The position numbers and the translations under genes were made by a program. Source: Frigoriglobus tundricola (GTDB lineage Bacteria; Planctomycetota; Planctomycetia; Gemmatales; Gemmataceae). From it: a DNA stretch of 64,000 bases. The notes beneath the pieces are model-generated. The model saw only the letters and a program-made list of their open reading frames with translations, did not search any database and was not told the origin of the DNA. The stretch is taken from positions 6,820,001 through 6,884,000 of the forward strand of contig NZ_CP053452.2 in assembly GCF_013128195.2 (NCBI RefSeq), in the 5' to 3' direction. Below are positions 1-64,000 of the stretch, one piece after another (positions within the stretch are counted from its first letter, which is position 1; each line of letters starts with the position of its first letter).

Positions 1-172
1 AGTCGCGCTCGCGCACCGCGCTGACGTGCCCGGACGAGTCGCGGATGAGCAGGGAGCCGTCCCGCGCCCCCGTGGCGACCGACGACCCATCGGGAGCGAA
101 GGCAACGGCGTAAACGGCCGCTTTGAGATCGACGGTGGTCGAACGGCTTCCGTGGTCTTCGAACAGCAACAT
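1..172 (-). CDS. WD40 repeat protein, N-terminal part only (runs off the window)
   Basis: The minus strand from an ATG at 170-172 reads MLLFEDHGSRSTTVDLKAAV, followed by VYAVAFAPDGSSVATGARDG and SLLIRDSSGHVSAV. This is the usual WD40 blade pattern (VxAVAFxPDGxxxATGxxDGxxxxxD). An AAAAGGG ribosome-binding site lies 7 bases upstream of the ATG. The frame stays open to base 1, so only about 57 residues are visible. WD40 propellers are protein-interaction platforms and are often fused to sigma factors or kinases in Gemmata-type genomes, but no fusion partner can be seen here. The family call is fairly safe; the role is unknown. Confidence 0.65.
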   Translation of the reverse strand, partial: MLLFEDHGSRSTTVDLKAAVYAVAFAPDGSSVATGARDGSLLIRDSSGHVSAVRERD

Positions 173-236
173 CGGCCGACCCTTTTGCTTGCGCCTGACA
201 CACGGGCGGAAACCCGACTCCCCACTCCGGGCCTGG

Positions 237-361
237 TACATGAACCCGGTGAGGGCGCCCGTTTTCGTGGCACAGGCTTTCCCGCCTGTGTTCCCGAAGC
301 ACAGGCTCTCCGGCCTGTGCCACCAGTCAAAAACCGGACCGACTTACCGGATTCGTGCATG
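237..361. repeat. Dispersed palindromic element, copy 1 of 5
   Basis: About 125 bp with outer inverted ends (tacatgaacccgg ... ccggattcgtgcat) and an inner palindrome built on gtggcacaggctt and caggcctgtgccac. Related copies occur at 7125-7254, 16522-16652, 34349-34478 and 43119-43247. This is the most diverged copy. It encodes nothing convincing, and the structure is that of a MITE- or REP-like non-autonomous repeat. Confidence 0.75.
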
Positions 362-384
362 CGTCCGGTATCTTGATCCTTGGA

Positions 385-629
385 GCGGCCGTGAAGCCCG
401 GCTCTGCGGGCGACAGGTCGCGATCTCCGTGTGCAGCGGCCGTGAAGCCCGGCTCTGCGGGCGACAGGTCGCGATCTCCGTGTGCAGCGGCCGTGAAGCC
501 CGGCTGTGCGGGCGACCGGTCGCGATCTCCGTGGGCAGCGGCCGTGGAGCCCGGCTGTGCGGGCGACAGGTCGCGATCTCCGTGGGCAGCGGCCGTGGAG
601 CCCGGCTGTGTGGGCGACCGGTCGCGAGG
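385..629. repeat. 51-bp tandem repeat, four full units plus a partial fifth
   Basis: Units start at 385, 436, 487, 538 and 589; the last stops after about 40 bases. Each begins gcggccgtgragcccggct and carries a short hairpin (gcccg ... cgggc). The period of 51 is a multiple of 3, so all frames stay open, but no frame is a credible gene. Differences are few and shared between neighbours, as in recent expansion. A single diverged copy of the same unit sits at about 8405-8447, just before nusB. Confidence 0.9.
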
Positions 630-665
630 GTAATTGTACCGTCCGATACCAGCGCGTGCGACCCA

Positions 666-974
666 ATGCAAATCGAGTGGATCGAAGAAGACGCGGCCAC
701 GGGCACGAAGCGCTCGGTCCGGGCGGAAAAGTTCGCCCGGAAGTGGTCGTTCCGCGTCCGCGCCCGGCGCCGGACCAACTGGGAAACGCCCCTCCAGGTC
801 ACGCGGGAGATGTGGGAAACGCTCCTCGACGCACTCGAGCGCCGGCTCCCGCGCCGTGAAGGAGTGACCGACGACGACGTGAAGCAGGTTCGCGCCGTCA
901 TCGCCGGGCTGCCGGCCGAACCGGCACCAGAAGGGCCGCCGGTGGACGCCGGAGACGCGGATCAAGACAAATAG
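666..974 (+). CDS. Hypothetical protein, 102 residues
   Basis: Starts MQIEWIEEDAATGTKRSVRA and ends in a Pro/Ala/Asp-rich tail. The core is charged and has a well-formed WETPLQVTREMWETLLDALE segment likely to be helical. No signal peptide or membrane segment is seen. The ATG at 666 is chosen because upstream codons come from the tandem repeat. There is no clear ribosome-binding site. I do not recognise a family; high GC at third codon positions supports coding. Confidence 0.5.
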   Translation: MQIEWIEEDAATGTKRSVRAEKFARKWSFRVRARRRTNWETPLQVTREMWETLLDALERRLPRREGVTDDDVKQVRAVIAGLPAEPAPEGPPVDAGDADQDK

Positions 975-1095
975 AGGGCGGCGCCCGCCCACAACGGAAA
1001 AACGACGACGCAGAGTGAGTTCCGTGTCACTTTGCTCCGTCTCGGATCGGCGCCACCAGCGTTCACCCGCGGCCCCTCATTGTGCCCGGTGCCAT

Positions 1096-1590
1096 ATGCC
1101 CTACACCCCCATCCTCGCGACGCTCGGCTACGTGTTCTCGCCCGACGGCGGCCGGGTGCTGATGATCCACCGGAACGCCCGGCCCGAGGACGCCCACTAC
1201 GGCAAGTACAACGGTCTGGGCGGGAAACTGGAGCCGGGCGAGGACGTCGTGGCCGGGTTGAAGCGGGAGATCCGCGAAGAGGCCAATATCGAGTGCGAGG
1301 CGGTCCGCCTGGCCGGGACGATTTCGTGGCCCGGGTTCGGCAAGGGCGGGGAGGACTGGTTCGGGTTCATTTTCCGGGTGGAGCGGTTCTCCGGCACGCC
1401 GCTCACCTCCAACCCGGAGGGCACGTTGGAATGGGTGGACGTGGCCCGCGTTCCGACACTTCCGCTCTGGGACGGCGACCGCCACTTCCTCCCGCTGGTA
1501 TTTGATCCGGCCTCACCACAGTTCCACGGCGTCATGCCGTACCGGAACGGGAAACCATTGTGCTGGAACTACAGTACCGTTGTCAGGTAA
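1096..1590 (+). CDS. Nudix hydrolase, MutT / 8-oxo-dGTP diphosphatase type
   Basis: 164 residues from ATG 1096. The Nudix box GGKLEPGEDVVAGLKREIRE continuing EANI matches Gx5Ex7REUxEExGU, with the metal-binding REIREE glutamates present. The N-terminal beta strand (YTPILATLGYVFSPDGGRVL) is also typical. Members hydrolyse nucleoside diphosphates linked to another group; the MutT/NUDT1 branch removes oxidised dGTP from the pool. The C-terminal part (FHGVMPYRNGKPLCWNYS) resembles NUDT1-like bacterial proteins. The in-frame start at 1015 adds an unlikely basic leader and is not preferred. The substrate is an inference. Confidence 0.8.
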   Translation: MPYTPILATLGYVFSPDGGRVLMIHRNARPEDAHYGKYNGLGGKLEPGEDVVAGLKREIREEANIECEAVRLAGTISWPGFGKGGEDWFGFIFRVERFSGTPLTSNPEGTLEWVDVARVPTLPLWDGDRHFLPLVFDPASPQFHGVMPYRNGKPLCWNYSTVVR

Positions 1591-1739
1591 TTGCACGGGT
1601 TTTTTGCCTCAGTCTCAAGAAACTGGTTCGCCGGCCGGTCCCCGCCCCTTCAGTGTGCTACAGTTTGTGAAGGTAAGGATGCGATCTGCGCACACCGGCG
1701 GTTGCCGCGCTGTAACCGCCTCGCCACGCAGGGGATTCC

Positions 1740-2732
1740 GTGTTGTCGGCCCCGCCAAACGTCCGATCGACCACGCCCGGCGCGTTCCCCCTCGCGGGCG
1801 GGGCGGAGCCCTCGCCCGGCTACCGGCTACGCTGCGTCCGCGGGCGCGGCGGCTTCGCCGAGGTGTGGGAAGCGGAGGCGCCCAACGGCGCCCCGCCGGT
1901 GGCGCTCAAGTTCATGCCCACCTCGAACACCAGCAGCACGGCCCGCGAGCTGCGCTCGGTGCAGTCGTTCCAGAGCCTGGAGCACCCGTACATCGTCAAG
2001 ACGTACGGCATGTGGTCCGTCCCCGGCTACATCGTCATCAACATGGAACTGGCCGAGGCGACGCTCCTCGACCTGATGCAGCTCTACCACAACGACCTGG
2101 GCCAGCCGCTCGAGCCGGCCGTGCTGTGCACGTACCTGGCGCAGGTGGCCGAGGCGCTCGACTTCCTGAACGCCCGGCGGCACGTCCGCGACGGGCGCCG
2201 CGTGGGGTTCCAGCACGGCGACGTGAAGCCGAACAACATCCTGCTGTTCGGGGACGTGGCGAAACTGACCGACCACGGGCTGGCCACGCCGACGTACGGC
2301 CCGGCCACGCCCTGCCCGCGCCAGGGCACCCGCGAGTACTCCGCGCCCGAGGTGTTCCTCGGCACGCTCACCGACTGGTCCGACCAGTACAGCCTCGCGG
2401 TCACGTACTACGCGCTGCGGACCGGCCGGTTCCCGTTCCCGCCGCCGCCCCCGCCCAAAGAAAGCTCGCGGAGCTACCTGCGCCCCGCCGCCGATCTGAG
2501 CGGGGTGCCCGAGGCCGAACGGCCGGCGCTGCTCCGGGCGCTCGCGCCGGTGCCCCAGAACCGGTTCCCCAACTGCTGCGAGTTCATGGCCGCGCTCATG
2601 AAGGCACTCGGCCTCCGCACCGATAGCGACAGCGGCAGCGGGCACCTCCGGGTGGTCAAGGACAAGAGCGGCGTCATCTCCACCCGCACGGCCGTCACCC
2701 CCCCTCCGTCTTCTTCCGGCTCGCGCTCCTGA
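1740..2732 (+). CDS. Serine/threonine protein kinase with altered catalytic motifs
   Basis: 330 residues from a GTG start. Glycine loop GRGGFAEV at 35-42, VALK lysine at 57, catalytic loop HGDVKPNN at 159-166, DHG in place of DFG at 178-180, and SAPEV at 201-205. The Asp and Asn of the catalytic loop and the metal-binding Asp are kept. The Arg of the usual HRD is Gly and the Phe of DFG is His, so this is a non-RD kinase that would not depend on activation-loop phosphorylation in the standard way. No membrane segment or sensor domain is seen; a short Ser/Thr/Pro-rich tail ends the protein, so it is probably cytoplasmic. Target unknown. Confidence 0.85.
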   Translation: MLSAPPNVRSTTPGAFPLAGGAEPSPGYRLRCVRGRGGFAEVWEAEAPNGAPPVALKFMPTSNTSSTARELRSVQSFQSLEHPYIVKTYGMWSVPGYIVINMELAEATLLDLMQLYHNDLGQPLEPAVLCTYLAQVAEALDFLNARRHVRDGRRVGFQHGDVKPNNILLFGDVAKLTDHGLATPTYGPATPCPRQGTREYSAPEVFLGTLTDWSDQYSLAVTYYALRTGRFPFPPPPPPKESSRSYLRPAADLSGVPEAERPALLRALAPVPQNRFPNCCEFMAALMKALGLRTDSDSGSGHLRVVKDKSGVISTRTAVTPPPSSSGSRS

Positions 2733-2762
2733 TTCGCGCGACCGCGCGGCGGGTGCCCGTGT

Positions 2763-2893
2763 TGCACGACCCACCCCCAACCCCTCCCCGAAGGGAGGGG
2801 AGCAAGACCTTCGGAACTTCACGGCTTCGGAGAGTCCGAGGAGGCGTTGCGCGCGTTCACCCCCTCCCTTCAGGGAGGGGACCAGGGGGTAGG
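2763..2893. repeat. Pair of G/C-run hairpins after the kinase gene
   Basis: Two short palindromes (cctccccgaagggagggg near 2776 and cccctcccttcaggga near 2863) lie between the convergent kinase and lipoprotein genes. The same motif recurs at 19610-19661. They may act as bidirectional terminators, though there is no T-run. Confidence 0.5.
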
Positions 2894-2904
2894 TCCGCCC
2901 ATCA

Positions 2905-3156
2905 TTACCCGCCGGTTCCGCCATACGCCCCGGTCGGTTGCGGGTTACCCGTCGGCGCCGCGGTGGCGCCCCTCGGGAGCGTCGTCGCGGCCCCGGGGAC
3001 GCCTTGAGGGGCCGGGGAACCCGACTGGCTCCCGGACTTAAACGCGTCCCGCGGCGGGGCCTGGTCCCGGTTGCCGCAGCACGGACACGACTGACACCCG
3101 ATGAGTGTGTGCAGCGCCAGGGTCGCAACGAGCGCTGCGAGCGTGCGGGATCGCAT
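2905..3156 (-). CDS. Small predicted lipoprotein
   Basis: 83 residues from ATG 3156, chosen because an AAGGAGAC ribosome-binding site lies just upstream. The start MRSRTLAALVATLALHTLIG followed by C is a lipoprotein signal with lipobox L-I-G-C; the mature part begins CQSCPCCGNRDQ and continues as a Ser/Gly/Pro/Ala-rich low-complexity chain. It is probably anchored at a membrane through the lipidated Cys, with three more Cys close to the anchor. No known family; function unknown. Confidence 0.65.
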   Translation of the reverse strand: MRSRTLAALVATLALHTLIGCQSCPCCGNRDQAPPRDAFKSGSQSGSPAPQGVPGAATTLPRGATAAPTGNPQPTGAYGGTGG

Positions 3157-3319
3157 TTCCGTCTCCTTCGTGAATTCGGCGACCGATACCGGGGAATCGC
3201 GACGCGGACAAGTCCAAAGTCCGACCACTTCGGCACTGTGCGATTGCCTCTCCCGGCGTTGCACCGGATAATGGCGGAGCAAGTCTCACGTTTCCGACTT
3301 CGCAGCGGGATCACCAATC

Positions 3320-5209
3320 ATGGCGATCGAGTTCGACTGCCCGCACTGCCAGCAGCACTACCGGCTCAAGGACGAACTCGCCGGTAAAGCGGCCACGTGC
3401 AAGGGCTGCCGCCAGAAGATCGTCATCCCCAAACCGGTCACGATCCCGAACGACCGGCTCTCGCCCGAACTGCTCGCGGCCCGCGAGGCCGAGGCCCTCG
3501 CCGCCCTCGCCGACGACGCGGCGAAGGCGGAAACCAAGCAGCGGGTGATCGACGTCGAGTGCGGGTACTGCGGCAACAAGTGGACCGAGCCGCTGACCCG
3601 CGCGGGGAAGAACACGCTCTGCCCCAACCCGGAGTGCCGGCAGCGCATCAAGATCCCCGAAGCCAAGGCCGAAGAGACGCTCGACTGGCGGCAGACGCGG
3701 ACCAAGGGCCCCAGCCTGGCGAAGGACAACCAGCTCCAGAAGCTGGAGGGCGTGCAGGACGCCGCCGAGGTGGTGAACGTCTCGCACACGGCGCTCAAAG
3801 AGGCCGACGCGACCGGCATCGAACTCGAGCCGCGCCCGCTCAAGCAAAAGGTGATGTTCGCCCTGATCGCCCTCGGCCTCGTGGGCGGGCTCGTGCTCGG
3901 CGTGCTCCAACTCACGCGGTCGCGGACGGAGAAGGTCGAGGACCGGCTGATGCAGGAGGCGGTGGCGGAGTTCGCCAAGGAAGCGGACGCGCTGCCGAAG
4001 GACGAGAAGCCGCTGCTCACGGCCGTGATGCACGCCGCGGCCGGCGAACACGCCCTGCGCCACAACACCAAGGAGAAGTTCAAGGAGGCGATGGACCAGT
4101 ACGCCAAGGCCCGCGAGGCGCTGCGGGTGGGCACCTCCCCGGCCCGCAACGCGGCGTGCGCCGAACTGGCCCTCGCGTTCCTCGCGCTGGGCGGCACGGA
4201 ACAGGAGGCCCGCGATCAGGTCCGCATCCGGTGGATGCCGGAGGCCAACCTCAAGACGCGGCCGAACGAACGGGTCTTCACGATCTTCGAGGAGCTTCAA
4301 AAGACGCTCGACCTCGTCGCGGGGGCCGACCCGGAGTTCCGCACGCACCTCGCCCGCCGGCTCGCCCGCGAGCTGACCGCCCGCGGGCAGCCGGTCGTGG
4401 CCGTGGAACTGATTCCGGTCGCGCTGTTCAGCCCGGCGGAGCAGCCCGAGGTGAAGGCCGTGGTCGCGCTCGAGATCTACCGCGCCGATAAGGGCTCGGG
4501 CCTGCCCCGCAAGGTGGCCGACGAGCTGAAGAGCCGCACCGCCGACCTGTCCCGGAGCCCGTCCGCCCAGACGCTGTTCCACGTGCTGGGCATCGAGAAG
4601 CAGTTCCTCGCGCCGCCCGGCCAGGGCACGGTGGTGGACAGCACCCGGATGGCCTACACCGGTAAATACCTGCTGGAGGGCAAGACCGACGAGGCGCTCG
4701 AACTGGCCCGGCGGCCGGGCCTCGCGGCGGGCCAGGTGCGGGCGTTCCTCCTGTGCGCCGACTGGTCGAGCGACCCCACTTCGGCGCTGAACGAGGCCGA
4801 CGCCGTTCTCTCCGCCGCGGCCGGGAAGAAGGACGGGTCGGTTTCCCCCTACAACGTCCTGCGGCTCACCCAGATCGCCGCCGCCGCGGGCAAACCCGAA
4901 CTGGTGAAGAAGTTCACGGCCCTGCTGGCCGACGAGGCGCTGAAGGCGTGGGCGACGGGCGACGCGGTGCGCCTCCGGCTGGCCGCCGCGCCGCGGGAGA
5001 AGGGCGACGACGCGTGGGCCGAGGTGCCGGACGACGCCCGGAAGATCCGGGCCGGTCAGGTGTGGGCGCGGTTCTGGCTGGCCCGGCAGAACGCCCGCAT
5101 TTCCGGCAGCCGCGCGGATTCGGTCAGGGCGGTGAGCGGGTGGCCGACGCCGATCGTGCCCTTCGGCAAGGCCGGCGTGGCGCTGGGCATCCAGGACGGG
5201 GCCAAGTAG
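3320..5209 (+). CDS. Zinc-ribbon membrane protein with helical repeat domain
   Basis: 629 residues. Two N-terminal zinc ribbons: CPHC (7-10) with CKGC (27-30), and CGYC (81-84) with CPNPEC (101-106). One membrane helix at about 178-197, then about 430 residues of alanine/leucine-rich helices that look TPR- or SEL1-like. The N-terminal ribbon MAIEFDCPHCQQHYRLKDEL resembles the MJ0042-type ribbon common in planctomycete signalling and membrane proteins. The stop is one base before the GTG of the ABC-2 permease, so the two are probably co-transcribed and the protein may serve that transporter; this partnership is inferred from spacing only. Confidence 0.7.
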   Translation: MAIEFDCPHCQQHYRLKDELAGKAATCKGCRQKIVIPKPVTIPNDRLSPELLAAREAEALAALADDAAKAETKQRVIDVECGYCGNKWTEPLTRAGKNTLCPNPECRQRIKIPEAKAEETLDWRQTRTKGPSLAKDNQLQKLEGVQDAAEVVNVSHTALKEADATGIELEPRPLKQKVMFALIALGLVGGLVLGVLQLTRSRTEKVEDRLMQEAVAEFAKEADALPKDEKPLLTAVMHAAAGEHALRHNTKEKFKEAMDQYAKAREALRVGTSPARNAACAELALAFLALGGTEQEARDQVRIRWMPEANLKTRPNERVFTIFEELQKTLDLVAGADPEFRTHLARRLARELTARGQPVVAVELIPVALFSPAEQPEVKAVVALEIYRADKGSGLPRKVADELKSRTADLSRSPSAQTLFHVLGIEKQFLAPPGQGTVVDSTRMAYTGKYLLEGKTDEALELARRPGLAAGQVRAFLLCADWSSDPTSALNEADAVLSAAAGKKDGSVSPYNVLRLTQIAAAAGKPELVKKFTALLADEALKAWATGDAVRLRLAAAPREKGDDAWAEVPDDARKIRAGQVWARFWLARQNARISGSRADSVRAVSGWPTPIVPFGKAGVALGIQDGAK

Positions 5210-5210
5210 C

Positions 5211-6850
5211 GTGGGCTTACTCGGCCCGATCGGCCCGCTGGCCGGGTGGGAGCTGTGCCGGCTGGCCCGCCGCGGCGCGGCGCTCCAGCTGCGCCTCGCC
5301 GTCGTCTACACGCTGTTCCTGGCGTTCATCGGCTTCGCGGCCTACTCGTTCTACCCGATGCCGGTGCGCGAGGTGTTCACCGCCGGGGTCGGGCGCGTCC
5401 CGCCCGCGCGGGCGGCCGCGTTCGCCGACACGTTCGTGCTGGTCCTGCTCGAAGCCCAGCTCGTCGTGGTGGTCGCCCTCACGCCGGCGCTGGCCGCGTC
5501 CGCCGTGGCCGAGGAGAAGGACCGGCACACCCTCCCGCTGCTCCTCACCACACAGCTCACCGACGGGGAGATCGTCTTCGGCAAGGCGGCCGGGCGGATC
5601 GTCTTCGTCCTGGTCGCGGTGCTCGGCGGCCTGCCCGTCCTCGCCCTCGCGCTGCCCTACGGCGGGGTGGACGTGGGGGTGCTCGCGGTCGGGTACGCGC
5701 TGACCGCGGGCACGGTGGTCCTGTGCGCCGCGATCGGCGTTCACGCCGCGTGCCGGGCGGCGGACCTGCGCTCGGCGGTGCTCCGGGCCTACGGCCGGAC
5801 CGCGGTGCTGGTCTGCGCGCGTTCGTCCCGCCGCTGGTGCTCGCCAGCCCGTTCGTGCTCCTCGCCCGCGCCCACAGCGGTGACGCGGGCTGGGACGCGA
5901 TCGGCTCCGCCTACGCGCTCGCGCAACTGGTGGTGGCGGGGGCGATCTTGGCGGCGGCGGCGCGGGGCGCTGCGGCTGCGCGAGGCGACCGCGGGCCCGC
6001 CGCCGGTCACCGCGTACCCCGAACCGCCGCGCCCGGCCGCGCCGCCGCTGCTGCTGGCGCCGCGGCCCGTGGCCCCGCCGCTGCCGCCGCTCGACGACTC
6101 CGATCCGGTGCTGTGGAAGGAGCGGTGCATCGGCTGGCGGCCGACGTGGGGGGCCGTGGGCGGTGCGGGCGGCGTCCGCGCTGGCCACCGGACTGGCCGC
6201 CGTGCTGTTCGTGAGCGGCGGCTGGGTGCTGGTGAAGCGGGTGGGGCTGGCGCTGCACCCGGACCGGGCCGAGCAACTGGCGAACCGGTCCGGCGCGCCG
6301 GACAACGGCGGGTGGCTGCTGATCGGGGCGAGCACGTTCGCGTCGGGGCGGTACCTGCTGCCGCTGGCGGTCGGGCTGAGCGGCGCCGTGGCGGGCGAGC
6401 GGTTCCGCCGCACGCTCGACCTGCTGCTCTCGACGACCCTGGACCGGGCGGGGTGCTGCGGGCGAAGCTGCAAGCGGCGACCGAGCGCGACACCACCTTC
6501 GCCGCGGCGGCGGTGGCCGCGGTGGGCATGGCGTTCACCGCGGACGGCGGGGTGTGGCTCGGCGCGGCGGCGGCGGTGACGGTGCTGTGCGGGTACGGGC
6601 TGGTGATCGGGCTGGGCACGTGGCTGACGGTGCGGTCCCCGACCGACACGCGGGGGCTGCTGCGGCTGCTGCTCCCGGTCGCGGTGCTGGCCGTGGGCTG
6701 GCCGGTGGGCGTGTGGAACCTGCTGACGAGCGAGGCGCAAGTGCCCGCGGAGCTGCTGACCTACGGGCTCGTCCCCGCCGCGCTGGCGTGCGCGCTCGCG
6801 GGGGCGGTGCTGTGGTGGGCGCGGGGGCCGCGTTCGCGCGGGGGGAATGA
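5211..6850 (+). pseudogene. ABC-2 type transporter permease, broken by several frameshifts
   Basis: Coding signal is continuous but changes frame near 5815, 5965, 6165, 6455 and probably 6830, each time by one base in a G/C run. The pieces read as a membrane permease: LRLAVVYTLFLAFIGFAAYS, the conserved EEKDRHTLPLLLTTQLTDGE ABC-2 loop, later hydrophobic helices, and a second half (GERFRRTLDLLLSTTLDRAG) repeating the loop theme. That layout fits planctomycete ABC-2 permeases. If all breaks are sequence errors, the intact product would be about 545 residues ending at the TGA at 6848-6850. The partner ATPase is not in the window. Real decay is the alternative. Confidence 0.7.
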
Positions 6851-6875
6851 CGCTCCGGCCGGGCGCGGGTGGCTT

Positions 6876-7098
6876 TCCCTGGGACCGCGGGCGCCCCGCC
6901 CGCTGCTCCGCGGTCGGTGTTGCGACACGAGGTGCGTCCGAGCGATGCGCCCGGTGCAACGAGCGGGCGGCGGTCCCAGGGAAGGCCGTAGGGAGGGCGT
7001 CCCGCCCGCTGCTCCGCGGTCGGTGTTGCGACACGAGGTGCGTCCGAGCGATGCGCCCGGTGCAACGAGCGGGCGGGACGCCCGCGGTCCCAGGGAAG
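6876..7098. repeat. Two direct copies of a GC-rich palindromic repeat
   Basis: A unit of about 106 bp occurs twice in direct orientation (matching points 6902 and 7008) with few differences. Its outer arms are cctgggaccgcgggcg and cgcccgcggtcccagg, so it forms long hairpins. Related single copies are at 27891-27957, 29758-29786 and 34586-34703. No gene is supported here. Confidence 0.75.
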
Positions 7099-7124
7099 GT
7101 CAGTTACCAGGGTGCGGCCGACAC

Positions 7125-7254
7125 TCATACACGACCCCGGTGCGAGTGTCTGTTTTCGTGGCACAGGCTTTCGAGCCTGTGTGCCTTGAAGCACAGGCTC
7201 GAAAGCCTGTGCCACGAGCCGAAAACCGGACAGACTCACCGGGTTCACGCCTCA
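7125..7254. repeat. Dispersed palindromic element, copy 2 of 5
   Basis: About 130 bp with outer inverted ends (tcatacacgaccccgg ... accgggttcacgcctca) and an inner palindrome (gtggcacaggctttcgagcc / aggctcgaaagcctgtgcca). Its right edge reads TGA on the minus strand and serves as the stop codon of the dehydrogenase gene. Confidence 0.85.
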
Positions 7255-8244
7255 GTTCACGACGTTCCGCAGCGGCTCGCCGAGCAGCGCGCGGCGGACC
7301 GCCTGGGCGCCCTTCACCCGCATGTCGAGCAGCCCCTCTTCCGAGTAGAACGCGGCGTGCGGGTTCAGGATCACCCGGTCGTGGCACGGGTCGGCCGGGT
7401 CCCGCCACGCGACCAGGAGCGGGTGGTCCTCCGGCGGCGGCTCGAACGGGAGCACGTCGATGCCCGCCCCCGCCAGCTTCCCAGACCGGATCGCGGCCGG
7501 GATCGCCGCCGCCTCCACGGTCGCCCCGCGGGCCGTGTTCACGAGGTACGAGCCGTCCGCCATCAGGCCGATGCGCCGCGCGTCCACGATGTGCCGCGTC
7601 TCGTCCGTGAGCGGGCAGTGGACGCTCACCACGAACGACTGCCGGAACAGGTCGTCCAGCGCCTCGACGCGGCGGACGCCGATCGCCTTGTCGAACCCGT
7701 CCGCCTTGGGCGGGTCGTAGAACGCGACGTCCATGCCCAGCGCCTTCGCCCGCAGCGCCGCGGCCGTGCCGATGCTGCCCAGCCCGATGATCCCGAACAC
7801 CCGCCCGCGCAACCGGACGAGCGGCGCGACCTGCATGTAGCTCCAGTCCCCGGCCCGGCGCTGGAGCCGGCCGTTGAGGAAGTTGATGCCGCGCGTCAGC
7901 GCGAGCGTCAGGCCGATGGCCGAGTCGGCCACCTCCTCGGTGCCGTAGTCCGGGACGTTGGCGACCGGGATGCCGCGCTCGCGGGCCGCCACGCGGTCCA
8001 CGTTGTCGTACCCGACGCCGCAGCGCACGATGAGCTTGCACGCGTCCAGCCGGGCGACGGTGGCCCGGGTGATGGCGATGTTGTGGTACAGCATCACCGC
8101 CGCCGCGGTCTCGATCCGGCCGTGCAAGTCGGCCTCCGAGAACGCGTTGAGCGCCTCGACGTCGGCGATGTCGCCCAGGATGTCGCGCTCGGCGCGCATC
8201 TCGTCGGCGATGAAGTCAGCAATGACGACGCGGAACCGGGGCAT
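7252..8244 (-). CDS. D-isomer-specific 2-hydroxyacid dehydrogenase, CtBP-like
   Basis: 330 residues. Rossmann NAD-binding motif GLGSIG at 154-159, then the D of FYDPP about 20 residues on; substrate/catalytic residues R239 (NTARG), E268 and H296 (NPHAAFYSEEG). These NAD(P)-dependent enzymes interconvert 2-keto and D-2-hydroxy acids; the HAAFYSEEG ending is typical of the branch annotated as C-terminal-binding-protein-like dehydrogenases. The substrate cannot be assigned from sequence. The stop codon lies inside the terminal repeat of the palindromic element at 7125-7254, so the last residues may have been reshaped by that insertion. Confidence 0.85.
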   Translation of the reverse strand: MPRFRVVIADFIADEMRAERDILGDIADVEALNAFSEADLHGRIETAAAVMLYHNIAITRATVARLDACKLIVRCGVGYDNVDRVAARERGIPVANVPDYGTEEVADSAIGLTLALTRGINFLNGRLQRRAGDWSYMQVAPLVRLRGRVFGIIGLGSIGTAAALRAKALGMDVAFYDPPKADGFDKAIGVRRVEALDDLFRQSFVVSVHCPLTDETRHIVDARRIGLMADGSYLVNTARGATVEAAAIPAAIRSGKLAGAGIDVLPFEPPPEDHPLLVAWRDPADPCHDRVILNPHAAFYSEEGLLDMRVKGAQAVRRALLGEPLRNVVN

Positions 8245-8404
8245 GGCGGGCGGCTCGTGGGGGAGAGAACCGGGACGGAGAAGATGCGGACGTTCTATCT
8301 CGCGCCGGGCGGAAAGCTACTAGCATGAAGGTACGGTCGGTCACCGGGGGGGCGCGGTGCCCGTGCCGCCCGCGACGGACGCGACCGAGACCGCCTCACT
8401 CAAA

Positions 8405-8447
8405 TGCGGCCGTGGCCCCCGGTTGTGCGGGCGCCGGGCCGCGAGGA
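8405..8447. repeat. Solitary copy of the 51-bp repeat unit
   Basis: The stretch gcggccgtggcccccggttg, continuing tgcgggcgccgggccgcgag, is a diverged copy of the unit arrayed at 385-629. It ends a few bases before the nusB start and overlaps its leader, so it may sit in the 5' untranslated region. Confidence 0.6.
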
Positions 8448-8452
8448 CGAAG

Positions 8453-8926
8453 ATGGCCCGACGCTCCCGCGCCCGCGAAGTCACCCTCCAACTGCTCTTC
8501 CAGTGGGACCAGAACCCCAACACGGTCCCGCGCCGGGCCGTGCAGGCGTTCGCGCGCGAGCGCCTGCACGGCGACCCGGAAATGACCGCCTACTGCCTCG
8601 CGCTCCTGGACGGGGTGTCGAAGAACAAGGACCGCATTGACCCGGTGCTCACGCAATCGGCCACCAACTGGCGGCTCACGCGCATGATGCCGGTGGACCG
8701 GAACGTGCTCCGGCTGGGCACGTACGAACTGCTCTTCGACCCGAGCCCGCAGCCGCTCGAAGTGGTGATCAACGAGGCGATCGAACTGGCCCGGCGGTTC
8801 GGGTCCGAGGACTCGCCCGCGTTCGTCAACGGCATCCTCGACCGCGTGGCGAAGGTGCGGACCGAGCCCCCCGCCGCCCCGGCGCCGAAAGCGGAGAGCC
8901 GACCGTCCTCCGAACCGGTGTCCTGA
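8453..8926 (+). CDS. nusB: Transcription antitermination factor NusB
   Basis: 157 residues from ATG 8453, starting MARRSRAREVTLQLLFQWDQ, the classic NusB opening, with the conserved MMPVDRNVLRLGTYELLF and VVINEAIELARRFG segments and FVNGILDRVAK near the end. NusB binds boxA RNA together with S10 and promotes antitermination of rRNA operons. Usual family length is 130-165. The C-terminal tail (TEPPAAPAPKAESRPSSEP) is a lineage-specific extension. The leader contains one copy of the 51-bp repeat. Confidence 0.93.
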   Translation: MARRSRAREVTLQLLFQWDQNPNTVPRRAVQAFARERLHGDPEMTAYCLALLDGVSKNKDRIDPVLTQSATNWRLTRMMPVDRNVLRLGTYELLFDPSPQPLEVVINEAIELARRFGSEDSPAFVNGILDRVAKVRTEPPAAPAPKAESRPSSEPVS

Positions 8927-9076
8927 CCCCGACGAACGGGTGCCGCGTGATACGGCCCGGGGAGCACCAGTCGTGTGAGTGTCGTTTTCAGCCCGAAGGG
9001 CTGAAATCCACCCCGACCTTTTCGACACAGCATTCGAAGGCCGAAGCGTTCCGGACGAGAATCCGGCACGCAGTGG

Positions 9077-9252
9077 TCAATTGTCGCGCGTGCCGGTGAG
9101 CAATTCTTCGGCCTTCTGGAGCGCCTCGCCGAACCGACCGACGAAGGCCACTCGTCCCTCGCGGTCGATCACAGCGGCGTTCGGAATCCCACGTATCCCG
9201 AACGCGCTAAAGGTCGCTCCGAAGCTGTCGGTCCCGTTCGCGGCCGGGCTTT
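9077..9252 (-). pseudogene. C-terminal remnant of a thioredoxin-fold (TlpA/redoxin) protein
   Basis: The minus strand encodes NGTDSFGATFSAFGIRGIPN followed by AAVIDREGRVAFVGRFGEAL and QKAEELL, ending at TGA 9077-9079. The cis-proline GIP step followed by a VIDxEGRV strand is the hallmark of the second half of TlpA/thioredoxin-like proteins. An in-frame TAA precedes it and no CxxC half is present, so about 58 residues survive. The break coincides with three short direct repeats at 9253-9310 and the start of lower-GC DNA, consistent with loss of the 5' part when that DNA arrived. Confidence 0.6.
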
Positions 9253-9310
9253 GTTACAGAATCTCGTTTTGTAACGGAATCCCCGGTTCTGTAACAGAAT
9301 CCCCGTTTTT
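9253..9310. repeat. Three short direct repeats at the left edge of a low-GC island
   Basis: Three units of 18-20 bases follow each other: gttacagaatctcgtttt, gtaacggaatccccggttct and gtaacagaatccccgttttt. They sit where the truncated thioredoxin-fold gene stops and base composition drops. They could be operator repeats for the downstream regulator or a recombination scar. Confidence 0.6.
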
Positions 9311-9481
9311 CACATCGAAAATATTTGATCTTATCCCTTCCTGTCTCTGATCATCCCCAGTTTTTTTAACTGAACCCCCTGCTGCTCACAGCCCCAGATA
9401 CGGAGGGCTTCGGCCAACCTCCACCCACGGAAGTTCTGGCTCAGCACCCCCCCCGCGATTGATATTCTTACGAATTTACAC

Positions 9482-9510
9482 TTGACGATTTTGCGAAAAA
9501 AGCGCATACT
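9482..9510 (+). promoter_or_regulatory. Predicted sigma-70 promoter for the two-gene module
   Basis: TTGACG at 9482-9487 and CATACT at 9505-9510 are spaced by 17 bases, 45 bases before the ATG at 9555. Both boxes match the consensus well, which is unusual in this GC-rich window. Confidence 0.5.
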
Positions 9511-9554
9511 CTTGTTCAGAGTGATCCGAGTCAAGCATCCGAAAGGAATTCCCA

Positions 9555-10214
9555 ATGGTCAGCCGCGAAAGCCTCACTGAGTTGTTCTTTCGGACCTTCC
9601 CGGACGAATTCTGGAAAGACGCGCTCACGGATCTCTTGACCTGCTACAAGGAGGCGGATCGATTCATCCGGTCACGCGATCTCGCTCTCGACAAGCAATT
9701 CGCGGATTGGTTACACCCATATCCCCGGCGTGGCCTCATTCAGTCGCGACTTCTGAAGGTAGTAGGGCGATACAGTCGTCGGGGCATTAACGCAAAGGTC
9801 GAATCCGCGAAGCGCGGCGGTGGCCCGTATGTGATTTTCGAGGCCGGCCGTTTTCGGCTCACGGAATCGATGATCAACCGGGTCGAGGAACTCCCCCGTA
9901 TCGCCTGTTTCCGAAAGCAAGAATCAGCGTACAACCGGAGCCTCTTTGACGAGGATGATGCGGCCGACGAGGGCAAGACGTACTATGGCGTCCTCGCTCA
10001 TCTCCCGCATCATAAGAAAGACGAACCGGCGGCGGTGCGGGTGAAATTTCCGAACGATGACTACAAGGGGGCGTTCCACGTAATCGATCTGAAAGCGAAA
10101 TATAAATCGGTATTTGAAGAGAAGTTGGTTCCCGAAGAAAAGATCCAAGATCCGAAGATCAAGCTACGGAAGCCGAAAAACGAGCCGAAGAATCCAGACG
10201 GAGAGACGACGTAA
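9555..10214 (+). CDS. Unknown protein, first gene of an XRE-ImmA/IrrE module
   Basis: 219 residues, ATG preceded by AAAGGAA. The N-terminal half (LTELFFRTFPDEFWKDALTD) looks helical. A central part (KRGGGPYVIFEAGRFRLTES) could be a beta-rich or winged fold. The tail is highly charged (KIKLRKPKNEPKNPDGETT). No signal peptide, membrane helix or known catalytic motif is seen. The stop overlaps the next start (TAATG), so translation is probably coupled to the XRE-metallopeptidase gene. Codon third positions are less GC-biased than in the neighbours, suggesting transfer. By position it would be the toxin or effector of the pair; this is inference. Confidence 0.7.
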   Translation: MVSRESLTELFFRTFPDEFWKDALTDLLTCYKEADRFIRSRDLALDKQFADWLHPYPRRGLIQSRLLKVVGRYSRRGINAKVESAKRGGGPYVIFEAGRFRLTESMINRVEELPRIACFRKQESAYNRSLFDEDDAADEGKTYYGVLAHLPHHKKDEPAAVRVKFPNDDYKGAFHVIDLKAKYKSVFEEKLVPEEKIQDPKIKLRKPKNEPKNPDGETT

Positions 10215-11374
10215 TGAACGGGACAATCGGCTTTCAGGGCGAGCGGTTACGCGAAGCCCGCGAGGCGCGGGGACTTACCGCCGCTCAGTTCGCGGAGGAT
10301 ATGGATCTGACGAAGCAGATGGTGAGCTTCTACGAGCGAGGGAAGAATACACCCGCACCAGAAACTTTTAGAGCGATTTGCGAACTGCTTCGGTTTCCGG
10401 AGCAGTTTTTCCTTCGGCCACCTACCGTGCCCCCCACGGCGGCAGTTTTTTACCGGTCTCTGAAATCGGCCACGAAGCGGATGCGCGAACGTGCCGAGAG
10501 GATGTATGGTTGGTTCCGGCAACTCACCACACTCGTCAGCCGGTTTGTGGAGTTACCCGCTTTGAACCTGCCCGGCTTGAGCCTCCCGTCAGACCCTGGG
10601 CAAATTACAAACGAGATGGTTGATGAAGCGGCGACACGAGTTCGACGACATTGGGGGTTGGGTGATGGCGTAATTAGCAATGTTGTTCTTCTCTTGGAGA
10701 ACCACGGCATCATTGCTACGCGCTATATGTTCGGCGCGGAGAAGCTTGATGCGTTCTCGAATTGGGATGAGACATCCGGCCGCCCATACGTTGTTCTTGG
10801 GGCCGATAAGGCGTCGCAAGTTCGTTCGCGGTTCGATGCCGCACACGAACTTGCGCACGTCATCTTCCATCGCGCTGTGCCTAAAGATTTGCTTCGGCTG
10901 AAATCCGCGTTCAACCGTATCGAGGAGCAGGCGCACCGATTCGCGCGGGCCTTCCTGTTACCCGTCGCGACATTTGGAGACGAGTACGTGTCGCCGAGTA
11001 TTGATGCCCTCTTGGAACTGAAACAGAAGTGGCGCGTTTCGCTCGGAGTCCTTATCGCCCGTTCCGCAGAACTCGGAATGCTTACCGAGTCACAAACACG
11101 ACGCATGTGGATCACACTAAATCAGCGCGGATGGCGCAAACGCGAACCATTCGATGACGACTGGAAGCCAGAGTCTCCGGTTCTCGTTCGGCGCTCAGTC
11201 GAACTGCTCGCGGACAGCAAGGTGTTAAGTTCGACTGCCCTCTCAAAGGCGCTTGCGTTGCGACTGGAGGACATCGAGGCAATTGTCGGGATGGCTGTCG
11301 GCACCCTCCGTGATGACAGCGCGGAACCAATCGGGGAACCGCAGCCGCACCTTCTACTTCCTAAAGATGGCTAG
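10214..11374 (+). CDS. XRE-family regulator fused to an ImmA/IrrE-type zinc metallopeptidase
   Basis: 386 residues. Helix-turn-helix at about 9-62 (GERLREAREARGLTAAQFAE with the recognition helix around TKQMVSFYERG). Zinc peptidase motif HELAH at 211-215, followed by EEQAHRFARAFLLP, the third-ligand helix of the COG2856/ImmA family. In known systems the HTH part represses the operon and the peptidase cleaves a partner or repressor after damage or infection; RosmerTA and related toxin-antitoxin modules use this architecture. The upstream gene overlaps by one base. The region has lower GC than its surroundings, so it is probably acquired. A role in defence is inferred from architecture, not shown. 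Confidence 0.88.
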   Translation: MNGTIGFQGERLREAREARGLTAAQFAEDMDLTKQMVSFYERGKNTPAPETFRAICELLRFPEQFFLRPPTVPPTAAVFYRSLKSATKRMRERAERMYGWFRQLTTLVSRFVELPALNLPGLSLPSDPGQITNEMVDEAATRVRRHWGLGDGVISNVVLLLENHGIIATRYMFGAEKLDAFSNWDETSGRPYVVLGADKASQVRSRFDAAHELAHVIFHRAVPKDLLRLKSAFNRIEEQAHRFARAFLLPVATFGDEYVSPSIDALLELKQKWRVSLGVLIARSAELGMLTESQTRRMWITLNQRGWRKREPFDDDWKPESPVLVRRSVELLADSKVLSSTALSKALALRLEDIEAIVGMAVGTLRDDSAEPIGEPQPHLLLPKDG

Positions 11375-11389
11375 CCCCCCGCAGAACGA

Positions 11390-11578
11390 TTAGGCATCTT
11401 GGGACGCAGAAGCCTTCCGTTCAAACTGTTTCGGCCGATCCCAATTCGCGCTTTTGCACTTCGGGCAAACGCGCGGTTTGTCCGTTGCCTCGCGTGGCAA
11501 CCACTCGTGCCCGCAACGGCACCGGCAACCGATCAGCGGCACCATACCGAGTGGCTTGTCTTCGGGTTTCTTTGCCAT
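11390..11578 (-). CDS. Small zinc-ribbon protein
   Basis: 62 residues: an N-terminal stretch to CRCGHEWLPR and then RVCPKCKSANWDRPKQF, giving a CxC...CPKC ribbon. Proteins of this form (ribbon ending in CPKCKSxxWDRP) are often encoded beside toxin-antitoxin or mobile genes. It is divergent from the transposase fragment and convergent with the XRE-ImmA/IrrE gene. Function unknown; the Cys pairs and reading frame make a real gene likely. Confidence 0.65.
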   Translation of the reverse strand: MAKKPEDKPLGMVPLIGCRCRCGHEWLPREATDKPRVCPKCKSANWDRPKQFERKASASQDA

Positions 11579-11636
11579 GCCGACCTCGCATCAAGAATTT
11601 ACTAATTGTAGCTACTACTGAGATGCACCGCAATCT

Positions 11637-11658
11637 ACCAATAGTAGATACTATTGGT
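11637..11658. promoter_or_regulatory. Perfect palindrome in the divergent promoter region
   Basis: accaatagta-ga-tactattggt is a perfect 10-base inverted repeat with a 2-base centre, followed by a second palindrome (cggtataccg) at about 11665. It lies 28 bases before the transposase start and 59 bases from the zinc-ribbon start. It may be an operator or the inner part of a transposon end. Confidence 0.45.
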
Positions 11659-11685
11659 ATACTCCGGTATACCGAGGGGTCGGTG

Positions 11686-12385
11686 ATGGACTTGCGAGAA
11701 CTGAAGGCTCTGGAACTCGCCGCGCGTGCGAAGATCGCGTTCGACGGTTCCGCGTGGGTCGTTCCCTCGCAGTCCGCGAACGGCGTCTACCGCGTCACCA
11801 TCGGTTCCGAACCGTCGTGCGAGTGCGACGACTTCCAACTCCGCAAGCAAGCCTGCAAGCACGTCATTGCGGCCCGACTCGTTCAAGCGCGGGACGGCGG
11901 CGGTAAGGGGCCGGAAATCGTCGTTGACGAAGTGCCGAAGAAGAAGACGTACAAGCAGAATTGGCCGGTTTATGACCTTGCCCAACGGACCGAAAAGGAT
12001 CGGTTTCAAGAACTGTTGTTCGATCTCTGCCGGGGCATCCAAGAGCCAGAGAGGAAGAAGGGTGCGGCGGGTCGCCCGTCAACTCCGCTGTCGGATCAGG
12101 TGTTCGCGTCCGCGTTCAAGGTGTTCAGCACCATGTCGCTTCGGCGGTTCAATGCGGACCTTCGAGACGCGCATGGGAAAGGGTATCTGACGATCCAGAT
12201 GAACCCGCTGACGGTCGGCCGATATCTCGAAAACGCGGCCCTCACGCCGATCCTCGAAAACCTGATCGTGCAAAGCGCTTTGCCGCTCAAGGCAATCGAA
12301 ACGGTCTTCGCCCCGGACTCGACCGGGTTCAGCACGTCCCGGTTCGTCCGGTGGTTTGACGAGAAGTACGGCACGGAGCGGTCGG
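11686..12385 (+). pseudogene. Truncated transposase with N-terminal SWIM zinc finger
   Basis: From ATG 11686: MDLRELKALELAARAKIAFD, SWIM finger CECDDFQLRKQACKHV at about residues 45-60, then GRPSTPLSDQVFASAFKVFS and DSTGFSTSRFVRWFDEKYG, where the Asp of DSTGF is the expected first catalytic residue of a DDE (IS4/IS5-like) transposase. The similarity stops around 12385. The frame runs on to a stop at 12487-12489 but the added residues are the antisense of a sigma-factor gene. The two remaining DDE residues are missing, so it is inactive. Confidence 0.7.
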
Positions 12386-12992
12386 GCCACGATTCCAGCG
12401 TGGTCCCGCGCCGCGTCAGTCGCAGCCGCAAGATCGCGAGCCCTTTGTCCAACCGGCGCCGGAGCGTACTCAGGCTCTGGCCGAGTTGACGGGCCGCCTC
12501 TTCCTGGGTGCGCCCCTGCAAATAACAGAGGTCCAGCGGGATTCGGAGTCGGAGGGGCAGTTTCTCCAGTTCGGCGTTCAGGACCGCCAACAGCTCTTGT
12601 GTTGCGAAATCGACCGTGACGTGCGTCGGCCGGGCGGGCGCCTTCTGCTGGCGCCTGCGCTCGGCGATCTGTTCCGAGAGCGCGCGGTGGGCCAGCCGGC
12701 GCGCGATCGTGTACAGCCAGGAACCGATCGCGTCGCGACCGCGCACCGCGTGCGGGTTGCGCGCCAGGACGAGAAAGGTGGCCTGAAACACGTCCTCGGC
12801 CAGGCCCGTATCGCCCAGGACGCGCTGGCAAGCGCCCAGCACGAGCGCGCCGTGCCGGTCGAGCAGTGCGCGGAACGCGTCGCTGTCGCGCGTGTCGGCG
12901 TACCGATCCAGTAGAGCCCGGTCCCCTTCCGGGGCGTCCGGTCGCAGGAGCCGCCGGACCCGATAGAGCAAGCTCGACGGTCGCTGAGCCAT
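12386..12992 (-). pseudogene. ECF sigma factor, 3' end lost at a junction with a transposase fragment
   Basis: From ATG 12992: region 2 (RALLDRHGALVLGACQRVLG, DVFQATFLVLARNPHAVRGR) and region 4 (KLPLRLRIPLDLCYLQGRTQ, EEAARQLGQSLSTLRRRLDK) are both present. After LTRRGTTLESWP the frame enters the reverse of the truncated transposase and stops at 12096. Gemmata-type sigma factors of this group usually continue into a membrane helix and WD40 or similar domains; that part is gone. It may still make a short sigma factor with a foreign tail of about 95 residues. Confidence 0.75.
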
Positions 12993-13234
12993 CGTGGGAC
13001 CACCCGTAAGCAGGCGAAGTCTCCACTATGGTGAGCGCAGGCACGGCGAACTGTTCAGGATTTTTGAGAATTGTTCGTCGACACGGGGTGCGGCACGGCG
13101 GCCCTGGCCAGAGGCCGGGGTGAGAGGGGCCGTATCGGCATCGAGAAGGGGGAAACGGTTCGGGGCCGCGAGCAGCGGCCCCCGTTGCGGTCGATCGTTG
13201 GGTCCGTCAGCCGCAACAAGCGACTTCGCGCCGG
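12993..13234. other. Gap between sigma gene and WD40 gene
   Basis: About 240 bases upstream of the minus-strand sigma gene. It contains an AT-richer patch (caggatttttgagaattgtt near 13052) that may hold the promoter. No gene is supported. Confidence 0.4.
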
Positions 13235-14250
13235 TTACTTGGTGAACGCCCAGATCCGCGCAGTTTTGTCCGCACAGCCGGTCACGATCATGTCGCCGCC
13301 GGGGCTGAAGCCGACCCCGGTCACGGCTTTCGTGTGCCCCTCGAGCTGGGCGAGTTCCTTGCCGGACTTGGCGTCCCACACGCGCGCCGTCTTGTCCTCG
13401 CCGCCCGTGACCACCTGTTTCCCGTTCGGGTTGAAGGCCACGGCCCGCACCGGCCCCGTGTGCCCGCTCAGCGTACCGGCCGCTTTCCCCGTTTCGGCCG
13501 AGAACAGGTGAACCCCACCGCCCTTGTCGGCCACCGCGACGATTGTGCCGCCGGCCCCCACTGACAAGTGCGCCGGCTGGGCCTTCTCGTCGAGCTTCTG
13601 TTCCCAGACCGGTTCGTCGCTGTCCGCTTTCCAGCGCCGCAGCACCCCGCCGGCCACCGTCACAACGGCGCTGTCGCCCACCCCGGCGAGCAGATCGATG
13701 GGACCGGAATGCGTGTGACTCGTCCGGAGGAGCTTGTCGCGGGCGTCTTCATCGAACGGGTCCTTGACCATCATAAGGGCCGTCCCCGCGTCGTTGGTCC
13801 CCAGGTAGGTGATCCCGGCCGGGTTGACGCCGAACCACTTGACGCCGCACCCGAGGCCGAGGAAGATCCGGTTCTCCTTCGCGACCGAACACTTGTTGAT
13901 GAACAGCCGCTCGCCGGTGACCAGATAGAGCAACGAGGCGTCCGGGGAGAGCTGAATCTGGTCGATGCGCCGGCTGTCGTTCTTCTCCCCATCAACGAGC
14001 CGTTCTTGTTCCTTTCCGGTCTCCGCGTCCCACAAGACGACATCGCCGTTGGGATGCCCCGTGGCGACAAAGTCCGGCCCGAACGCGACTGCGGTAACCG
14101 GGCTCTTACCGGTGAGCGTGTGTTTCGTTGACCACCCGTTGGCCGGTTTGGGGGCCCTGGCCGCGGCCGGTGCCGCCGCGCCTGCGGGCGCCGCTCGCGC
14201 GTCGTCGGTGTCGGGCGCCCGTCGCCCCGTCCCTCCGCCCGTACGAGGTG
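13235..14250 (-). CDS. WD40 repeat domain, probably the C-terminal half of an ECF sigma-WD40 protein
   Basis: Several WD40 blades are visible, e.g. PVTAVAFGPDFVATGHPNGD and, near the end, PVRAVAFNPNGKQVVTGGED and AVTGVGFSPGGDMIVTGCAD, each ending in VWD or IW. The frame differs by one base from the sigma factor just upstream at 14250-15125; the switch lies in a G/C-rich Pro/Ala linker between about 14215 and 14300. No good start codon is visible at the break, so the two were probably one protein of about 620 residues. The propeller would act as a sensing or interaction platform controlling the attached sigma domain. Confidence 0.7.
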
Positions 14251-15125
14251 CGCCGCTCGGGCGCCCGGGCCGGTTCCGGGGCGGCGCCGAACCCGGGTCC
14301 GGGGGCCGCCATCGGCTTCGCTTCCGCCGCCAGGCGCGCGGGGCTGGCGGCCGCGAGGCCCGCCAGGAGCACCACGAGCGCCCCGGCTCCGAACCCGATC
14401 TTGTGGACGAGTAGCATCTTCGTGACCTCCAAAGCCAGTTGTGAGACGCCCGGCGTCGGACCGAGCACCGCTCGCACGACCGCGTCCGCCGGAACCGCGC
14501 TCGCCGCGGCCGACTGCGCGGCCAGTAGGGTCGCAACGGGCGGGCCCGCGAAGCCCCGGGACCGGAGCCGCTTCGCCAGCAGCCGGTGCGCGGCGGCCAG
14601 GCGGCTCGAGAGCGTCCCTTCCGGTACCCCCAGTGCCGCGGCGACGTCCCGGCGGGACCGGCCCTCGAGTTCGCACAGCACGACCGGTCCGCGGTACTTC
14701 TCGGACAACCGGGCCAGTTCCTCGTCGAGCGCCGCGAGCAGCTCGGACCGCTCCGGTTCGACGTCCGGGGGGCGGGCGCCCTCCTCCTTGGACCGGCGCT
14801 TGACGGCCATCGCTTTCGCCTTCAGTGCGGTGTGGAACGCGACCCCGTACAGGAAGTTGCCGACGCACGCGCGGTCGGTCAGGGCGTGGCCCTTTCGCAC
14901 CAGCACGAGGAACGCGGCCTGGAACGCGTCGTCGGCGTCGGCGGCGCTTCCGAGCACCCGGCGGCACGTGCCGAACACCATCGCGGCGTGTCGGCGGACG
15001 AGAGCGGCGAACGCGCCCTCGTCGCGGTGCGCGAGGTAGCGCGAAAGGAGTTCGCCGTCCGAGGCGGCGTCGGGCACCAGCCGAACCGCCACGCGACGGA
15101 TCCCGTTCGCCAAGGTGTCGGACAT
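14106..15125 (-). CDS. ECF sigma factor with membrane helix, frame broken before the WD40 part
   Basis: Starts MSDTLANGIRRVAVRLVPDA. Region 2 (LVRRHAAMVFGTCRRVLGSA, DDAFQAAFLVLVRKGHALTD) and region 4 (YRGPVVLCELEGRSRRDVAA, LGVPEGTLSSRLAAAHRLLA) are complete. A membrane helix follows at about residues 243-260 (GFGAGALVVLLAGLAAASPA). After about 14290 the frame turns into Arg-rich nonsense while the next frame carries WD40 repeats, so one base is probably extra. Membrane tethering plus a WD40 domain suggests a sigma factor held at the membrane until a signal is sensed. Confidence 0.8.
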   Translation of the reverse strand: MSDTLANGIRRVAVRLVPDAASDGELLSRYLAHRDEGAFAALVRRHAAMVFGTCRRVLGSAADADDAFQAAFLVLVRKGHALTDRACVGNFLYGVAFHTALKAKAMAVKRRSKEEGARPPDVEPERSELLAALDEELARLSEKYRGPVVLCELEGRSRRDVAAALGVPEGTLSSRLAAAHRLLAKRLRSRGFAGPPVATLLAAQSAAASAVPADAVVRAVLGPTPGVSQLALEVTKMLLVHKIGFGAGALVVLLAGLAAASPARLAAEAKPMAAPGPGFGAAPEPARAPERRTSYGRRDGATGARHRRRASGARRRGGTGRGQGPQTGQRVVNETHAHR

Positions 15126-15550
15126 GTCGGCCTCCGGGGCTGTCTGAAGTGATGTTCCCCGGCGCGGCCGGTTTCGTCGATGGAAAATCGGAGTTGTTTA
15201 CAGTCGCCGGGTCACCCCAGGCGCGCGGGGGACCGGCCGCCCCGGCGGTTCCGAGGAGCGCCAAAGGAGCGGTGGCCTGGAGTGGCCCCGTGCGTTAACG
15301 TCTCGACTTCTTCGTACCGCGGCGTGAGGTGCCCGATGTCTTCCCCAGTAGCAGCGAATAGAACGGGTGGCCTATAGAGCCCGCAAGGAGCGGGGCCGGT
15401 CCGGGACCGTAGTCATCACGCTCCGCGTGACGTATCCAACCGGACGCGGTTCGGACGAGAGCGACAACCGTCTGATCGCAGCGGTCACCACGCGGAGCAT
15501 GACGACTACGATGGACGCACTCCCGACACCCGCCCGGTCCGCCGCTGCCG
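15126..15550. other. Gap without a supported gene
   Basis: About 425 bases between the divergent or tandem minus-strand genes. It holds a short perfect hairpin (tcacgc-tcc-gcgtga at 15416-15430). Open frames exist on both strands but none shows a recognisable domain or ribosome-binding site. Confidence 0.4.
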
Positions 15551-16405
15551 TCAGGCCACGACCACGCTCGCGGTCGCGGGGTCGACGATTTCGATCGGCG
15601 GCACCGCCGGACCCGCGCCGAGCGCGACCACTTGCGTGAAGAGCACCCGCAGCGCGGCCCGCACGTCCGCCGTCAGGCGCTGGGCGTCGTCGGTCGCGAA
15701 CATCTGGACGAACCGCTCGGTGCACCCGCGGCCGAAGCGGCTCACCCGGTCGAGTGCCGCGTCGGGGTTCATCCGGGCGTGGAGCAGGCTCGCGGAGACC
15801 GCGTGGCAGACGGCCCGCATCCCGCCCGCGCCCAGGTCGCGGCGCACCACGTTCAGCCCGACGGGCAGCGGCAGCGCGTTGCGCCAGCACCACTCGGCGC
15901 CGAGGTCGATCACCTTGCGGAGCCCCAGGCGGGGGTAGTCGAGCAGCTCCTCGTGGATCAGCACCCCGGCGTCGAGCGCGCCCGCGGCCACCGCAGCCGC
16001 GATCGCGTCGAACGGCACCTCGACCGGGACCGCACCGGGGCAGAGCGTGCGGAGCAGGAACCAACCGGTCGTGAGGACACCGGGCACGCCGACGCGGCGC
16101 CCGGCGAGGGCGCTCAGCGTGCGGGGCTCGCGGCTCACCAGGACCGGCCCGGCGTCGCGGCCGACGACCGTTCCGGCGCCGAGGATCGCGTACCGCGCGG
16201 CGACGGCGGGGTAGGCCGCGGACGAGATCGCGGTGACCGCGTGGGTCCCGGTCACGGCGTCCCGGTTGAGGGCCGGCAGCGGTTCGCAGTGGAACCGGAG
16301 CCGGTAGCCGGGGACGGACACGAGCCCGTGCTCCAGCGCGTCGTAACAGAACGCGCTGGCGCTGCACGGCGGGTGGGCGATGGTCAGTGGGTGCGTGCGG
16401 CGCAT
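15551..16405 (-). CDS. mqnD: MqnA/MqnD-family menaquinone biosynthesis enzyme, probably 1,4-dihydroxy-6-naphthoate synthase
   Basis: 284 residues from ATG 16405, which has a CGGAGG ribosome-binding site. The sequence has the periplasmic-binding-like MqnD pattern: an opening MRRTHPLTIAHPPCSASAFC, AISSAAYPAVAARYAILGAG, then GRDAGPVLVSREPRTLSALA and VPFDAIAAAVAAGALDAGVL with IHEELLDYPRLGL. MqnD converts cyclic de-hypoxanthine futalosine to 1,4-dihydroxy-6-naphthoate in the futalosine route to menaquinone. The related MqnA is the alternative; length and the GVLIHE-like motif favour MqnD. No other mqn gene lies nearby. Confidence 0.72.
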   Translation of the reverse strand: MRRTHPLTIAHPPCSASAFCYDALEHGLVSVPGYRLRFHCEPLPALNRDAVTGTHAVTAISSAAYPAVAARYAILGAGTVVGRDAGPVLVSREPRTLSALAGRRVGVPGVLTTGWFLLRTLCPGAVPVEVPFDAIAAAVAAGALDAGVLIHEELLDYPRLGLRKVIDLGAEWCWRNALPLPVGLNVVRRDLGAGGMRAVCHAVSASLLHARMNPDAALDRVSRFGRGCTERFVQMFATDDAQRLTADVRAALRVLFTQVVALGAGPAVPPIEIVDPATASVVVA

Positions 16406-16521
16406 GGGTGCCTCCGGGGTCGGTGCGGCCAGTGGGGAAGTGTGCCGGTCGGGACGCGCGGCCCGGCCCTTCGACCGCCGGCGCACCGGACGGCCCGCGG
16501 ACCGGATCGATCTCGTCCGCC

Positions 16522-16652
16522 TAATACATGAACCCGGCGAGTCTGTCCGGTTTTTCGGCTCGTGGCACGGGCCTTCGAGCCTGTGTGCCTTGAAGCACAG
16601 GCTCGAAGGCCTGTGCCACGAAAACAGACACTCTCAGCGGGTTCGTGTATCA
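16522..16652. repeat. Dispersed palindromic element, copy 3 of 5
   Basis: Outer inverted ends taatacatgaacccgg and gcgggttcgtgtatca, inner palindrome ccttcgagcctgtg ... cacaggctcgaagg. Its right end supplies the TGA stop of the reductase-SCP2 reading frame on the minus strand, just as copy 2 does for the dehydrogenase. Confidence 0.88.
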
Positions 16653-18162
16653 GCCCACGCCGACGGCGTCGTGCCGCTCCTCCGCCGCCCGGGTGACGGC
16701 GTAGGGGAACTCGCGCACGAACTGCCCGAACAGCGCGGCCAGCTCCAGCCCCTGGTCCACGTTGCCGGAGATCTCGACCCGCCGGCCGAAGAACGCGGCC
16801 TGGGGCGACTCCCGGCCCGACACGATCGCGGCCAGCGTCGGCACGCTCATTCGGTACTCGACGTCGCACCGCGCGGCCGAATCGCGGGCCACCTCGAGGA
16901 CGCGCCCGCCGCCGAGCCGACACGCCCACCGCCCGCCGCCGGCCCCGCGGATGTCGAACCCCAGGGTGGCCGCGACGGGGACGCGGGCCAGGGACGACCC
17001 GCGCGCGCGGCCGGGAAGTAGCGCTCGATGTAGTCGCCGCAATCGAGCGACCCCGGAGCGGGGCCCTGCCGCGGGCGCGGCCCCAGCCGTCCCGCACCGC
17101 GAACCGGATCAGCCGCCCCAGGCACTCGCGGTCCACCCGCGGGGCCGGGAGGTCCGGCAGCGCGGCGAGCGTGTTCCCGCAGTCGAACGCCGGGTCGCTC
17201 CCCGGGTGCGGCCAGTGCTCCTGAATGCCCTCGACGAACGCCCGCTCCAGCGCCGTCAGGTTCGCCGGGCGGCCCGCCAGCTCCACGCCGGTGAGCCCCA
17301 GCTCTTCAACGGCGGCGTCGATGATGGTGCGGACGCTGGTCGGGCGCGTCGCGGTGAGGTGGTAGGTGCGGCCGTGGAGCGCCGGCCGCCCGACGACGCG
17401 CGTGATCGCCTGCGCGACCCAATCGACGGTCACGAGGTTGCGGCGCTCGGTCCCGGTGAACGGCAGCCGGAGCGGGAGCCAGCGGCGCCTGGGTTCGCCG
17501 CCCGGCTGCGCCAGGCGGTTCGCCAGTTCGAGGAACCGGTACACGCCGCGGTACGCGGGGGTGTGCCCCGTCCGGCTGTCGCCGACGATGACGGACGGGC
17601 GGTACACCGTGGTGCGCAGCTCCCGCAGCGCCCGGAGGGAGAGTTCCGCCGCGTGCTTGCTGTGCTCGTAATCGTTGTGGTGCCCCTGGCCGAGGTCGCC
17701 TTCCGATTCGAGGATCGGGCCGGGCCGGTCGCCGCACACGAACGCGGTCGAGACGTGGTGGACCTCGTGAACGCTCATCCGCGCGCAGTGCTCCAGGAGC
17801 CGGCGGCTGCCGGTCGCGTTGGTCGCGTGCGGCTCGCCGTCCGCCCCGCGGTGCAGCGCGGCGCTGGCGGCGGCGTTCAGCACACGCGCGCAGTTTCGCG
17901 CGACCCAGTCGCGGTCCACGTGGCTCATTCCGAGCCCGCGGTCCCGGAGGTCGCCGGCGAGAACCGTGGGCTCCTGGAGCGGCTCGCCGGCGGTCGCGCG
18001 GGCGAACTCCATCACTTCGCGGACGCGCTCCTCGGGGCACCGGCCCCGGTCCGGCCGCACGAGGACCGCGACCCGGTTGCCGGCGGCCAGGAGGTCGCGC
18101 AGCAAGTACCGGCCGAGCAACCCGGTCGCGCCGGTGAGCAGAATTCCGTACCGCGGACCCAT
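16650..18162 (-). CDS. NAD(P)-dependent thioester reductase-like SDR protein with C-terminal SCP2-like domain (two frame breaks)
   Basis: From ATG 18162 (AGGAGG site upstream): MGPRYGILLTGATGLLGRYL, an extended-SDR glycine motif, with Y-x3-K (YEHSKHAAE) and VVYRPS-like RTTVYRPSVIVGDS, as in the reductase domain of carboxylic acid and fatty acyl reductases. Frame is lost by one base near 17055 and again near 17010, both in G/C runs; the last part (VPVAATLGFDIRGAGGGRWA to ESPQAAFFGRRVEISGNVDQ) is an SCP2 sterol-carrier-like lipid-binding domain. A lipid carrier fused to a reductase suggests acyl-chain reduction at a membrane. The stop comes from a palindromic element. Frames may be sequence errors. 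Confidence 0.68.
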
Positions 18163-18470
18163 CACGAGCCTCCTGCGCGTGTGTGAATCGTCGATGCCAA
18201 AGACCAATCGCGCCGCGCGACGAAAAGCGGGCGCGGGCGGCGAAATTTTCAGGAAGTTTGCGGGTCGGAGGTTCTAACACCCGACGGGAAAAGAACTAAG
18301 GTCGCGGACAGGGCGGCGCGAGTCCGCCGGCGCATTCCGCCCACCGAACGCGACGCGCACCCACGCGCCTTCACTCGACGCTGGCCGGGAACCGCCATAA
18401 TGAGGGAAACCCTCTCGGCCCGGTGTTAGACTGGAGCCGCCGACCGCCACTGCCCGAATCGGGTGACCTT
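18163..18470. promoter_or_regulatory. Divergent promoter region
   Basis: 308 bases between the reductase gene (minus) and the hydrolase gene (plus). An AT-rich patch (cgaaattttcaggaagtttg near 18240) is the best promoter candidate for the minus gene. No gene is supported. Confidence 0.4.
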
Positions 18471-19559
18471 ATGCGATGCCTCGTTCTCGTGTCGGTCTCC
18501 CTGTTCGCGGCGGCTTCCGCACGCGGGGCCGACTTCAAGCCCGACCTCGATCGGCTCGCGGAGCCGCTCACGAAGGACAAGCCCGCCGTCGGGCTGGTGG
18601 TCGGCGTGTGGGCGGACGGCAAGCCGCAGGTCTACGGGTACGGCCGGGTGACCACCGCGGCCGGCGAGGCGGCCCCGGACGGGGACACGCTGTTCGAGAT
18701 CGGGTCGGTCACGAAGGCCCTTACCGGCGTCCTGTTGGCCGACGCGGTGGCCCGGAAGGAAGTGGGGCTCGACGACCCGGCGAACACCCATTTGCCCGCG
18801 GACCTGAAGATCCGGTCGAAGCCCGACCGGCCCGTCACCCTGCTGCACCTGGCCACCCACCGGAGCGGGTTGCCCGTGCAGCCGCCGTTACTGGGGCTGA
18901 CCGCCCGCAACCGGGCCAACCCGTACGCCGACTACGTGCGCCCGAAGCTGGTCCGCCTGATGGGCGCGCTCGAGCCCGCGCAGGAGCCGGGCGCGGAGTA
19001 CCGGTACTCGAACCTGGGGGTCGGGCTGCTCGGGCACGCGCTCGTGACCGCCGCCAAGGCGGACCGGTACGACGCCCTGGTGCGCGAGCGGGTGTGCCGG
19101 CCGCTCGGGCTCGCGGACACGGGCGAGGCGCTCACGGGCGCGCAGAAGGCCCGGCTCGCCCGCGGCCACAACGCCAAGCTGGACCCGACCGACCCGTGGG
19201 ACTTCGCCACGCTCGAGGCGTGCGGCGGGCTGCGGTCGTCGGCCAACGACCTGCTGCGGTTCGCGGCGGCCAACCTGGGCGAGGTGCAGACGCCGCTGCT
19301 CGCGGTGCTGAAGGCGAGCCACGAGAAGCGGGAACCGGCGGGATCGGAGTTGATCGAGATCGGGCTCTGCTGGCACCGGCTGAAGCTGAAGAGCGGCGAG
19401 CACGTGGTGTGGCACAACGGCGGCACCGGCGGGTTCCGCAGCATGGTCGCGTTCACCCCGGCCACCAAGCGGGCGGTCGTCGTCCTGTGCGCCGCCGACG
19501 TCGGCCCGGAGGTGGACAAGCTGGCACTCCAGGCCCTGGAACAGGTCCAGCCGAAGTGA
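18471..19559 (+). CDS. Secreted serine hydrolase, beta-lactamase / class C type
   Basis: 362 residues from ATG 18471 with a signal peptide (MRCLVLVSVSLFAAASARGA). Nucleophile motif SVTK (after TLFEIG), YSN (EYRYSNLGVGLLGHAL) and HNGGTGG near the end correspond to the SxxK, YxN and KTG/HxG motifs of class C beta-lactamases and DD-peptidases. Such proteins hydrolyse peptides, esters or beta-lactams in the periplasm. HxG in place of KTG is more usual in esterase and peptidase members than in true beta-lactamases. Converges with the kinase-TPR gene across a strong hairpin. Confidence 0.87.
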   Translation: MRCLVLVSVSLFAAASARGADFKPDLDRLAEPLTKDKPAVGLVVGVWADGKPQVYGYGRVTTAAGEAAPDGDTLFEIGSVTKALTGVLLADAVARKEVGLDDPANTHLPADLKIRSKPDRPVTLLHLATHRSGLPVQPPLLGLTARNRANPYADYVRPKLVRLMGALEPAQEPGAEYRYSNLGVGLLGHALVTAAKADRYDALVRERVCRPLGLADTGEALTGAQKARLARGHNAKLDPTDPWDFATLEACGGLRSSANDLLRFAAANLGEVQTPLLAVLKASHEKREPAGSELIEIGLCWHRLKLKSGEHVVWHNGGTGGFRSMVAFTPATKRAVVVLCAADVGPEVDKLALQALEQVQPK

Positions 19560-19609
19560 CCGGGCGGGGGGCGCCGCAGTGTGTCGTTTCGGTCAGCCGA
19601 GCAGCGAAG

Positions 19610-19661
19610 GCCCCACCCCCCAGCCCCCTCCCTGAAGGGAGGGGGCTGGGGGGTGGGTTCT
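19610..19661. terminator. Strong hairpin between convergent genes
   Basis: ccaccccccagccccctccc / gggagggggctggggggtgg form a stem of about 22 bp with a short tgaa loop. It lies between the stops at 19559 and 19674 and may end transcription in both directions. The same motif recurs elsewhere as a repeat family. Confidence 0.6.
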
Positions 19662-19673
19662 GTCTGCTGGTTC

Positions 19674-22147
19674 TCAGCGCCCGGGGGTGAGGTCGGCCAG
19701 CGCCGCCCGCGCTTCGGGATGGGTCGGGTCACACGCGAGGCACTCGCGCAGGGCGGCAACGGCCGCGGTCGGGTTCCCGCCCGCGCGTTCGACGAGGGCG
19801 GTGTGGTAATGAACGGTGGCCGGGGGAACCGGCCGCGAGTGCGGCCCGCAGGTCGGCGAACGCCGCGGCCGCGCGGCCCGCCCGCTGGTGAACCAGGGCG
19901 CGGCCGAGCAGCGCCGCGGCGAACCGGTCGTCGAGGGCGATGGCCCGGTCGTAGTCGGCGCGCGCCCGGTCGAGCCGGCCGGAGCTCGCTTCGGCCAGGG
20001 CGCGGTTGTAGAAGAACCAGGGCGCCCGCGGGGCCAGGGCGATGCACGCCGAGAACGCCGCCGCGCGCGCCGGCCGCGTCGCCCCGGCGGAGCAGGCACA
20101 CGCCGTGATAGTGGTTGCCCCAAACGGACGCCGGATCGAGCGCCAGGCACCGCTCGAACTCGGCCGCCGCCCCGTCGTCGTCCCGGGCGGCCAGCCGCGC
20201 CCGCCCGATGACGAGATGGTCCCAGGCGGTGCGGGGCAGCAGCCCCGCGCGCGCGCCCGCTCGCCTCCGCCAGGTCGGACATCCCCAGCGCGCCCGCATG
20301 GGCCGCCCGCTCCAGGCACAGGGCCGCGCTCGGCCCGAGCAGCGATTCGGCCTCGTCGAGAACCGCCAGCGCCCGGCGGTGCGCGTCGCCTTCGGTGCCC
20401 GCGGGGACCAAGCGCGCGTGGAAGTGGGCGGTCAGGATGCCCAGGTCGAGCAGGTCCGCCCGCCACTGGCGGTCGAGGTCGGTGGTCGGTTGGCCGTCGA
20501 GGCGGGCCACGATCTGCTCGCGCTCGACCCAGAACGCCCGGCACCGGGCGCTCGGCCGCCCGCACGTCGTCGGGCGCCCAGCGCCTCGGCCGCGTACAAG
20601 GGCCGGACCTGGTCGCAGAACGCGTGCAGCTCTTCGGCCGTCTGGGCGCGCTCGGCGCTGCGCCGGGCGTCGGTCAGCCGGCGCGCGAGCGGGGCGGACA
20701 GCGGCACCCCGCGGGCCAGCGCCTCGCCGCCCCGGAGCGCCTCCAGGCCCTCGGCGTAGCGCCCGTGCGCGAGGTGCGCCTCCCCGGCCCGCAGCGCGCC
20801 GCCGCGCGCGCTCGTTCTGGCGGTAAAAGTGAGTCGCGAGCCCGGCGCTGCCGATCAACAGGGCCGCGGCGCTGACGATGGCGGGGCACGCGAGCGGGCG
20901 GCGGCGCGCCACTTGTACCAGCGCTCCGCGAGGCTGCGGTTGGGCACGCCCTTGAGCGGGAGGTCCGCGAGGTGCCGGCGGAGGTCGGCCGCGAGGAGCG
21001 CCGCGGTCGGGTACCGGGTCGCCGGGTCGGGGGCCGTGCAGCGATCGAGGACGTCGAGGAGCCCGCACGACACGTGGCCGCAGTCCCCGCCTTCTGCGAC
21101 GCCGAGGAACTCGCGCAGGACGACGCCGAGGGAGAAGATGTCCGCCCGGCCGTCCACGGCGGCGGGGACCGGCGCCCCGGCCCGGACCGCGTCCAGCGCG
21201 GCCGCGAGTTCGGGGGCCATGTACTCGGGCGTGCCGCCGAGCCAGGCCGGCGCGGGGGCGCCGGCCGCGAGCGGCGGGCGCGCGAGGTGGAAGTCGAGCA
21301 GCATCGGGACGCCGTCCGCGGCGACCAGCACGTTCGACGGCTTGACGTCCAGGTGGACCAGCCCGCGGTCGTGCGCGTACCCGAGCCCGTCCGCGAGGCA
21401 GGCGACGAGGCCGCACGCGGCGGCCACCGCGGACGCGGTCCGGAGCCGGTCGCACGCCGGCCCGGCCACGGGGAGCGGGAACGGGGACTCGTTTTCCGCG
21501 GCCTGAAGGGCCGCGAGCAGGCGCTCCCCGTGCGCGCGGGGGCGGGGAGGCGGGACGCGGCTCTCCAGCAGGGCCGCGAGCGTCGCCCGGCCGAAGTACG
21601 GCAGGCACAGGCCCCGCAGGCCGTGGTCCGGGAACTCGTGTGCGGAGAACAGCGGCACGATGTGGCTGTGCTGGAGCCGGGCCAGCGACAGGTGCTCCCC
21701 GCCGGTCCGCGGCGCGAGCTTCAGCACGACCGCGCGGCCGCCGAGCGCGGACTGGGTCGCGAGGAACACCCGGCCGTTCGCCCCGCGGCCGAGTTCGGTG
21801 ACGAGCCGGAACCCGCCGAGGTCGTCGCCGGCCCCGGGCGGGCGCCGGACCAGCGGGCCGGTCCGGAAGGCGTGCTGGCACTGCCAGAGCGTTTCCACCT
21901 GGGACCGCCAGCGCGGGAACCGCCGGGCGAGTTCGCTCGCGGTGATCGCCCGGCCGTGCTCCTCCCGGAGCGCCAGCTCTTCGGCGATCAGCTCGAGGGC
22001 GGCGTCGGGGTGCTGCCACAGCTCGGGGTGCCGCTCGAGGTAGACCTCGGTGAGCGGGGCGCGCCCGGCCCGCCACTCGGCGATCATTTCGTCGGCGAGC
22101 TGCGCGACGAGCGCGGAGGAGTCGACCTTCGTGACGTGGCTCGTCAT
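19674..22147 (-). pseudogene. Serine/threonine kinase with membrane helix and TPR domain (about six frame breaks)
   Basis: The first 420 residues are intact: linker, glycine loop ELGRGANGRVFLA, VVLK, catalytic HLDVKPSN, DFHLA in place of DFG, and GGTPEYMAPELA. Past about 20890 the frame changes repeatedly but pieces keep family character: a membrane helix (AIVSAAALLIGSAGLATHFY), a helical stretch (EREQIVARLDGQPTTDLDRQ) and TPRs (AAAEFERCLALDPASVWGNH, RARADYDRAIALDDRFAAAL, ending ECLACDPTHPEARAALADLT). Expected intact product is about 820 residues. The start overlaps the sigma gene stop as ATGA, so the two are translationally coupled. Sequence error is a live alternative to decay. Confidence 0.78.
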
Positions 22148-22733
22148 GCGCCGGGCACCGGTTCGGGGACGGCCAGTGCCGAGGGCTCGCCGCCGGCCAC
22201 CTCGCGGAACAGCCGGCGGAGGACGCGGCGGACGCTCCCCTCGTGCAGCCCGGTGCGGGCCGCCACTTCCGCGAGCGGCAGGCCGTCGCGCCGCAGCCGC
22301 AGCACCTCGCGGTGCTCGGGCGGGCAGAGAGCGCGAGCAGCCGGTCCCACAGCTCCCGGGCGTGGGCCACCTGGCTGGGGGTGGAGTGCCGGGCCGTCGG
22401 CACGTCGCCCAGGGCGGCGTCGCCGGCCCGCTCGGCGGGCCGGGCGTGCGCCCGCGCCCGCGTCGCCAGCCGCCGGCGGGCGATCACGGCGAGCGTCGCC
22501 CGGAGCTCCGGTTCGCTGCCCACCTGCCAGCCCTCGCCGGCGCGGCGGACGACCTGCGCCCAGACGGATTGCGCCACGTCCGCGGAATCGAACTTCGTGC
22601 GCAGGTGCGGCGAGAGGCGGCGGCGGACCACCGCGCGCACGTACGCGGAGTACGCGGCGTACAGCTCGTCCGCCGCTGCGGGCTCGCCCCGGGCCAGCCG
22701 GGCGAGCACGCCGTCGATGTCGGTTCCGGTCAT
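22144..22733 (-). CDS. ECF sigma factor coupled to the kinase gene (one frame break)
   Basis: From ATG 22733: region 2 (DELYAAYSAYVRAVVRRRLS, LRTKFDSADVAQSVWAQVVR), as in planctomycete ECF sigma factors that pair with kinases. Near 22340 one base is missing; the next frame carries region 4 (CPPEHREVLRLRRDGLPLAE, VAARTGLHEGSVRRVLRRLF). Intact length would be about 196 residues. Its ATG overlaps the stop of the upstream surface-protein gene and its TGA overlaps the kinase start, both as ATGA. The Ser/Thr kinase is the probable regulator of this sigma factor. Confidence 0.8.
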
Positions 22734-23740
22734 CCGCCGTCCCCCCGCCGCCGCGGCCGGCAGGCGCTCGGCGGGCACCGCGGCCCGGGTCCCGCGCGCC
22801 GCACGACCTGTCTCCCGCCGCTCGCGATCAGGACGCCCGCGACGAGCCAGACGTACCCGCACTCCTCGGACTCGGCGGGCCACTCGGGCGCCAGATCGGC
22901 GAGGTGGTCGAAAAACGCCTGGGCCGCGGCGTCGAGGGCGTGGAAGTTCGTGGGCAGGGCCGCCGCGAGCGGCGACCCGGCGAGCGGCACGGAACACGCG
23001 GCGCGCCACGAACGCGCGATCGTGTCGAGCGCGGGGGCGGTCGGAAGGAGGTCCTGGAGGTCGCCACCGCCGGGGCCGTCCGGCGGCCCGCACGCGACGA
23101 GATCGCCCGGCGCCGACTCGTAATCGCGCACCAGTTGGTCCGGGGCGCTCGAGAGGACCGTGGTGGCCGGCCGCACCTCCTCGACCGCCCGGGCGGTCGG
23201 AACGGCCCCTTGTGCCGCGGCGGGCGCGAGGTGAACGGAATACTTCGAATCGCTCTCAATATGGGTTTGCGCGCTCGAAGCAGACGGTGGCGCCCGGCGC
23301 GGCCAGGGTCGCGACGCTGGCGAGGCTGGTGAGAATGTTGTGCAGCAATCCGTCCAACCGCGCTTCGATCTGGTGTTGGCCCGGATCGGCCGTGAGCCGG
23401 CCCAGCAGCGGCCCGGAACCGTCACCGGCCGCGGGGCCGTGGTCGGGGGCGGCCGCGCCGAGCCCCCCGGCCGGCGGGGGCTGACTGCGTCTTGCAAGGT
23501 GTGGAGAACGTTTGCGGCGCCGAAACCGAACCCGGCTGTCATCGCACCGGCCGCGTGGGAGTCCGTTCCGGAACGGCCCGCGCCGGACGCCACATCGTGT
23601 GCCAGGTACTTGGCGACCAGCGCTTCGACCACCGGGTGCGATTCTAAAGCGGCGAGGGCGTTCGCGAGGCCGCTCGGTAAGTGGCGGCCCTCCAGGCACT
23701 CGAGCTGGAGGCACCGGGACGTGAAGCGTCTCGCGGTCAT
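22730..23740 (-). CDS. Planctomycete surface-type protein, first gene of the sigma-kinase operon (two frame breaks)
   Basis: From ATG 23740: MTARRFTSRCLQLECLEGRH continuing LPSG, the N-terminal LExLExRxLPS motif seen on many planctomycete surface proteins. The middle (PDHGPAAGDGSGPLLGRLTA, QIEARLDGLLHNILTSLASV) lies in another frame between about 23485 and 23270, after which the first frame resumes (SDSKYSVHLAPAAAQGAVPT) to a C-terminal hydrophobic helix (YVWLVAGVLIASGG) and a basic tail. The stop overlaps the sigma start (ATGA). It could be a membrane-anchored sensor or anti-sigma-like partner; no known domain supports this, so it is inference from the operon. Confidence 0.6.
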   Translation of the reverse strand: MTARRFTSRCLQLECLEGRHLPSGLANALAALESHPVVEALVAKYLAHDVASGAGRSGTDSHAAGAMTAGFGFGAANVLHTLQDAVSPRRPGGSARPPPTTAPRPVTVPGRCWAGSRPIRANTRSKRGWTDCCTTFSPASPASRPWPRRAPPSASSAQTHIESDSKYSVHLAPAAAQGAVPTARAVEEVRPATTVLSSAPDQLVRDYESAPGDLVACGPPDGPGGGDLQDLLPTAPALDTIARSWRAACSVPLAGSPLAAALPTNFHALDAAAQAFFDHLADLAPEWPAESEECGYVWLVAGVLIASGGRQVVRRAGPGPRCPPSACRPRRRGDGG

Positions 23741-24009
23741 TGGCAACCTGCCCCAATTCTTGCAATTCGCGTTTCCGTGCCGCTTGCGCCGGGACAGTAA
23801 ATCAGATATTGGGCACCATCGCAACGTGATTTTCTCGGTTCGCGGGCCGACGGGAAGGGAAGGGAAGGGGGCTTCGCCTCCCGCGAGCGGCGCGGGGAAT
23901 GCCCGCCGGGGGGTGGGTCTTCTTCGACGCGGCTCGCGGAAAGCGCGCGTCATCGGAGGGGTGTGTGATCCGGTTCCGTATCATGGCACTTTCCCTCCGC
24001 GCGCGAACG

Positions 24010-24893
24010 ATGCCGAAACGCTCCCCCTTTACTCTGCTCTGCGGCCGACTGGCCCAACTGGCCGCACCGGCCCGCGCGGACCTGCACGTTCACTCCACCC
24101 TGAGCGACGGAGAGTACACACCCGCGGAAGTCGTTGCGGAGGCCCGGCGGGCCGGGCTCCGCGCGGTCGCGGTGACGGACCACGACACGCTCGCCGGCGT
24201 CGCCGCGGCCCGCGCCGCGGCCGGGGGCGACCTCGAGGTCGTTCCCGGCGTCGAGATCAGCACCGCGTTCGCCGGCCGCGAGTTCCACCTGCTCGGGTAC
24301 TTCGTCCGCACCGACGACGGCGACCTGAACGCCGCCCTCGCGACCGTGTGCGCGGCCCGGCGCGAACGGTACGGGGACTACGTCGCGCGCCTGCGTGACG
24401 CCGGGTCGGCCCTGCCGGACGAGCGGGTGCGCGCCGCCGTTGAAGCAACGGCGAGCCCGGGGCGGCGCCACGTCGCGGCGCTGCTCGTGGCGTGCGGGCA
24501 CGCACGCACGCGGACCGAGGCGTTCCACCGGCTGTTGCGCCCGCTCGCCGGGGCGGTGCGGCCCAAGGTGCTCGTGCCCATCGAGGAGGCGATCCGCCTC
24601 GTTCACGCCGCCGACGGCGTCGCCTCGCTCGCGCACCCGCCCGCCGACCTGGCGGACGAGTTGTTCGCCGCGCTCCGCCGCGCCGGGCTGGACGCCGTGG
24701 AAGCGGTCTACCCGTGGGGCCGGAACGCGCCCGCGCGCGGCTCCGGGCGCTCGCGGCCCGGCTGGGCCTGGCGGTCAGCGGCGGGAGCGACTGCCACGGC
24801 CCGGACCCCGCGCACCGGCGCATCGGCTCCCAGGCGCTCACATCCGCCGAGTTCGCGGCGCTCCGGGATCGTGCCGCTTGCGCCGCTCGCTGA
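24010..24893 (+). CDS. PHP-domain phosphoesterase, RNase AM / nucleoside 3',5'-bisphosphatase type (one frame break)
   Basis: Start MPKRSPFTLLCGRLAQLAAP; PHP motifs ADLHVHSTLSDGEYTP (I), VTDHDTL (II), EVVPGVEIS with FHLLGYF (III) and, after a one-base break near 24725, SGGSDCHGP (IV). The metal ligands DLHVHS, DHD, E and DCH are all present. YciV/RNase AM-type PHP proteins remove the 3' phosphate of 3',5'-bisphosphonucleotides and trim 5' ends of RNA. Size about 294 residues is typical. An upstream in-frame ATG at 23983 is possible; neither has a clear ribosome-binding site. Confidence 0.8.
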
Positions 24894-25084
24894 ACCGCTT
24901 CCCGATCTTCCTCGGCTGTCAGTTGTTCGTGTCGCGCCTGCGCCGGCCCCGGACCCGCGCGGCGTGTTTCGGCGTTTCCGCTGGCTCAAGGGCCGTTTGC
25001 GGGGAAAGTTACTGGTGCCCCGCAGCACGGACTGGGGACGGGCCTCGGCCCCGCCAAGGGGTAGCACCGCAAGGATTCGCGCCG

Positions 25085-25678
25085 ATGAGACGCCTCTCGC
25101 TAACCGCCCTCTTGGCGGTGCCACTTCTCTGCTTCAGCGGTGCCGCGAAGGTCGCGGCCAGTCCGCCCGGGTACGAATCGTTCGGGGCTTTCGGACACGC
25201 GTTCCGCATTTTCCCGCACATGCACCAGCACGGGCCGCTGTACAACTACGGACCGTACTACGGGTACTACCCGTTCTATCCGTACGGCCCCTGGGACGCG
25301 TACCTGCGGTACGACCCGTTCTTCTACGGCGACCCGTACGCCAACTGGCGGGCGCCGTCCGAATCGCAAACGCGCACCCCGTTCGGCTCCAAGCTCGGGT
25401 CGGGCGGGTTCTGGCACGCGTCGTGGCTCCACGGCGGCTGGTTCCGCGGCCACACGTGGCTGAGCCATTCGCACGCGCACTCCCACTCGCTGTTCCACAA
25501 AGGCGGGTGCACCTCGTGCGGCGGCGGGGTGGCCCAGGTCGCCCCGGTCGCGCCGACCGGCGACCCGGCGGTGCGCTACTCCGGCGTCGGGAGCCCGGCC
25601 CAGTCGGCGGTCTTTTATTCCGCGACCCCGACTCTGAACCCGGCGCTCGATCTCGTGCCCACGGCGGGCCAGAAGTAA
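25085..25678 (+). CDS. Secreted Tyr/Gly/Pro/His-rich protein
   Basis: 197 residues; signal peptide MRRLSLTALLAVPLLCFSGA followed by AKVAA. The mature part is very rich in Tyr, Gly, Pro and Phe (YNYGPYYGYYPFYPYGPWDA), then a His/Ser-rich section (WLSHSHAHSHSLFHKGG) and a CTSCGGG pair. It resembles structural envelope or wall-associated proteins by composition. No family recognised. A terminator-like stem follows at 25696-25719. Confidence 0.75.
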   Translation: MRRLSLTALLAVPLLCFSGAAKVAASPPGYESFGAFGHAFRIFPHMHQHGPLYNYGPYYGYYPFYPYGPWDAYLRYDPFFYGDPYANWRAPSESQTRTPFGSKLGSGGFWHASWLHGGWFRGHTWLSHSHAHSHSLFHKGGCTSCGGGVAQVAPVAPTGDPAVRYSGVGSPAQSAVFYSATPTLNPALDLVPTAGQK

Positions 25679-25695
25679 CACGTCGAGACGATTGG

Positions 25696-25719
25696 GGGGA
25701 GCCCCGAAGGGGACTCCCC
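25696..25719 (+). terminator. Hairpin after the Tyr-rich secreted protein
   Basis: ggggagcccc-gaa-ggggactcccc forms a 10-bp stem with one bulged base, 18 bases past the stop at 25678. No T-run follows, so termination strength is uncertain. Confidence 0.5.
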
Positions 25720-25834
25720 GTTCGGTACACGGACTGATGTTCCGACCACCCGGTGCGCGCCCGCGGGCGCGCACCGAGCCCCCGAGTTCGCGGTTCACAC
25801 GCGGACGCGATCCCCAAGGATGAGGACCACCCCG

Positions 25835-26224
25835 ATGAAACTGCTACGCTCTGCCATTATCACGGTCGCCGCTCTGGCGATCGGAACTCCTAACGTGTTC
25901 GCCGGCCCCCCCGGCTGCGCCACCTGCGGCGACGGCGGCTTCGGCCACGGCGGGTTCAAGAGCGGCGGGCACACGCCCCCGCCGCCCACGAGCCTGTTCG
26001 CCGGGCTCCAGTTCCACAAGCAGAAGCTCCCGGTCTTCCAGGCCGCTCCGTGGTACAACTACTGGCCCTACGACGGCCACTTCCTCACGCCGGCCCCGGT
26101 CGGCGGCCCCTTCTACGGCCCGCCGATGACCGGTAACTTCCCGGTGAACCCGTACTTCCCCGGGCCGATGGGGGCGGCCGGGTACGCCCCGATCCCGGGC
26201 GGCGCGGCACCGGGCGGGCGCTGA
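25835..26224 (+). CDS. Small secreted Gly/Pro-rich protein
   Basis: 129 residues from ATG 25835, chosen because GAGG sits 9 bases upstream and the MKLLRSA opening is a standard signal-peptide n-region; ATG 25820 is the alternative. Signal MKLLRSAIITVAALAIGTPN, then GPPGCATCGDGGFGHGGFKS with a single CxxC, and a Tyr/Phe/Pro-rich rest. Composition and position match the upstream 25085-25678 gene, so the two may be related envelope components. Confidence 0.72.
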   Translation: MKLLRSAIITVAALAIGTPNVFAGPPGCATCGDGGFGHGGFKSGGHTPPPPTSLFAGLQFHKQKLPVFQAAPWYNYWPYDGHFLTPAPVGGPFYGPPMTGNFPVNPYFPGPMGAAGYAPIPGGAAPGGR

Positions 26225-26433
26225 TCGCGGTTTTCGGCCTGTAAAAGAAATGTGTGCCGCCGCCCGCGCCGATTGTTCGAGCCGGGCGGCGGTGCTCGCG
26301 TATTCCGTCACATCGTCCGCGCGTTCGCGCTGGCATCGGCTCCGGGACGAGTTACGATGAATCGAGGGCGGTCGCGTCCCGACCGCCCTTTCATCGTCCG
26401 GGCACCACATCTATTTCTTGTGAGGCGATTGAT

Positions 26434-26850
26434 ATGAGTGACGGCCACTTCGGCGAACTCGTCCCGGTCGGCGGTGGCGACGCGATCCCGCTCGTGAGCG
26501 AGGTCATGACTATCGGCCGGCGGGAATCTTGCGACATCTGTCTGAAGTTCCAAAACATTTCCGGCACCCACTGCGAGCTCGCCCTGAAGAGCGGCATCTG
26601 GCACCTCCGCGATCTGAACAGCACCAACGGGGTGAAGGTGAACGGCGAACGAACCCTCCGTAAGCCGCTGCGCCCGGGGGACGAGATCGGCATCGCCGGT
26701 CGGAAGTACATCATCCAGTACCGTCTTTCCTCCGGCACCCGGATCGAAGACGTCTTTTCCGAGGAAGAGGAGAACGTGTTCGGTCAGTCGCTCATGGAAA
26801 AGGCCGGTCTGGAGAAGCCGAAGCGCCCGCCCGAAGGCGGGCGGCGGTAG
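26434..26850 (+). CDS. FHA-domain protein
   Basis: 138 residues. The FHA core is clear: MTIGRRESCDICLKFQNISG (the GR and later S/H phosphothreonine contacts), THCELALKSGIWHLRDLNST followed by NGVKVNG. FHA domains bind phosphothreonine peptides and typically work with Ser/Thr kinases such as those elsewhere in this window. A short C-terminal tail (LEKPKRPPEGGRR) follows. No membrane segment, so cytoplasmic. Partner unknown. Confidence 0.9.
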   Translation: MSDGHFGELVPVGGGDAIPLVSEVMTIGRRESCDICLKFQNISGTHCELALKSGIWHLRDLNSTNGVKVNGERTLRKPLRPGDEIGIAGRKYIIQYRLSSGTRIEDVFSEEEENVFGQSLMEKAGLEKPKRPPEGGRR

Positions 26851-26995
26851 TCGCTTCCCGTTGCGGCCGGCGCGCCCACGCTGGCCCGCCGCGCCACACA
26901 TGAGTTCGGGCACCGAACCGACCGCACCGTCCGCACTTCACGATCTGTTCCCCCGGGTTCCTTCCGGGGGTGCGGCTCGACACTCCCGACGCCCG

Positions 26996-27745
26996 CTACG
27001 CCTTCCCCAGTACCAGATCGATGAGCCAGCACCCGCGGGTGTGCGCCCGGTCGCTGTAGCGGCAGTGGCTCAGGACGCGCTCGTTTTCGCACCCGGCGTC
27101 CTGGAGCGCGTCCGCGAGGTCCGGCATTGCGCCGAAGTCGCGCGCGGCGTACATCTTCTGCGCCAGGGTCACGACCAGAGTCGTGCGCCAGGTCGGGTCG
27201 AGTGCGATCGGATAGATCGGGTTGCCGAAGATGTCGCGGAGGAGTTCGGCCTGGGCGGCGCGTTCGGCGGCTTCGATCCGCTCGCCGGTTTCGCGCATCC
27301 GGGCCTCGTCCCGGATGTCGGCGGTGGCGTGCCCGCGGAGCGCGCCGCAACAATCGACCGCCGCGCTGGCGACGGGTCCGTAGCAGTCCGTGACGGCCTG
27401 TGCGGCGAACATGCACGCGAACAGCCGCACGCGGTCCGCCTCGGAGGTCCCGCGCGCGGTTTCGTTGCCGCCCGCGATCCGCGCCTGGGCGGCGCAGGCC
27501 TCGGCCGCGGCGCGCTCGCCGTAGGCGTATTCGGTCATCGTCAGCTCGCCGTCGAGGAACCGCTCGAACAGGTCGAGCGCGTGGTGCGAGCGATCGTCGG
27601 TGAGCAGGTGCGCGATGCGCCGGCAGCAGGCGGACGCGAACAGCCGGAACTTCCGCCCCCGCTCCTTGCCGCGCAAGAGCGCGCACATGGGCCGCGGGTC
27701 GGTGCAGGTGAACCACGCCGCTTCCGCGTCCGCTTCGGTGCTCAC
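26996..27745 (-). CDS. Gemmata-type paralogue family protein, copy A
   Basis: 249 residues from GTG 27745 (AGAGGGA site upstream). Opens with EAAWFTCTDPRPMCALLRGK, then KFRLFASACCRRIAHLLTDD, and ends LLRDIFGNPIYPIALDPTWR ... DALQDAGCENERVLSHCRYS ... HTRGCWLIDLVLGKA. The same end-to-end pattern is in the protein at 29814-30458, and a C-terminal remnant lies at 27781-27860. The two Cys of ACCRR and the IFGNP block suggest a compact fold. I know this as a lineage-specific family without assigned function. Confidence 0.75.
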   Translation of the reverse strand: MSTEADAEAAWFTCTDPRPMCALLRGKERGRKFRLFASACCRRIAHLLTDDRSHHALDLFERFLDGELTMTEYAYGERAAAEACAAQARIAGGNETARGTSEADRVRLFACMFAAQAVTDCYGPVASAAVDCCGALRGHATADIRDEARMRETGERIEAAERAAQAELLRDIFGNPIYPIALDPTWRTTLVVTLAQKMYAARDFGAMPDLADALQDAGCENERVLSHCRYSDRAHTRGCWLIDLVLGKA

Positions 27746-27780
27746 GGTGATCCCTCTGAGGTGACGCCTGAACCGCACGG

Positions 27781-27860
27781 TCACGTCGTCCCGAGGATCA
27801 AATCTAGCACCCAACGGCCGCGGATGTGGGGGCGGTCTTTGTAGGTCACGGTCGAGGAGG
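27781..27860 (-). pseudogene. C-terminal remnant of the same paralogue family
   Basis: The minus strand reads YKDRPHIRGRWVLDLILGTT then stop, matching the family ending HxRGCWxxDxVLGK. The upstream part is replaced by a GC-rich palindromic repeat (27891-27957). Cys of RGCW has become Arg. It shows that the family was once tandemly arranged here. Confidence 0.6.
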
Positions 27861-27890
27861 CTTTGCGACGAGGCATCGCCGGTGCGGATG

Positions 27891-27957
27891 TCATTCCCTG
27901 GGGCCGCGGGCGCCTCACCCGCTCGTTCGCGAAGAGCGGGCGCGACGCCCAATGGCC
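27891..27957. repeat. GC-rich palindromic repeat, diverged copy
   Basis: cattccctggggccgcgggc ... gcgggcgcgacgcccaatgg, related to the pair at 6876-7098 and the copies near 29758 and 34586. It sits upstream of the paralogue remnant. Confidence 0.5.
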
Positions 27958-28338
27958 CCCCCCCGGCCACGTAGTTCGTTTTCTGTTGCTCACCGCGCGG
28001 CCGTGTGTCACTCTAGTGTCGCGGCCGTGTCGGTGAGTTTATTCGGTCGGCCGGAAGAGAAAACGTCGGTGGGTGCTGGTGAGCGGCGCTCCGTTCGTCG
28101 CTGCAAGTGGCCACAACGACGCGAAGCTGACCCGAACCCAAGTGCGGCGTCGCGGCCGGTGGCGGGTCGGGGGGCGCGCGACGCGCCGGCGGGGCGTGAC
28201 GGTTCGCGCGCCCCGAGGAGCCCCTCGTTCCCGCTCGGACCGGCCCCCCGCATTCGCCGGTGCGAGCGCACCGGCCCCCGCGTGGCCCCGCGCGCGAGAA
28301 CGGGCACAGGGGACCCGGCGCACCCCTTGGAGGCACGC

Positions 28339-29361
28339 ATGGCCCGCTCCCGGTCGGCACCCCGAATCGGCTTCACGCTCGTCGAGATCCTCGTCGTCAT
28401 TGCCATCATCGGCGTGCTCGTCGCGCTCCTCCTGCCGGCGGTGCAGAAGGTGCGCGAAGCGGCCGCCCGGACCCGGTGCGTCAACAACGTCAAGCAGATG
28501 GCCCTGGCCGTGCATTCGTACCACGACGTTTACAGCGTCGTACCGAACATGCAGAACTGGTACACCACGGACGCGGCACTCAACCCGGCCCGGTGGAACG
28601 CGGGCACCACCTGCGCGGACGGCGCGATGGGCACCTGGATGTACCACATCCTGCCGTTCGTCGAGCAGCCCGCCCTGTACCAGCAGATGCGGATCAGTTG
28701 CGCGACGAACATCGGCTACAACGCCCCCTCGAACCTGTACCCCCCGTACACGACCTACGCGACCACGATCGTTCCGCTCTACATGTGCCCCTCCGACCCG
28801 TCGCTCCTGAACGGCGGCCGGCAGCAGAGCAACGGCGCCCTGAGCTACGGCTCCACGAGTTACTCGGCCAACGTCATGGTGCTCAGCCCGACCGGCCCGC
28901 AACCGATCCCGAACGCCATGCGCGACGGGACGTCGAACACGGTCGTGATCGCCGAGCGGTACATGAATTGCGCCACGACCGACCCGTACGTGAATCCGGG
29001 CCTGGACTTTTTCGATTCGCCGGCCTGGTCGTACATCTGGCCCATGTCCGGCTCGGCCACGGGCACGCCCGGCTTCGGGTGGTACACCGCCAACTTGACC
29101 GCCAACTGGCACGTCCCGGGCGGCTTCCAGACCGACTTCTGCAAGAACCCGGCCGTCGGCGCCGTTGGCACCGGCATCCCCTTCCAGGCGGCCCCGTCGA
29201 TCACCAATTGCGACGCGTCCGTCACGCAGACCGGTCACGCGGTCATGGTGGTCGGCCTGGGCGACGGGAGCGTCCGGTCCGTCTCCCCCGCCGTCTCCCT
29301 CGCCACCTGGGTCGGCGCGTGCCTCCCCGCGGACGGGAGTGTACCCGGCAGCGATTGGTAG
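28339..29361 (+). CDS. DUF1559 prepilin-like protein
   Basis: 340 residues, ATG 28339 after GGAGG. Type IV pilin-like N-terminus: IGFTLVEILVVIAIIGVLVA, with the Gly-Phe cleavage point and Glu at +5, then [20 protein letters not shown] followed by NVKQMALAVHSYHD, the hallmark of the DUF1559 family that is greatly expanded in planctomycetes. The C-terminal H-x9-DG-type motif appears as HAVMVVGLGDGSVRSVSP. It is processed by a prepilin peptidase and probably forms or decorates extracellular fibres; role otherwise unknown. Confidence 0.93.
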   Translation: MARSRSAPRIGFTLVEILVVIAIIGVLVALLLPAVQKVREAAARTRCVNNVKQMALAVHSYHDVYSVVPNMQNWYTTDAALNPARWNAGTTCADGAMGTWMYHILPFVEQPALYQQMRISCATNIGYNAPSNLYPPYTTYATTIVPLYMCPSDPSLLNGGRQQSNGALSYGSTSYSANVMVLSPTGPQPIPNAMRDGTSNTVVIAERYMNCATTDPYVNPGLDFFDSPAWSYIWPMSGSATGTPGFGWYTANLTANWHVPGGFQTDFCKNPAVGAVGTGIPFQAAPSITNCDASVTQTGHAVMVVGLGDGSVRSVSPAVSLATWVGACLPADGSVPGSDW

Positions 29362-29388
29362 GTCGCGTGCGTGCCGTGCTCCGCCCCG

Positions 29389-29468
29389 GGCCCGGCGCGC
29401 CGACCGGGCCGGCGCGGGCGGGCCTCCGGCGGGCCTCCGGCGGGCCGGCCCGGTCGGCGCGCCGGGCC
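29389..29468 (+). terminator. Perfect 24-bp hairpin after the DUF1559 gene
   Basis: Arms 29389-29412 and 29445-29468 (ggcccggcgcgccgaccggg... and its exact complement) with a 32-base loop holding the direct repeat cgggcctccgg. It begins 28 bases after the stop codon. It may be a terminator or a mobile palindrome. Confidence 0.55.
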
Positions 29469-29666
29469 GGACGGGCGCGTCCATCGAGCCGGCCGAAGGC
29501 CCGAGAACCGCCGCGGCACGGGACCCGGCCGCGTAGGTTGTTTCTCCCCGCTCACCGCGTGTCCGCGTGTGTTACTGGGACCGCGGCCGGGGCGGTGAGC
29601 GGATTCGTTCGGCGGAGGGCGCGGGGGAGGGCCCCGGCGAACTCAATTTTCGAGTTCCGGGCTCTT

Positions 29667-29737
29667 CTGTAGCCGGTCTCTGTGAGGCCGGTGCTCCGGG
29701 AATCGTGTCGCACCGGCCTCACAGAGGCCGGCTACAG
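29667..29737. repeat. 27-bp inverted repeat in an intergenic gap
   Basis: ctgtagccggtctctgtgag ... and ctcacagaggccggctacag pair with one mismatch around a 17-base loop. The gap 29362-29813 holds this, the hairpin at 29389-29468 and a fragment of the GC-rich repeat (gagacgcccgcggtcccagg at about 29764); no gene is supported there. Confidence 0.65.
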
Positions 29738-29813
29738 TCCGAAACCAAGTGCCATTGGGCGAGACGCCCGCGGTCCCAGGGAAAAGTCACGCCCGACCGC
29801 GACCGACTTCCGC

Positions 29814-30458
29814 TCACGCCTTGCCCAACACCATATCGACGACCCAGCACCCGCGGACGTGCAAGCCGTCTCCGCGACAGTGGTTCAGCACGTCAATGTT
29901 GTCGCAGCCGGCGTCTTGAAGTGCGTCCGCGAGGATCGGCATCCGGTCGAAGGCGCGCTCGTCGTAGATGCCGCGGGCGAGCGCGAGAACGTCCGACGTG
30001 AGCCACGCGGGGTTGATGGCAATGGGCCGGAAGGGGTTGCCGAAGATATCGCGGAGGAGATCGGCTTGTGCGGCACATTCTTCCGTAGCGCCACCCGGTG
30101 CGGCGGGCAGGATTGCATCAAGCGCTTCCGCCAATACATGCAGCGCCAATGAAGGGCTTGAAGAGTACGAGGCCGCGTGGGTGACATGTGCCTTCAAATC
30201 GTCGTTGTCAATGACCGCATCTTCATAGGTTTCTTCAGCAGCGGCAGATCTCAGGTCGAGTTGCTCTTCCGAAATGAGGCCGTCGGCAAACTGCTCGGAC
30301 GCTACAACCGCCCCGCGAGACGCGGCATCCATCAACTCCCAAATTCGGCGGCAGGCTGCGCATCCGTAAAGGCGCAGCTTGCGTTCAGACGTCGCACTCC
30401 AGAGGTAGTTGAGCATCCCATCGGGTGAAACACTCGTAGCCCACTCCTCTTCTGTCAT
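29814..30458 (-). CDS. Gemmata-type paralogue family protein, copy B
   Basis: 214 residues: MTEEEWATSVSPDGMLNYLW, KLRLYGCAACRRIWELMDAA, then LLRDIFGNPFRPIAINPAWL, IYDERAFDRMPILADALQDA and HVRGCWVVDMVLGKA. Same domain order as copy A at 26996-27745 but shorter in the middle. Conserved Cys (GCAACRR, AGCDN, RGCW) and the IFGNPFRP block define the family. Its upstream neighbour on the same strand is pyrC, whose stop is 5 bases before this start, so it may share the pyrC transcript. Function unknown. Confidence 0.78.
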   Translation of the reverse strand: MTEEEWATSVSPDGMLNYLWSATSERKLRLYGCAACRRIWELMDAASRGAVVASEQFADGLISEEQLDLRSAAAEETYEDAVIDNDDLKAHVTHAASYSSSPSLALHVLAEALDAILPAAPGGATEECAAQADLLRDIFGNPFRPIAINPAWLTSDVLALARGIYDERAFDRMPILADALQDAGCDNIDVLNHCRGDGLHVRGCWVVDMVLGKA

Positions 30459-30462
30459 CGCC

Positions 30463-31785
30463 TCACCCCATGCGGTTCATCTTCACCGCGCCACCCACAA
30501 TCGTCGCTACTGCGCGGCCCGTGACCGCGGTGCCGTGGAACGGCGTGTTGCGGCTCTTCGACTTCGACGCGGTCTTGTCGATCGTCCACTTCACCTTGGG
30601 GTCGATGACCGTCACGTCGCCGGGCTTCCCCGGTTGCAGGGTGCCGCGGTCGATGCCCAGCACGGCCGCCGGGTTGCACGTCATCTTCGCCAGCATGCGA
30701 GGCCACGTTAAATGGCCCGGTTCGATCAGGTGCGTCACGCACAGCGGCAGGAACGTCTCCAACCCGAGGATGCCGTTCGGCGCCTGATCCAGCTCGCGCT
30801 CCTTCTTCTCCGGCGCGTGCGGGGCGTGGTCGGTCGCCAGCACCGTGAGCGTGTCGTCCTTGAGCCCTTCGAGGATCGCCTGCCGGTCCTCCTCCGTCCG
30901 CAGCGGCGGCGACATCTTGTAGTTGCTGTCGAACGACCGGAGCGTTTCGTCGGTCAGGATGAAGTGGTGCGGGCACGCCTCTCCGCTGATCCAGAACGAC
31001 GGCTTCCCGGCCGTCTTGAGCGCCTCCGCCTTCTTGCGGCCCTGACGGATGAGATCGACCCCGCCCGCCGTCGAGACGTGCAGAATGTGGACCTTCCCGC
31101 CGGTCAGCTCCGCGAGGACGATGTCGCGGTAGATCATGATGTCTTCGGCCACGCCCGGCATCCCGCGGAGGCCGAGCTGCATGCTCACGAAGCCCTCGTT
31201 CATCACGCCGCCCTGCGTGAGTTCGAGGATCTCGGCGTGGACCAGCACCGCCTTGTTGAACATCTTGCAGTACTCGAGCGCCCGGCGCATGATTTCGGCC
31301 GAGTACACCGGCGCGCCGTCGTCCGTGAACGCGACCGCCCCGCCCTCGGCCAGGCCGCCGAGTTCGGCCAGCTCCTTGCCGTCGCGGTTCTTGGTCACCG
31401 CCCCGATGGGGAAGACGTTGCAGAAGCCCGCCCGTTCCGCCTGATGCACCACGAACTCGACGGCCATGCGGGTGTCGAGCGCCGGCTCGGTGTTCGGCAT
31501 GCACGCGACCGACGTGACGCCGCCGGCCACGGCGGCTTCCGTCCCGGTGGCGATGGTCTCGTCCTCCTCGCGGCCGGGCTCGCGCAGGTGGACGTGCATG
31601 TCGATGAGCCCCGGCGAGACGATCAGCCCGGTGCAGTCGAGCGTCTTCACGTCGCCGGTGACCCACGCGGGGCGCGCCCCGCAGCCGGCCACGCGGCCGT
31701 CGGCCAGCCACAGGTCGGTGACCTGGTCGAAGTCGCGGGACGGGTCGATGACGCGGCCGTTACGGAGCAGGAGCGGGAGCGGCAT
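30463..31785 (-). CDS. pyrC: Dihydroorotase
   Basis: 440 residues, class I type. Metal ligands HVH at 64-66 in GLIDMHVHLREPG, the GEACPHHF histidine, and the catalytic-Asp motif ATDHAPHAP; also NPAAVLGIDRGTLQPGKPGD near the end. The enzyme closes N-carbamoyl-aspartate to dihydroorotate, the third step of pyrimidine synthesis. pyrB lies on the same strand 3.1 kb upstream, separated by other genes. The preceding gene ends 22 bases upstream, so pyrC is probably read from a transcript starting further upstream. Confidence 0.93.
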   Translation of the reverse strand: MPLPLLLRNGRVIDPSRDFDQVTDLWLADGRVAGCGARPAWVTGDVKTLDCTGLIVSPGLIDMHVHLREPGREEDETIATGTEAAVAGGVTSVACMPNTEPALDTRMAVEFVVHQAERAGFCNVFPIGAVTKNRDGKELAELGGLAEGGAVAFTDDGAPVYSAEIMRRALEYCKMFNKAVLVHAEILELTQGGVMNEGFVSMQLGLRGMPGVAEDIMIYRDIVLAELTGGKVHILHVSTAGGVDLIRQGRKKAEALKTAGKPSFWISGEACPHHFILTDETLRSFDSNYKMSPPLRTEEDRQAILEGLKDDTLTVLATDHAPHAPEKKERELDQAPNGILGLETFLPLCVTHLIEPGHLTWPRMLAKMTCNPAAVLGIDRGTLQPGKPGDVTVIDPKVKWTIDKTASKSKSRNTPFHGTAVTGRAVATIVGGAVKMNRMG

Positions 31786-31807
31786 GGCGGTGGTGATCCA
31801 GCTAGGG

Positions 31808-32563
31808 TCAGTGCGGTCGGGTGATCGGTCGGAGTGTATCGGTGCCGTGCTTGTGGAGGAAGCGGAGCCCCGCGCGCATCTCGCTGCGCACCCCCGAAGC
31901 GACGTACTTCAGCCACGCGGGGCGGGGCTCCCCGCGGAGCCAAGCGACCAGGGCGAGGGCGTACCCGAACATCGGGCCGGTCATGTACTCCGGCTTCCGC
32001 AGTTCCGTGCCCGGCCAGAGCGTGTAGTTCCCGTCCCAGTGCCGCGGGGAGTTGGCGAGAAAGATGCCCATCCCCTTGAACACGGTCGTGAGGTCCGTGA
32101 GTAGTTCGTTGTCGTACACGTCGGACGGGATGCGGTCCTCACCGAGCAGGCGCTGGTGGGCGAGTTCGTGGGCGAGGGTGCCGACCAGACTCATGGGATC
32201 GGCCATCTGGCTCTCGTTGATCCGAATCACGTCGCCCGCATACCACCCGGCCGCTTCGGTCGGAACGGCTTCGCCGCCGTCGTTAACCAGGAACAGCGGG
32301 TCGCGCGCCGGGCGGAAGAACTCCAGTCGAAGAAGTCCCTGCTCGACGCCCATGTAGTCGCACACGCGGTCGAACAGATCGAACACCGACCGGCGCGAGC
32401 CGTCGTAAGGGTCCGGGAAAAAAACCGGGGTCGGCAGGATCATCGTCCCGCCGTAAAGATCGTCGGCCCCGAACTCGTCGCGCAGCCAGGCGAGGCGCTC
32501 TTCGACCCAGCACTTCCCCCGCGGGTCGAGCGGGCACTCGGAGCCGAACAACCAGCCGAACAT
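31808..32563 (-). CDS. Predicted zinc metallopeptidase-like protein
   Basis: 251 residues, no signal peptide. HELAH motif in LVGTLAHELAHQRLLGEDRI, followed about 20 residues later by DNELLTDLTTVFKGMGIFLA, where the acidic residues could supply the third zinc ligand. This pairing fits a neutral zinc peptidase or a peptidase-fold protein of unknown substrate. It starts MFGWLFGSECPLDPRGKCWV, with a Cys pair. It probably forms a transcription unit with pyrC downstream, though functional linkage is not evident. Confidence 0.65.
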   Translation of the reverse strand: MFGWLFGSECPLDPRGKCWVEERLAWLRDEFGADDLYGGTMILPTPVFFPDPYDGSRRSVFDLFDRVCDYMGVEQGLLRLEFFRPARDPLFLVNDGGEAVPTEAAGWYAGDVIRINESQMADPMSLVGTLAHELAHQRLLGEDRIPSDVYDNELLTDLTTVFKGMGIFLANSPRHWDGNYTLWPGTELRKPEYMTGPMFGYALALVAWLRGEPRPAWLKYVASGVRSEMRAGLRFLHKHGTDTLRPITRPH

Positions 32564-32652
32564 GGTTCACCTCTCGGCTGCGGGGGCGCGAAGAAACGCC
32601 GGGGGCCACGACCGTGCGGCCCCCGGCGTCGCGTGTGTGGCTGGCGGACCGC

Positions 32653-33156
32653 TTAGCGGCTGCGGAGCCGGGAGAACAGGCCACGGGAGGTCGTCGTGGT
32701 GGCCGGCGCGGCCATTTCGGTGCCGCCGACTTGCACGATCGTGCCGTCGGTCGTGGTGTAGGTGCCCGGCGGCAGGTTGCCGGTGGCCTGAACCACTCCG
32801 CTCGTCATCGGGGGCGTCATCATCGCGCCCGGCTTGGCGCCCGGCATCGCCTGCGGCGGGGCCACCGGCGGCATCGGGGTGGCGCCCGGGGTCGAGGGGA
32901 CGCCCGTCGCCGGGGCCGTCAGCACCGGGGACGAGTAGGACATCGTGTTGGTGTTGCGGTTGCGCAGGCGCCCGAACAGCCCGCGGCGGACGGGGGCCTG
33001 GGTGGCCGGCACGTAGCTCGTGACCGGTGCGGCGCCCGTGGTCACGTTCGAGTCAACAGTACCGGCCGGCGGGGTCGTGGGCACCGGCTTGTCTTGGGCA
33101 ACACCGGCCGTGGCGAACAGGGCGATCACGGCGACCGCGAACAGGAACCGCTTCAT
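32653..33156 (-). CDS. Secreted low-complexity protein with two RGLFxRLRxR motifs
   Basis: 167 residues. Signal peptide MKRFLFAVAVIALFATAGVA. The mature chain is Pro/Thr/Ala-rich and carries the same basic motif twice: VRRGLFGRLRNR near residue 60 and SRGLFSRLRSR at the very C-terminus. Paired motifs of this kind recur in small secreted planctomycete proteins and may be sorting or binding tags. An AGGAGG site (reverse of cttcctcctg at 33160-33169) precedes the ATG. Function unknown. Confidence 0.75.
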   Translation of the reverse strand: MKRFLFAVAVIALFATAGVAQDKPVPTTPPAGTVDSNVTTGAAPVTSYVPATQAPVRRGLFGRLRNRNTNTMSYSSPVLTAPATGVPSTPGATPMPPVAPPQAMPGAKPGAMMTPPMTSGVVQATGNLPPGTYTTTDGTIVQVGGTEMAAPATTTTSRGLFSRLRSR

Positions 33157-33357
33157 GATGCTTCCTCCTGAAACAACTGACCCCCGACCGACAGCCGGCC
33201 GGGTGATCAGGCTGGGCTAATGTAGCGATCGCGCGGGAGTGCGGAAACCTTCTCACCGGAAGCGGCACGCGGGTTGCGAGGCAAGAGCCATCCGGCGTCC
33301 GGCCGTGCCTCCGCGTGCGTGGCCCCGGTTCCGTGCGCCCGTCGGAGACACCCTCAC

Positions 33358-34311
33358 ATGAATCCCGCCGTTCCCGGCTCACCCGCCTCGTACCCGCCGG
33401 ATTACGTCGCGACCCCCACCGCGCCTGTCGTCGTGCAGGCCCCCGCGGGCGCGGTCGTCCCGGCGGCCGCGGCGGCCACGGCCGCCCCGCCGCCCCAGCC
33501 CGTGCAGGACAAGGAACTGCGCATCTACGGGCACAGTAACCTCTTCTATTGGTGGCCGGTGTGGGCGGTCGGCTTCCTCATGGCGACACTCACGTATCTC
33601 GACGGCCACGTGATGGCGATCGTGCCCCAGGGCACGAAGGTGGAACAGGCCCAGCCCGCGCCCGGCGGGAAGACGCAGGACGTCCTCGTCACGCCGCCGG
33701 GGCAATCGGTGCCCCCGGCCAGCGCGTCCAACAGCGACCCGTCCCCGCACCTGCGGGTCGCCGCGAACAACAACTACGGCGTCATCTTCACGGCCACTCT
33801 GCTGCTGGTCGTGATGGTCACCAACTTCACGCTCCGCGGGTTGTCATCGGTCATCGCCATCGCCGGGTTCGTCATCACGGCCCTGCTGTTCGCTCAACTC
33901 GGCTGGTGGGACGCGATTCTCCACTTCCTCGGCGGCCTGGACGTGCGGATCAACGCCGGCGGGTACCTGGCCATCGCCGTTCCGATGTTCGTCATCTGGG
34001 TGTTCTCGACGTTCGTGTACGACCACGCCACGTACCTGATCTTCTCCCGCGGGCAGGTCCGCATCCGCGCCCACGTCGGCGACGGCGAGATCGCGGTGGA
34101 CGCGACCGGCCTCGTGCTGGAGAAGAAGCGGGACGACCTGTTCCGGCACTGGCTGATCGGCCTGGGCAGCGGCGACTTGCACGTGAAGAGCGGCGGGCCG
34201 GCGAACCTCGATTTCGAGATGAACAACGTACTGTTCGTCGGTACGAAGTTGGCCCGGATCCAGAACCTGATCCGCGAGAAGGAAACGAGCCCGCAACCGT
34301 CTCCGGCCTGA
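33358..34311 (+). CDS. Multi-pass membrane protein of unknown function
   Basis: 317 residues. Pro/Ala-rich cytoplasmic N-terminus (about 50 residues), a first hydrophobic helix (WWPVWAVGFLMATLTYL), an extracytoplasmic Gly/Pro loop, then three more helices (IFTATLLLVVMVTNFTL, SSVIAIAGFVITALLFA, GYLAIAVPMFVIWVFST). The C-terminal part (YLIFSRGQVRIRAHVGDGEI) is a soluble beta-rich domain. No catalytic motif. Conserved-looking planctomycete membrane protein. Confidence 0.75.
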   Translation: MNPAVPGSPASYPPDYVATPTAPVVVQAPAGAVVPAAAAATAAPPPQPVQDKELRIYGHSNLFYWWPVWAVGFLMATLTYLDGHVMAIVPQGTKVEQAQPAPGGKTQDVLVTPPGQSVPPASASNSDPSPHLRVAANNNYGVIFTATLLLVVMVTNFTLRGLSSVIAIAGFVITALLFAQLGWWDAILHFLGGLDVRINAGGYLAIAVPMFVIWVFSTFVYDHATYLIFSRGQVRIRAHVGDGEIAVDATGLVLEKKRDDLFRHWLIGLGSGDLHVKSGGPANLDFEMNNVLFVGTKLARIQNLIREKETSPQPSPA

Positions 34312-34348
34312 TCAGGAGAAAAGCGAGCATCAGAAGGAAGCACGCTCC

Positions 34349-34478
34349 TAATACATGAACCCGGTGCGTCTGTCCGGTATTCGGCTCGTGGCACAAGCTT
34401 TCGAGCCTGTGCTTCAAGGCACACAGGCTCGAAAGCCTGTGCCACGAAAACAGACGCTCTCAGCGGGTTCGTGTATCA
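34349..34478. repeat. Dispersed palindromic element, copy 4 of 5
   Basis: taatacatgaacccggtgcg ... agcgggttcgtgtatca, inner arms cacaagctttcgagcctgtg and cacaggctcgaaagcctgtg. With copy 3 it defines the element best: 130 bp, ends almost exact inverted repeats of 15 bases. Confidence 0.88.
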
Positions 34479-34497
34479 GGGCCTAGAGTGAAGGTCT

Positions 34498-34870
34498 TTT
34501 GCCCCCTCCCCTTGCGGGAGAGGGTGGCGGTGCTTCGCCGCCGGGTGAGGGGGTGCTGGCATCATACGGGATCGTATTAATCGGTAACCCTGGGACCGCG
34601 GGCGTCCCGCCCGCTTGCTACGCCCACGAAATCGCGCCGGCGTGCCTCGTCTAGCGAATTGATCTGCAACGTAGCGGACGGGACGTCCGCGGTCCCAGGG
34701 TTATCGATCAACACAACTCGCTATCTGTGATCCGCGAAGCTCTTGGCACGCGATCGGCTCACCCCTCACCCGGTCTTCAGACTCGTCACCCTCTCCCGCA
34801 AGGGAGAGGACCAGAACCCACCTCCCCGGCCCGCGAGAAGCTCCGCTGACAGGGGCGTGGGGTGGGCCTT
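34498..34870. repeat. Mixed repeat block before pyrB
   Basis: Between 34479 and the pyrB stop at 34901 there are three structures: a C/G-run element (ccccctccccttgcgggaga at 34502), the GC-rich palindrome arms cctgggaccgcgggcgtccc (34589) and cgtccgcggtcccagggtta (34685), and a second C/G-run element in the opposite orientation (ctctcccgcaagggagagga at 34791). No gene is supported in 34312-34900. Confidence 0.6.
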
Positions 34871-34900
34871 TTCCGGCGGTAGCCGCCGGCCGCACGGTCC

Positions 34901-35815
34901 TCACGCCGCCTTGCTCAACTCGCTCAGCACCGCCATCCGCACCGCGAGCCCGTTCGTCACCTGATCGAGGATCGCGGAGTTCGGGCCGTCGGCCACCTCC
35001 GGGGTCACCTCGACGCCGCGGTTGATCGGCCCCGGCGCCAGGAGCAGCACGTTCGGCTTCGCCTTCTTCATCCGCTCGCCGTCCACGCCGAATAACAAGC
35101 GGTACTCGCGGATGGACGGGAACAGCCCGCTCCGCTGCCGCTCGAACTGTACCCGCAAGAGGTTCAGCACGTCGCAGCGCGGCAGCACGTCGTCGAGCTT
35201 GTCCGCCACCTCCACGCCCAACCGGGTCACGTCCGCCGGGACGAGGGTGGTGGGGCCGCACACGATCACCTTCGCGCCGAGTGCGGTCAGCGCGTGGATG
35301 TTGCTCCGCGCCACGCGGCTGTGCGCGATGTCGCCCACCAGCCCGACCGTCAGGCCGGCGAGGCGGCCGAGCTTGGCGCGGATGGTGAGGATGTCGAGCA
35401 GCGCCTGTGTGGGGTGCTCGTGCGCGCCGTCGCCGGCGTTCACGACGCGGACGTGCGGCTTCAGGTGCTTGGCGAGCATGTGCGGCGCGCCCGGCGACGA
35501 GTGCCGCACGACCACCATGTCGATGCCCATCGCCTCGATGTTCTTGGCGGTGTCGATGAACGTCTCGCCCTTGGACGTGCTCGACCCGCTGGGCGAAAAG
35601 TCCAGCACGTCCGCGCCGAGCCGCCGGGCGGCCAGCCCGAAGCTCATCCGGGTCCGCGTGGACGGCTCGTAGAACAGGTTCACGACGACTTTTCCCTTGA
35701 GGACGTCGCGCTTGGGCACGTCCCCCACGCCCACGCCCGCGAACGTCTCCGCGGCGTCCAGCAGGCGCGTGAGCCCCGCCGCCGACAGCCCTTCCAGCCC
35801 GAGCAAGTGACGCAT
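34901..35815 (-). CDS. pyrB: Aspartate carbamoyltransferase, catalytic subunit
   Basis: 304 residues from ATG 35815 (GGAGGG site upstream). Carbamoyl-phosphate binding STRTR at 52-56 ([20 protein letters not shown]), then the lysine loop [28 protein letters not shown] and [16 protein letters not shown], and the aspartate-binding region [12 protein letters not shown]. Catalyses carbamoyl phosphate plus aspartate to N-carbamoyl-aspartate, feeding pyrC. Length matches unregulated catalytic subunits; no pyrI or pyrR gene is in the window. Confidence 0.95.
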
Positions 35816-36187
35816 GTACCCTCCGACCGCCGGACCCCGACTCCCCTCCGCCCCTCCGCCCCTCTCATGCGCACCCACCGATCGGTGCGGCCCGCGGCGC
35901 CCCGATCGGTGCCGGCGCGCCCGCTCGAGCGGCACCGGGCGCGAACGTGAGCGCAACGTGAGGACGGTGTGAACCACCTTACCGAATGACCGCGTCGGGG
36001 GCGAGTGGGCGGACGCGCGCGGGTTCACGGCGACCGCCGAGGATCGCCCCACCGCGCGCCGGGGCCGCTTCGTCATCGGAGGAGGGGATGAGCCTGAGTC
36101 GAAGAATGCTGCCGAAGAGCCTGTATGCTGTCTTTCTTCCGGAGGCACTTCAGGCATGGGCGGAGAAAAAATGTACCGCCTGTTCGT

Positions 36188-36246
36188 GTTGTGGTGCCGG
36201 CGTCTCGCCTGCCTCGCTTTGGCAGGCGAGACGCCGGCACCACAAC
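36188..36246. repeat. Perfect 26-bp hairpin
   Basis: Arms 36188-36213 and 36221-36246 (gttgtggtgccggcgtctcg... and its exact complement) around a 7-base loop. The gap 35816-36393 contains this and no supported gene. Confidence 0.75.
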
Positions 36247-36393
36247 AGGATCGAACCTGAGCGGGCGAGCATTTTCCCGCTTCTGCCTAGAGGAGAGGGG
36301 GCGGGAGGGGCTCGACGGCGCGGCCCGGACCTACCGGAAGTCGCGATCGAGCGCCCCACGAGCGACGCGCGCCGCAGGGACGGCACGGCCGCG

Positions 36394-39300
36394 TTAGCTC
36401 ACGCTCCCGAGTAACTCGACGGCGTTTCCGTTGGCGCGCCCCAGACCGCTGCTCTCGTAGGCACCCACGCCGTAGAGATAGATGCGAACGGTGACGGTGC
36501 CGCTCAGCCCCTGGAGGCCCGGGTTGCCGCTCAAGGTCGCGCTGGCGGTGTTAGTGGTGCCGGTGAAGACGGTGGCGAAGTTGACGCCGTCGGTGCTGAC
36601 CTGGATGCCGACGCCGGGGGTCTCGTTCTGGCCCCAGGCGGCGACGTTGATGCCGCTCAACGAGAGCGTGCCGCCGCTGGTGGGCTGGACGGTGAACTGG
36701 TAGTACTGTTGCAGGTTGACGGCGGCGGCGAGGGTGGCCCCGTACATGTGCCCGACCGCCCCGCTGGCGAACGAGTTGGCGCCGAGCCCCTGCGTGTCGG
36801 GGCGCAGGCCGGCGCCGCGGGTGATGGCGGACGCCGTCAGGCCGGTGGCCACGGTCGTGGCCGCGTCGCTGGTCTCCTTACCCGTGTCGCCGGCGAAATT
36901 GAAGCCCACCACAGATTGAGTCGGCGCGGACTGGACGGACCCCGTGACCGTCACACTGTTCCCGGACGCCCGGCCGAGCCCGCTGCTCTCGTAAGCTCCG
37001 ACGCCGTACAGGTAGACCCGGACCGTGACCGTGCCACTGACGCCTTGGACGGCCGCCACTTGACTGAGGTTGGCGCTAGCGGTGTTAGTGGTGCCGGTGA
37101 AGACGGTGGCGAAGTTGACGCCGTCGGTGCTGACCTGGATGCCGACGCCGGGGGTCTCGTTCTGGCCCCAGGCGGCGACGTTGATGCCGCTCAACGAGAG
37201 CGTGCCGCCGCTGGTGGGCTGGACGGTGAACTGGTAGTACTGTTGCAGGTTGACGGCGGCGGCGAGGGTGGCCCCGTACATGTGCCCGACCGCCCCGCTG
37301 GCGAACGAGTTGGCGCCGAGCCCCTGCGTGTCGGGGCGCAGGCCGGTGCCGCGGGTGATGGCGGACGCCGACAGGCCGGTGGCCACGGTCGTGGCCGCGT
37401 CGCTGGTCTCCCGGCCCGTGTCGCCGTTGAAATTGAAGCCCAGCACCGTTGCGGACGAGCTGCTCGTGCTCACGGTCGTCGCCGCAGTTCCGGTGATGGT
37501 GCTGGTCACCGTGTCCGTCGCGGTCACGGATTCGGACCCGGCCGTCTTCAGGGTCACGGTGAACGTGTGCGTTCCGGCGTCGGCCGCGGTGAACGTGTAG
37601 TTCGCGGGCAGCCCCGCCTGACCATCGGTACTCGTGAAGTGAACCGTGCCACGATAGCCAGTGGCGACGTTCCCGTACGCGTCCTTCAGGGTCGCGGTCA
37701 CGCTGAACGCGCTTCCCGCCGTCGCCGTGGTGGGCTCGGACAGTTGGAGCGCGCTGGCCGCCGCCGCCGACACCGTCGTGGACGCACTACTCGTCAGCGC
37801 ACTGGTTACTGTGTCCGTCGCGGTCACCGACTCGGACCCGGCCGTCTTCAGGGTCACGGTGAACGTGTGCGCCCCGGCATCGGCCGCCGTGAACGTGTAG
37901 TTCGCGGGCAGCACCGCCTGACCATCGGTACTCGTGAAGTGGACCGTGCCACGATAGCCAGTGGCCGCGTTCCCGTACGCGTCCTTCAGGGTCGCGGTCA
38001 CGCTGAACGCGGTGCCGGCCGTCGCCGTGGTGGGCTCGGACAGTTGGAGCGCGCTGGCCGCCGCCGCCGAAACGGTTGTGGAACCGCTACTCGTCAGCGC
38101 ACTGGTTACTGTGTCCGTCGCGGTCACCGACTCGGACCCGGCCGTTTTCAGGGTCACGGTGAACGTGTGAACCCCGGCATCGGCCGCGGTGAACGTGTAG
38201 TTCGCGGGCAGCCCCGCCTGACCATCGGTACTCGTGAAGTGGACCGTGCCACGATAGCCAGTGGCGACGTTCCCGTACGCGTCCTTCAGGGTCGCGGTCA
38301 CGCTGAACGCGGTGCCGGCCGTCGCCGTGGTGGGCTCGGACAGTTGGAACACGCTGGCTGACGCCGCCGAAACGGTTGTGGACGCGCTACTCGTCAGCGC
38401 ACTGGTTACTGTGTCCGTCGCCGTCACCGACTTCGAGCCGGCCGTCTTCAGGGTCACGGTGAACGTGTGCGTTCCGGCATCGGCCGCGGTGAACGTGTAG
38501 TCGGCCGGCAGCCCCGCCTGACCGTCCGTACTCGTGAAGTGGACCGTGCCCCGGTACCCGGTGTTGGTGCCTCCACTGCTGGTCTGAGCCGTCACCGTCA
38601 CCGTGAACGCGGTGCCCGCGGTTGCCGCCGATGGGGCCGACACTGCGAACGTGGTCCCGGCGCTCGTGCTCACGGTCGCGGTCGCGGCCCCGGTGATGGC
38701 CCCGGTCGCGGTGTCCGTCGCCGTCACCGACTCGGACCCGACCGTCTTTAGGGTCACGGTGAACGTGTGGACCCCGGCATCGGCCGCGGTGAACGTGTAG
38801 TCGGCCGGCAGCCCCGCCTGACCGTCCGTGCTCGTGAAGTGGACCGTGCCCCGGTACCCGGTGTCCGTGGTCCCGGTGCCGGTCTGGGCCGTCACCGTCA
38901 CCGTGAACGCGGTGCCCGCGGTCGCTGTCGCCGGGGCCGACACCTGGAAGTGGGTGGTGATGTTGGACGTGGAGTACTGGTCGTACCCGGCGTCCACCCC
39001 GCCCATGCTGGGCCGCAGGGTGCCCTTGGCGTCGGTCGCCGGGGCGTCGGTCGCGGTCCCGGTGTTGATGGCCGGGGACCCGGGGATCAGGCGGTAGTTA
39101 TCGGTCGCCGGGTCCGCGAACAGGGCCATCAGCGCGGCCGTGTTGAACGTGCTGGTCACCGAGTGCGCGTCCTGGCCGGTGGCGGTCCGCCACTGGGCCA
39201 GGGTCAGGTTGGCGCTGTTCCCGTCCGAGGTGGACATCTTGTTCTCGACCAGGTTGTAGTCGCTGGTGAGCCCGGTCAGGCTGTCGGTGGAGATGTCGAA

Positions 39301-40242
39301 CGCGCCCGGGAACCCGGCGGCGCTGTCCAGGATGTTGTTGAGTACCGTGTTGCCGGTGCTCGTGTTGTTGATGTGCAGGGCCCAGCCCCCGTTGGACGCG
39401 ACCATCACCGTGTTGTTGATCACCCGGTTGTTGGACGACCCGCCCCCGCCGTTGAAGAGCGACAGGCTGATCCCGTTGGCGTGCTCGTTGTAGATCAGGT
39501 TGTTCTCGAACACCGAGTTCTGGACCCCGTCGCAGTTGATCCCGGCCCCGCCCCCGACCCCGTTGTCGTAGATCACGTTGTCGGTCACCGTGGCCCCGGT
39601 GATGATCCCGCCGGACCCGCTGGTGCCCAGGTCCCCGTTGAGTTCGATCCCGCAGTCGTGGTTGCCCCAGACCGTGTTGCCGCTGATGGTCGGGTTGTTG
39701 CCGTTGCCCGTGGCGTCGCTGTTGGACACGTAGATCCCGTGCTGCTGGGCCGAGCGGGAGGCCACGTTGTTGAGGATCTGGAGGTTCTTGCTGAACCCGC
39801 TGAAGATGCCCCACACGGCGTTCTGGTCGCAGTCGTTGTTCTGGATGATGACGTTGGTGTCCGCGACCGCGCGGATCCCGGCCCGGCCGGTCCCGGAGAC
39901 GGCGAACCCCTGGACCGTGACGAAACTGGCCCCCTCCAGGTCGATGCCGTCGGCGGTGGTCGGGTTGTCCGAGGTGATGTCGGCCCCGGGCTGGCCGGTG
40001 AAGGTGATCCGGGCGCTCGCGGTGCCGCTGGTGGTCAGGTAGAACCCGGCGTAGTTGCCGGCCAGGACGTTCACGGTGTCGCCGGCCTTGACCGTGTCGG
40101 CGGCGTGCTGGAGGGTGTGCCACGGGTGGGCCGCGTCCCCGGCCGCGGTGTCCGCCCCGGCCGCCGATACGTAGTACACCGCCGGTACTTCGCGCGGCTC
40201 CAACGACTCGACACTCAGACCCAAGTGGTTGCGCTGTGCCAT
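36394..40242 (-). CDS. Large surface protein: parallel beta-helix, five Ig-like repeats, two C-terminal modules
   Basis: 1,282 residues from ATG 40242. N-terminus MAQRNHLGLSVESLEPREVP has the planctomycete LEPRxxPA surface motif. Residues about 25-430 form a right-handed beta-helix (repeated NxVIxNNxxxxN patterns such as VIIQNNDCDQNAVWGIFSGF), as in pectate-lyase-like and adhesin proteins. Residues about 430-934 are five Ig-like repeats of exactly 100 residues (GTVHFTSTDGQAGLPA, GVHTFTVTLKTAGSESVTAT). The C-terminus is two near-identical 178-residue modules (VGFNFAGDTGKETSDAATTV, NSFASGAVGHMYGATLAAAV). Probably exported and surface-bound; substrate unknown. The TTG at 40257 is less likely as start. 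Confidence 0.85.
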   Translation of the reverse strand: MAQRNHLGLSVESLEPREVPAVYYVSAAGADTAAGDAAHPWHTLQHAADTVKAGDTVNVLAGNYAGFYLTTSGTASARITFTGQPGADITSDNPTTADGIDLEGASFVTVQGFAVSGTGRAGIRAVADTNVIIQNNDCDQNAVWGIFSGFSKNLQILNNVASRSAQQHGIYVSNSDATGNGNNPTISGNTVWGNHDCGIELNGDLGTSGSGGIITGATVTDNVIYDNGVGGGAGINCDGVQNSVFENNLIYNEHANGISLSLFNGGGGSSNNRVINNTVMVASNGGWALHINNTSTGNTVLNNILDSAAGFPGAFDISTDSLTGLTSDYNLVENKMSTSDGNSANLTLAQWRTATGQDAHSVTSTFNTAALMALFADPATDNYRLIPGSPAINTGTATDAPATDAKGTLRPSMGGVDAGYDQYSTSNITTHFQVSAPATATAGTAFTVTVTAQTGTGTTDTGYRGTVHFTSTDGQAGLPADYTFTAADAGVHTFTVTLKTVGSESVTATDTATGAITGAATATVSTSAGTTFAVSAPSAATAGTAFTVTVTAQTSSGGTNTGYRGTVHFTSTDGQAGLPADYTFTAADAGTHTFTVTLKTAGSKSVTATDTVTSALTSSASTTVSAASASVFQLSEPTTATAGTAFSVTATLKDAYGNVATGYRGTVHFTSTDGQAGLPANYTFTAADAGVHTFTVTLKTAGSESVTATDTVTSALTSSGSTTVSAAAASALQLSEPTTATAGTAFSVTATLKDAYGNAATGYRGTVHFTSTDGQAVLPANYTFTAADAGAHTFTVTLKTAGSESVTATDTVTSALTSSASTTVSAAAASALQLSEPTTATAGSAFSVTATLKDAYGNVATGYRGTVHFTSTDGQAGLPANYTFTAADAGTHTFTVTLKTAGSESVTATDTVTSTITGTAATTVSTSSSSATVLGFNFNGDTGRETSDAATTVATGLSASAITRGTGLRPDTQGLGANSFASGAVGHMYGATLAAAVNLQQYYQFTVQPTSGGTLSLSGINVAAWGQNETPGVGIQVSTDGVNFATVFTGTTNTASANLSQVAAVQGVSGTVTVRVYLYGVGAYESSGLGRASGNSVTVTGSVQSAPTQSVVGFNFAGDTGKETSDAATTVATGLTASAITRGAGLRPDTQGLGANSFASGAVGHMYGATLAAAVNLQQYYQFTVQPTSGGTLSLSGINVAAWGQNETPGVGIQVSTDGVNFATVFTGTTNTASATLSGNPGLQGLSGTVTVRIYLYGVGAYESSGLGRANGNAVELLGSVS
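36547..37414. repeat. Two near-identical 534-bp direct repeats inside the surface protein gene
   Basis: Matching points 36547 and 37081 are 534 bases apart, and about 340 bases (36547-36880 against 37081-37414) are almost unchanged at DNA level, including silent positions. This encodes the two C-terminal modules and points to recent duplication or gene conversion. Confidence 0.85.
37450..38949. repeat. Five 300-bp tandem repeats inside the surface protein gene
   Basis: The period is exactly 300 bases (equivalent points near 37511, 37811, 38111, 38411 and 38711). The middle three are the most alike; outer units are more diverged, as in expansion from the centre by unequal recombination. Confidence 0.85.
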
Positions 40243-41077
40243 CGAAATAGCCCCCAAAGTGAATTTTGTTTTAACTATCTGTTAAATTTTGATGTAGATT
40301 TCGTGCAGAGACCGTCGGACGTGCCCGCTCGTTGTTCCCCGGGCCGCTCGTCGGAGCTATCCGGGCCGCAAGTGACACGTTGTTCAGTGCTCGGTTATTT
40401 GGCCGCTCAGTGTTCGCGCGCCGCTCTCGGGTCCGGAGCCGGGGCCGGCGCTCCGTCAAAAGGCGTGCCCGACCGGCGCCCCGCAGGAGTGTGCGTTCGG
40501 CGCATCGGACGCGGGCGAACCACGCGCCGTGAGGTCGCCGGCCCCGGCGGTGGCGCAACGATTCCGGAGTCCCCCGCGAGCGGGAGAGTAAGTGTGTGCG
40601 TGCGCAAGTGTGAAGGTTCTCCGTATCACAGAGCGAAGGCGACGTGACACCTGCGACGGTAACCCTTGGGCGAGAACAAGGGTATGGGGACGGGGAAGTC
40701 GCGAGTCAAATTACTATAGGACGGATGTAAGGACGAAAACAACACGACACAGATATTACCCGATAATTCGGCGCCGATAAATCCGACAGTGGCCGCGAAC
40801 TGTGAAATCGGCCCACTTTTCCAGGGTTTCCGGCCCGGACCCGCACGCGCCGCGCGGGGGGTTCACGCACCCGTTGCGTCCGGTAACTCCCCACGTCCGG
40901 ACCTTCCCGGACGTCACTTCGGGTTGAAGAGGGGGCGCCCGGCGGCCCGGGTGCGGTCGCGGGGCAACTCGCGTTGTCTTCCGGCCCGCGACCTGTTGAC
41001 ATTGATCCGGGGCGCTCGGGGGCACACGCCCGTGCGCCTTTCGCGCCGCGGGGCGCGTTCTCGTTTGGGGTAGCGGC
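40243..41077. promoter_or_regulatory. Divergent control region between surface protein and rarA
   Basis: 835 bases without a supported gene. The AT-rich start (gtgaattttgttttaactat at 40259) is the likely promoter zone for the surface protein. Another AT-rich patch (aaattactataggacggatg near 40709) is further on. No ribosome-binding site or domain supports the short open frames. Confidence 0.45.
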
Positions 41078-42433
41078 GTGGACCTGTTCGATGACCTGCG
41101 GGACGAGAACCGACTCAAGGCGCGCCCGCTGGCGGCGCGGATGCGGCCCCGCACGCTGGACGAGTACGTCGGGCAGTCGCACTTCCTCGGTCCCGGCAAG
41201 TTGCTCCGCCGGATGCTCCTCGCGGACCGGCTCAACTCGCTGATCTTCTACGGCCCGCCGGGGTGCGGAAAAACGGCGCTCGCGCACGTGATCGCCCACC
41301 ACACGAAGAGCCGGTTCAAGCCGCTCAACGCGGTCGCGGCCGGCATCAAGGAGGTCCGCGAACTGCTCGCCGAGGCCCGCGGCCACCTCGAGGAGCTCGG
41401 CGAGCGGACGATCCTCTTCCTCGACGAGATCCACCGGTTCAACCGCGCGCAGCAGGACGTGCTCCTGCCCGACGTCGAGGACGGGGTCGTCATACTCATC
41501 GGCGCGACGACACAGAACCCGTTCTTCGCGATCAACACGCCGCTCCTGTCGCGGAGCCAGATCTTCCGCTTCGAGCCGCTGAGCCGGGACGACGTCCGCA
41601 CGCTCGTCACGCGCGCCCTGGCGGACACGGACCGGGGGCTCGGGAACCGGCACGTCGCGATCACCGACGACGCGCTGGCGTTCCTGGTGGAAGCGTGCGA
41701 CGGCGACGCCCGCCGGGCGCTGACCGCGCTGGAGATCGGGGTCAAGTCGGCACTGGCGCCGGAGGCCGGGGGGGGCGGTTCTTCGCCCGGCGTCGTGTTC
41801 GATCTCGCGCTCGCGCAGGACTCCATTCAGCAGAAGGTGATCGAGTTCGACCCGACGGGCGACACGCACTACGACACGGCCTCCGCGTTCATCAAGAGCC
41901 TCCGCGGGAGCGACCCGGACGCGGCCCTGTACTGGATGGCGCGGATGCTCGAGGGCGGCGAGGACCCGCGCTTCGTCGCCCGGCGGCTGGTGATCTTCGC
42001 CTCGGAAGACGTGGGCAACGCCGACCCGTTCGGTCTGGTCCTGGCCAACGCCGCGTGGGACGCAGTGGAGAAGGTCGGGCTGCCGGAGTGCCGCATCAAC
42101 CTCGCGCACTGCGTCTGCTACCTCGCCACGGCCCAGAAGTCGAACGCGGCCTACATGGCCGGCGAATCGGCCGCGAAGGACGTGAAGGAGGGGCGCACGC
42201 TGCCGGTGCCGCTGCACCTGCGCGACAAGAACTACCGGGGCGCCAAGGAGACGTTCGGCCACGGCGTCGGGTACAAGTACGCGCACGACTTCGAGGGCGG
42301 CTGGGTCGATCAGGAGTACATCCCGACCGACGCGGAGTACTACCACCCCACGGACCGCGGCCACGAGGCGAAGATCAAGGCCCGCCTGGACGAGCTGCGG
42401 AAGCGCAAGCAGAAGCCGGAGGGCCAGGGATGA
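41078..42433 (+). CDS. rarA: Replication-associated recombination protein A (MgsA/RarA), AAA+ ATPase
   Basis: 451 residues from GTG 41078. Opens with MDLFDDLRDENRLKARPLAA and RMRPRTLDEYVGQSHFLGPG, a RarA signature. Walker A GPPGCGKT 59-66, Walker B FLDEIHRF at 115-121, sensor GATTQNPFF, then ALYWMARMLEGGEDPRFVAR and DVGNADPFGL, and a C-terminal YKYAHDFEGGWVDQEYIPTD tetramerisation region. RarA acts at stalled replication forks with SSB. All motifs are intact, so it should be active. Confidence 0.95.
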   Translation: MDLFDDLRDENRLKARPLAARMRPRTLDEYVGQSHFLGPGKLLRRMLLADRLNSLIFYGPPGCGKTALAHVIAHHTKSRFKPLNAVAAGIKEVRELLAEARGHLEELGERTILFLDEIHRFNRAQQDVLLPDVEDGVVILIGATTQNPFFAINTPLLSRSQIFRFEPLSRDDVRTLVTRALADTDRGLGNRHVAITDDALAFLVEACDGDARRALTALEIGVKSALAPEAGGGGSSPGVVFDLALAQDSIQQKVIEFDPTGDTHYDTASAFIKSLRGSDPDAALYWMARMLEGGEDPRFVARRLVIFASEDVGNADPFGLVLANAAWDAVEKVGLPECRINLAHCVCYLATAQKSNAAYMAGESAAKDVKEGRTLPVPLHLRDKNYRGAKETFGHGVGYKYAHDFEGGWVDQEYIPTDAEYYHPTDRGHEAKIKARLDELRKRKQKPEGQG

Positions 42434-42530
42434 CGAATGGGATCATTTGTAGAGCCGGAGAGCGACCCGCTTTTTGCACGCGTGACGAGTGACGCCCCGC
42501 GCGTGTTCACGGCAGCGCTGGCTCGCGGAC

Positions 42531-42968
42531 TCACGTTACGGCTTCGGGTTCGGCCAGGATCGTCAGGGACGCGACGAGCCGGAGCGCTTCCTTTTGCGGC
42601 AGGTTGGCGACGGCGGCCACCGCGGGGGACAACTCCATAACGTCCCAGCCGAACTTCTCGTGGAGGATGCGGACGGCATCCCGAAGCGACCGACTTTCAG
42701 CAAGTAACGTGCGGAGCGCCCGCTCGACCGAGTGCGGGCGCGGCGGCGGGTTGGGGTTGATGTCGCCGGTCCGTTCGGCGAGCCGACGCCACCCCAGCGC
42801 ACGAAGGAGCGGTGTGAGAAACGCACTGCCAACTAGTAAACCCACTGCAACTGCAAGAGGTAGGAAGACGGACTCACGCGTGAGGGCAGGGCTCAACAGG
42901 AGACCGATGCCCACGCCTTGGAGATGGACCAAGAACGCGCCCCAGCGCGTCAGACCGTTGGCTCTCAT
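42531..42968 (-). CDS. Small membrane protein of unknown function
   Basis: 145 residues. Two hydrophobic helices early on (FLVHLQGVGIGLLLSPAL and VFLPLAVAVGLLVGSAFL), then a cytoplasmic helical tail (AESRSLRDAVRILHEKFGWD, LPQKEALRLVASLTILAEPE). High third-position GC supports coding. No known family. Convergent with rarA at about 100 bases. Confidence 0.5.
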   Translation of the reverse strand: MRANGLTRWGAFLVHLQGVGIGLLLSPALTRESVFLPLAVAVGLLVGSAFLTPLLRALGWRRLAERTGDINPNPPPRPHSVERALRTLLAESRSLRDAVRILHEKFGWDVMELSPAVAAVANLPQKEALRLVASLTILAEPEAVT

Positions 42969-43555
42969 GGCTGTTTGGTCCCCATCCCAAGAGCGGACGC
43001 GAATCCCGCTTCAATTATGACCTGACCATTCCCGTATAGCAAATAGCAAGTGCCGCGACCATTCGCCGCCGAGGCCCATTCGGTAGGAGATTCGTCGTGG
43101 GTTGTGTGCGCCGGATCTCGTTCACGAACCGTTTGCGGCTGTCTGATTTTGTGGCACCGGCTGTCGAGCCGGTGCTTCCGGGCACACAGGCTGGAAAACC
43201 GGTGCCACAAACCCAAAACACAGACCGCACTAACCGGACCGTGTATCCGCTCGCCCGCGCGGTCGCAGTGCGGAGAGAACGCCGACCCCCCAGCCGAAGC
43301 AGTAGAGGACGCAGATCAGCGAGGAGACAGCTTGCTCGACTCGATGCGTGTCTCCGGCGATTACGGTCCGACGGAGCGGGCGCCCCGAGCCCGGCCACCG
43401 GCCGGAACTGATAGACGACTCCAATGATGCGTTCGCACTTTTCGGAGGGCGGGGTGTTACCCCCGTAACAGTCCCGCTCCGGCCGCCGCCCGTTTCTGCT
43501 TCGGATCTGCGTCACCCGGGGCGCGTTCTGCATCTGTTTCGGCAGATGGCAGCGG
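42969..43555. other. Gap holding one palindromic element
   Basis: About 590 bases. It contains copy 5 of the palindromic element (43119-43247). A minus-strand frame at 43230-43424 has one hydrophobic run (SLICVLYCFGWGVGVLSAL) but no ribosome-binding site, so I do not call it a gene. Confidence 0.4.
43119..43247. repeat. Dispersed palindromic element, copy 5 of 5
   Basis: cgttcacgaaccgtttgcgg ... aaccggaccgtgtatcc with inner arms gtggcaccggctgtcgagcc and ctggaaaaccggtgccacaa. It is diverged from copies 3 and 4 but keeps the same order of parts. Confidence 0.75.
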
Positions 43556-44554
43556 CTACCCATTCGCGCCCGGTTCATCGCCCGGTCGGGGAGGCGTGCC
43601 ATCGGCCGGGTCGGGGCGTGGCGGAGGGGGAGGCGGCGCCGCGTCTTCACCGAGCCGGCGCAGGTACTCCGGCTCCCACGAGTCCTGCTCGTCCACCGGT
43701 TCGACGTGGATCGTCACCGCCACCCCCGGCCGCGCCGCCGTGAGTGCGGCTTCCAGCTCGTTCGCCAGCCGGTGCCCCGCGCGGACGGACAGCTCGCCGT
43801 CCACGAGCAGGTGGAACTCGACGAACCACCGCGCGCCGGAGGCGCGCGTGCGGAGCAGGTGGAAGCCGGCCCCTTCGGGGAGGTTACTGCGGATCACCTC
43901 GCGGATGCGGGCCAGTTCGTCGGGCGGCAGCGCGTGGTCCATCAGCCCGTCGAAGGAGCGGCGGATCAGCTCCAGCCCCTCGCGGGTGATGTGCAGCCCC
44001 ATCGCGATCGCGAGGAGCGCGTCGAAGAACAGTTTCCCCGTGGCCTGAACCAGCGCCAGCCCGATCAGCACGCCCGCGGACGTCCACACGTCGGCCATCA
44101 GGTGCTTGCCGTCGGCCTCCATCACGATCGATCTGTGCCTGCGGCCCTGGGCCAGCAGGACCCGGGCGACGACAAGGTTCACGAGCGACGCGACGAGCGC
44201 CAGCCCGCCCCCGAGCGCGAGCGCGTCGAGCGGTTCGGGGGCGACGAGCCGGCGGACGCCGTAGCCCGCGGCCCCGAGGCCGGCGACCACGATCAGCGTG
44301 CCCTCCAGGCCGCTGGAGAAGAACTCGATCTTCTCGTGCCCGTAGGTGTGACTCCTGTCGGCGGGGCGGGCCGCGTAGCACAGGGCAAAGTACGCGGTGA
44401 GAGCGGCGAGCAGGTTGACGCCCGATTCCAGGGCGTCGGTCAAGAGCCCTACGGACCCGGTGAGCCCGTAAGCGGCGCCCTTCATGCCGATGGTGGCGAC
44501 CGCCGCGGCGATGGAGAGCGCCACCGGCCAGCGCAACTGCGCGATGGGTTGCAT
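43556..44554 (-). CDS. Cation diffusion facilitator family transporter
   Basis: 332 residues from ATG 44554. Six membrane helices; metal-site motifs LLTDALESGVN in helix 2 and HLMADVWTSAGVL in helix 5, matching the HxxxD pair of CDF proteins. The C-terminal domain (HLLRTRASGARWFVEFHLLV, VTIHVEPVDEQDSWEPEYLR) is the ferredoxin-like cytoplasmic dimer domain. Exports divalent metal (Zn, Fe, Mn or Co) in exchange for protons. The second position of helix 2 has D but the first usual H is not clear, so metal choice is open. A GTG at 44587 would add 11 residues. Confidence 0.88.
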   Translation of the reverse strand: MQPIAQLRWPVALSIAAAVATIGMKGAAYGLTGSVGLLTDALESGVNLLAALTAYFALCYAARPADRSHTYGHEKIEFFSSGLEGTLIVVAGLGAAGYGVRRLVAPEPLDALALGGGLALVASLVNLVVARVLLAQGRRHRSIVMEADGKHLMADVWTSAGVLIGLALVQATGKLFFDALLAIAMGLHITREGLELIRRSFDGLMDHALPPDELARIREVIRSNLPEGAGFHLLRTRASGARWFVEFHLLVDGELSVRAGHRLANELEAALTAARPGVAVTIHVEPVDEQDSWEPEYLRRLGEDAAPPPPPPRPDPADGTPPRPGDEPGANG

Positions 44555-46056
44555 GTCCAAAACTCGAAAGGCGTCTTCAACGTACACGACCGGCGGATCG
44601 CGTGAGTGACGGGTGCGGTAAGTTCGTGGGCACCCATTTTTCCTGGAGGATCCCGCCCTTGAACGACCTGAGGGCGTGGCCCGATGCGACGCGGGTGGCG
44701 GCGCCGCCCGAGTCGGCGGTGGCGGCCGCGATCGGGTCCGTGACGAACCCCTGGGCGGCGTTCGCGGGGGGCACCGGGGACGGGCACCGGCACCGGTCGC
44801 TGGACAAGAACCTCAGTGAGAGAACGCTCCGGTTAATCGCCTCGGGCCGGAGCAATTGGCAGGTCGATCGCGGCTGTCGCGCACGACCGTCGTTAGCCGG
44901 TAGTGTACGGACCACTTCCTCACCGGCGCCTAGGCGCGCGTGGAGTTGCGACAGAGACTCGCAGATTCGTATTTCAAAATAAGCAAAATCATTTTTTGAT
45001 CGATAAGTTGTTAATTAATATTGTTAGTAGTGAGTGGCGGTGGGGCGTCAAGGCCGGCGTCTCGCTCCGAGTCCGCCGGCTCCGATCGGCGAACCGAAGG
45101 ACCCCGCGCCCGTCGGTGGGCGTGGGGGTCGCGGTCATGCTCTCCCGCCGTCGCCGCCGTTGGCCCCTGGCGGTGGCCGGCCGGGGTTCGCTCCGGCACA
45201 CCACCAGCGGGCCGAACCGGGGCGGGGGCGTCGGGCGCACGGGCCGGTCCCGGAACACCAGATCGCCCAATACCGGATCGCCGGGGTTCGGCCGGGTGCC
45301 TAGCGACCTGCACCGGTTCGGGAGTGGAGCGGGTAGACCGGTTTCGACGTCCGCCGAGGACCACGTCCGGGCGGCCCCCACCCGAGGAGTTTCCCTCGCA
45401 TCGGCGAACGGCCCCGCGGGGCGGATCGGCCGCATCCGGCCGACGCATGGGAGTTGCGAACGCGCTAATGTGGCACCTTTCGGCGAGTTCGTAAATCCAT
45501 TCTAGAAAAGGACTTCGGGCTTCTTGTTGTGATAGTTACAACCGGCGGGCTCCTGGTCACTCGATCGCCGTAACGGACTGCCAATCAGCCCGTTCCCGAT
45601 CAATCGCAAGATTGGTTATAAACATAATAACTGTTGATAGCTGGCGCTAATGGCAATAAATTCGGGCGTGCGTAAAAAACTGATCTGTGGCGCGAAGTTG
45701 TCAATTATACCAAAATTCACTTGTGACTTCTTGGCTTCTGGATTAGTGTACTGCTCGTTCATGTCGAACTCGCGTTATGACATCATTTACGATTTATATC
45801 CTGTTACGATTTTTGTTGTTTATAAGTTTTTCATTTGTCAGTCTGTGTGTGTTGCGCGCGATGCGCGGGGGGGGTTCGCCCGCGCCATTGGCGCAATCAG
45901 GTGCCGGTGCGTGGTACTGATGTTGCGATCGGGCACGAGTGCTTCGGTCGCGTCGTGCGATTGTAGTGAAATCGAATATGTGTTGTTAATCATATAGTAA
46001 ATTTTCAATCGCTCTATTTGTTCGGATTTCTACCACCTGAATTGCGAGTCGATTAT
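44555..46056. other. Gene-poor, partly AT-rich stretch
   Basis: About 1.5 kb. From 44602 to 44982 the plus strand has an open frame with very high third-position GC (about NDLRAWPDATRVAAPPESAV) but no recognisable domain; it could be a small gene or decayed coding DNA. 45034-45450 is GC-rich with open frames on both strands and no clear choice. 44980-45035 and 45500-46050 are AT-rich (e.g. ttgttaattaatattgttag at 45007), rare in this window, and likely hold promoters for the MauE-DUF1573 gene. Confidence 0.4.
44602..44982 (+). CDS. Possible hypothetical protein
   Basis: 126 codons from a GTG at 44602. Third codon positions between about 44659 and 44830 are nearly all G or C, as in real genes here. 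There is no ribosome-binding site, domain or signal peptide. It may instead be a gene fragment. Confidence 0.2.
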   Translation: MSDGCGKFVGTHFSWRIPPLNDLRAWPDATRVAAPPESAVAAAIGSVTNPWAAFAGGTGDGHRHRSLDKNLSERTLRLIASGRSNWQVDRGCRARPSLAGSVRTTSSPAPRRAWSCDRDSQIRISK

Positions 46057-46812
46057 ATGAGTCGCAACGCGATTGGTGATGCCGTCATGCGCCTGTGCGG
46101 CGCCGTCCTGCTCGCGGCCGTTGCCTTGAAAGTACACGGCCTGTCCGCCGGCGGGGTCGGTCGGGCGCTCTCGTTGTTGTCCCCGCGGACCCAACTCGTT
46201 GGCACCGAGGTCGAGGCGCTGGTCGGCATTTGGTTGTTGAGCGGTTACGCCCGCCGCGGGGCCTGGTGGTCGGGTTTGATGCTGTTCTTCGCGCTCGCGG
46301 CGGTTAGCGCCTATCTCGTGGCCGTCGGCCAAAAGAGTTGCGGCTGTTTCGGCCGGGTCGAGGTCAGCCCCTGGGTGTCGCTCGCGTTGGACGCGGTGTG
46401 CGCACTCGGGCTGGTGGCGACCCGGCCGGACGGTGTGTGGCCCGGGCGAGCGGTATCCAAACACGATCTGGTGCCGGCTTGTGGCTTGGTGGCCGCGGTC
46501 GGGCTCCTCTTCGCGGCAACCGGTGAGACGACCGGCCGCTCCCTCAGCCGGCTCCGTGGCGAGCCCCTGTTTATCGCCGGCGGCGACACGGATGCCGGTG
46601 CCGCTCCCAAGGGCGAATCCCGCACGGTGCCGGTGACCGTTGAGAACCTCTCCGAAACTGACGTCAACTTGTTCGGCGGTACGACGACTTGTGCGTGCGT
46701 GGCAACCGCCGACCTGCCCCTCATCGTACCCGCTCATGGCCAGGCAACGGTACATGTGACGATCAAATTCACCGGGGAGATGGGGCGGTCTGTACTTTCC
46801 GCGAAATTATAG
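46057..46812 (+). pseudogene. MauE/DoxX-like membrane protein fused to a DUF1573-like domain, 5' part, interrupted by an insertion sequence
   Basis: From ATG 46057: four hydrophobic helices (AVLLAAVALKVHGLSAGGVG, LMLFFALAAVSAYLVAVGQK) with the MauE hallmark SCGCFG, then an extracytoplasmic DUF1573-like domain (RTVPVTVENLSETDVNLFGG, TTTCACVATADLPLIVPAHG). The insertion sequence at 46790-48268 enters after TGEMGR; the present frame then reads into the element and stops at 46812. Removing the element and one copy of its 6-bp target restores an exact 273-residue frame ending at 48363. MauE-type proteins handle disulfide redox across the membrane. Confidence 0.82.
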
Positions 46813-48268
46813 CGTTTACGCGGCGAGGTCGAGGCACCGCCGTGCGAGGTTGTGAATTTGCACCGGGTCGTGGTGCTCACCCACAACGGCCTGAATTTCC
46901 TCGGCCAGCAACTCCCGCTGCCACGCCCGGCGCTTGTCCGCGTGGCTCGGGCGCCGCTCGGGATCGTCCCACGGGGACGCGGCCCGATGGGCCACCAGGT
47001 CCTCGGCCTTCCGGTCCCAGGCCCACGCTTCGGTCATTGTGAACGCCCATGCACACAGGTGAAAGCACCCCACGTTCGACGCCACCCCACGCACCTGCTG
47101 GTGCCCGGCGCCAACGACCTGTTTGAGATCCCGAAAACAGGTTTCCAGGCTGAACCGGTCGGCGACGAGGCTCAGGATGTCGGCCACGGTCGCGGTGGTG
47201 TCGGTGCAGAAGAACGCGACCCATCCCTTGGGCTCGTCCACCAGCACGACCCGGATCGGGCCCCCGGCGGGGCGCCACGTGGCCTCGAACGTCTTGTACC
47301 TCTTCTCCACCGCTTTCCCGTACAGGGTAAACGTGCCGGTGGCCCACCCGCCCTTCTGGCCGGCCCGCTTGGCCAGCGAGACCCGCTGCGTCCCGTACAC
47401 GCGCCGGGGCCCGCGCCGCTTCGGCTCCGGCTCGGGCACCGAGCACAGGGCCGCGTCCTTGCGGAGCCGACTCACCATCGTCACTCCCAACGCGAGCAGG
47501 GGCTTGAGCACCGGGGCCTTGGCGTACGCCCCGTCGGCCACCACCCACACCGGCTTGGCCCACATCTTGAGCCACCCGTGGGCCCACCGCACCAGCGCCA
47601 CGGCCATCTCCAACTTGGTCGCGAACTCGGGCCGGTCCGGCGCGGGGATGGCCCCGAGGTCCTTTTTGCGGATGTACAGCCGAGCCAACAGGGGCAAGGC
47701 GATCAGGCCCCCGAGCGGGTGGGTAACCAACAACCCGAGAACCACCCACACATGCCCGTACACGAACGGGCTCCCGGCCGGCCCCGGGGTCGGGTTGTGA
47801 TGCACCCCGGCCCCTTGAACCTTCGGCCCGTGCCGCTCCGTCGGGGTGTCGTCGAGGGCCAAGACCAGCCGGGGCGCGCCCCCCACCAAGGGCTTGACCA
47901 CCTGCACCAGCAGGCGCGTGGCGACACCCTCGGTGCGGCGGCCGACGGCGGCCGCCGTGGCGTAACACCGGCGGTATTGGTTCGACAGCCCGGCGGCCCG
48001 AATCCAACGGCTGAGCGTCTTCCGCCCGCCGGCCAAGATGAGACCCAGGTACAGGGCCGCGAGCCGCCGCCCGGACCGCGGGTCCAGGGCCTTGGCGAGC
48101 ACGGAAAACCACGGGCATCGAGGGGCCGGGGTATGCGACGATGGCATGGCCGCGTCCGTTCGGGGTGGGAGGTCGTGTGGTAACGCCATCCTCCCGGACG
48201 GACCGGCACTCGTCTACTCCCAACCCCGCGATCCACGCCAACTGACCATAAGTTCGCGGAAAGTACAG
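46790..48268. mobile_element. Insertion sequence with IS4/IS701-like transposase
   Basis: 1,479 bp. Terminal inverted repeats: left ctgtactttccgcgaa (46790-46805) and right ttcgcggaaagtacag (48253-48268), perfect for 16 bases and similar for about 8 more. It is flanked by the 6-bp direct repeat ggcggt (46784-46789 and 48269-48274). One transposase gene on the minus strand fills it. Both ends and the gene are intact, so it may be mobile. Confidence 0.88.
46816..48189 (-). CDS. DDE transposase, IS4/IS701-like
   Basis: 457 residues. First catalytic Asp in LVLALDDTPTERHGPKVQGA, second in WVVADGAYAKAPVLKPL, and the glutamate of the YREK-type helix in RFSLETCFRDLKQVVGAGHQ, which is typical of the IS4 superfamily. 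N-terminal helical part (LAKALDPRSGRRLAALYLGL) binds the ends. An in-frame Met at about residue 15 (MPSSHTPAPRC) is an alternative start. Full length and without breaks. Confidence 0.88.
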   Translation of the reverse strand: MALPHDLPPRTDAAMPSSHTPAPRCPWFSVLAKALDPRSGRRLAALYLGLILAGGRKTLSRWIRAAGLSNQYRRCYATAAAVGRRTEGVATRLLVQVVKPLVGGAPRLVLALDDTPTERHGPKVQGAGVHHNPTPGPAGSPFVYGHVWVVLGLLVTHPLGGLIALPLLARLYIRKKDLGAIPAPDRPEFATKLEMAVALVRWAHGWLKMWAKPVWVVADGAYAKAPVLKPLLALGVTMVSRLRKDAALCSVPEPEPKRRGPRRVYGTQRVSLAKRAGQKGGWATGTFTLYGKAVEKRYKTFEATWRPAGGPIRVVLVDEPKGWVAFFCTDTTATVADILSLVADRFSLETCFRDLKQVVGAGHQQVRGVASNVGCFHLCAWAFTMTEAWAWDRKAEDLVAHRAASPWDDPERRPSHADKRRAWQRELLAEEIQAVVGEHHDPVQIHNLARRCLDLAA

Positions 48269-48274
48269 GGCGGT

Positions 48275-48363
48275 TCAAGCACGACTTCTTTTGGTACACG
48301 GACGCCCCGACCCAGCCCCACCTGTCCGGAAGTGTCGTCGGTAAGGTGGAGGCGGCGGAGTAG
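48275..48363 (+). pseudogene. 3' part of the interrupted MauE-DUF1573 gene
   Basis: Joined to base 46789, the sequence continues R-F-K-H-D-F-F-W-Y-T-D-A-P-T-Q-P, then HLSGSVVGKVEAAE and TAG at 48361-48363. GxFxxxFxYTDxxxQPxLxxxVxGxV is the normal ending of DUF1573-type beta domains, which confirms the reconstruction. On its own it has no start codon. Confidence 0.8.
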
Positions 48364-48439
48364 TCCGACCGGGGCGACAGCGGCCCACGGGGGGCCGCTG
48401 TGGTGGTGGGATCGGGAGTCTCCTTTCGGAGGGTGTGCG

Positions 48440-48700
48440 ATGATTCGCATCTGTGAGCGGTTGGTCGGGGTGAACGTCCTGGTCGGCCTGGTGGCCCTGG
48501 TGCTGGGCCTGGCCGCTGTGCCCCAGACGGTTACTGCGGCGCCGGCGCCGCCGCCGTGCACGGGGACCTGCAAGGCGGTCTTCGGCGGGGGCCTTTGCGC
48601 GGTCACAAGCATGTGCATGAACTGCACCGGCTGCAACGTCAACCTGGTGTTCAATCAAAACGGCGTTCTGATCGGCTGTAACGGTGGCACGTGCGTCTAG
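48440..48700 (+). CDS. Secreted Cys-rich peptide
   Basis: 86 residues, ATG after a cggaggg site. Signal peptide with hydrophobic core VNVLVGLVALVLGLAAV, cleavage near TAA-PAPPP. The mature part of about 50 residues has eight Cys (CTGTCKAVFGGGLCAVTSMC, MNCTGCNV, CNGGTC), enough for four disulfides. It lies 77 bases after the restored end of the MauE-DUF1573 gene, so it may be a substrate of that redox protein. No known family. Confidence 0.72.
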   Translation: MIRICERLVGVNVLVGLVALVLGLAAVPQTVTAAPAPPPCTGTCKAVFGGGLCAVTSMCMNCTGCNVNLVFNQNGVLIGCNGGTCV

Positions 48701-48905
48701 TACCAAAGCGCGCTGATGGGCACCCGTCGCCCGGGTCACACGTTTCGATTCGCGAGTAACTCGCGACAGGGGCGGTGTGGGACGGGTCGACCCGAATGGG
48801 CATTCGACGGGGTGCGGCCGCGAGGGGCTCCTTCGCGGCCGCTTGTTCAACTCCTCCGCACCGACGCGTTCGATCATTTGGACCGATTGCCTCAGGGGTT
48901 GTGCG

Positions 48906-49970
48906 ATGAATTCGTTTTTGGGCCGAGCAATTGCGGTACCTGTTTTGGCCCTCGTGGGGGGCCCGGCCCGGGGCACCGACCCGCTCGTCGAGGAAGTGAG
49001 CCGCGAAGTCCGGCGCTCGGTCGCGCAAATCGAGGGCGACTTGCGCCCTCCGTTAAAGACGCACACAACCTCTACGGCGACGGCAAGTAATAATAAATCG
49101 CAAAGTTCGTCATTAGAGTTCCGCACCTACCTGACGGGCGAGAACGTCTTGTTCCTCGAAGGAAGCGGGACGAAACAGCCCGAAAGCGCGAGGAGCGGTG
49201 CTTCGGTGGTCTCGGTGGTGAAAGAGAAAGGGGAGCACGTCGTGACCGGTATGGGGTCCCAGGCCTCCACGGTGTCCGGGCGCAACTCGAGGTACACGTT
49301 CCGACTGACCCAAGCCAAGAAGGGGGACGGTTGGCTTCTCGCGAACATCGGCAAGGTGGGGGCGCCTGAAGTGGAACAAGTTGACAATTACTTGAATCTA
49401 TACCGCGACCAAGCCTTGCAGTTCGTGGATCAGGTGCAGAGCCTCGACGGGATGATGAAGTTGAGTACGTTTTTTGAGTCCGACCGCTTTAAACTGATTT
49501 CGGCAACGCGCCCCAACCCGACCGGCCCGGTTACCATTCACTTTACGCGCCCCTATCACGGCGCTCCCGATCTCACGATCGAGTGCCGGTACACCTTCGA
49601 TCCCGCGAGCCGGTGGCTGCCGGTTGAATGGGTCGAGTCCGTCACCTCCCCCGACGGCACCCGTTCGCAGCGCGTGAACCGAAAAATCGTCTCGAGTGAG
49701 CACAAGTTTGAGACCGAGACCACGATCGTTGACACGTCCAACCGGCCCGAGCCGCGGACCACTACCTACAAGTCGAGGTACACGGTCGAGACCGACAACG
49801 ACTTGGACCAAGCGCGGTTCACCCTGCCCGCGTACGGGCTGCCCGAACCACCGGGGTTCGCGCCGGCCAAAACGCCGTGGTTCGTCTGGTTGCTCGTGAC
49901 CGCCGCGACGTGTCTGTGCCTGGCCGTCGGATTCCGCTTGCTCGGCCGGCGGCTGGCGAAATATTCTTGA
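48906..49970 (+). CDS. Membrane-anchored extracytoplasmic protein
   Basis: 354 residues. Signal-like N-terminus (MNSFLGRAIAVPVLALVGGP). A long beta-rich domain (LEFRTYLTGENVLFLEGSGT, FRLTQAKKGDGWLLANIGKV, FESDRFKLISATRPNPTGPV) resembling lipoprotein-carrier-like or outer-membrane-lipid-binding folds by pattern only. A C-terminal membrane helix (FVWLLVTAATCLCLAVGFRL) and basic end. Third gene of the MauE-centred cluster, 205 bases after the Cys-rich peptide. Function unknown. Confidence 0.7.
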   Translation: MNSFLGRAIAVPVLALVGGPARGTDPLVEEVSREVRRSVAQIEGDLRPPLKTHTTSTATASNNKSQSSSLEFRTYLTGENVLFLEGSGTKQPESARSGASVVSVVKEKGEHVVTGMGSQASTVSGRNSRYTFRLTQAKKGDGWLLANIGKVGAPEVEQVDNYLNLYRDQALQFVDQVQSLDGMMKLSTFFESDRFKLISATRPNPTGPVTIHFTRPYHGAPDLTIECRYTFDPASRWLPVEWVESVTSPDGTRSQRVNRKIVSSEHKFETETTIVDTSNRPEPRTTTYKSRYTVETDNDLDQARFTLPAYGLPEPPGFAPAKTPWFVWLLVTAATCLCLAVGFRLLGRRLAKYS

Positions 49971-50293
49971 TGCGTTCAAGCGTGACGCATATTGCCGCTT
50001 CTCGCGTCCGGAAGTTGTGGGTCATTCGGCTGATGTCACCACAGCGGACGCCGGGAAGCGTCGAGAAGCACGTCACTCCGTCCCAAAAGCGAGGATTGTC
50101 GGGTGGGGCGCGGTGTCCGACGGCGACGGCGACGGCGCGCGGGGCGGTTCGAAACGAACCGGGTCACGGCACCTGGGGTACGCCCCCGACGGTCGGAGAC
50201 CGTCGGCCACCCGAAAATGGCCCGCCTTGTGTCACTCCTGGTGACGCCGAGAATTGAATACGGTGTTCGCGGTTTCGGGCTTGGAGGGCTGTC
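49971..50293. promoter_or_regulatory. Gap before the second DUF1559 gene
   Basis: 323 bases. It holds a short perfect hairpin, ccgacggtc-gga-gaccgtcgg, at 50186-50206. No gene is supported; a promoter for the following gene is likely here. Confidence 0.35.
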
Positions 50294-51181
50294 ATGACGG
50301 GCACGCGCCGCGGGTTCACACTGATCGAACTGCTGGTGGTCATCGCGATCATCGCGGTCCTGATCGGGATACTGCTGCCCGCCGTCCAAAAGGTGCGGGC
50401 CGCGGCCACTCGTACCCAGTGCCAGAACAATCTGAAACAGATCGCTCTGGCCACACACAACTACGAATCGGCCCTCGCGACCCTACCCCCCGCAGTGACC
50501 GTCGCGAACAATGGGGAGATGTACCCGTACCTCGGGTGGCTCGGGTGGCTCCTCCCCTATGCCGAGCAGGGGCCGCTTTGGCAGATCTCGGTGGACGCCT
50601 ACGCCGAGCAGCCGAACAACCCTTTCTCCCTCCCGCACCTGGGAATTATGACGCCTGTGAAGGTGTACTCCTGTCCGGCGGACGCTCGCCAGAGCGCGGC
50701 CCAACTCACCTACGAGAACCGACGGGTCGCTGTGTCGGGCTACCTCGGGGTGCTTGGGACCGACTACCGCTCCGTGAACGGGGTGCTGTTCAAGGGCTCG
50801 AAGGTGCGGTTCACGGACGTGACCGACGGCACCAGTAATACCCTCCTGGCGGGTGAGCGGCCGCCCAGCCCGGACTTTTGGCTGGGCTGGTGGTACGCCT
50901 CGGGGACGGCGGACGGAAGTGGGGACACTGCACTGGGGGTGCGGGAGTTGAACAGCGGCACGGTGGCATATACATCATCGTGCCCGCCGGGCCCGTATGC
51001 GTTCGTGGAAGGCAAGCTGGACCAGGTGTGCGACGCCCTCCACTTCTGGAGCCTGCACGCGGGCGGGGCGCACTTCGCGTTCTGCGACGGCTCTGTTCGT
51101 TTCCTCTCTTACTCGGCCGACAGCATCGTGCCCGCTCTGGCAACCCGCGCGGGCGGTGAGGTCGTTACTCTCCCGGACTGA
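50294..51181 (+). CDS. DUF1559 prepilin-like protein
   Basis: 295 residues. N-terminus [20 protein letters not shown] with the pilin cleavage G-F and Glu+5, followed by [20 protein letters not shown] and [15 protein letters not shown]-terminal H-x-G-DG block [20 protein letters not shown], followed by a short tail. Same family as 28339-29361 but with shorter middle loops. Its place after the MauE-centred genes suggests it is the exported product or scaffold of that unit. Confidence 0.93.
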
Positions 51182-51239
51182 CGGGTTTGGGCGAACGGCC
51201 GCCGTTTGCTGCTCTTCGCTTCATCGGCACGGCGACCTA

Positions 51240-52623
51240 GATCACGTTGGCTGAATTCGGCTGCCACCAAGGCAGAGGGTTTCCTGGTGTCACACGTTGA
51301 GCGGGCGGCCGGTGTACGTCCACTTGTAGGGCTTGGCTCGCGTCCGGTTGTGGTACGCGATGTACGCCAGGATCTTCTCCCGCAGGTCCGCCACCGATCG
51401 GAAGTTCCCACGGCGCACCACACGCCTCGCCAACACGCTGAACCAGATCTCCACTTGGTTCAGCCACGACGTGTGCTTGGGCACATACACGAACCGCACC
51501 CGATGACGGGGGTCCGTCAGGAACGCCTTCCGCGTCGCGACCGACTTCAGCACCCCGCTCTTCCCCTTCTGGCCCAGCGACTCGGCCGCCACCCCGCACA
51601 GCGACGCCACCCACAGCACCAACGTCGCCGAGGTGTGCGTCGTCAGGTTGTCCGCCACGAAGATCCAACCCGCCTGCGGGTCCGTCGCCACCGTTCGCTC
51701 AATGTGGGTGGCGAAGTCCTTCTCGCCCCGCGTCGCCTGAACCGTCGGGGCGATCACCTGACCCGTTGCGACCTCGAAGTTCCCGATCAAGCACTGCGTC
51801 CCATGCCGCTTGTACTCGAACTCAACTTTCTCGACCTGACCCGGCCGCATCGGCTTGGTCGGGGCGATCCGCTCCTTCGCCTGGACCCCCGTCATCTCGT
51901 CCACGCACACCGTGTGAACCCCGCTCTTCAACCCCGTTGGAGCAGCTTGGTAGCAGTCGCACACGTCCCGGACTTGTTGGGCGAATGCCTCGGGATCCTT
52001 GGGGTTCGCGTTCAGCCAATACCGACTCCGATGGGGCTGGAGTTCGGCACTTTTAAAAGGCGTCCGACGTGGCGGACGGAGATCGAGGGGACGATCCGGC
52101 GTGCCACCACTTCCTCGGCCAACGCGGTCGGGGTCCAGTGCGTCACGGGTCGGCCCGAATCCTCCGGCGGCTCACAGGCGACGGCGATGATCCGGGCGAT
52201 CTGGTCGGGAGCAAAAGTCCCCGGACAACCGGACCTGGGGTTATCACTCAGGACATCTTCGATTGCCCTCTCCAGGGTCGAGAGACCTTCGAGGCACTCG
52301 ATGCGAACCAGGGTGTCGAAGGCGGCCGCCCAACGTCGTCGCCAAATCCCGACGGCGTGCCGCTCGCACCCGAGGTGGTTGGCGATCGGTCCGTTCTGCA
52401 GGCGGTCGAAGGCGAGCAAGATGATCTCGGCTCGCTGGGCCAACCCCCGCGGGCAGGAGCGAGACCGAACCCACCGTTGGAGGATCTCTTGCTGCCGCTC
52501 GGTGATGACCACCTTGGCTGCCTTCCCTGGCATGACCGGCTCCGCTCGGGTGTCAATCTGGGATACCCCGCGAGGGTGACGAAATTCCCGTCGTGATGGA
52601 AGGCCAATTCAGCCAGCGTGATC
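51240..52623. mobile_element. IS630-type insertion sequence
   Basis: 1,384 bp flanked by TA dinucleotides (51238-51239 and 52624-52625), the usual IS630 target. Ends gatcacgttggctgaatt and aattcagccagcgtgatc are near-perfect inverted repeats (one mismatch in 18). It carries two overlapping transposase frames on the minus strand. Confidence 0.88.
51290..52533 (-). CDS. IS630 transposase made by -1 frameshifting
   Basis: The first frame (52533 down to its stop at 52012) encodes the DNA-binding half: [31 protein letters not shown], ending shortly after [11 protein letters not shown]. The second frame (open to 51290) encodes the catalytic half: [20 protein letters not shown] (first Asp), [20 protein letters not shown] (second Asp) and [17 protein letters not shown] (Glu). 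A slippery heptamer T-TTA-AAA lies at 52051-52057; slipping back one base there gives [20 protein letters not shown], the expected IS630 linker, with no gap. Product about 414 residues. Confidence 0.87.
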
Positions 52624-52759
52624 TAGCCGCCGTGGTGGATCACGCGGGTGTGATGGTAGCCGCGAGAACATCGAAAAGTCTAAGGCCGAAAGTCGAAGAC
52701 ATACAACATCGTTGTCTTCGACTTTACGACTCTCGACCTTACGACTTTATGACCCGGGG

Positions 52760-53527
52760 CTATTTCCGCCCCGTCAGCTCGCCGATGCGTTTTTCGGCCT
52801 GGCGGATGCGGTCGGCGTCGGTGTCGTGTTCGACGACCGCGCGGTACAGTTCGATCGCCTTGGTGCGCTCGTTGAGCTGGCGGTCGTAGAGGACGGCGGC
52901 GCGGAGCCGGGCGTCGGTGCGGGAGCCCTTCACCCACTGGGTCGAGCGCTCGTAGTACCGCGCGGCGCGGTCGTACTGCTTGTACGCGCGGCCCTCGTAG
53001 AGGTCGCCCAACTGGTACGCCACGTCGCCGATCTTGTCCGAGTTCGGGTACTTCTCGAGCACCTCGCGCAGCAGCAGCTCGGCGCGGCGCATGTTGAGCA
53101 CGTAGTCGTCCCCGAAGCCCTTGCCCTTGTACTCCATCGCCGTGCGGTACAGGTCGTTGGCCTCCTTCACGTTCACCCGGCCCTCCAGGGAGGGCGGCGG
53201 CACGTCCCGCACGTCCAGGTTGTACGACGGCTTCCACATCATGTGGAACGCCATCAGCTCCCGCTCGGTCCACGCGAGCCGCTGCTTGTCGCCCGCGCGG
53301 GCGTAGTGCTCGTAGAGCGCCTTGAGGCTGTTCTCGTACTCCTTGCGGGCCGTCAGGCACCGCTCCACGAGCGGGATGTCGGAGGTCGCCGCCGCCGGCG
53401 GCGGGAGGCCGTCGGCCCCGGCGGTCTTGGTCGGCTCCGTCAGCGGCTTGCTCGGCGAATCGGCCAGCGCCCACCCGGTCCCGACGGCCCCGCCGCCGAC
53501 GACCAGTCCCAGCAGAACGGCCCGCAT
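52760..53527 (-). CDS. Exported TPR protein
   Basis: 255 residues from ATG 53527 with a signal-like N-terminus (MRAVLLGLVVGGGAVGTGWA). TPR-like helical pairs run from about residue 100 (ELLLREVLEKYPNSDKIGDV, DLYEGRAYKQYDRAARYYER, ERTKAIELYRAVVEHDTDAD), as in YbgF/BamD-type envelope proteins. Pro-rich linker after the signal. Probably periplasmic scaffold; partner unknown. Minus-strand neighbours downstream are insertion sequence and intergenic DNA. Confidence 0.72.
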   Translation of the reverse strand: MRAVLLGLVVGGGAVGTGWALADSPSKPLTEPTKTAGADGLPPPAAATSDIPLVERCLTARKEYENSLKALYEHYARAGDKQRLAWTERELMAFHMMWKPSYNLDVRDVPPPSLEGRVNVKEANDLYRTAMEYKGKGFGDDYVLNMRRAELLLREVLEKYPNSDKIGDVAYQLGDLYEGRAYKQYDRAARYYERSTQWVKGSRTDARLRAAVLYDRQLNERTKAIELYRAVVEHDTDADRIRQAEKRIGELTGRK

Positions 53528-53581
53528 GTTCGTCCCCCCCGTACCCTGTGACCGGAAGACATCGACCGCCTTGAGCTTCTC

Positions 53582-53635
53582 GTGGCGCGGGCGTCCGGCC
53601 CGCACAGCCAACAGCGGGCCGGACGCCCGCACCAC
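53582..53635. repeat. 22-bp imperfect hairpin
   Basis: gtggcgcgggcgtccggccc and gggccggacgcccgcaccac pair around a 10-base loop, between the TPR and PIN/TRAM genes. Similar in kind to the hairpin at 36188-36246. Confidence 0.6.
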
Positions 53636-53741
53636 AAAGAAAAAGCGCGACGCCACCGGAACCAATCCCGAAACGAAAAACCCACGGGCGCGCCCGTGGG
53701 TCCGTGGTCCGCGATCCGACGCGGGGCGGCCGCTCGTGCCG

Positions 53742-54863
53742 TCACCCCTTCGTCGGTTCGTGGGGTCCCGACCCCCCGCTCTTCGAATCGCCCGGCGCGG
53801 CGGCGCCGCCGGGGTAGGGCGTGTGCGACCCGCTCGTCCGCTGGTCCGGGCGGCCGAAGATCATCCGCCCGGCCGGGGTCTGGAGCACGCTCGTGACCAC
53901 GATCGAGACCTCCTGTCCGATCAGCGCCCGGCCCTGCTCGATCACCACCATCGTGCCGTCGTCCAGGTACCCGACGCCCTGGCCGATCTGGTCGCCCGCC
54001 TTCACCACCCGCACCGGCATCAGCTCGCCCGGCAGGGCCACCGTCTTCATCGCGTTGGCCAGCTCGTTCAGGTTGATGACGTCCACGCCCTGGAGCTGCG
54101 CGATCTTGTTCAGGTTGAAGTCGTTGGTCACCACCCGCGCGTTGAGGGCCTTCGCCAGGATCACCAGCCGCTCGTCCACCCGGATCCGCTCGCCGGTCCG
54201 CAGCTCCGGCACGTTGCCGTCGTGCATCTGGAGCTGGAGCTTCGGGTTGCCCTGGAGCCGCTTCAGCACGTCCAGCCCGCGCCGGCCGCGGTTCCGCTTG
54301 AGCTTGTCCGAGCTGTCCGCGACGGCCTGGAGCTCCTGGAGCACGAACCGCGGCACGATGAGCGTCGTGTCGATCAATCGAGTATCGCACACGTCGGCGA
54401 TCCGCCCGTCGATGATCACGCTCGTGTCCAGCACCAGCGGCCGCCCGCCCTTCACCTGCTTGGAAAATTCGACATAAGGGATAATGAACCGAAACTCGTC
54501 CTTGGTCTGCAAAAGCGTCGAAATCGTCACATAGCAACTGACCACGGTCACCAGCACGCGGAGCAACTGCAGGAGCTGGGGCTTGTCGAACGAGCCGGCC
54601 ACGAGCGGCTCCAGGATCATCGAGAACAGGTACCCGAGGAGCAGGCCGAGGAGCAGGCCGAAGTAGACGGCCGAGATGGTGGTGATCTGCTTCTGCTTCT
54701 CGCGCATGTCGGTGAACAGCACCACCGACCCGATCACGAGGATGCCGAGCGGGACCACGATCAGCGCCGTGTTGTCGTTCGCCTCGACGAAGAACCCGGC
54801 CGCGATGATGGCCATCCCGATCAGGAGGGCGACGTAGGCGATACGGAGCAGGGACAGAAGCAT
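53742..54863 (-). CDS. PIN/TRAM-domain membrane protein (YacL-like)
   Basis: 373 residues from ATG 54863 (GAGG upstream). Four N-terminal membrane helices (LLRIAYVALLIGMAIIAAGF, ALIVVPLGILVIGSVVLF, AVYFGLLLGLLLGYLFSMIL and one more), then a PIN nuclease domain (GGRPLVLDTSVIIDGRIADV, RVDERLVILAKALNARVVTN followed by DFNLNKIAQL) and a TRAM RNA-binding domain (VGYLDDGTMVVIEQGRALIG). The PIN acidic residues (D of LDTS, D of VTND) are present. YacL-type proteins are conserved, probably act on RNA at the membrane, and their exact role is not settled. Confidence 0.9.
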   Translation of the reverse strand: MLLSLLRIAYVALLIGMAIIAAGFFVEANDNTALIVVPLGILVIGSVVLFTDMREKQKQITTISAVYFGLLLGLLLGYLFSMILEPLVAGSFDKPQLLQLLRVLVTVVSCYVTISTLLQTKDEFRFIIPYVEFSKQVKGGRPLVLDTSVIIDGRIADVCDTRLIDTTLIVPRFVLQELQAVADSSDKLKRNRGRRGLDVLKRLQGNPKLQLQMHDGNVPELRTGERIRVDERLVILAKALNARVVTNDFNLNKIAQLQGVDVINLNELANAMKTVALPGELMPVRVVKAGDQIGQGVGYLDDGTMVVIEQGRALIGQEVSIVVTSVLQTPAGRMIFGRPDQRTSGSHTPYPGGAAAPGDSKSGGSGPHEPTKG

Positions 54864-54979
54864 GGTGGACCTCAAAACTCGGCGGGTGCGGGGCGCCGGC
54901 CCCTGGTTTCGCCGATAGCACGACTTCTTAACAGTTTAACAAGGCACCGGCGCCTTCGCTCGCCTCGAAATGTGCGATT

Positions 54980-56200
54980 CTAGAGCTCGATCGAGGGCAA
55001 AAAGAGCCGCCGGTACTCCAGTTGCGCGAACCGATCGGTCATCCCGGCGAGGTAGTCGCCGACCACGCGCTCGAGACAGTCGAGCCGGGTCCGCGCCGCC
55101 GTGACCCACCCCGGGGGCGGCGGGCCGACCACCGCCTCGGAGCCCGTCCAGCGCCGAAGGTGCTTCTCCGGCAGCAGTTCCGGCGACCGAACGTACTCCG
55201 CAAACAGCGCCTGCAGGATGCGGTTGCCGTTGGCCGTCATCCGCAGCACCCGGTGGTGCTTGTACACGCGGTCGCGGAGGAACCGTTCCAGCCCGCTCTT
55301 GAGCCGGCGCAGTTCCGGCGTGAACCCGACGAGCGGGCCGGCGGCGGCGCGAACGTCGTCAATGGATCGGACGCCGGCCGCCCCGATCCGGTTCCCGGTC
55401 TCCTCGAGGAGATCGGCCACCTGCCAGGCGAGGAGCTCGCGGACCACCGCGACCCGCAGCGGGCCGTCGGAGAGCCCCGGCGTGTGGGCGTGGACGCGGT
55501 CCGTGGCCCGCGCCCAGAACTCGACCCGGCCCAGTTCCGGCAGCGTGATGAGGCCCAGGCCGAGGGCGTCGTCGGTGTCGTGTGTGTCGTAGGCGATGGA
55601 ATCGACCACGTCCGCGATCTGGGCCTCGAGCAGCGGCGCCCCGGCGGTCCGGAACTCGGCGCACTCGGGGGCGTCGCCCCGCCCGCTGTGCTGCACGAAG
55701 GCCTCGCGCACCTCGAACGACAGGTTCAACCCGGGGAACTGCGGGTAGCGCTCCTCCAGTTCATCTACGCGGCGGAGACCAAAAAGGTTGTGATCGAATC
55801 CGCCGAACGGTTTCAGACACTCGTCCAGGGCGCGCTCGCCGGCGTGGCCGAACGGCGGGTGGCCGATGTCGTGGGCGAGCGCGATCGCCTCCGCGAGGTC
55901 CTCGTTGAGCCGCAGCCGCCGGGCGACGGTGCGGGCGAGCTGGGTCATCTCGAGGGTGTGGGTGAGCCGGGTGCGGTGGTGGTCGTTGATGCCGGCCACG
56001 AGGACCTGGGTCTTGCCGGTCATGCGGCGGAACGCGGTGCAGTGGACGATCCGCTCGCGGTCGCGCTGGTAGAGCGAGCGGAACGGGTGGCCGGGCTCGG
56101 GGTGGCGCCGCCCGCGGCTGGCCCGGGACGGCATCGCGTAGGGCGCGAGCCACCCGTCCTCGAAGTCGAGCCAGTCGGCGGTGGTGATGGGAGCGGACAT
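54980..56200 (-). CDS. dgt: Deoxyguanosinetriphosphate triphosphohydrolase-like protein
   Basis: 406 residues from ATG 56200. HD-domain motif HTLEMTQLARTVARRLRLNE then AIALAHDIGHPPFGHAGERA with the HD pair; also IVHCTAFRRMTGKTQVLV, the nucleotide-binding opening, and ADVVDSIAYDTHDTDDAL. dGTPases cut dGTP to deoxyguanosine and triphosphate; many family members have other dNTP or unknown preferences. Length is typical of the bacterial type. No sign of breaks. Confidence 0.9.
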   Translation of the reverse strand: MSAPITTADWLDFEDGWLAPYAMPSRASRGRRHPEPGHPFRSLYQRDRERIVHCTAFRRMTGKTQVLVAGINDHHRTRLTHTLEMTQLARTVARRLRLNEDLAEAIALAHDIGHPPFGHAGERALDECLKPFGGFDHNLFGLRRVDELEERYPQFPGLNLSFEVREAFVQHSGRGDAPECAEFRTAGAPLLEAQIADVVDSIAYDTHDTDDALGLGLITLPELGRVEFWARATDRVHAHTPGLSDGPLRVAVVRELLAWQVADLLEETGNRIGAAGVRSIDDVRAAAGPLVGFTPELRRLKSGLERFLRDRVYKHHRVLRMTANGNRILQALFAEYVRSPELLPEKHLRRWTGSEAVVGPPPPGWVTAARTRLDCLERVVGDYLAGMTDRFAQLEYRRLFLPSIEL

Positions 56201-56357
56201 GGGGACGGCGGATCCTCGGGCCCGCAGCGGGGCAGCGGGCGTCATTGTACCAGCCGCCCCGAAGAATTCTGTTGACCTCCGACTGTGTCAAGATAATTAT
56301 GATCGTCAGCTCGACAATGGTAACGATGTGTGCGCCATTCTCTGGGGGGCCGCCGTT

Positions 56358-57779
56358 ATGGGACGCAGTCGCCCACTCAAAGGTCACCCGCTCGAGAACA
56401 GCCCCGAAAACGAACCGGTCGCCCCGTGGGGCGAGGAGATGTTCCCCGACGCCCCGTTCACCGGGTTCGCCGCGTCGGGGCTGTTCGTCCCGCGGGACGG
56501 GCACGAGGAGACGGACCTGACGTTCGCCCCGACCGCCGGCATCCGGCAGTCGGCGGTGACCGGAAAAAAGGTGTACGTGGCCAAGCCGAGCAAGGACGCC
56601 GACCAGACCCTCCAGCGGATCGGCCTGACGAGCACGCGGTTCCCCCACCGCCTGAGCGAGCTGAAGGCGAAACGGGCCGGACTGTTCACCCCGCTCGAGG
56701 CGCTCGGGATGAGCGCCGCGTTCTTCCACGACGAGAAGGAGCGCGACGACGCGCTGAGCGAGCTGAACGGCCAGTACGAGTTCGTCGCGGACTTCCCGCT
56801 CTCGCTGCCGTGCCGGGTGACGATGAGGGCGTCGCCGGCCAGCCGCCGGGCCGCCCAGACGGCCCGCGAGTGGCCCACGCAGAGCGGCGTGGCGGCCGCC
56901 CACGCGGCCGGGGTGCGGGGCAAGGACGTGCTGATCGCGGTCCTCGACACCGGGGCGGACGCCGACCACGCCGAGTTCGCCGGCCGGCGGATCACCTACC
57001 GGTACATCTCGTTCTTCCCGAACAACCCGAACTGGCCGCCGCGGGACGTGCGCGGGTTCGACACCAACGGGCACGGCACGCACGTGTCCGGCATCCTGGT
57101 GGGGCAGACGGTCGGGGTGGCCCCGGAGGCCGACCTGTACGTCGCGTCGGTCATTGAGAGCGAGACCATCCTGACCAGCGTCACGCGCGTGTTCGCCGGC
57201 CTGCAGTGGGTGCTCCGCCACTTCACCACCCCGAACAACGAGCGGAAGCCGGGGGTGCTCAACATGTCCCTCGGGTTCCCCCAGCAGGTCACGGGCGTGG
57301 ACGCGAACGAGCTCCAGGCGCGGTTCCGGACGATGCAGTTGTTCCTGACGACCCTCCGCCGCGCGAACGTGCTGCCGGTGGCGGCGATCGGTAACGCCGG
57401 GGCCGGGCAGTTCGGTTACCCGGGCGCGTTCAAGGAGGCGGTCGGGGTCGGCGCGGTGGACTTCAACGAACAGGTGCCGGGGTTCTCGGGCAGCGCTCCA
57501 GCGGGCAATACGACCCCGGCCAAGCCCGATCTCGCGGGGTACGGAGTGGGAGTCAACTCGGCGGTCGAGCGCGACTACGAGGGGCAATCGATTTACCAGC
57601 GGTTCAACGGTACGAGCATGGCCTCCCCGTACGTGGCCGGGATCGCCGCGCTGTACCGGTCCGAAGATCCCGCCTTGTCCGTCGACGAGGTTTATGCCAG
57701 ATTGGTAGCAACGGCCCGCCCCGTTGCGGGCCAAAAAGCCCGGACCGGGGCAGGGATCGCCACTTACGTCGCCCACTGA
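56358..57779 (+). CDS. S8-family (subtilisin-like) serine peptidase
   Basis: 473 residues from ATG 56358, with GGGGGG upstream. Catalytic triad D197 (IAVLDTGADADH), H239 (NGHGTHVSGILV), S420 (GTSMASPYVAGIAA); oxyanion Asn in AIGNAGAGQFGYPG. About 190 residues of N-terminal pro-region precede the domain. No signal peptide, so it is either cytoplasmic or secreted by a non-classical route. The next gene, 15 bases downstream, encodes a small protein with an I9-propeptide-like end, a probable partner. Confidence 0.9.
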   Translation: MGRSRPLKGHPLENSPENEPVAPWGEEMFPDAPFTGFAASGLFVPRDGHEETDLTFAPTAGIRQSAVTGKKVYVAKPSKDADQTLQRIGLTSTRFPHRLSELKAKRAGLFTPLEALGMSAAFFHDEKERDDALSELNGQYEFVADFPLSLPCRVTMRASPASRRAAQTAREWPTQSGVAAAHAAGVRGKDVLIAVLDTGADADHAEFAGRRITYRYISFFPNNPNWPPRDVRGFDTNGHGTHVSGILVGQTVGVAPEADLYVASVIESETILTSVTRVFAGLQWVLRHFTTPNNERKPGVLNMSLGFPQQVTGVDANELQARFRTMQLFLTTLRRANVLPVAAIGNAGAGQFGYPGAFKEAVGVGAVDFNEQVPGFSGSAPAGNTTPAKPDLAGYGVGVNSAVERDYEGQSIYQRFNGTSMASPYVAGIAALYRSEDPALSVDEVYARLVATARPVAGQKARTGAGIATYVAH

Positions 57780-57794
57780 GCCGGGGAGTCTCTG

Positions 57795-58163
57795 ATGGCA
57801 CCTCAGCACCCGTACCGCCCTTCATTGCCCGGACCATTGCCCGGATCCGCCCCGCCCGGAGTGCCCGGCGGGATGTACCAGTACGTTGTCAATTTGGTCC
57901 CGCCCGACCTGCCGGAACGCGCCACCGGTTCGCGAACTGGTGTGGTGGACGCGTACACCCGCGTCGCCACCGAGTTCATCGGCCGCGCCCGGCAAGCGCT
58001 CGCCGAACGCGGCCTCACCAACCAGGTGGACGGGTTCGGCGAGGCGTACGGGCTGCCCGTCGTTACCCTGACCGCCACCCCGTCGGCGGCGGCGGTGCTC
58101 GAGACGCTCCCGGGGGTCGAGGCCGTCTATCGCGACGACAACCGGTTGGGCCTCACGACCTGA
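57795..58163 (+). CDS. Small protein with I9/propeptide-like C-terminus, downstream of the protease
   Basis: 122 residues. Pro-rich start (PSLPGPLPGSAPPGVPGG), then YQYVVNLVPPDLPERATGSR, a helix (VATEFIGRARQALAERGLTN) and TLTATPSAAAVLETLPGVEA then VYRDDNRL. Helix plus a final PGVxxVxxD strand is how I9 inhibitors and subtilase propeptides look. Encoded 15 bases after the S8 peptidase, so probably an in-trans inhibitor or chaperone for it. This is inferred from pattern and position. Its 3' end overlaps the HIT gene tail by 11 bases. Confidence 0.6.
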   Translation: MAPQHPYRPSLPGPLPGSAPPGVPGGMYQYVVNLVPPDLPERATGSRTGVVDAYTRVATEFIGRARQALAERGLTNQVDGFGEAYGLPVVTLTATPSAAAVLETLPGVEAVYRDDNRLGLTT

Positions 58164-58650
58164 GCTCCTCCACCAGCAGGTCGTACAGCGCCTCCAGCGA
58201 CTGCGACAGCACCCGCATGTCGCTGACGGCGGTCATGAAGTTACTGTCGCCCACCCACCGCGGGACGATGTGCCAGTGCAGGTGCCCCGGCACCCCCGCG
58301 CCGGCGGCCCGGCCCAGGTTCAGCCCGACGTTGAACCCGTCGGGCTTCATCCGCCGCTCCAGCGCGCCGATCATTTTCCCCAGGGTGAGCTGGATGTCCA
58401 CCAGCTCGTCCGGGGTGAGCTCGTCGAACCGCGCCTTGTGCGCCCTGGGCGTCACGAGCAGGTGGCCGTTGTTGTACGGGAACAGGTTCAGGATCACGAC
58501 CGACAACTCGGTGCGGTGAACCACCAGGTTCGCCCGGTCCTCGGTCCCGGCGACGCCGCGGCAGATGAAGCAGTCGTCGCCGGTGGCGGCCGGTTTGTCC
58601 TTCGGTGCGGTGATGTACGCCAGCCGCCACGGTGCCCACAAACGATCCAC
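58153..58650 (-). CDS. HIT-family nucleotide hydrolase/transferase
   Basis: 165 residues from GTG 58650 (GGAGGGG upstream; longer in-frame starts are less likely). Motif HLHWHIVPRW is the HIT triad (HxHxHxx), with FICRGVAGTEDRANLVVHRT and ELSVVILNLFPYNNGHLLVT before it. The DRLWAPWRLAYI opening and two N-terminal Cys (CFIC) resemble the AP4A phosphorylase / FHIT-like branch. It acts on dinucleoside polyphosphates or nucleoside phosphoramidates; exact substrate unknown. Confidence 0.87.
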   Translation of the reverse strand: MDRLWAPWRLAYITAPKDKPAATGDDCFICRGVAGTEDRANLVVHRTELSVVILNLFPYNNGHLLVTPRAHKARFDELTPDELVDIQLTLGKMIGALERRMKPDGFNVGLNLGRAAGAGVPGHLHWHIVPRWVGDSNFMTAVSDMRVLSQSLEALYDLLVEELRS

Positions 58651-58881
58651 GGCGCCCCTCCGGGTGAAAAGCACGGTCCGGGGCCGGAACTTCGAGCCCC
58701 GGTCCCCCGATCCGTTCTCGCCGGGCGAGAACGACGGGCGCCCCTGTCCGATCACCGGCAGGGGCATAACCTGAAGGTGATTCTAGCGGGAACGGGGCCG
58801 GGTGCGTTCCTTGACTGTCGGGGCCGGCGGTCCTAACATGACCGTCTTAACTTGGACTCCGACACGATTGAGGGATCCGTC

Positions 58882-59076
58882 ATGGCCGTACCCAAAAGGC
58901 GCACCTCCCGCTCCCGAAAGGGCACCCGGCGCAGCCACCACCACGTCGTCCCGGTGCAGATCCAGTTCTGCGCCCGGTGCAGTGAGCCGGTGATGCCGCA
59001 CCGCGTGTGCTCGCACTGCGGCTATTATCAGGGGCGCGACGCGCTGCCGATGGAAGACGAGAAGCAAGGGAAGTGA
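58882..59076 (+). CDS. rpmF: 50S ribosomal protein L32
   Basis: 64 residues: MAVPKRRTSRSRKGTRRSHH, then four Cys in zinc-ribbon form (CARCSEPVMPHRVCSHCGYY). It is the standard head of the fatty-acid gene cluster in many bacteria. The plsX ATG follows 3 bases after its stop. Confidence 0.94.
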   Translation: MAVPKRRTSRSRKGTRRSHHHVVPVQIQFCARCSEPVMPHRVCSHCGYYQGRDALPMEDEKQGK

Positions 59077-59078
59077 CC

Positions 59079-60089
59079 ATGCGGATCGCCCTCGATGCGA
59101 TGGGCGGTGATCACGGCCCGGCCCCGAACGTCGGCGGCGCGCGGCTGGCGCTCGCTACCAACCCCGACCTGACGATCGTGTTCGTCGGCGATCAGGCCCA
59201 GCTCGATCCCCTCCTCGCGGCCGGCGGTCTGCCGGGCGGGCGCGTCGAAGTGTTCCACGCGCCGCACGCGGTCGAGATGAAGGAGAAGCCGGCCGAGGCG
59301 CTGCGCCGCAAGCCGGACGCGTCCATCTTCCGCTGCTGGGAGCTGCTGGCCGAGGGCCGGGTGGACGGGCTCGTGTCCGCCGGCAACACCGGCGCCGTCG
59401 TCGCCGGCGGGCTGAAGACGCGGCGGTTCCTCCCGTGCGTCCACCGGCCCGGCATCGCCACCGTCATGCCCACCGCGAAGGGCCGCTGCGTCATCATGGA
59501 CGTCGGCGCCAACGTGTTCCCCAAGCCGCGCCACATGCTCGAGTACGGCGCGATGGGCTCCGCCTTCGCCCGCCACATGCTCAACGTGGCGCGGCCCACC
59601 CTCGGCCTGATGAACGTCGGCGAGGAGGAGGGGAAGGGGCACGAGCTCGTCCAGAAGACCTACGACCTGTTCCGCGCCAGCTCGCTGAACGACCGGTTCG
59701 TGGGGAACATCGAGGGCCGCGACATCCACCGCGGCGCGGTGGACGTGGTCGTCACCGACGGGTTCACCGGCAACGTGGTGCTGAAGCTGTGCGAGGGGGT
59801 GTCGGAGTTCGTGCTGGGGCTGGTCGGCCAGGAAGTGGTCGCCGGGCTCCCCAACGACCGCGCCGCTGCCGCCCAGGCGCTCAAGGCGCTGGTCGCGAAG
59901 TACCACTACAGCGCCTTCGGCGGGGCGCCGCTCCTGGGCGTCGAGGGCGTCTGCATCATCTGCCACGGCTCCTCGAAGGACGCCGCCATCGCCAACGCGC
60001 TGGGCGTCGCGGCCCTCGACGTGCGGGTGAACCTGAACGAGAAGATCGTCGCCGAGCTGGAAGGGCTGCCGGCCAACGGCGAGGAGTGA
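59079..60089 (+). CDS. plsX: Phosphate acyltransferase PlsX
   Basis: 336 residues from ATG 59079, starting MRIALDAMGGDHGPAPNVGG, the PlsX signature. Other conserved parts: VDGLVSAGNTGAVVAGGL, MDVGANVFPKPRHMLEYGAM, VVTDGFTGNVVLKLCEGVSE and FGGAPLLGVEGVCIICHGSS. PlsX makes acyl-phosphate from acyl-ACP for phospholipid synthesis. Three bases after rpmF; the rpmF-plsX order is conserved widely. Confidence 0.95.
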   Translation: MRIALDAMGGDHGPAPNVGGARLALATNPDLTIVFVGDQAQLDPLLAAGGLPGGRVEVFHAPHAVEMKEKPAEALRRKPDASIFRCWELLAEGRVDGLVSAGNTGAVVAGGLKTRRFLPCVHRPGIATVMPTAKGRCVIMDVGANVFPKPRHMLEYGAMGSAFARHMLNVARPTLGLMNVGEEEGKGHELVQKTYDLFRASSLNDRFVGNIEGRDIHRGAVDVVVTDGFTGNVVLKLCEGVSEFVLGLVGQEVVAGLPNDRAAAAQALKALVAKYHYSAFGGAPLLGVEGVCIICHGSSKDAAIANALGVAALDVRVNLNEKIVAELEGLPANGEE

Positions 60090-60103
60090 CGAACTCGCGC
60101 CGC

Positions 60104-60577
60104 GTGCGGTATTGTGAGCGGAGACCCGGTGATGGGCCAAGTGCGCGTCCAGCACGTATCGTCAACGCGACTGCACGGCAGTACGGCCCGAACCCGACAT
60201 CGGACCTCCTCGGTGTGGGCTACTTTCACACCGCCCCCGCCGACACGGATTTCCCGCGAGCCCTCGGAAAGTTGGAGCGGTTCGTGCGGTTCTTCGGGTC
60301 CGACGGGATCGCGGGCCGGGTCCGGGTTACCGTTTCGTTGCTCCGGCCGGACGGTTCCGACCGCGAACTCGTGTACCGGAACCGGTTCGATATTTCTGCG
60401 CCGGGTGTGAGCGGGGCGGTTGTCGTCGACCGGGGTTTCAAGCTCATCAACGTGCTGGTTCCCGGTGGGGGAACGTGTGCCGTGCGGGTGACACGCCGCG
60501 TGCGGCGACCGTGGGAAGCGAAACCGGGCTGGCGGATGCTCGCCGATGATTACTTCCACATCGCGAGGGCCACATGA
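60104..60577 (+). CDS. Unknown protein between plsX and fabD
   Basis: 157 residues from a GTG at 60104 (start uncertain; the first 25 codons may be untranslated). Recognisable part: SDLLGVGYFHTAPADTDFPR, FVRFFGSDGIAGRVRVTVSL, ending MLADDYFHIARAT. All-beta pattern of about 120 residues; I think it is a Gemmataceae-restricted family, not a fatty-acid enzyme. Its TGA overlaps an ATG at 60574 as ATGA, and that frame is continuous with fabD. Confidence 0.5.
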   Translation: MRYCERRPGDGPSARPARIVNATARQYGPNPTSDLLGVGYFHTAPADTDFPRALGKLERFVRFFGSDGIAGRVRVTVSLLRPDGSDRELVYRNRFDISAPGVSGAVVVDRGFKLINVLVPGGGTCAVRVTRRVRRPWEAKPGWRMLADDYFHIARAT

Positions 60578-60813
60578 GCGGCCACAGGAAGCGGATCGGG
60601 CCGCCCCCCGGAGAAGCGGTCCACGTTCCCGGCGGGGTGAGCGAGGGCGAGAACGAACTCACCATCGGCCGGTCGATTCCGCCCCTCGTTGAACTGACGC
60701 CCGCGGGGCCGCGGTTCGCGGTCGCCGTGCCGACGCGCGGGAGCGCGCCCGTCGTGCCGCCCTCGGCCCGTCTCGACCCGGCCCCGACCGCGCCGACCGT
60801 TTCAGGAACCGTC

Positions 60814-61722
60814 ATGCCACGGACCGCTTTTCTCTTCCCCGGCCAAGGCGCCCAGACGGTCGGGATGGCCGCCGCACTGTGCCAGGCGCTTCCGGCCGCG
60901 CGCGACCTGTTTGAGCGGGCCGCCGCCGTGCTCGGGTACGACCTGCTCGCCGTCTGCACGAGCGGCCCGGCGGAGCGCCTGAACGCCACCGACGTGAGCC
61001 AACCGGCCATCTTCGTTGCCAGCCTCGCGGCCCTGGAGCAGCTCAAGGCCGCCGAGCCGGACGCCGCCGCCGGCGTGGTCGCGACCGCCGGCTTGAGCCT
61101 GGGCGAGTACACCGCCCTGGCGTTCGCCGGGGCGCTCGCGTTCGAGGACGGCGTGCGGCTCGTACAGGCCCGCGGGCGGGCGATGCAGGCCGCCGCGGAG
61201 GCCGCCCCGTCGGGCATGGTGAGCGTGCTCGGGATGGAGGTCCCGGAGGTCGAGGCCCTGGTCCTGGAGTCCCGCGGCGCGGACACGCTCGAGGTCGCGA
61301 ACCTGCTGTGCCCCGGGAACACCGTCGTGTCCGGGGCGCTCGCCGCGATCGACCGGTTCGAGCAACTGTGCGTGCAGAAGGGCGGCATCCGGACCGTGCG
61401 GCTGACGGTCGCGGGGGCGTTCCACACGAAACTGATGAAGCCGGCCGACGAAGCGCTCGCGGCGGCGCTCGCGGGCGTCCCGCTGGGCGCGCCGAGGGTG
61501 CCGGTGTGGTCGAACGTGGACGCCCGGCCGCACACCGGTCCCGACGAAATCCGCGCCCTGCTCGTGCGGCAGGTGCTCGCGCCGGTCCGGTGGGAGGACA
61601 CGCTCCGCGGGCTCTTGGCGGACGGCGTGGAGCGGTTCTACGAGATCGGGCCGGGCCGCGTATTGGCCGGGTTGCTCAAGCGTGTGCTGCGGAAAGCCGA
61701 TATCCGAAACGTCGCGGCCTAG
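60814..61722 (+). CDS. fabD: Malonyl-CoA:ACP transacylase
   Basis: 302 residues from ATG 60814 (CAGGAACC upstream), starting MPRTAFLFPGQGAQTVGMAA. Active-site GLSLGEY with Ser95 (usual GHSLG), and GAFHTKLMKPADEALAAAL with the catalytic His. It charges ACP with malonate. The frame is open without a stop back to ATG 60574, which overlaps the previous stop; a longer protein with an 80-residue low-complexity leader (VHVPGGVSEGENELTIGRSI) is possible, but the FabD family normally starts at the inner ATG. Confidence 0.92.
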   Translation: MPRTAFLFPGQGAQTVGMAAALCQALPAARDLFERAAAVLGYDLLAVCTSGPAERLNATDVSQPAIFVASLAALEQLKAAEPDAAAGVVATAGLSLGEYTALAFAGALAFEDGVRLVQARGRAMQAAAEAAPSGMVSVLGMEVPEVEALVLESRGADTLEVANLLCPGNTVVSGALAAIDRFEQLCVQKGGIRTVRLTVAGAFHTKLMKPADEALAAALAGVPLGAPRVPVWSNVDARPHTGPDEIRALLVRQVLAPVRWEDTLRGLLADGVERFYEIGPGRVLAGLLKRVLRKADIRNVAA

Positions 61723-61729
61723 CGGGACT

Positions 61730-61755
61730 CGGCCCCCGACCGTTTTCGGGGGCCG
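61730..61755 (+). terminator. Stem-loop after fabD
   Basis: cggcccccga-ccgttt-tcgggggccg is a perfect 10-bp stem 8 bases past the fabD stop. A run of mixed bases, not T, follows, so it may be a weak terminator or attenuate before acpP. The gap 61723-62000 holds no supported gene. Confidence 0.5.
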
Positions 61756-62000
61756 AATTCCGCGGTTCGGGGTTTTCCCAACGGGTGCCGGGCTTTTCTT
61801 TTCGCGGTTGGGTCAGTAGAGTTTTGTTCGTCAGTTGTCGCACCGGCGCCGAGGGCGCGTGAGACCCTCCGGAAGGCCCCAGCCCCTTCGCGGACCGGTG
61901 CGGGCGATCGACATCAATACCTGATGCTGCGCGGGGCCGGTTGGAGCCGGCCGGGCCGCGGGCGCTGCGGTGGGCCCACCACCGCCCGGAGGGTCGAACC

Positions 62001-62246
62001 GTGTCCGTCGAGCAACGCGTGATCGATATCGTGAGCGAGCACTTCGCTTACGATAAAGAGAAGATCACCCGAACCACCACGTTCATTGAAGACATCGGCG
62101 CCGACTCCCTCGACATTGTCGAGTTCGTCATGGAACTGGAGGAGGAGTTCGACATCCAGATCCCCGACGACCAGGCCGAGAAGATCAAGACCGTGGGCGA
62201 GGCCGTCGATTACATCGACAACGCCATCAAGAACAAACCGCAGTGA
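62001..62246 (+). CDS. acpP: Acyl carrier protein
   Basis: 81 residues from GTG 62001 (GGAGGG 8 bases upstream). Phosphopantetheine site Ser36 in IGADSLDIVEFVMELEEEFD, acidic helix 2, and the usual IPDDQAEKIKTVGEAVDYI end. Its TGA overlaps a GTG of the next gene as GTGA. It holds acyl chains during fatty-acid synthesis. Confidence 0.96.
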   Translation: MSVEQRVIDIVSEHFAYDKEKITRTTTFIEDIGADSLDIVEFVMELEEEFDIQIPDDQAEKIKTVGEAVDYIDNAIKNKPQ

Positions 62247-62266
62247 CCCCGCCGGTGACCGCAGCT

Positions 62267-63511
62267 ATGACACACCGCCGGGTGGTGATCACCGGGCTGG
62301 GGACCGTGAACCCGCTCGCGCTGAACGTGCCGGACTACTGGCGGGGCCTCCTCGCCGGGCACAGCGGCATCGCGCCCATCACGCTCTTCGACACCACCGA
62401 CTTCAAAGTGAAGTTCGGGGGCGAGGTGAAGGGCTTCGCGCCCGAGCCGGTCATCGACACCCGATCCGCTCGGAAGCTCGACCGGTTCACCCAGTTCGCC
62501 GTCGTCGCCGCCGCCGAAGCCGTCAGGGACAGCGGCATCGACTTCGCCGCGGAGAACGCGTTCCGGTGCGGCTGCATCCTCGGCAGCGGGATCGGCGGCA
62601 TCGCCGAACTCGAAGAGGGGCACCGCACGCTGATGGAGCGCGGCCCCGGGCGGCTCGGGCCGTTCCTCATCGCCAAGATGATCGCCAACGCGGCCAGCGG
62701 CAACATCTCCATCCACTTCGGCCTCCGCGGCCCCAACACCACCGTCTCCACCGCGTGCTCGTCGGCCGCCCACGCCATTGCGGACTCGCTCGCCGCCATC
62801 CGGCAGGGCCACGCCGACGTGATGGTGACCGGCGGCAGCGAGGCCGCGATCACCCCGCTCGGGCTCGGCGGGTTCATCGCGTGCCGGGCGGTTTCGGACC
62901 GCAACGGCGACCCGCCCCGGGCCAGCCGCCCGTTCGACAAGGACCGCGACGGCTTCGTGCTCAGCGAGGGCGCCGGCCTCCTGGTCCTCGAGGAGTACGA
63001 GCGGGCGAAGGCGCGGAACGCGACGATCTACGCCGAGGTGTGCGGCGCCGGGAACACCGCGGACGCCTACCACATCACCGCCCCGCACGAGGACGGCATC
63101 GGCGCCGCCGAGGCGATGCGGATGGCGATCCGCGACTCCGGGTGGAACGCCGACGAGGTGCGTTACATCAACGCCCACGGCACCAGCACCGGCCTGGGCG
63201 ACGTGGCCGAGACGAAGGCGATCAAGCAGGTGTTCGGGGACCACGCGAAGAAGCTGATGATCTCCAGCACCAAGAGCATGATCGGCCACCTGCTCGGCGC
63301 CAGCGGCGGGGTGGAGGCGGTGGCGTGCGCGCTGAGCATCAAGCACGGCGTGCTGCACCCCACGATCAACCTCGTGAACCAGGACTTCGAAGCCGGCTGC
63401 GACCTCGACTACGTCCCCAACACGGCCCGCGAGGTCCGCGTCCGCCGCGTGCTGTCCAACAGCTTCGGCTTCGGCGGGCACAACTGCTCGATCGCCCTCG
63501 GCGCGGTCTAA
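62267..63511 (+). CDS. fabF: 3-oxoacyl-ACP synthase II
   Basis: 414 residues from ATG 62267 (alternative GTG 62243). MTHRRVVITGLGTVNPLALN; catalytic C164 in VSTACSSAAHA, H304 in NAHGTSTGLGD and H341 in MIGHLLGASGG; also SRPFDKDRDGFVLSEGAG. Extends acyl-ACP by two carbons with malonyl-ACP. Follows acpP as in most bacteria. Confidence 0.95.
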   Translation: MTHRRVVITGLGTVNPLALNVPDYWRGLLAGHSGIAPITLFDTTDFKVKFGGEVKGFAPEPVIDTRSARKLDRFTQFAVVAAAEAVRDSGIDFAAENAFRCGCILGSGIGGIAELEEGHRTLMERGPGRLGPFLIAKMIANAASGNISIHFGLRGPNTTVSTACSSAAHAIADSLAAIRQGHADVMVTGGSEAAITPLGLGGFIACRAVSDRNGDPPRASRPFDKDRDGFVLSEGAGLLVLEEYERAKARNATIYAEVCGAGNTADAYHITAPHEDGIGAAEAMRMAIRDSGWNADEVRYINAHGTSTGLGDVAETKAIKQVFGDHAKKLMISSTKSMIGHLLGASGGVEAVACALSIKHGVLHPTINLVNQDFEAGCDLDYVPNTAREVRVRRVLSNSFGFGGHNCSIALGAV

Positions 63512-63516
63512 ATCAC

Positions 63517-63636
63517 AGAAGAGTAGCCGCACGATAAACGCAGAAAAAGCACGATCAGAGAAAACAGAATGCAGTGTTTGAAAACACGCTTTCTCTGATC
63601 GCGCTTTTTCTGCGTTTATCGTGCGGCTACTCTTCT
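63517..63636. repeat. Near-perfect 47-bp hairpin after fabF
   Basis: Arms 63517-63563 and 63590-63636 (agaagagtagccgcacgata... and its complement) differ at one base; loop 26 bases. It starts 5 bases after the fabF stop and ends 24 bases before the next ATG. Longer than a usual terminator, it may be a small mobile palindrome. Confidence 0.85.
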
Positions 63637-63660
63637 GCTTTCTGCTTTTTGAGAACGCTC

Positions 63661-64000
63661 ATGCCGTTCCCCGATCTGCTCGCCGGCCGGTGGGCCGACG
63701 TGTCCCTCACGCAGCCCGAGTTCGCCCGCTACTCGCGGCACGTCATCATGCCGGAGGTCGGCCTCGACGGGCAGCGGAAGCTCAAGGCCGCGAAGGTGCT
63801 GGTCATCGGCACCGGCGGCCTCGGCTCGCCGCTGGCCCTGTACCTGGCCGCCGCCGGCGTCGGCACGCTCGGGCTCGTCGATTTCGATGTCGTCGATGTG
63901 TCCAACTTGCAGCGGCAGATCATCCACGGCACCGCGGACGTGGGCCGCTCGAAGTGCCAGTCCGCGGCGGCGCGCCTCCGCGACGTGAACCCCGAGGTGA
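63661..64000 (+). CDS. ThiF/MoeB-type adenylyltransferase, N-terminal part (runs off the window)
   Basis: 113 residues visible: MPFPDLLAGRWADVSLTQPE, then FARYSRHVIMPEVGLDGQRK, KVLVIGTGGLGSPLALYLAA with the GxGGLGS nucleotide loop, and LVDFDVVDVSNLQRQIIHGT with the Asp/Arg residues of the ATP site. E1-like enzymes of this group adenylate the C-terminal Gly-Gly of MoaD/ThiS-type sulfur carriers. The downstream half, including the Cys and any rhodanese domain, is outside the window. Confidence 0.9.
   Translation, partial: MPFPDLLAGRWADVSLTQPEFARYSRHVIMPEVGLDGQRKLKAAKVLVIGTGGLGSPLALYLAAAGVGTLGLVDFDVVDVSNLQRQIIHGTADVGRSKCQSAAARLRDVNPEV

What the first reader, a model, noticed from the sequence alone, without database searches (positions are those of the whole stretch)
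56358..58163. Subtilisin-type protease with a separate small propeptide-like partner encoded 15 bases downstream
The protease lacks a signal peptide and is followed by a 122-residue protein that ends like an I9 inhibitor (LPGVEAVYRDD). Subtilases often need a propeptide to fold; here such a part is a separate gene encoded after the enzyme. This could be an inhibitor-protease pair that restrains a cytoplasmic or exported enzyme.
Basis: inference. Interest (0 to 1): 0.55.

Follow-up and report, generated by a model that had tools for sequence, protein, structure and literature searches.

The report
Protease paired with separate propeptide-like inhibitor
A bacterium carries a protein-cutting enzyme with no export signal and, directly behind it, a small gene whose product is predicted to fold like the self-inhibiting piece such enzymes normally carry, so the pair probably works as an enzyme and its own brake, much like a known pair in Myxococcus.

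Summary
A 473-aa subtilase with a complete triad and no signal-like N-terminus (56358-57779) is followed 15 bases later, in the same frame, by a 122-aa protein (57795-58163). AlphaFold2 gives the small protein the strand/helix order of subtilase propeptides, with and without homologue rows; its best solved matches include propeptides, mixed with unrelated proteins of similar fold. No sequence profile tried recognises it.

Two overlapping same-phylum searches (392 and 397 genomes) gave seven other close no-signal subtilases; all seven have a small gene nearby, including the three chosen on the protease alone. Two plasmid-borne alphaproteobacterial homologues have one too. A profile of such partners also hits propeptides of secreted subtilases, so partners as a class look like stand-alone propeptide relatives. 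In nine testable same-genus genomes the flanking genes adjoin without the pair: it probably arrived as one module.

Best reading: a propeptide-like inhibitor and/or folding helper, working like Myxococcus PopC-PopD and Aeromonas ASP-ORF2. Inhibition, binding and docking are untested. I did not obtain PopC or PopD sequences, so membership is open. New member of a known kind; moderate interest, higher for the unnamed partner family.

The parts
56272..56300 (+). sigma-70-like promoter site (TTGACC-17-AATTAT) upstream of the pair
   Evidence: consensus scan: 2 sites (one per strand) in 56200-58250, 0.2 expected in shuffles; a pattern match only
56358..57779 (+). subtilase (S8), 473 aa, 50.6 kDa, no signal-like N-terminus
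   Evidence: Pfam PF00082 E 2.5e-41; size; hydrophobicity
56358..56828 (+). N-terminal 157 residues of the protease; possibly its own pro-domain, undecided
   Evidence: aligned by MAFFT with the N-terminal regions of relatives, but an independent profile of eight relatives aligns only residues 162-468
56919..57755 (+). catalytic domain, Asp197/His239/Ser420, Asn346
   Evidence: Pfam range; motifs; invariant columns of five proteases; subtilisin fold, Foldseek E 4.7e-17
57783..57788 (+). GGGGAG ribosome-binding-like site, 6 bases before the partner ATG
   Evidence: sequence
57795..58163 (+). small partner gene, 122 aa, 12.8 kDa
   Evidence: ORF; size; codon-position G+C
57795..57872 (+). Pro/Gly-rich leader, residues 1-26
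   Evidence: sequence; low confidence in the model
57873..58160 (+). propeptide (I9)-like domain, residues 27-122, E-H-E-E-H-E, with C-terminal tail RDDNRLGLTT that could enter the active-site cleft
   Evidence: AlphaFold2 pLDDT 81.3, pTM 0.68; same order without homologue rows; fold matches. The last residues have pLDDT under 50 and their placement is inference
58153..58767 (-). HIT-domain protein, convergent flank (not part of the module)
   Evidence: Pfam HIT 2.6e-16
54980..56245 (-). HD-domain phosphohydrolase (dGTPase-like), divergent flank (not part of the module)
   Evidence: Pfam HD and HD_assoc; 'dGTPase-like' is my label

Best explanation
The two genes form a protease-plus-brake module. 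The small protein is a stand-alone relative of the N-terminal propeptide of subtilases (I9-like fold). It is made together with the enzyme, binds the catalytic domain with its beta-sheet and C-terminal tail, and keeps the enzyme inactive (and probably helps it fold) until the small protein is degraded or the enzyme leaves its compartment. Shown here: gene order, active-site motifs, no signal-like N-terminus, the predicted fold, conserved pairing in relatives, and flanks that adjoin without the pair in genus relatives. Inferred: binding, inhibition, chaperoning, and release by degradation, by analogy with PopC-PopD and ASP-ORF2.
For: Fold: AlphaFold2 on residues 27-122 with 11 remote partner rows gives E-H-E-E-H-E, pLDDT 81.3, pTM 0.68. 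A second run, in which no other row covers the partner, gives the same six elements at nearly the same residues (block means 50-84 in the domain), so the first result was not just imposed by the homologue rows. Foldseek: an Aspergillus alkaline protease propeptide is first (E 5.4e-3, tied with acetohydroxyacid synthase chains); subtilisin BPN', PCSK9 and Tk-subtilisin propeptides are within the first 36. The second aligner puts the PCSK9 pro-domain first (Z 9.8, tied with C. elegans BMY-1); the I9 inhibitor POIA1 scores Z 7.2. Pairing: all seven other proteases with profile matches below 1e-140 have a small gene nearby: L005, L007, L010, L004, L051, L053, L052 (partner found blind, 1.9e-18). 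L051-L053 were chosen on the protease alone. Azospirillum lipoferum (100 bases downstream) and Rhizobium sp. TH2 (27 bases) have one too. Class identity: a profile of ten stand-alone partners was searched against 1929 ORFs; after the partners, the next 15 ORFs (E 2.5e-6 to 0.12, some of them tandem or duplicate copies) are subtilases, each matched before the catalytic His. Four partners carry IRPV near the C-terminus, where the proteases' own N-terminal regions end in ...SLIRP (hhalign E 6e-4 for one comparison, probability 28%). Module: HIT and HD genes adjoin without the pair in the 9 of 17 same-genus loci where this could be seen. Analogues: PopD complexes with PopC and inhibits its secretion (PMC6434023, passages); ORF2, encoded just downstream, inhibits and matures ASP (PMC5638518, passages).
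Against: The window partner has no detectable sequence similarity to the other partners compared or to Pfam I9, and lacks their IRPV motif. Ferredoxin-like folds are common: ACT, MORF and Mesd-type proteins score in the same range, and no Foldseek match reaches 1e-3. No coordinates were available, so docking was not examined; the tail is low confidence. In two relatives (L010, L057) the partner is convergent, and in L052 it lies 326 bases away. 26 of 35 no-signal subtilase loci had no profile-recognised partner, among them the window and L004. Four other plasmid subtilases inspected list no recognisable partner.
Confidence: 0.7

Rival explanations
1. The partner is mainly a folding chaperone: the protease lacks a working propeptide of its own and the small protein supplies it in trans, with inhibition only transient (ASP-ORF2 model).
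For: The protease's N-terminal 157 residues were not recognised by the profile of its relatives; [quoted passage not shown] 'propeptide-deficient' is from a reference title seen there).
Against: The nearest homologues keep a conserved pro-domain-like N-terminal region and still have the partner, so a second role such as inhibition is likely there.
Confidence: 0.35
2. Effector and immunity protein: the protease is delivered to or damages other cells and the partner protects the producer.
For: In Rhizobium sp. TH2 the same protease domain is the C-terminus of a 1651-aa protein with GDSL-lipase, amidase and murein endopeptidase domains on a plasmid typed as mobilizable, with the partner gene 27 bases after it. 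The window pair is absent between its flanking genes in 9 testable genus relatives.
Against: No delivery domain found in the window protease (Pfam sees only S8); PADLOC gives a generic subtilase match to the catalytic domain (2e-23) and a weak IetS match (4.4e-6).
Confidence: 0.15
3. The small protein has an unrelated function (another ferredoxin-like domain) and adjacency in this genome is accidental.
For: No sequence similarity to other partners; ferredoxin-like folds are shared by unrelated proteins.
Against: A small gene near all seven closest proteases, and both genes present together where genus relatives have neither.
Confidence: 0.12

Closest known systems
PopC-PopD of Myxococcus xanthus (popCD operon; popD is MXAN_0207)
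   Same: Subtilisin-like protease without signal peptide, N-terminal part plus C-terminal subtilisin domain, 50.8 kDa against 50.6 kDa here (PMC6434023, passages); inhibitor gene in the same operon (PMC4320627, passages). Start-to-start distance worked out from offsets in PMC4320627 is 1437 bases, the same as here, probably by chance.
   Different: PopC and PopD were not compared in sequence or fold. PopC is found in the periplasm and secreted whole; nothing is known of where the window enzyme goes.
ASP-ORF2 of Aeromonas sobria
   Same: Subtilase with a separate partner encoded just downstream that inhibits it, its C-terminal end lying at the catalytic site (PMC5638518, passages).
   Different: ASP is an extracellular protease; ORF2 sequence and fold were not compared.
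Stand-alone I9 inhibitors: POIA1, yeast peptidase B inhibitor, Arabidopsis subtilisin propeptide-like inhibitor 1, Toxoplasma MIC5, Plasmodium SUB1-ProM
   Same: Small proteins with the propeptide fold that act on subtilases in trans (PMC6993865, abstract and passages); POIA1 matches the model at Z 7.2; SUB1-ProM also lies beside subtilase genes.
   Different: Eukaryotic; no sequence match found; inhibition shown for them, not here.
PCSK9 pro-domain
   Same: Joint best fold match, Z 9.8; a propeptide that stays bound to its enzyme (recalled).
   Different: Cut from the same chain, not a separate gene (recalled).

Membership tests
Peptidase family S8 (subtilases) | S8 catalytic domain over the Pfam cut-off | tested here: met
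   142.4 bits against cut-off 21.8
Peptidase family S8 (subtilases) | Asp/His/Ser triad motifs | tested here: met
   DTG 197, HGTH 239, GTSM 418-421
Peptidase inhibitor family I9 | sequence match to PF05922 | tested here: not met
   no hit for the partner at E up to 10; none at 0.001 in the genome. The Azospirillum partner has a sub-threshold match, 13.3 bits against 21.2
[quoted passage not shown]
   by prediction only; unrelated ferredoxin-like proteins score in the same range
Peptidase inhibitor family I9 | inhibits a subtilase | not testable with these tools
   needs purified proteins
PopC-PopD type pair | no-signal subtilase of about 50 kDa with N-terminal extension and small downstream partner | tested here: met
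   against PMC6434023 and PMC4320627
PopC-PopD type pair | sequence relationship to PopC and PopD | not tested
PopC-PopD type pair | partner binds protease and holds back its secretion; regulated degradation of partner | not testable with these tools
   needs experiment
ASP-ORF2 type pair | protease lacks its own propeptide | tested here: inconclusive
   N-terminal 157 residues not recognised by the relatives' profile, loosely aligned with their N-terminal regions

The most novel reading that the evidence does not exclude
PopC-PopD is one instance of a widespread, mobile, mostly unnamed class: subtilases without signal peptides, each held by a stand-alone copy of a subtilase propeptide whose tail imitates the end of the enzyme's own propeptide (in several relatives ...LIRPV). 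The partners arose by duplication of the pro-domain, diverge faster than the enzymes, and serve as brake, chaperone or immunity protein depending on context.
Probability: 0.4. Interest if true: 0.65.

Novelty: new member of a known kind. Interest (0 to 1): 0.42.

Why it matters
Cells that make a subtilase without exporting it at once must keep it shut. A separate propeptide-like brake has been studied in few bacteria (PopC-PopD, ASP-ORF2). Finding such pairs in genomes of this window's phylum and on alphaproteobacterial plasmids, with partners that no Pfam or NCBIfam model tried here names, suggests a broader way of controlling proteases. It makes a clear test possible: does the partner's tail, which in several relatives resembles the end of the enzyme's own propeptide, sit in the active site?

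Tried and rejected
Searches that found nothing: partner in 58 relatives (only own genome of 59 matched), in plasmids, in genome contigs (49 pattern matches, none confirmed) and in viral contigs (10, none); protease in genome contigs (14 pattern matches, none confirmed); L010's partner in plasmids (although the Azospirillum partner is there, so this mode misses such distant relatives); no PDB sequence match for the partner. PHROG 20760 hit the partner at E 0.026, not followed. PADLOC 'subtilase' (2e-23) was not taken as evidence for defence. The PDB profile search with the 12-row alignment lists Tk-subtilisin propeptide from E 0.13, but the best row is the unrelated bicaudal D homolog at 0.056, so I do not use it; the 8-row profile without the window found no propeptide. 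hhalign of the window partner against the partner profile: E 0.15, probability 0.4%. RNA folding at the gene junction: weaker than shuffles. Docking was attempted by folding the read-through of both genes, but no coordinates are returned, so nothing is claimed. The S8 protease of a same-genus genome (L003) was dropped: hydrophobic N-terminus and no partner seen. Of six plasmid subtilases inspected, four (Natronorubrum, Deinococcus, two Streptomyces) list no recognisable partner; one has a 69-aa convergent hypothetical gene that I did not examine, and that gene table is incomplete. Literature: the listings showed no paper on such pairs in planctomycetes; this covers only the held open-access library. 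PMC9549277 and PMC7159879 were seen as passages and not used.

Full report
What is there. The window holds an intact subtilase gene (56358-57779, 473 aa) and, 15 bases on and in the same frame, a 122-aa gene (57795-58163). The protease has the S8 domain at E 2.5e-41, the triad motifs and no strongly hydrophobic N-terminus. Both genes show the strong third-position G+C of their neighbours, the partner somewhat less (0.84 against 0.92-0.94), and the second has a ribosome-binding-like site. A sigma-70-like site lies upstream and no terminator-like site was found.

The small protein's fold. Sequence searches are silent: Pfam, NCBIfam and PDB, and no I9 match at E 0.001 in the whole genome. AlphaFold2 on residues 27-122 with 11 remote partner rows gave pLDDT 81.3, pTM 0.68 and the order E-H-E-E-H-E. 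Because rows can impose a fold, the second job is the useful control: the catalytic domain plus partner as one read-through chain, with homologue rows covering the catalytic domain only. The partner came out with the same six elements at nearly the same residues, at lower confidence (block means 50-84 in the domain, 25 at the tail; whole model 70.6). Foldseek against the PDB has no match under 1e-3. First, at 5.4e-3, are the propeptide of Aspergillus alkaline protease and, tied, two chains of yeast acetohydroxyacid synthase; subtilisin BPN', PCSK9 and Tk-subtilisin propeptides follow among ACT, MORF and other ferredoxin-like proteins. The second aligner ranks the PCSK9 pro-domain first (Z 9.8, 78 residues, 3.0 A), tied with the C. 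elegans BMY-1 domain, and gives POIA1 Z 7.2; its notes say that Z under 8 may mean only a common arrangement. So the fold is propeptide-like, but the fold alone does not prove the function.

Relatives of the protease. With the single sequence at E 1e-20, six other genomes of 392 in the phylum draw match, at 34-41% identity and mostly in the catalytic domain. A profile of five proteases (A1: window, L004, L005, L007, L010) gives a clear break in two draws that overlap, 392 phylum and 397 class genomes, with at most four candidates scored per genome: eight proteins below 1e-140 (those five plus L051, L052, L053), then nothing better than 5.4e-74. All seven others have a small gene nearby. Gaps, counted as bases between the ORFs: L005 8, L007 17, L010 24 (convergent), L053 126, L052 326, L051 overlapping by a few bases, L004 58 with the start I chose. 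L051-L053 were picked on the protease alone, so three of three is the fair test. L004's partner, like the window's, is not recognised by the partner profile (E 0.2), so for these two the claim rests on position and size, and for the window also on fold. A second group, L054, L057 (convergent) and L058, has such partners too. L055's genome has a partner-like match roughly 1.5 kb downstream, and L056's has one far away.

Named examples. On a plasmid of Azospirillum lipoferum 4B, AZOLI_RS21525 is 50.8% identical to the L010 protease over 99% of its length and is followed by the hypothetical AZOLI_RS21520. Rhizobium sp. TH2 has the same order (55.3% over 77%). The two partners match each other at 1.6e-15 and the Azospirillum one matches L007's at 3.8e-7; these E-values are for a database of seven sequences. 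Four other plasmid subtilases looked at list no recognisable partner.

Are partners propeptide relatives? A profile built from ten partners was run on 1929 ORFs of all loci, most of which surround subtilases. After the partners, the next 15 ORFs (E 2.5e-6 to 0.12) are all subtilases, and each match lies before the catalytic His; the best of them (L012, L008, L009) are below 7e-6, and L009/L012 are tandem or overlapping copies. The close proteases share an N-terminal region ending in ...SLIRP, and four partners carry IRPV near the C-terminus. A profile-profile comparison of the two gives E 6e-4 for one comparison at only 28% probability: suggestive, not proof of duplication. The window partner lacks the motif. 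Pfam names none of the partners tried; the Azospirillum one has a sub-threshold I9 match in the expected part of the profile (E 0.14).

Census. Of 59 subtilase loci with a complete ORF (window included), 9 of 35 without a signal-like N-terminus have a profile-recognised partner, against 1 of 24 with one; that one is the pro-region of a second protease in tandem. Eight of the nine were used to build the profiles; only L052 was found blind. L070 and L039 have small downstream ORFs that look propeptide-like by eye but match no Pfam family.

Origin. The HIT gene beside the pair is found in 17 of 18 same-genus relatives. In 9 of these 17 loci the HD-phosphohydrolase gene is within the fetched flank, next to HIT on the same strand, with no protease or partner match between; in the other 8 it was not within the stretch fetched. 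Of 95 family genomes searched with the protease at 1e-20, only the own genome and one other match, the other being a different, secreted subtilase; the partner matched only its own genome of 59. The simplest reading is that both genes came in together; loss in all the others is not excluded.

Mechanism and comparison. PopC is a 50.8-kDa subtilisin-like protease without signal peptide, found in the periplasm and secreted whole; PopD forms a complex with it and inhibits its secretion until PopD is degraded under starvation (PMC6434023, passages); popCD is an operon (PMC4320627, passages). So lack of a signal peptide does not by itself mean a cytoplasmic enzyme. ORF2 of Aeromonas, encoded just downstream of asp, is needed for maturation and inhibits the enzyme (IC50 84.3 nM) with its C-terminal end at the catalytic site (PMC5638518, passages). 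Stand-alone propeptide-like inhibitors are also known in eukaryotes (PMC6993865, abstract and passages). The window pair works most likely along these lines. What I could not do: compare with PopC and PopD sequences, look at docking, or measure anything.

Verdict. Real gene pair, plausible and probably correct interpretation, known kind of system, new place and an unnamed partner family. Interest 0.42.

Noticed in passing
L107:4704-9656 (Rhizobium sp. TH2 plasmid pTH2a, IHQ71_RS29330): A 1651-aa protein combines GDSL lipase, N-acetylmuramoyl-L-alanine amidase, murein endopeptidase M74 and a subtilase domain of this group, followed 27 bases on by a partner gene; it looks like a cell-wall-degrading effector with its immunity or inhibitor protein.
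   Followed up: partly
L084:1483-1845 and L085:1501-1890: Partner-like small proteins (matching the partner profile A3 at 1e-8 and 1.6e-4) with no subtilase seen in the fetched flanks.
   Followed up: no
L010:2428-2811 and L057:949-1332: Partner gene convergent to the protease rather than behind it in an operon, so co-transcription is not required.
   Followed up: partly
window 52012-52533 (-): ORF with an HTH_32 domain (E 8.9e-10) about 4 kb from the inserted pair; it looks to me like a transposase fragment.
   Followed up: no
L070:1030-1350 and L039:2449-2712: Small ORFs downstream of other no-signal subtilases that read like propeptide domains but match no Pfam family and not the window partner.
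   Followed up: partly
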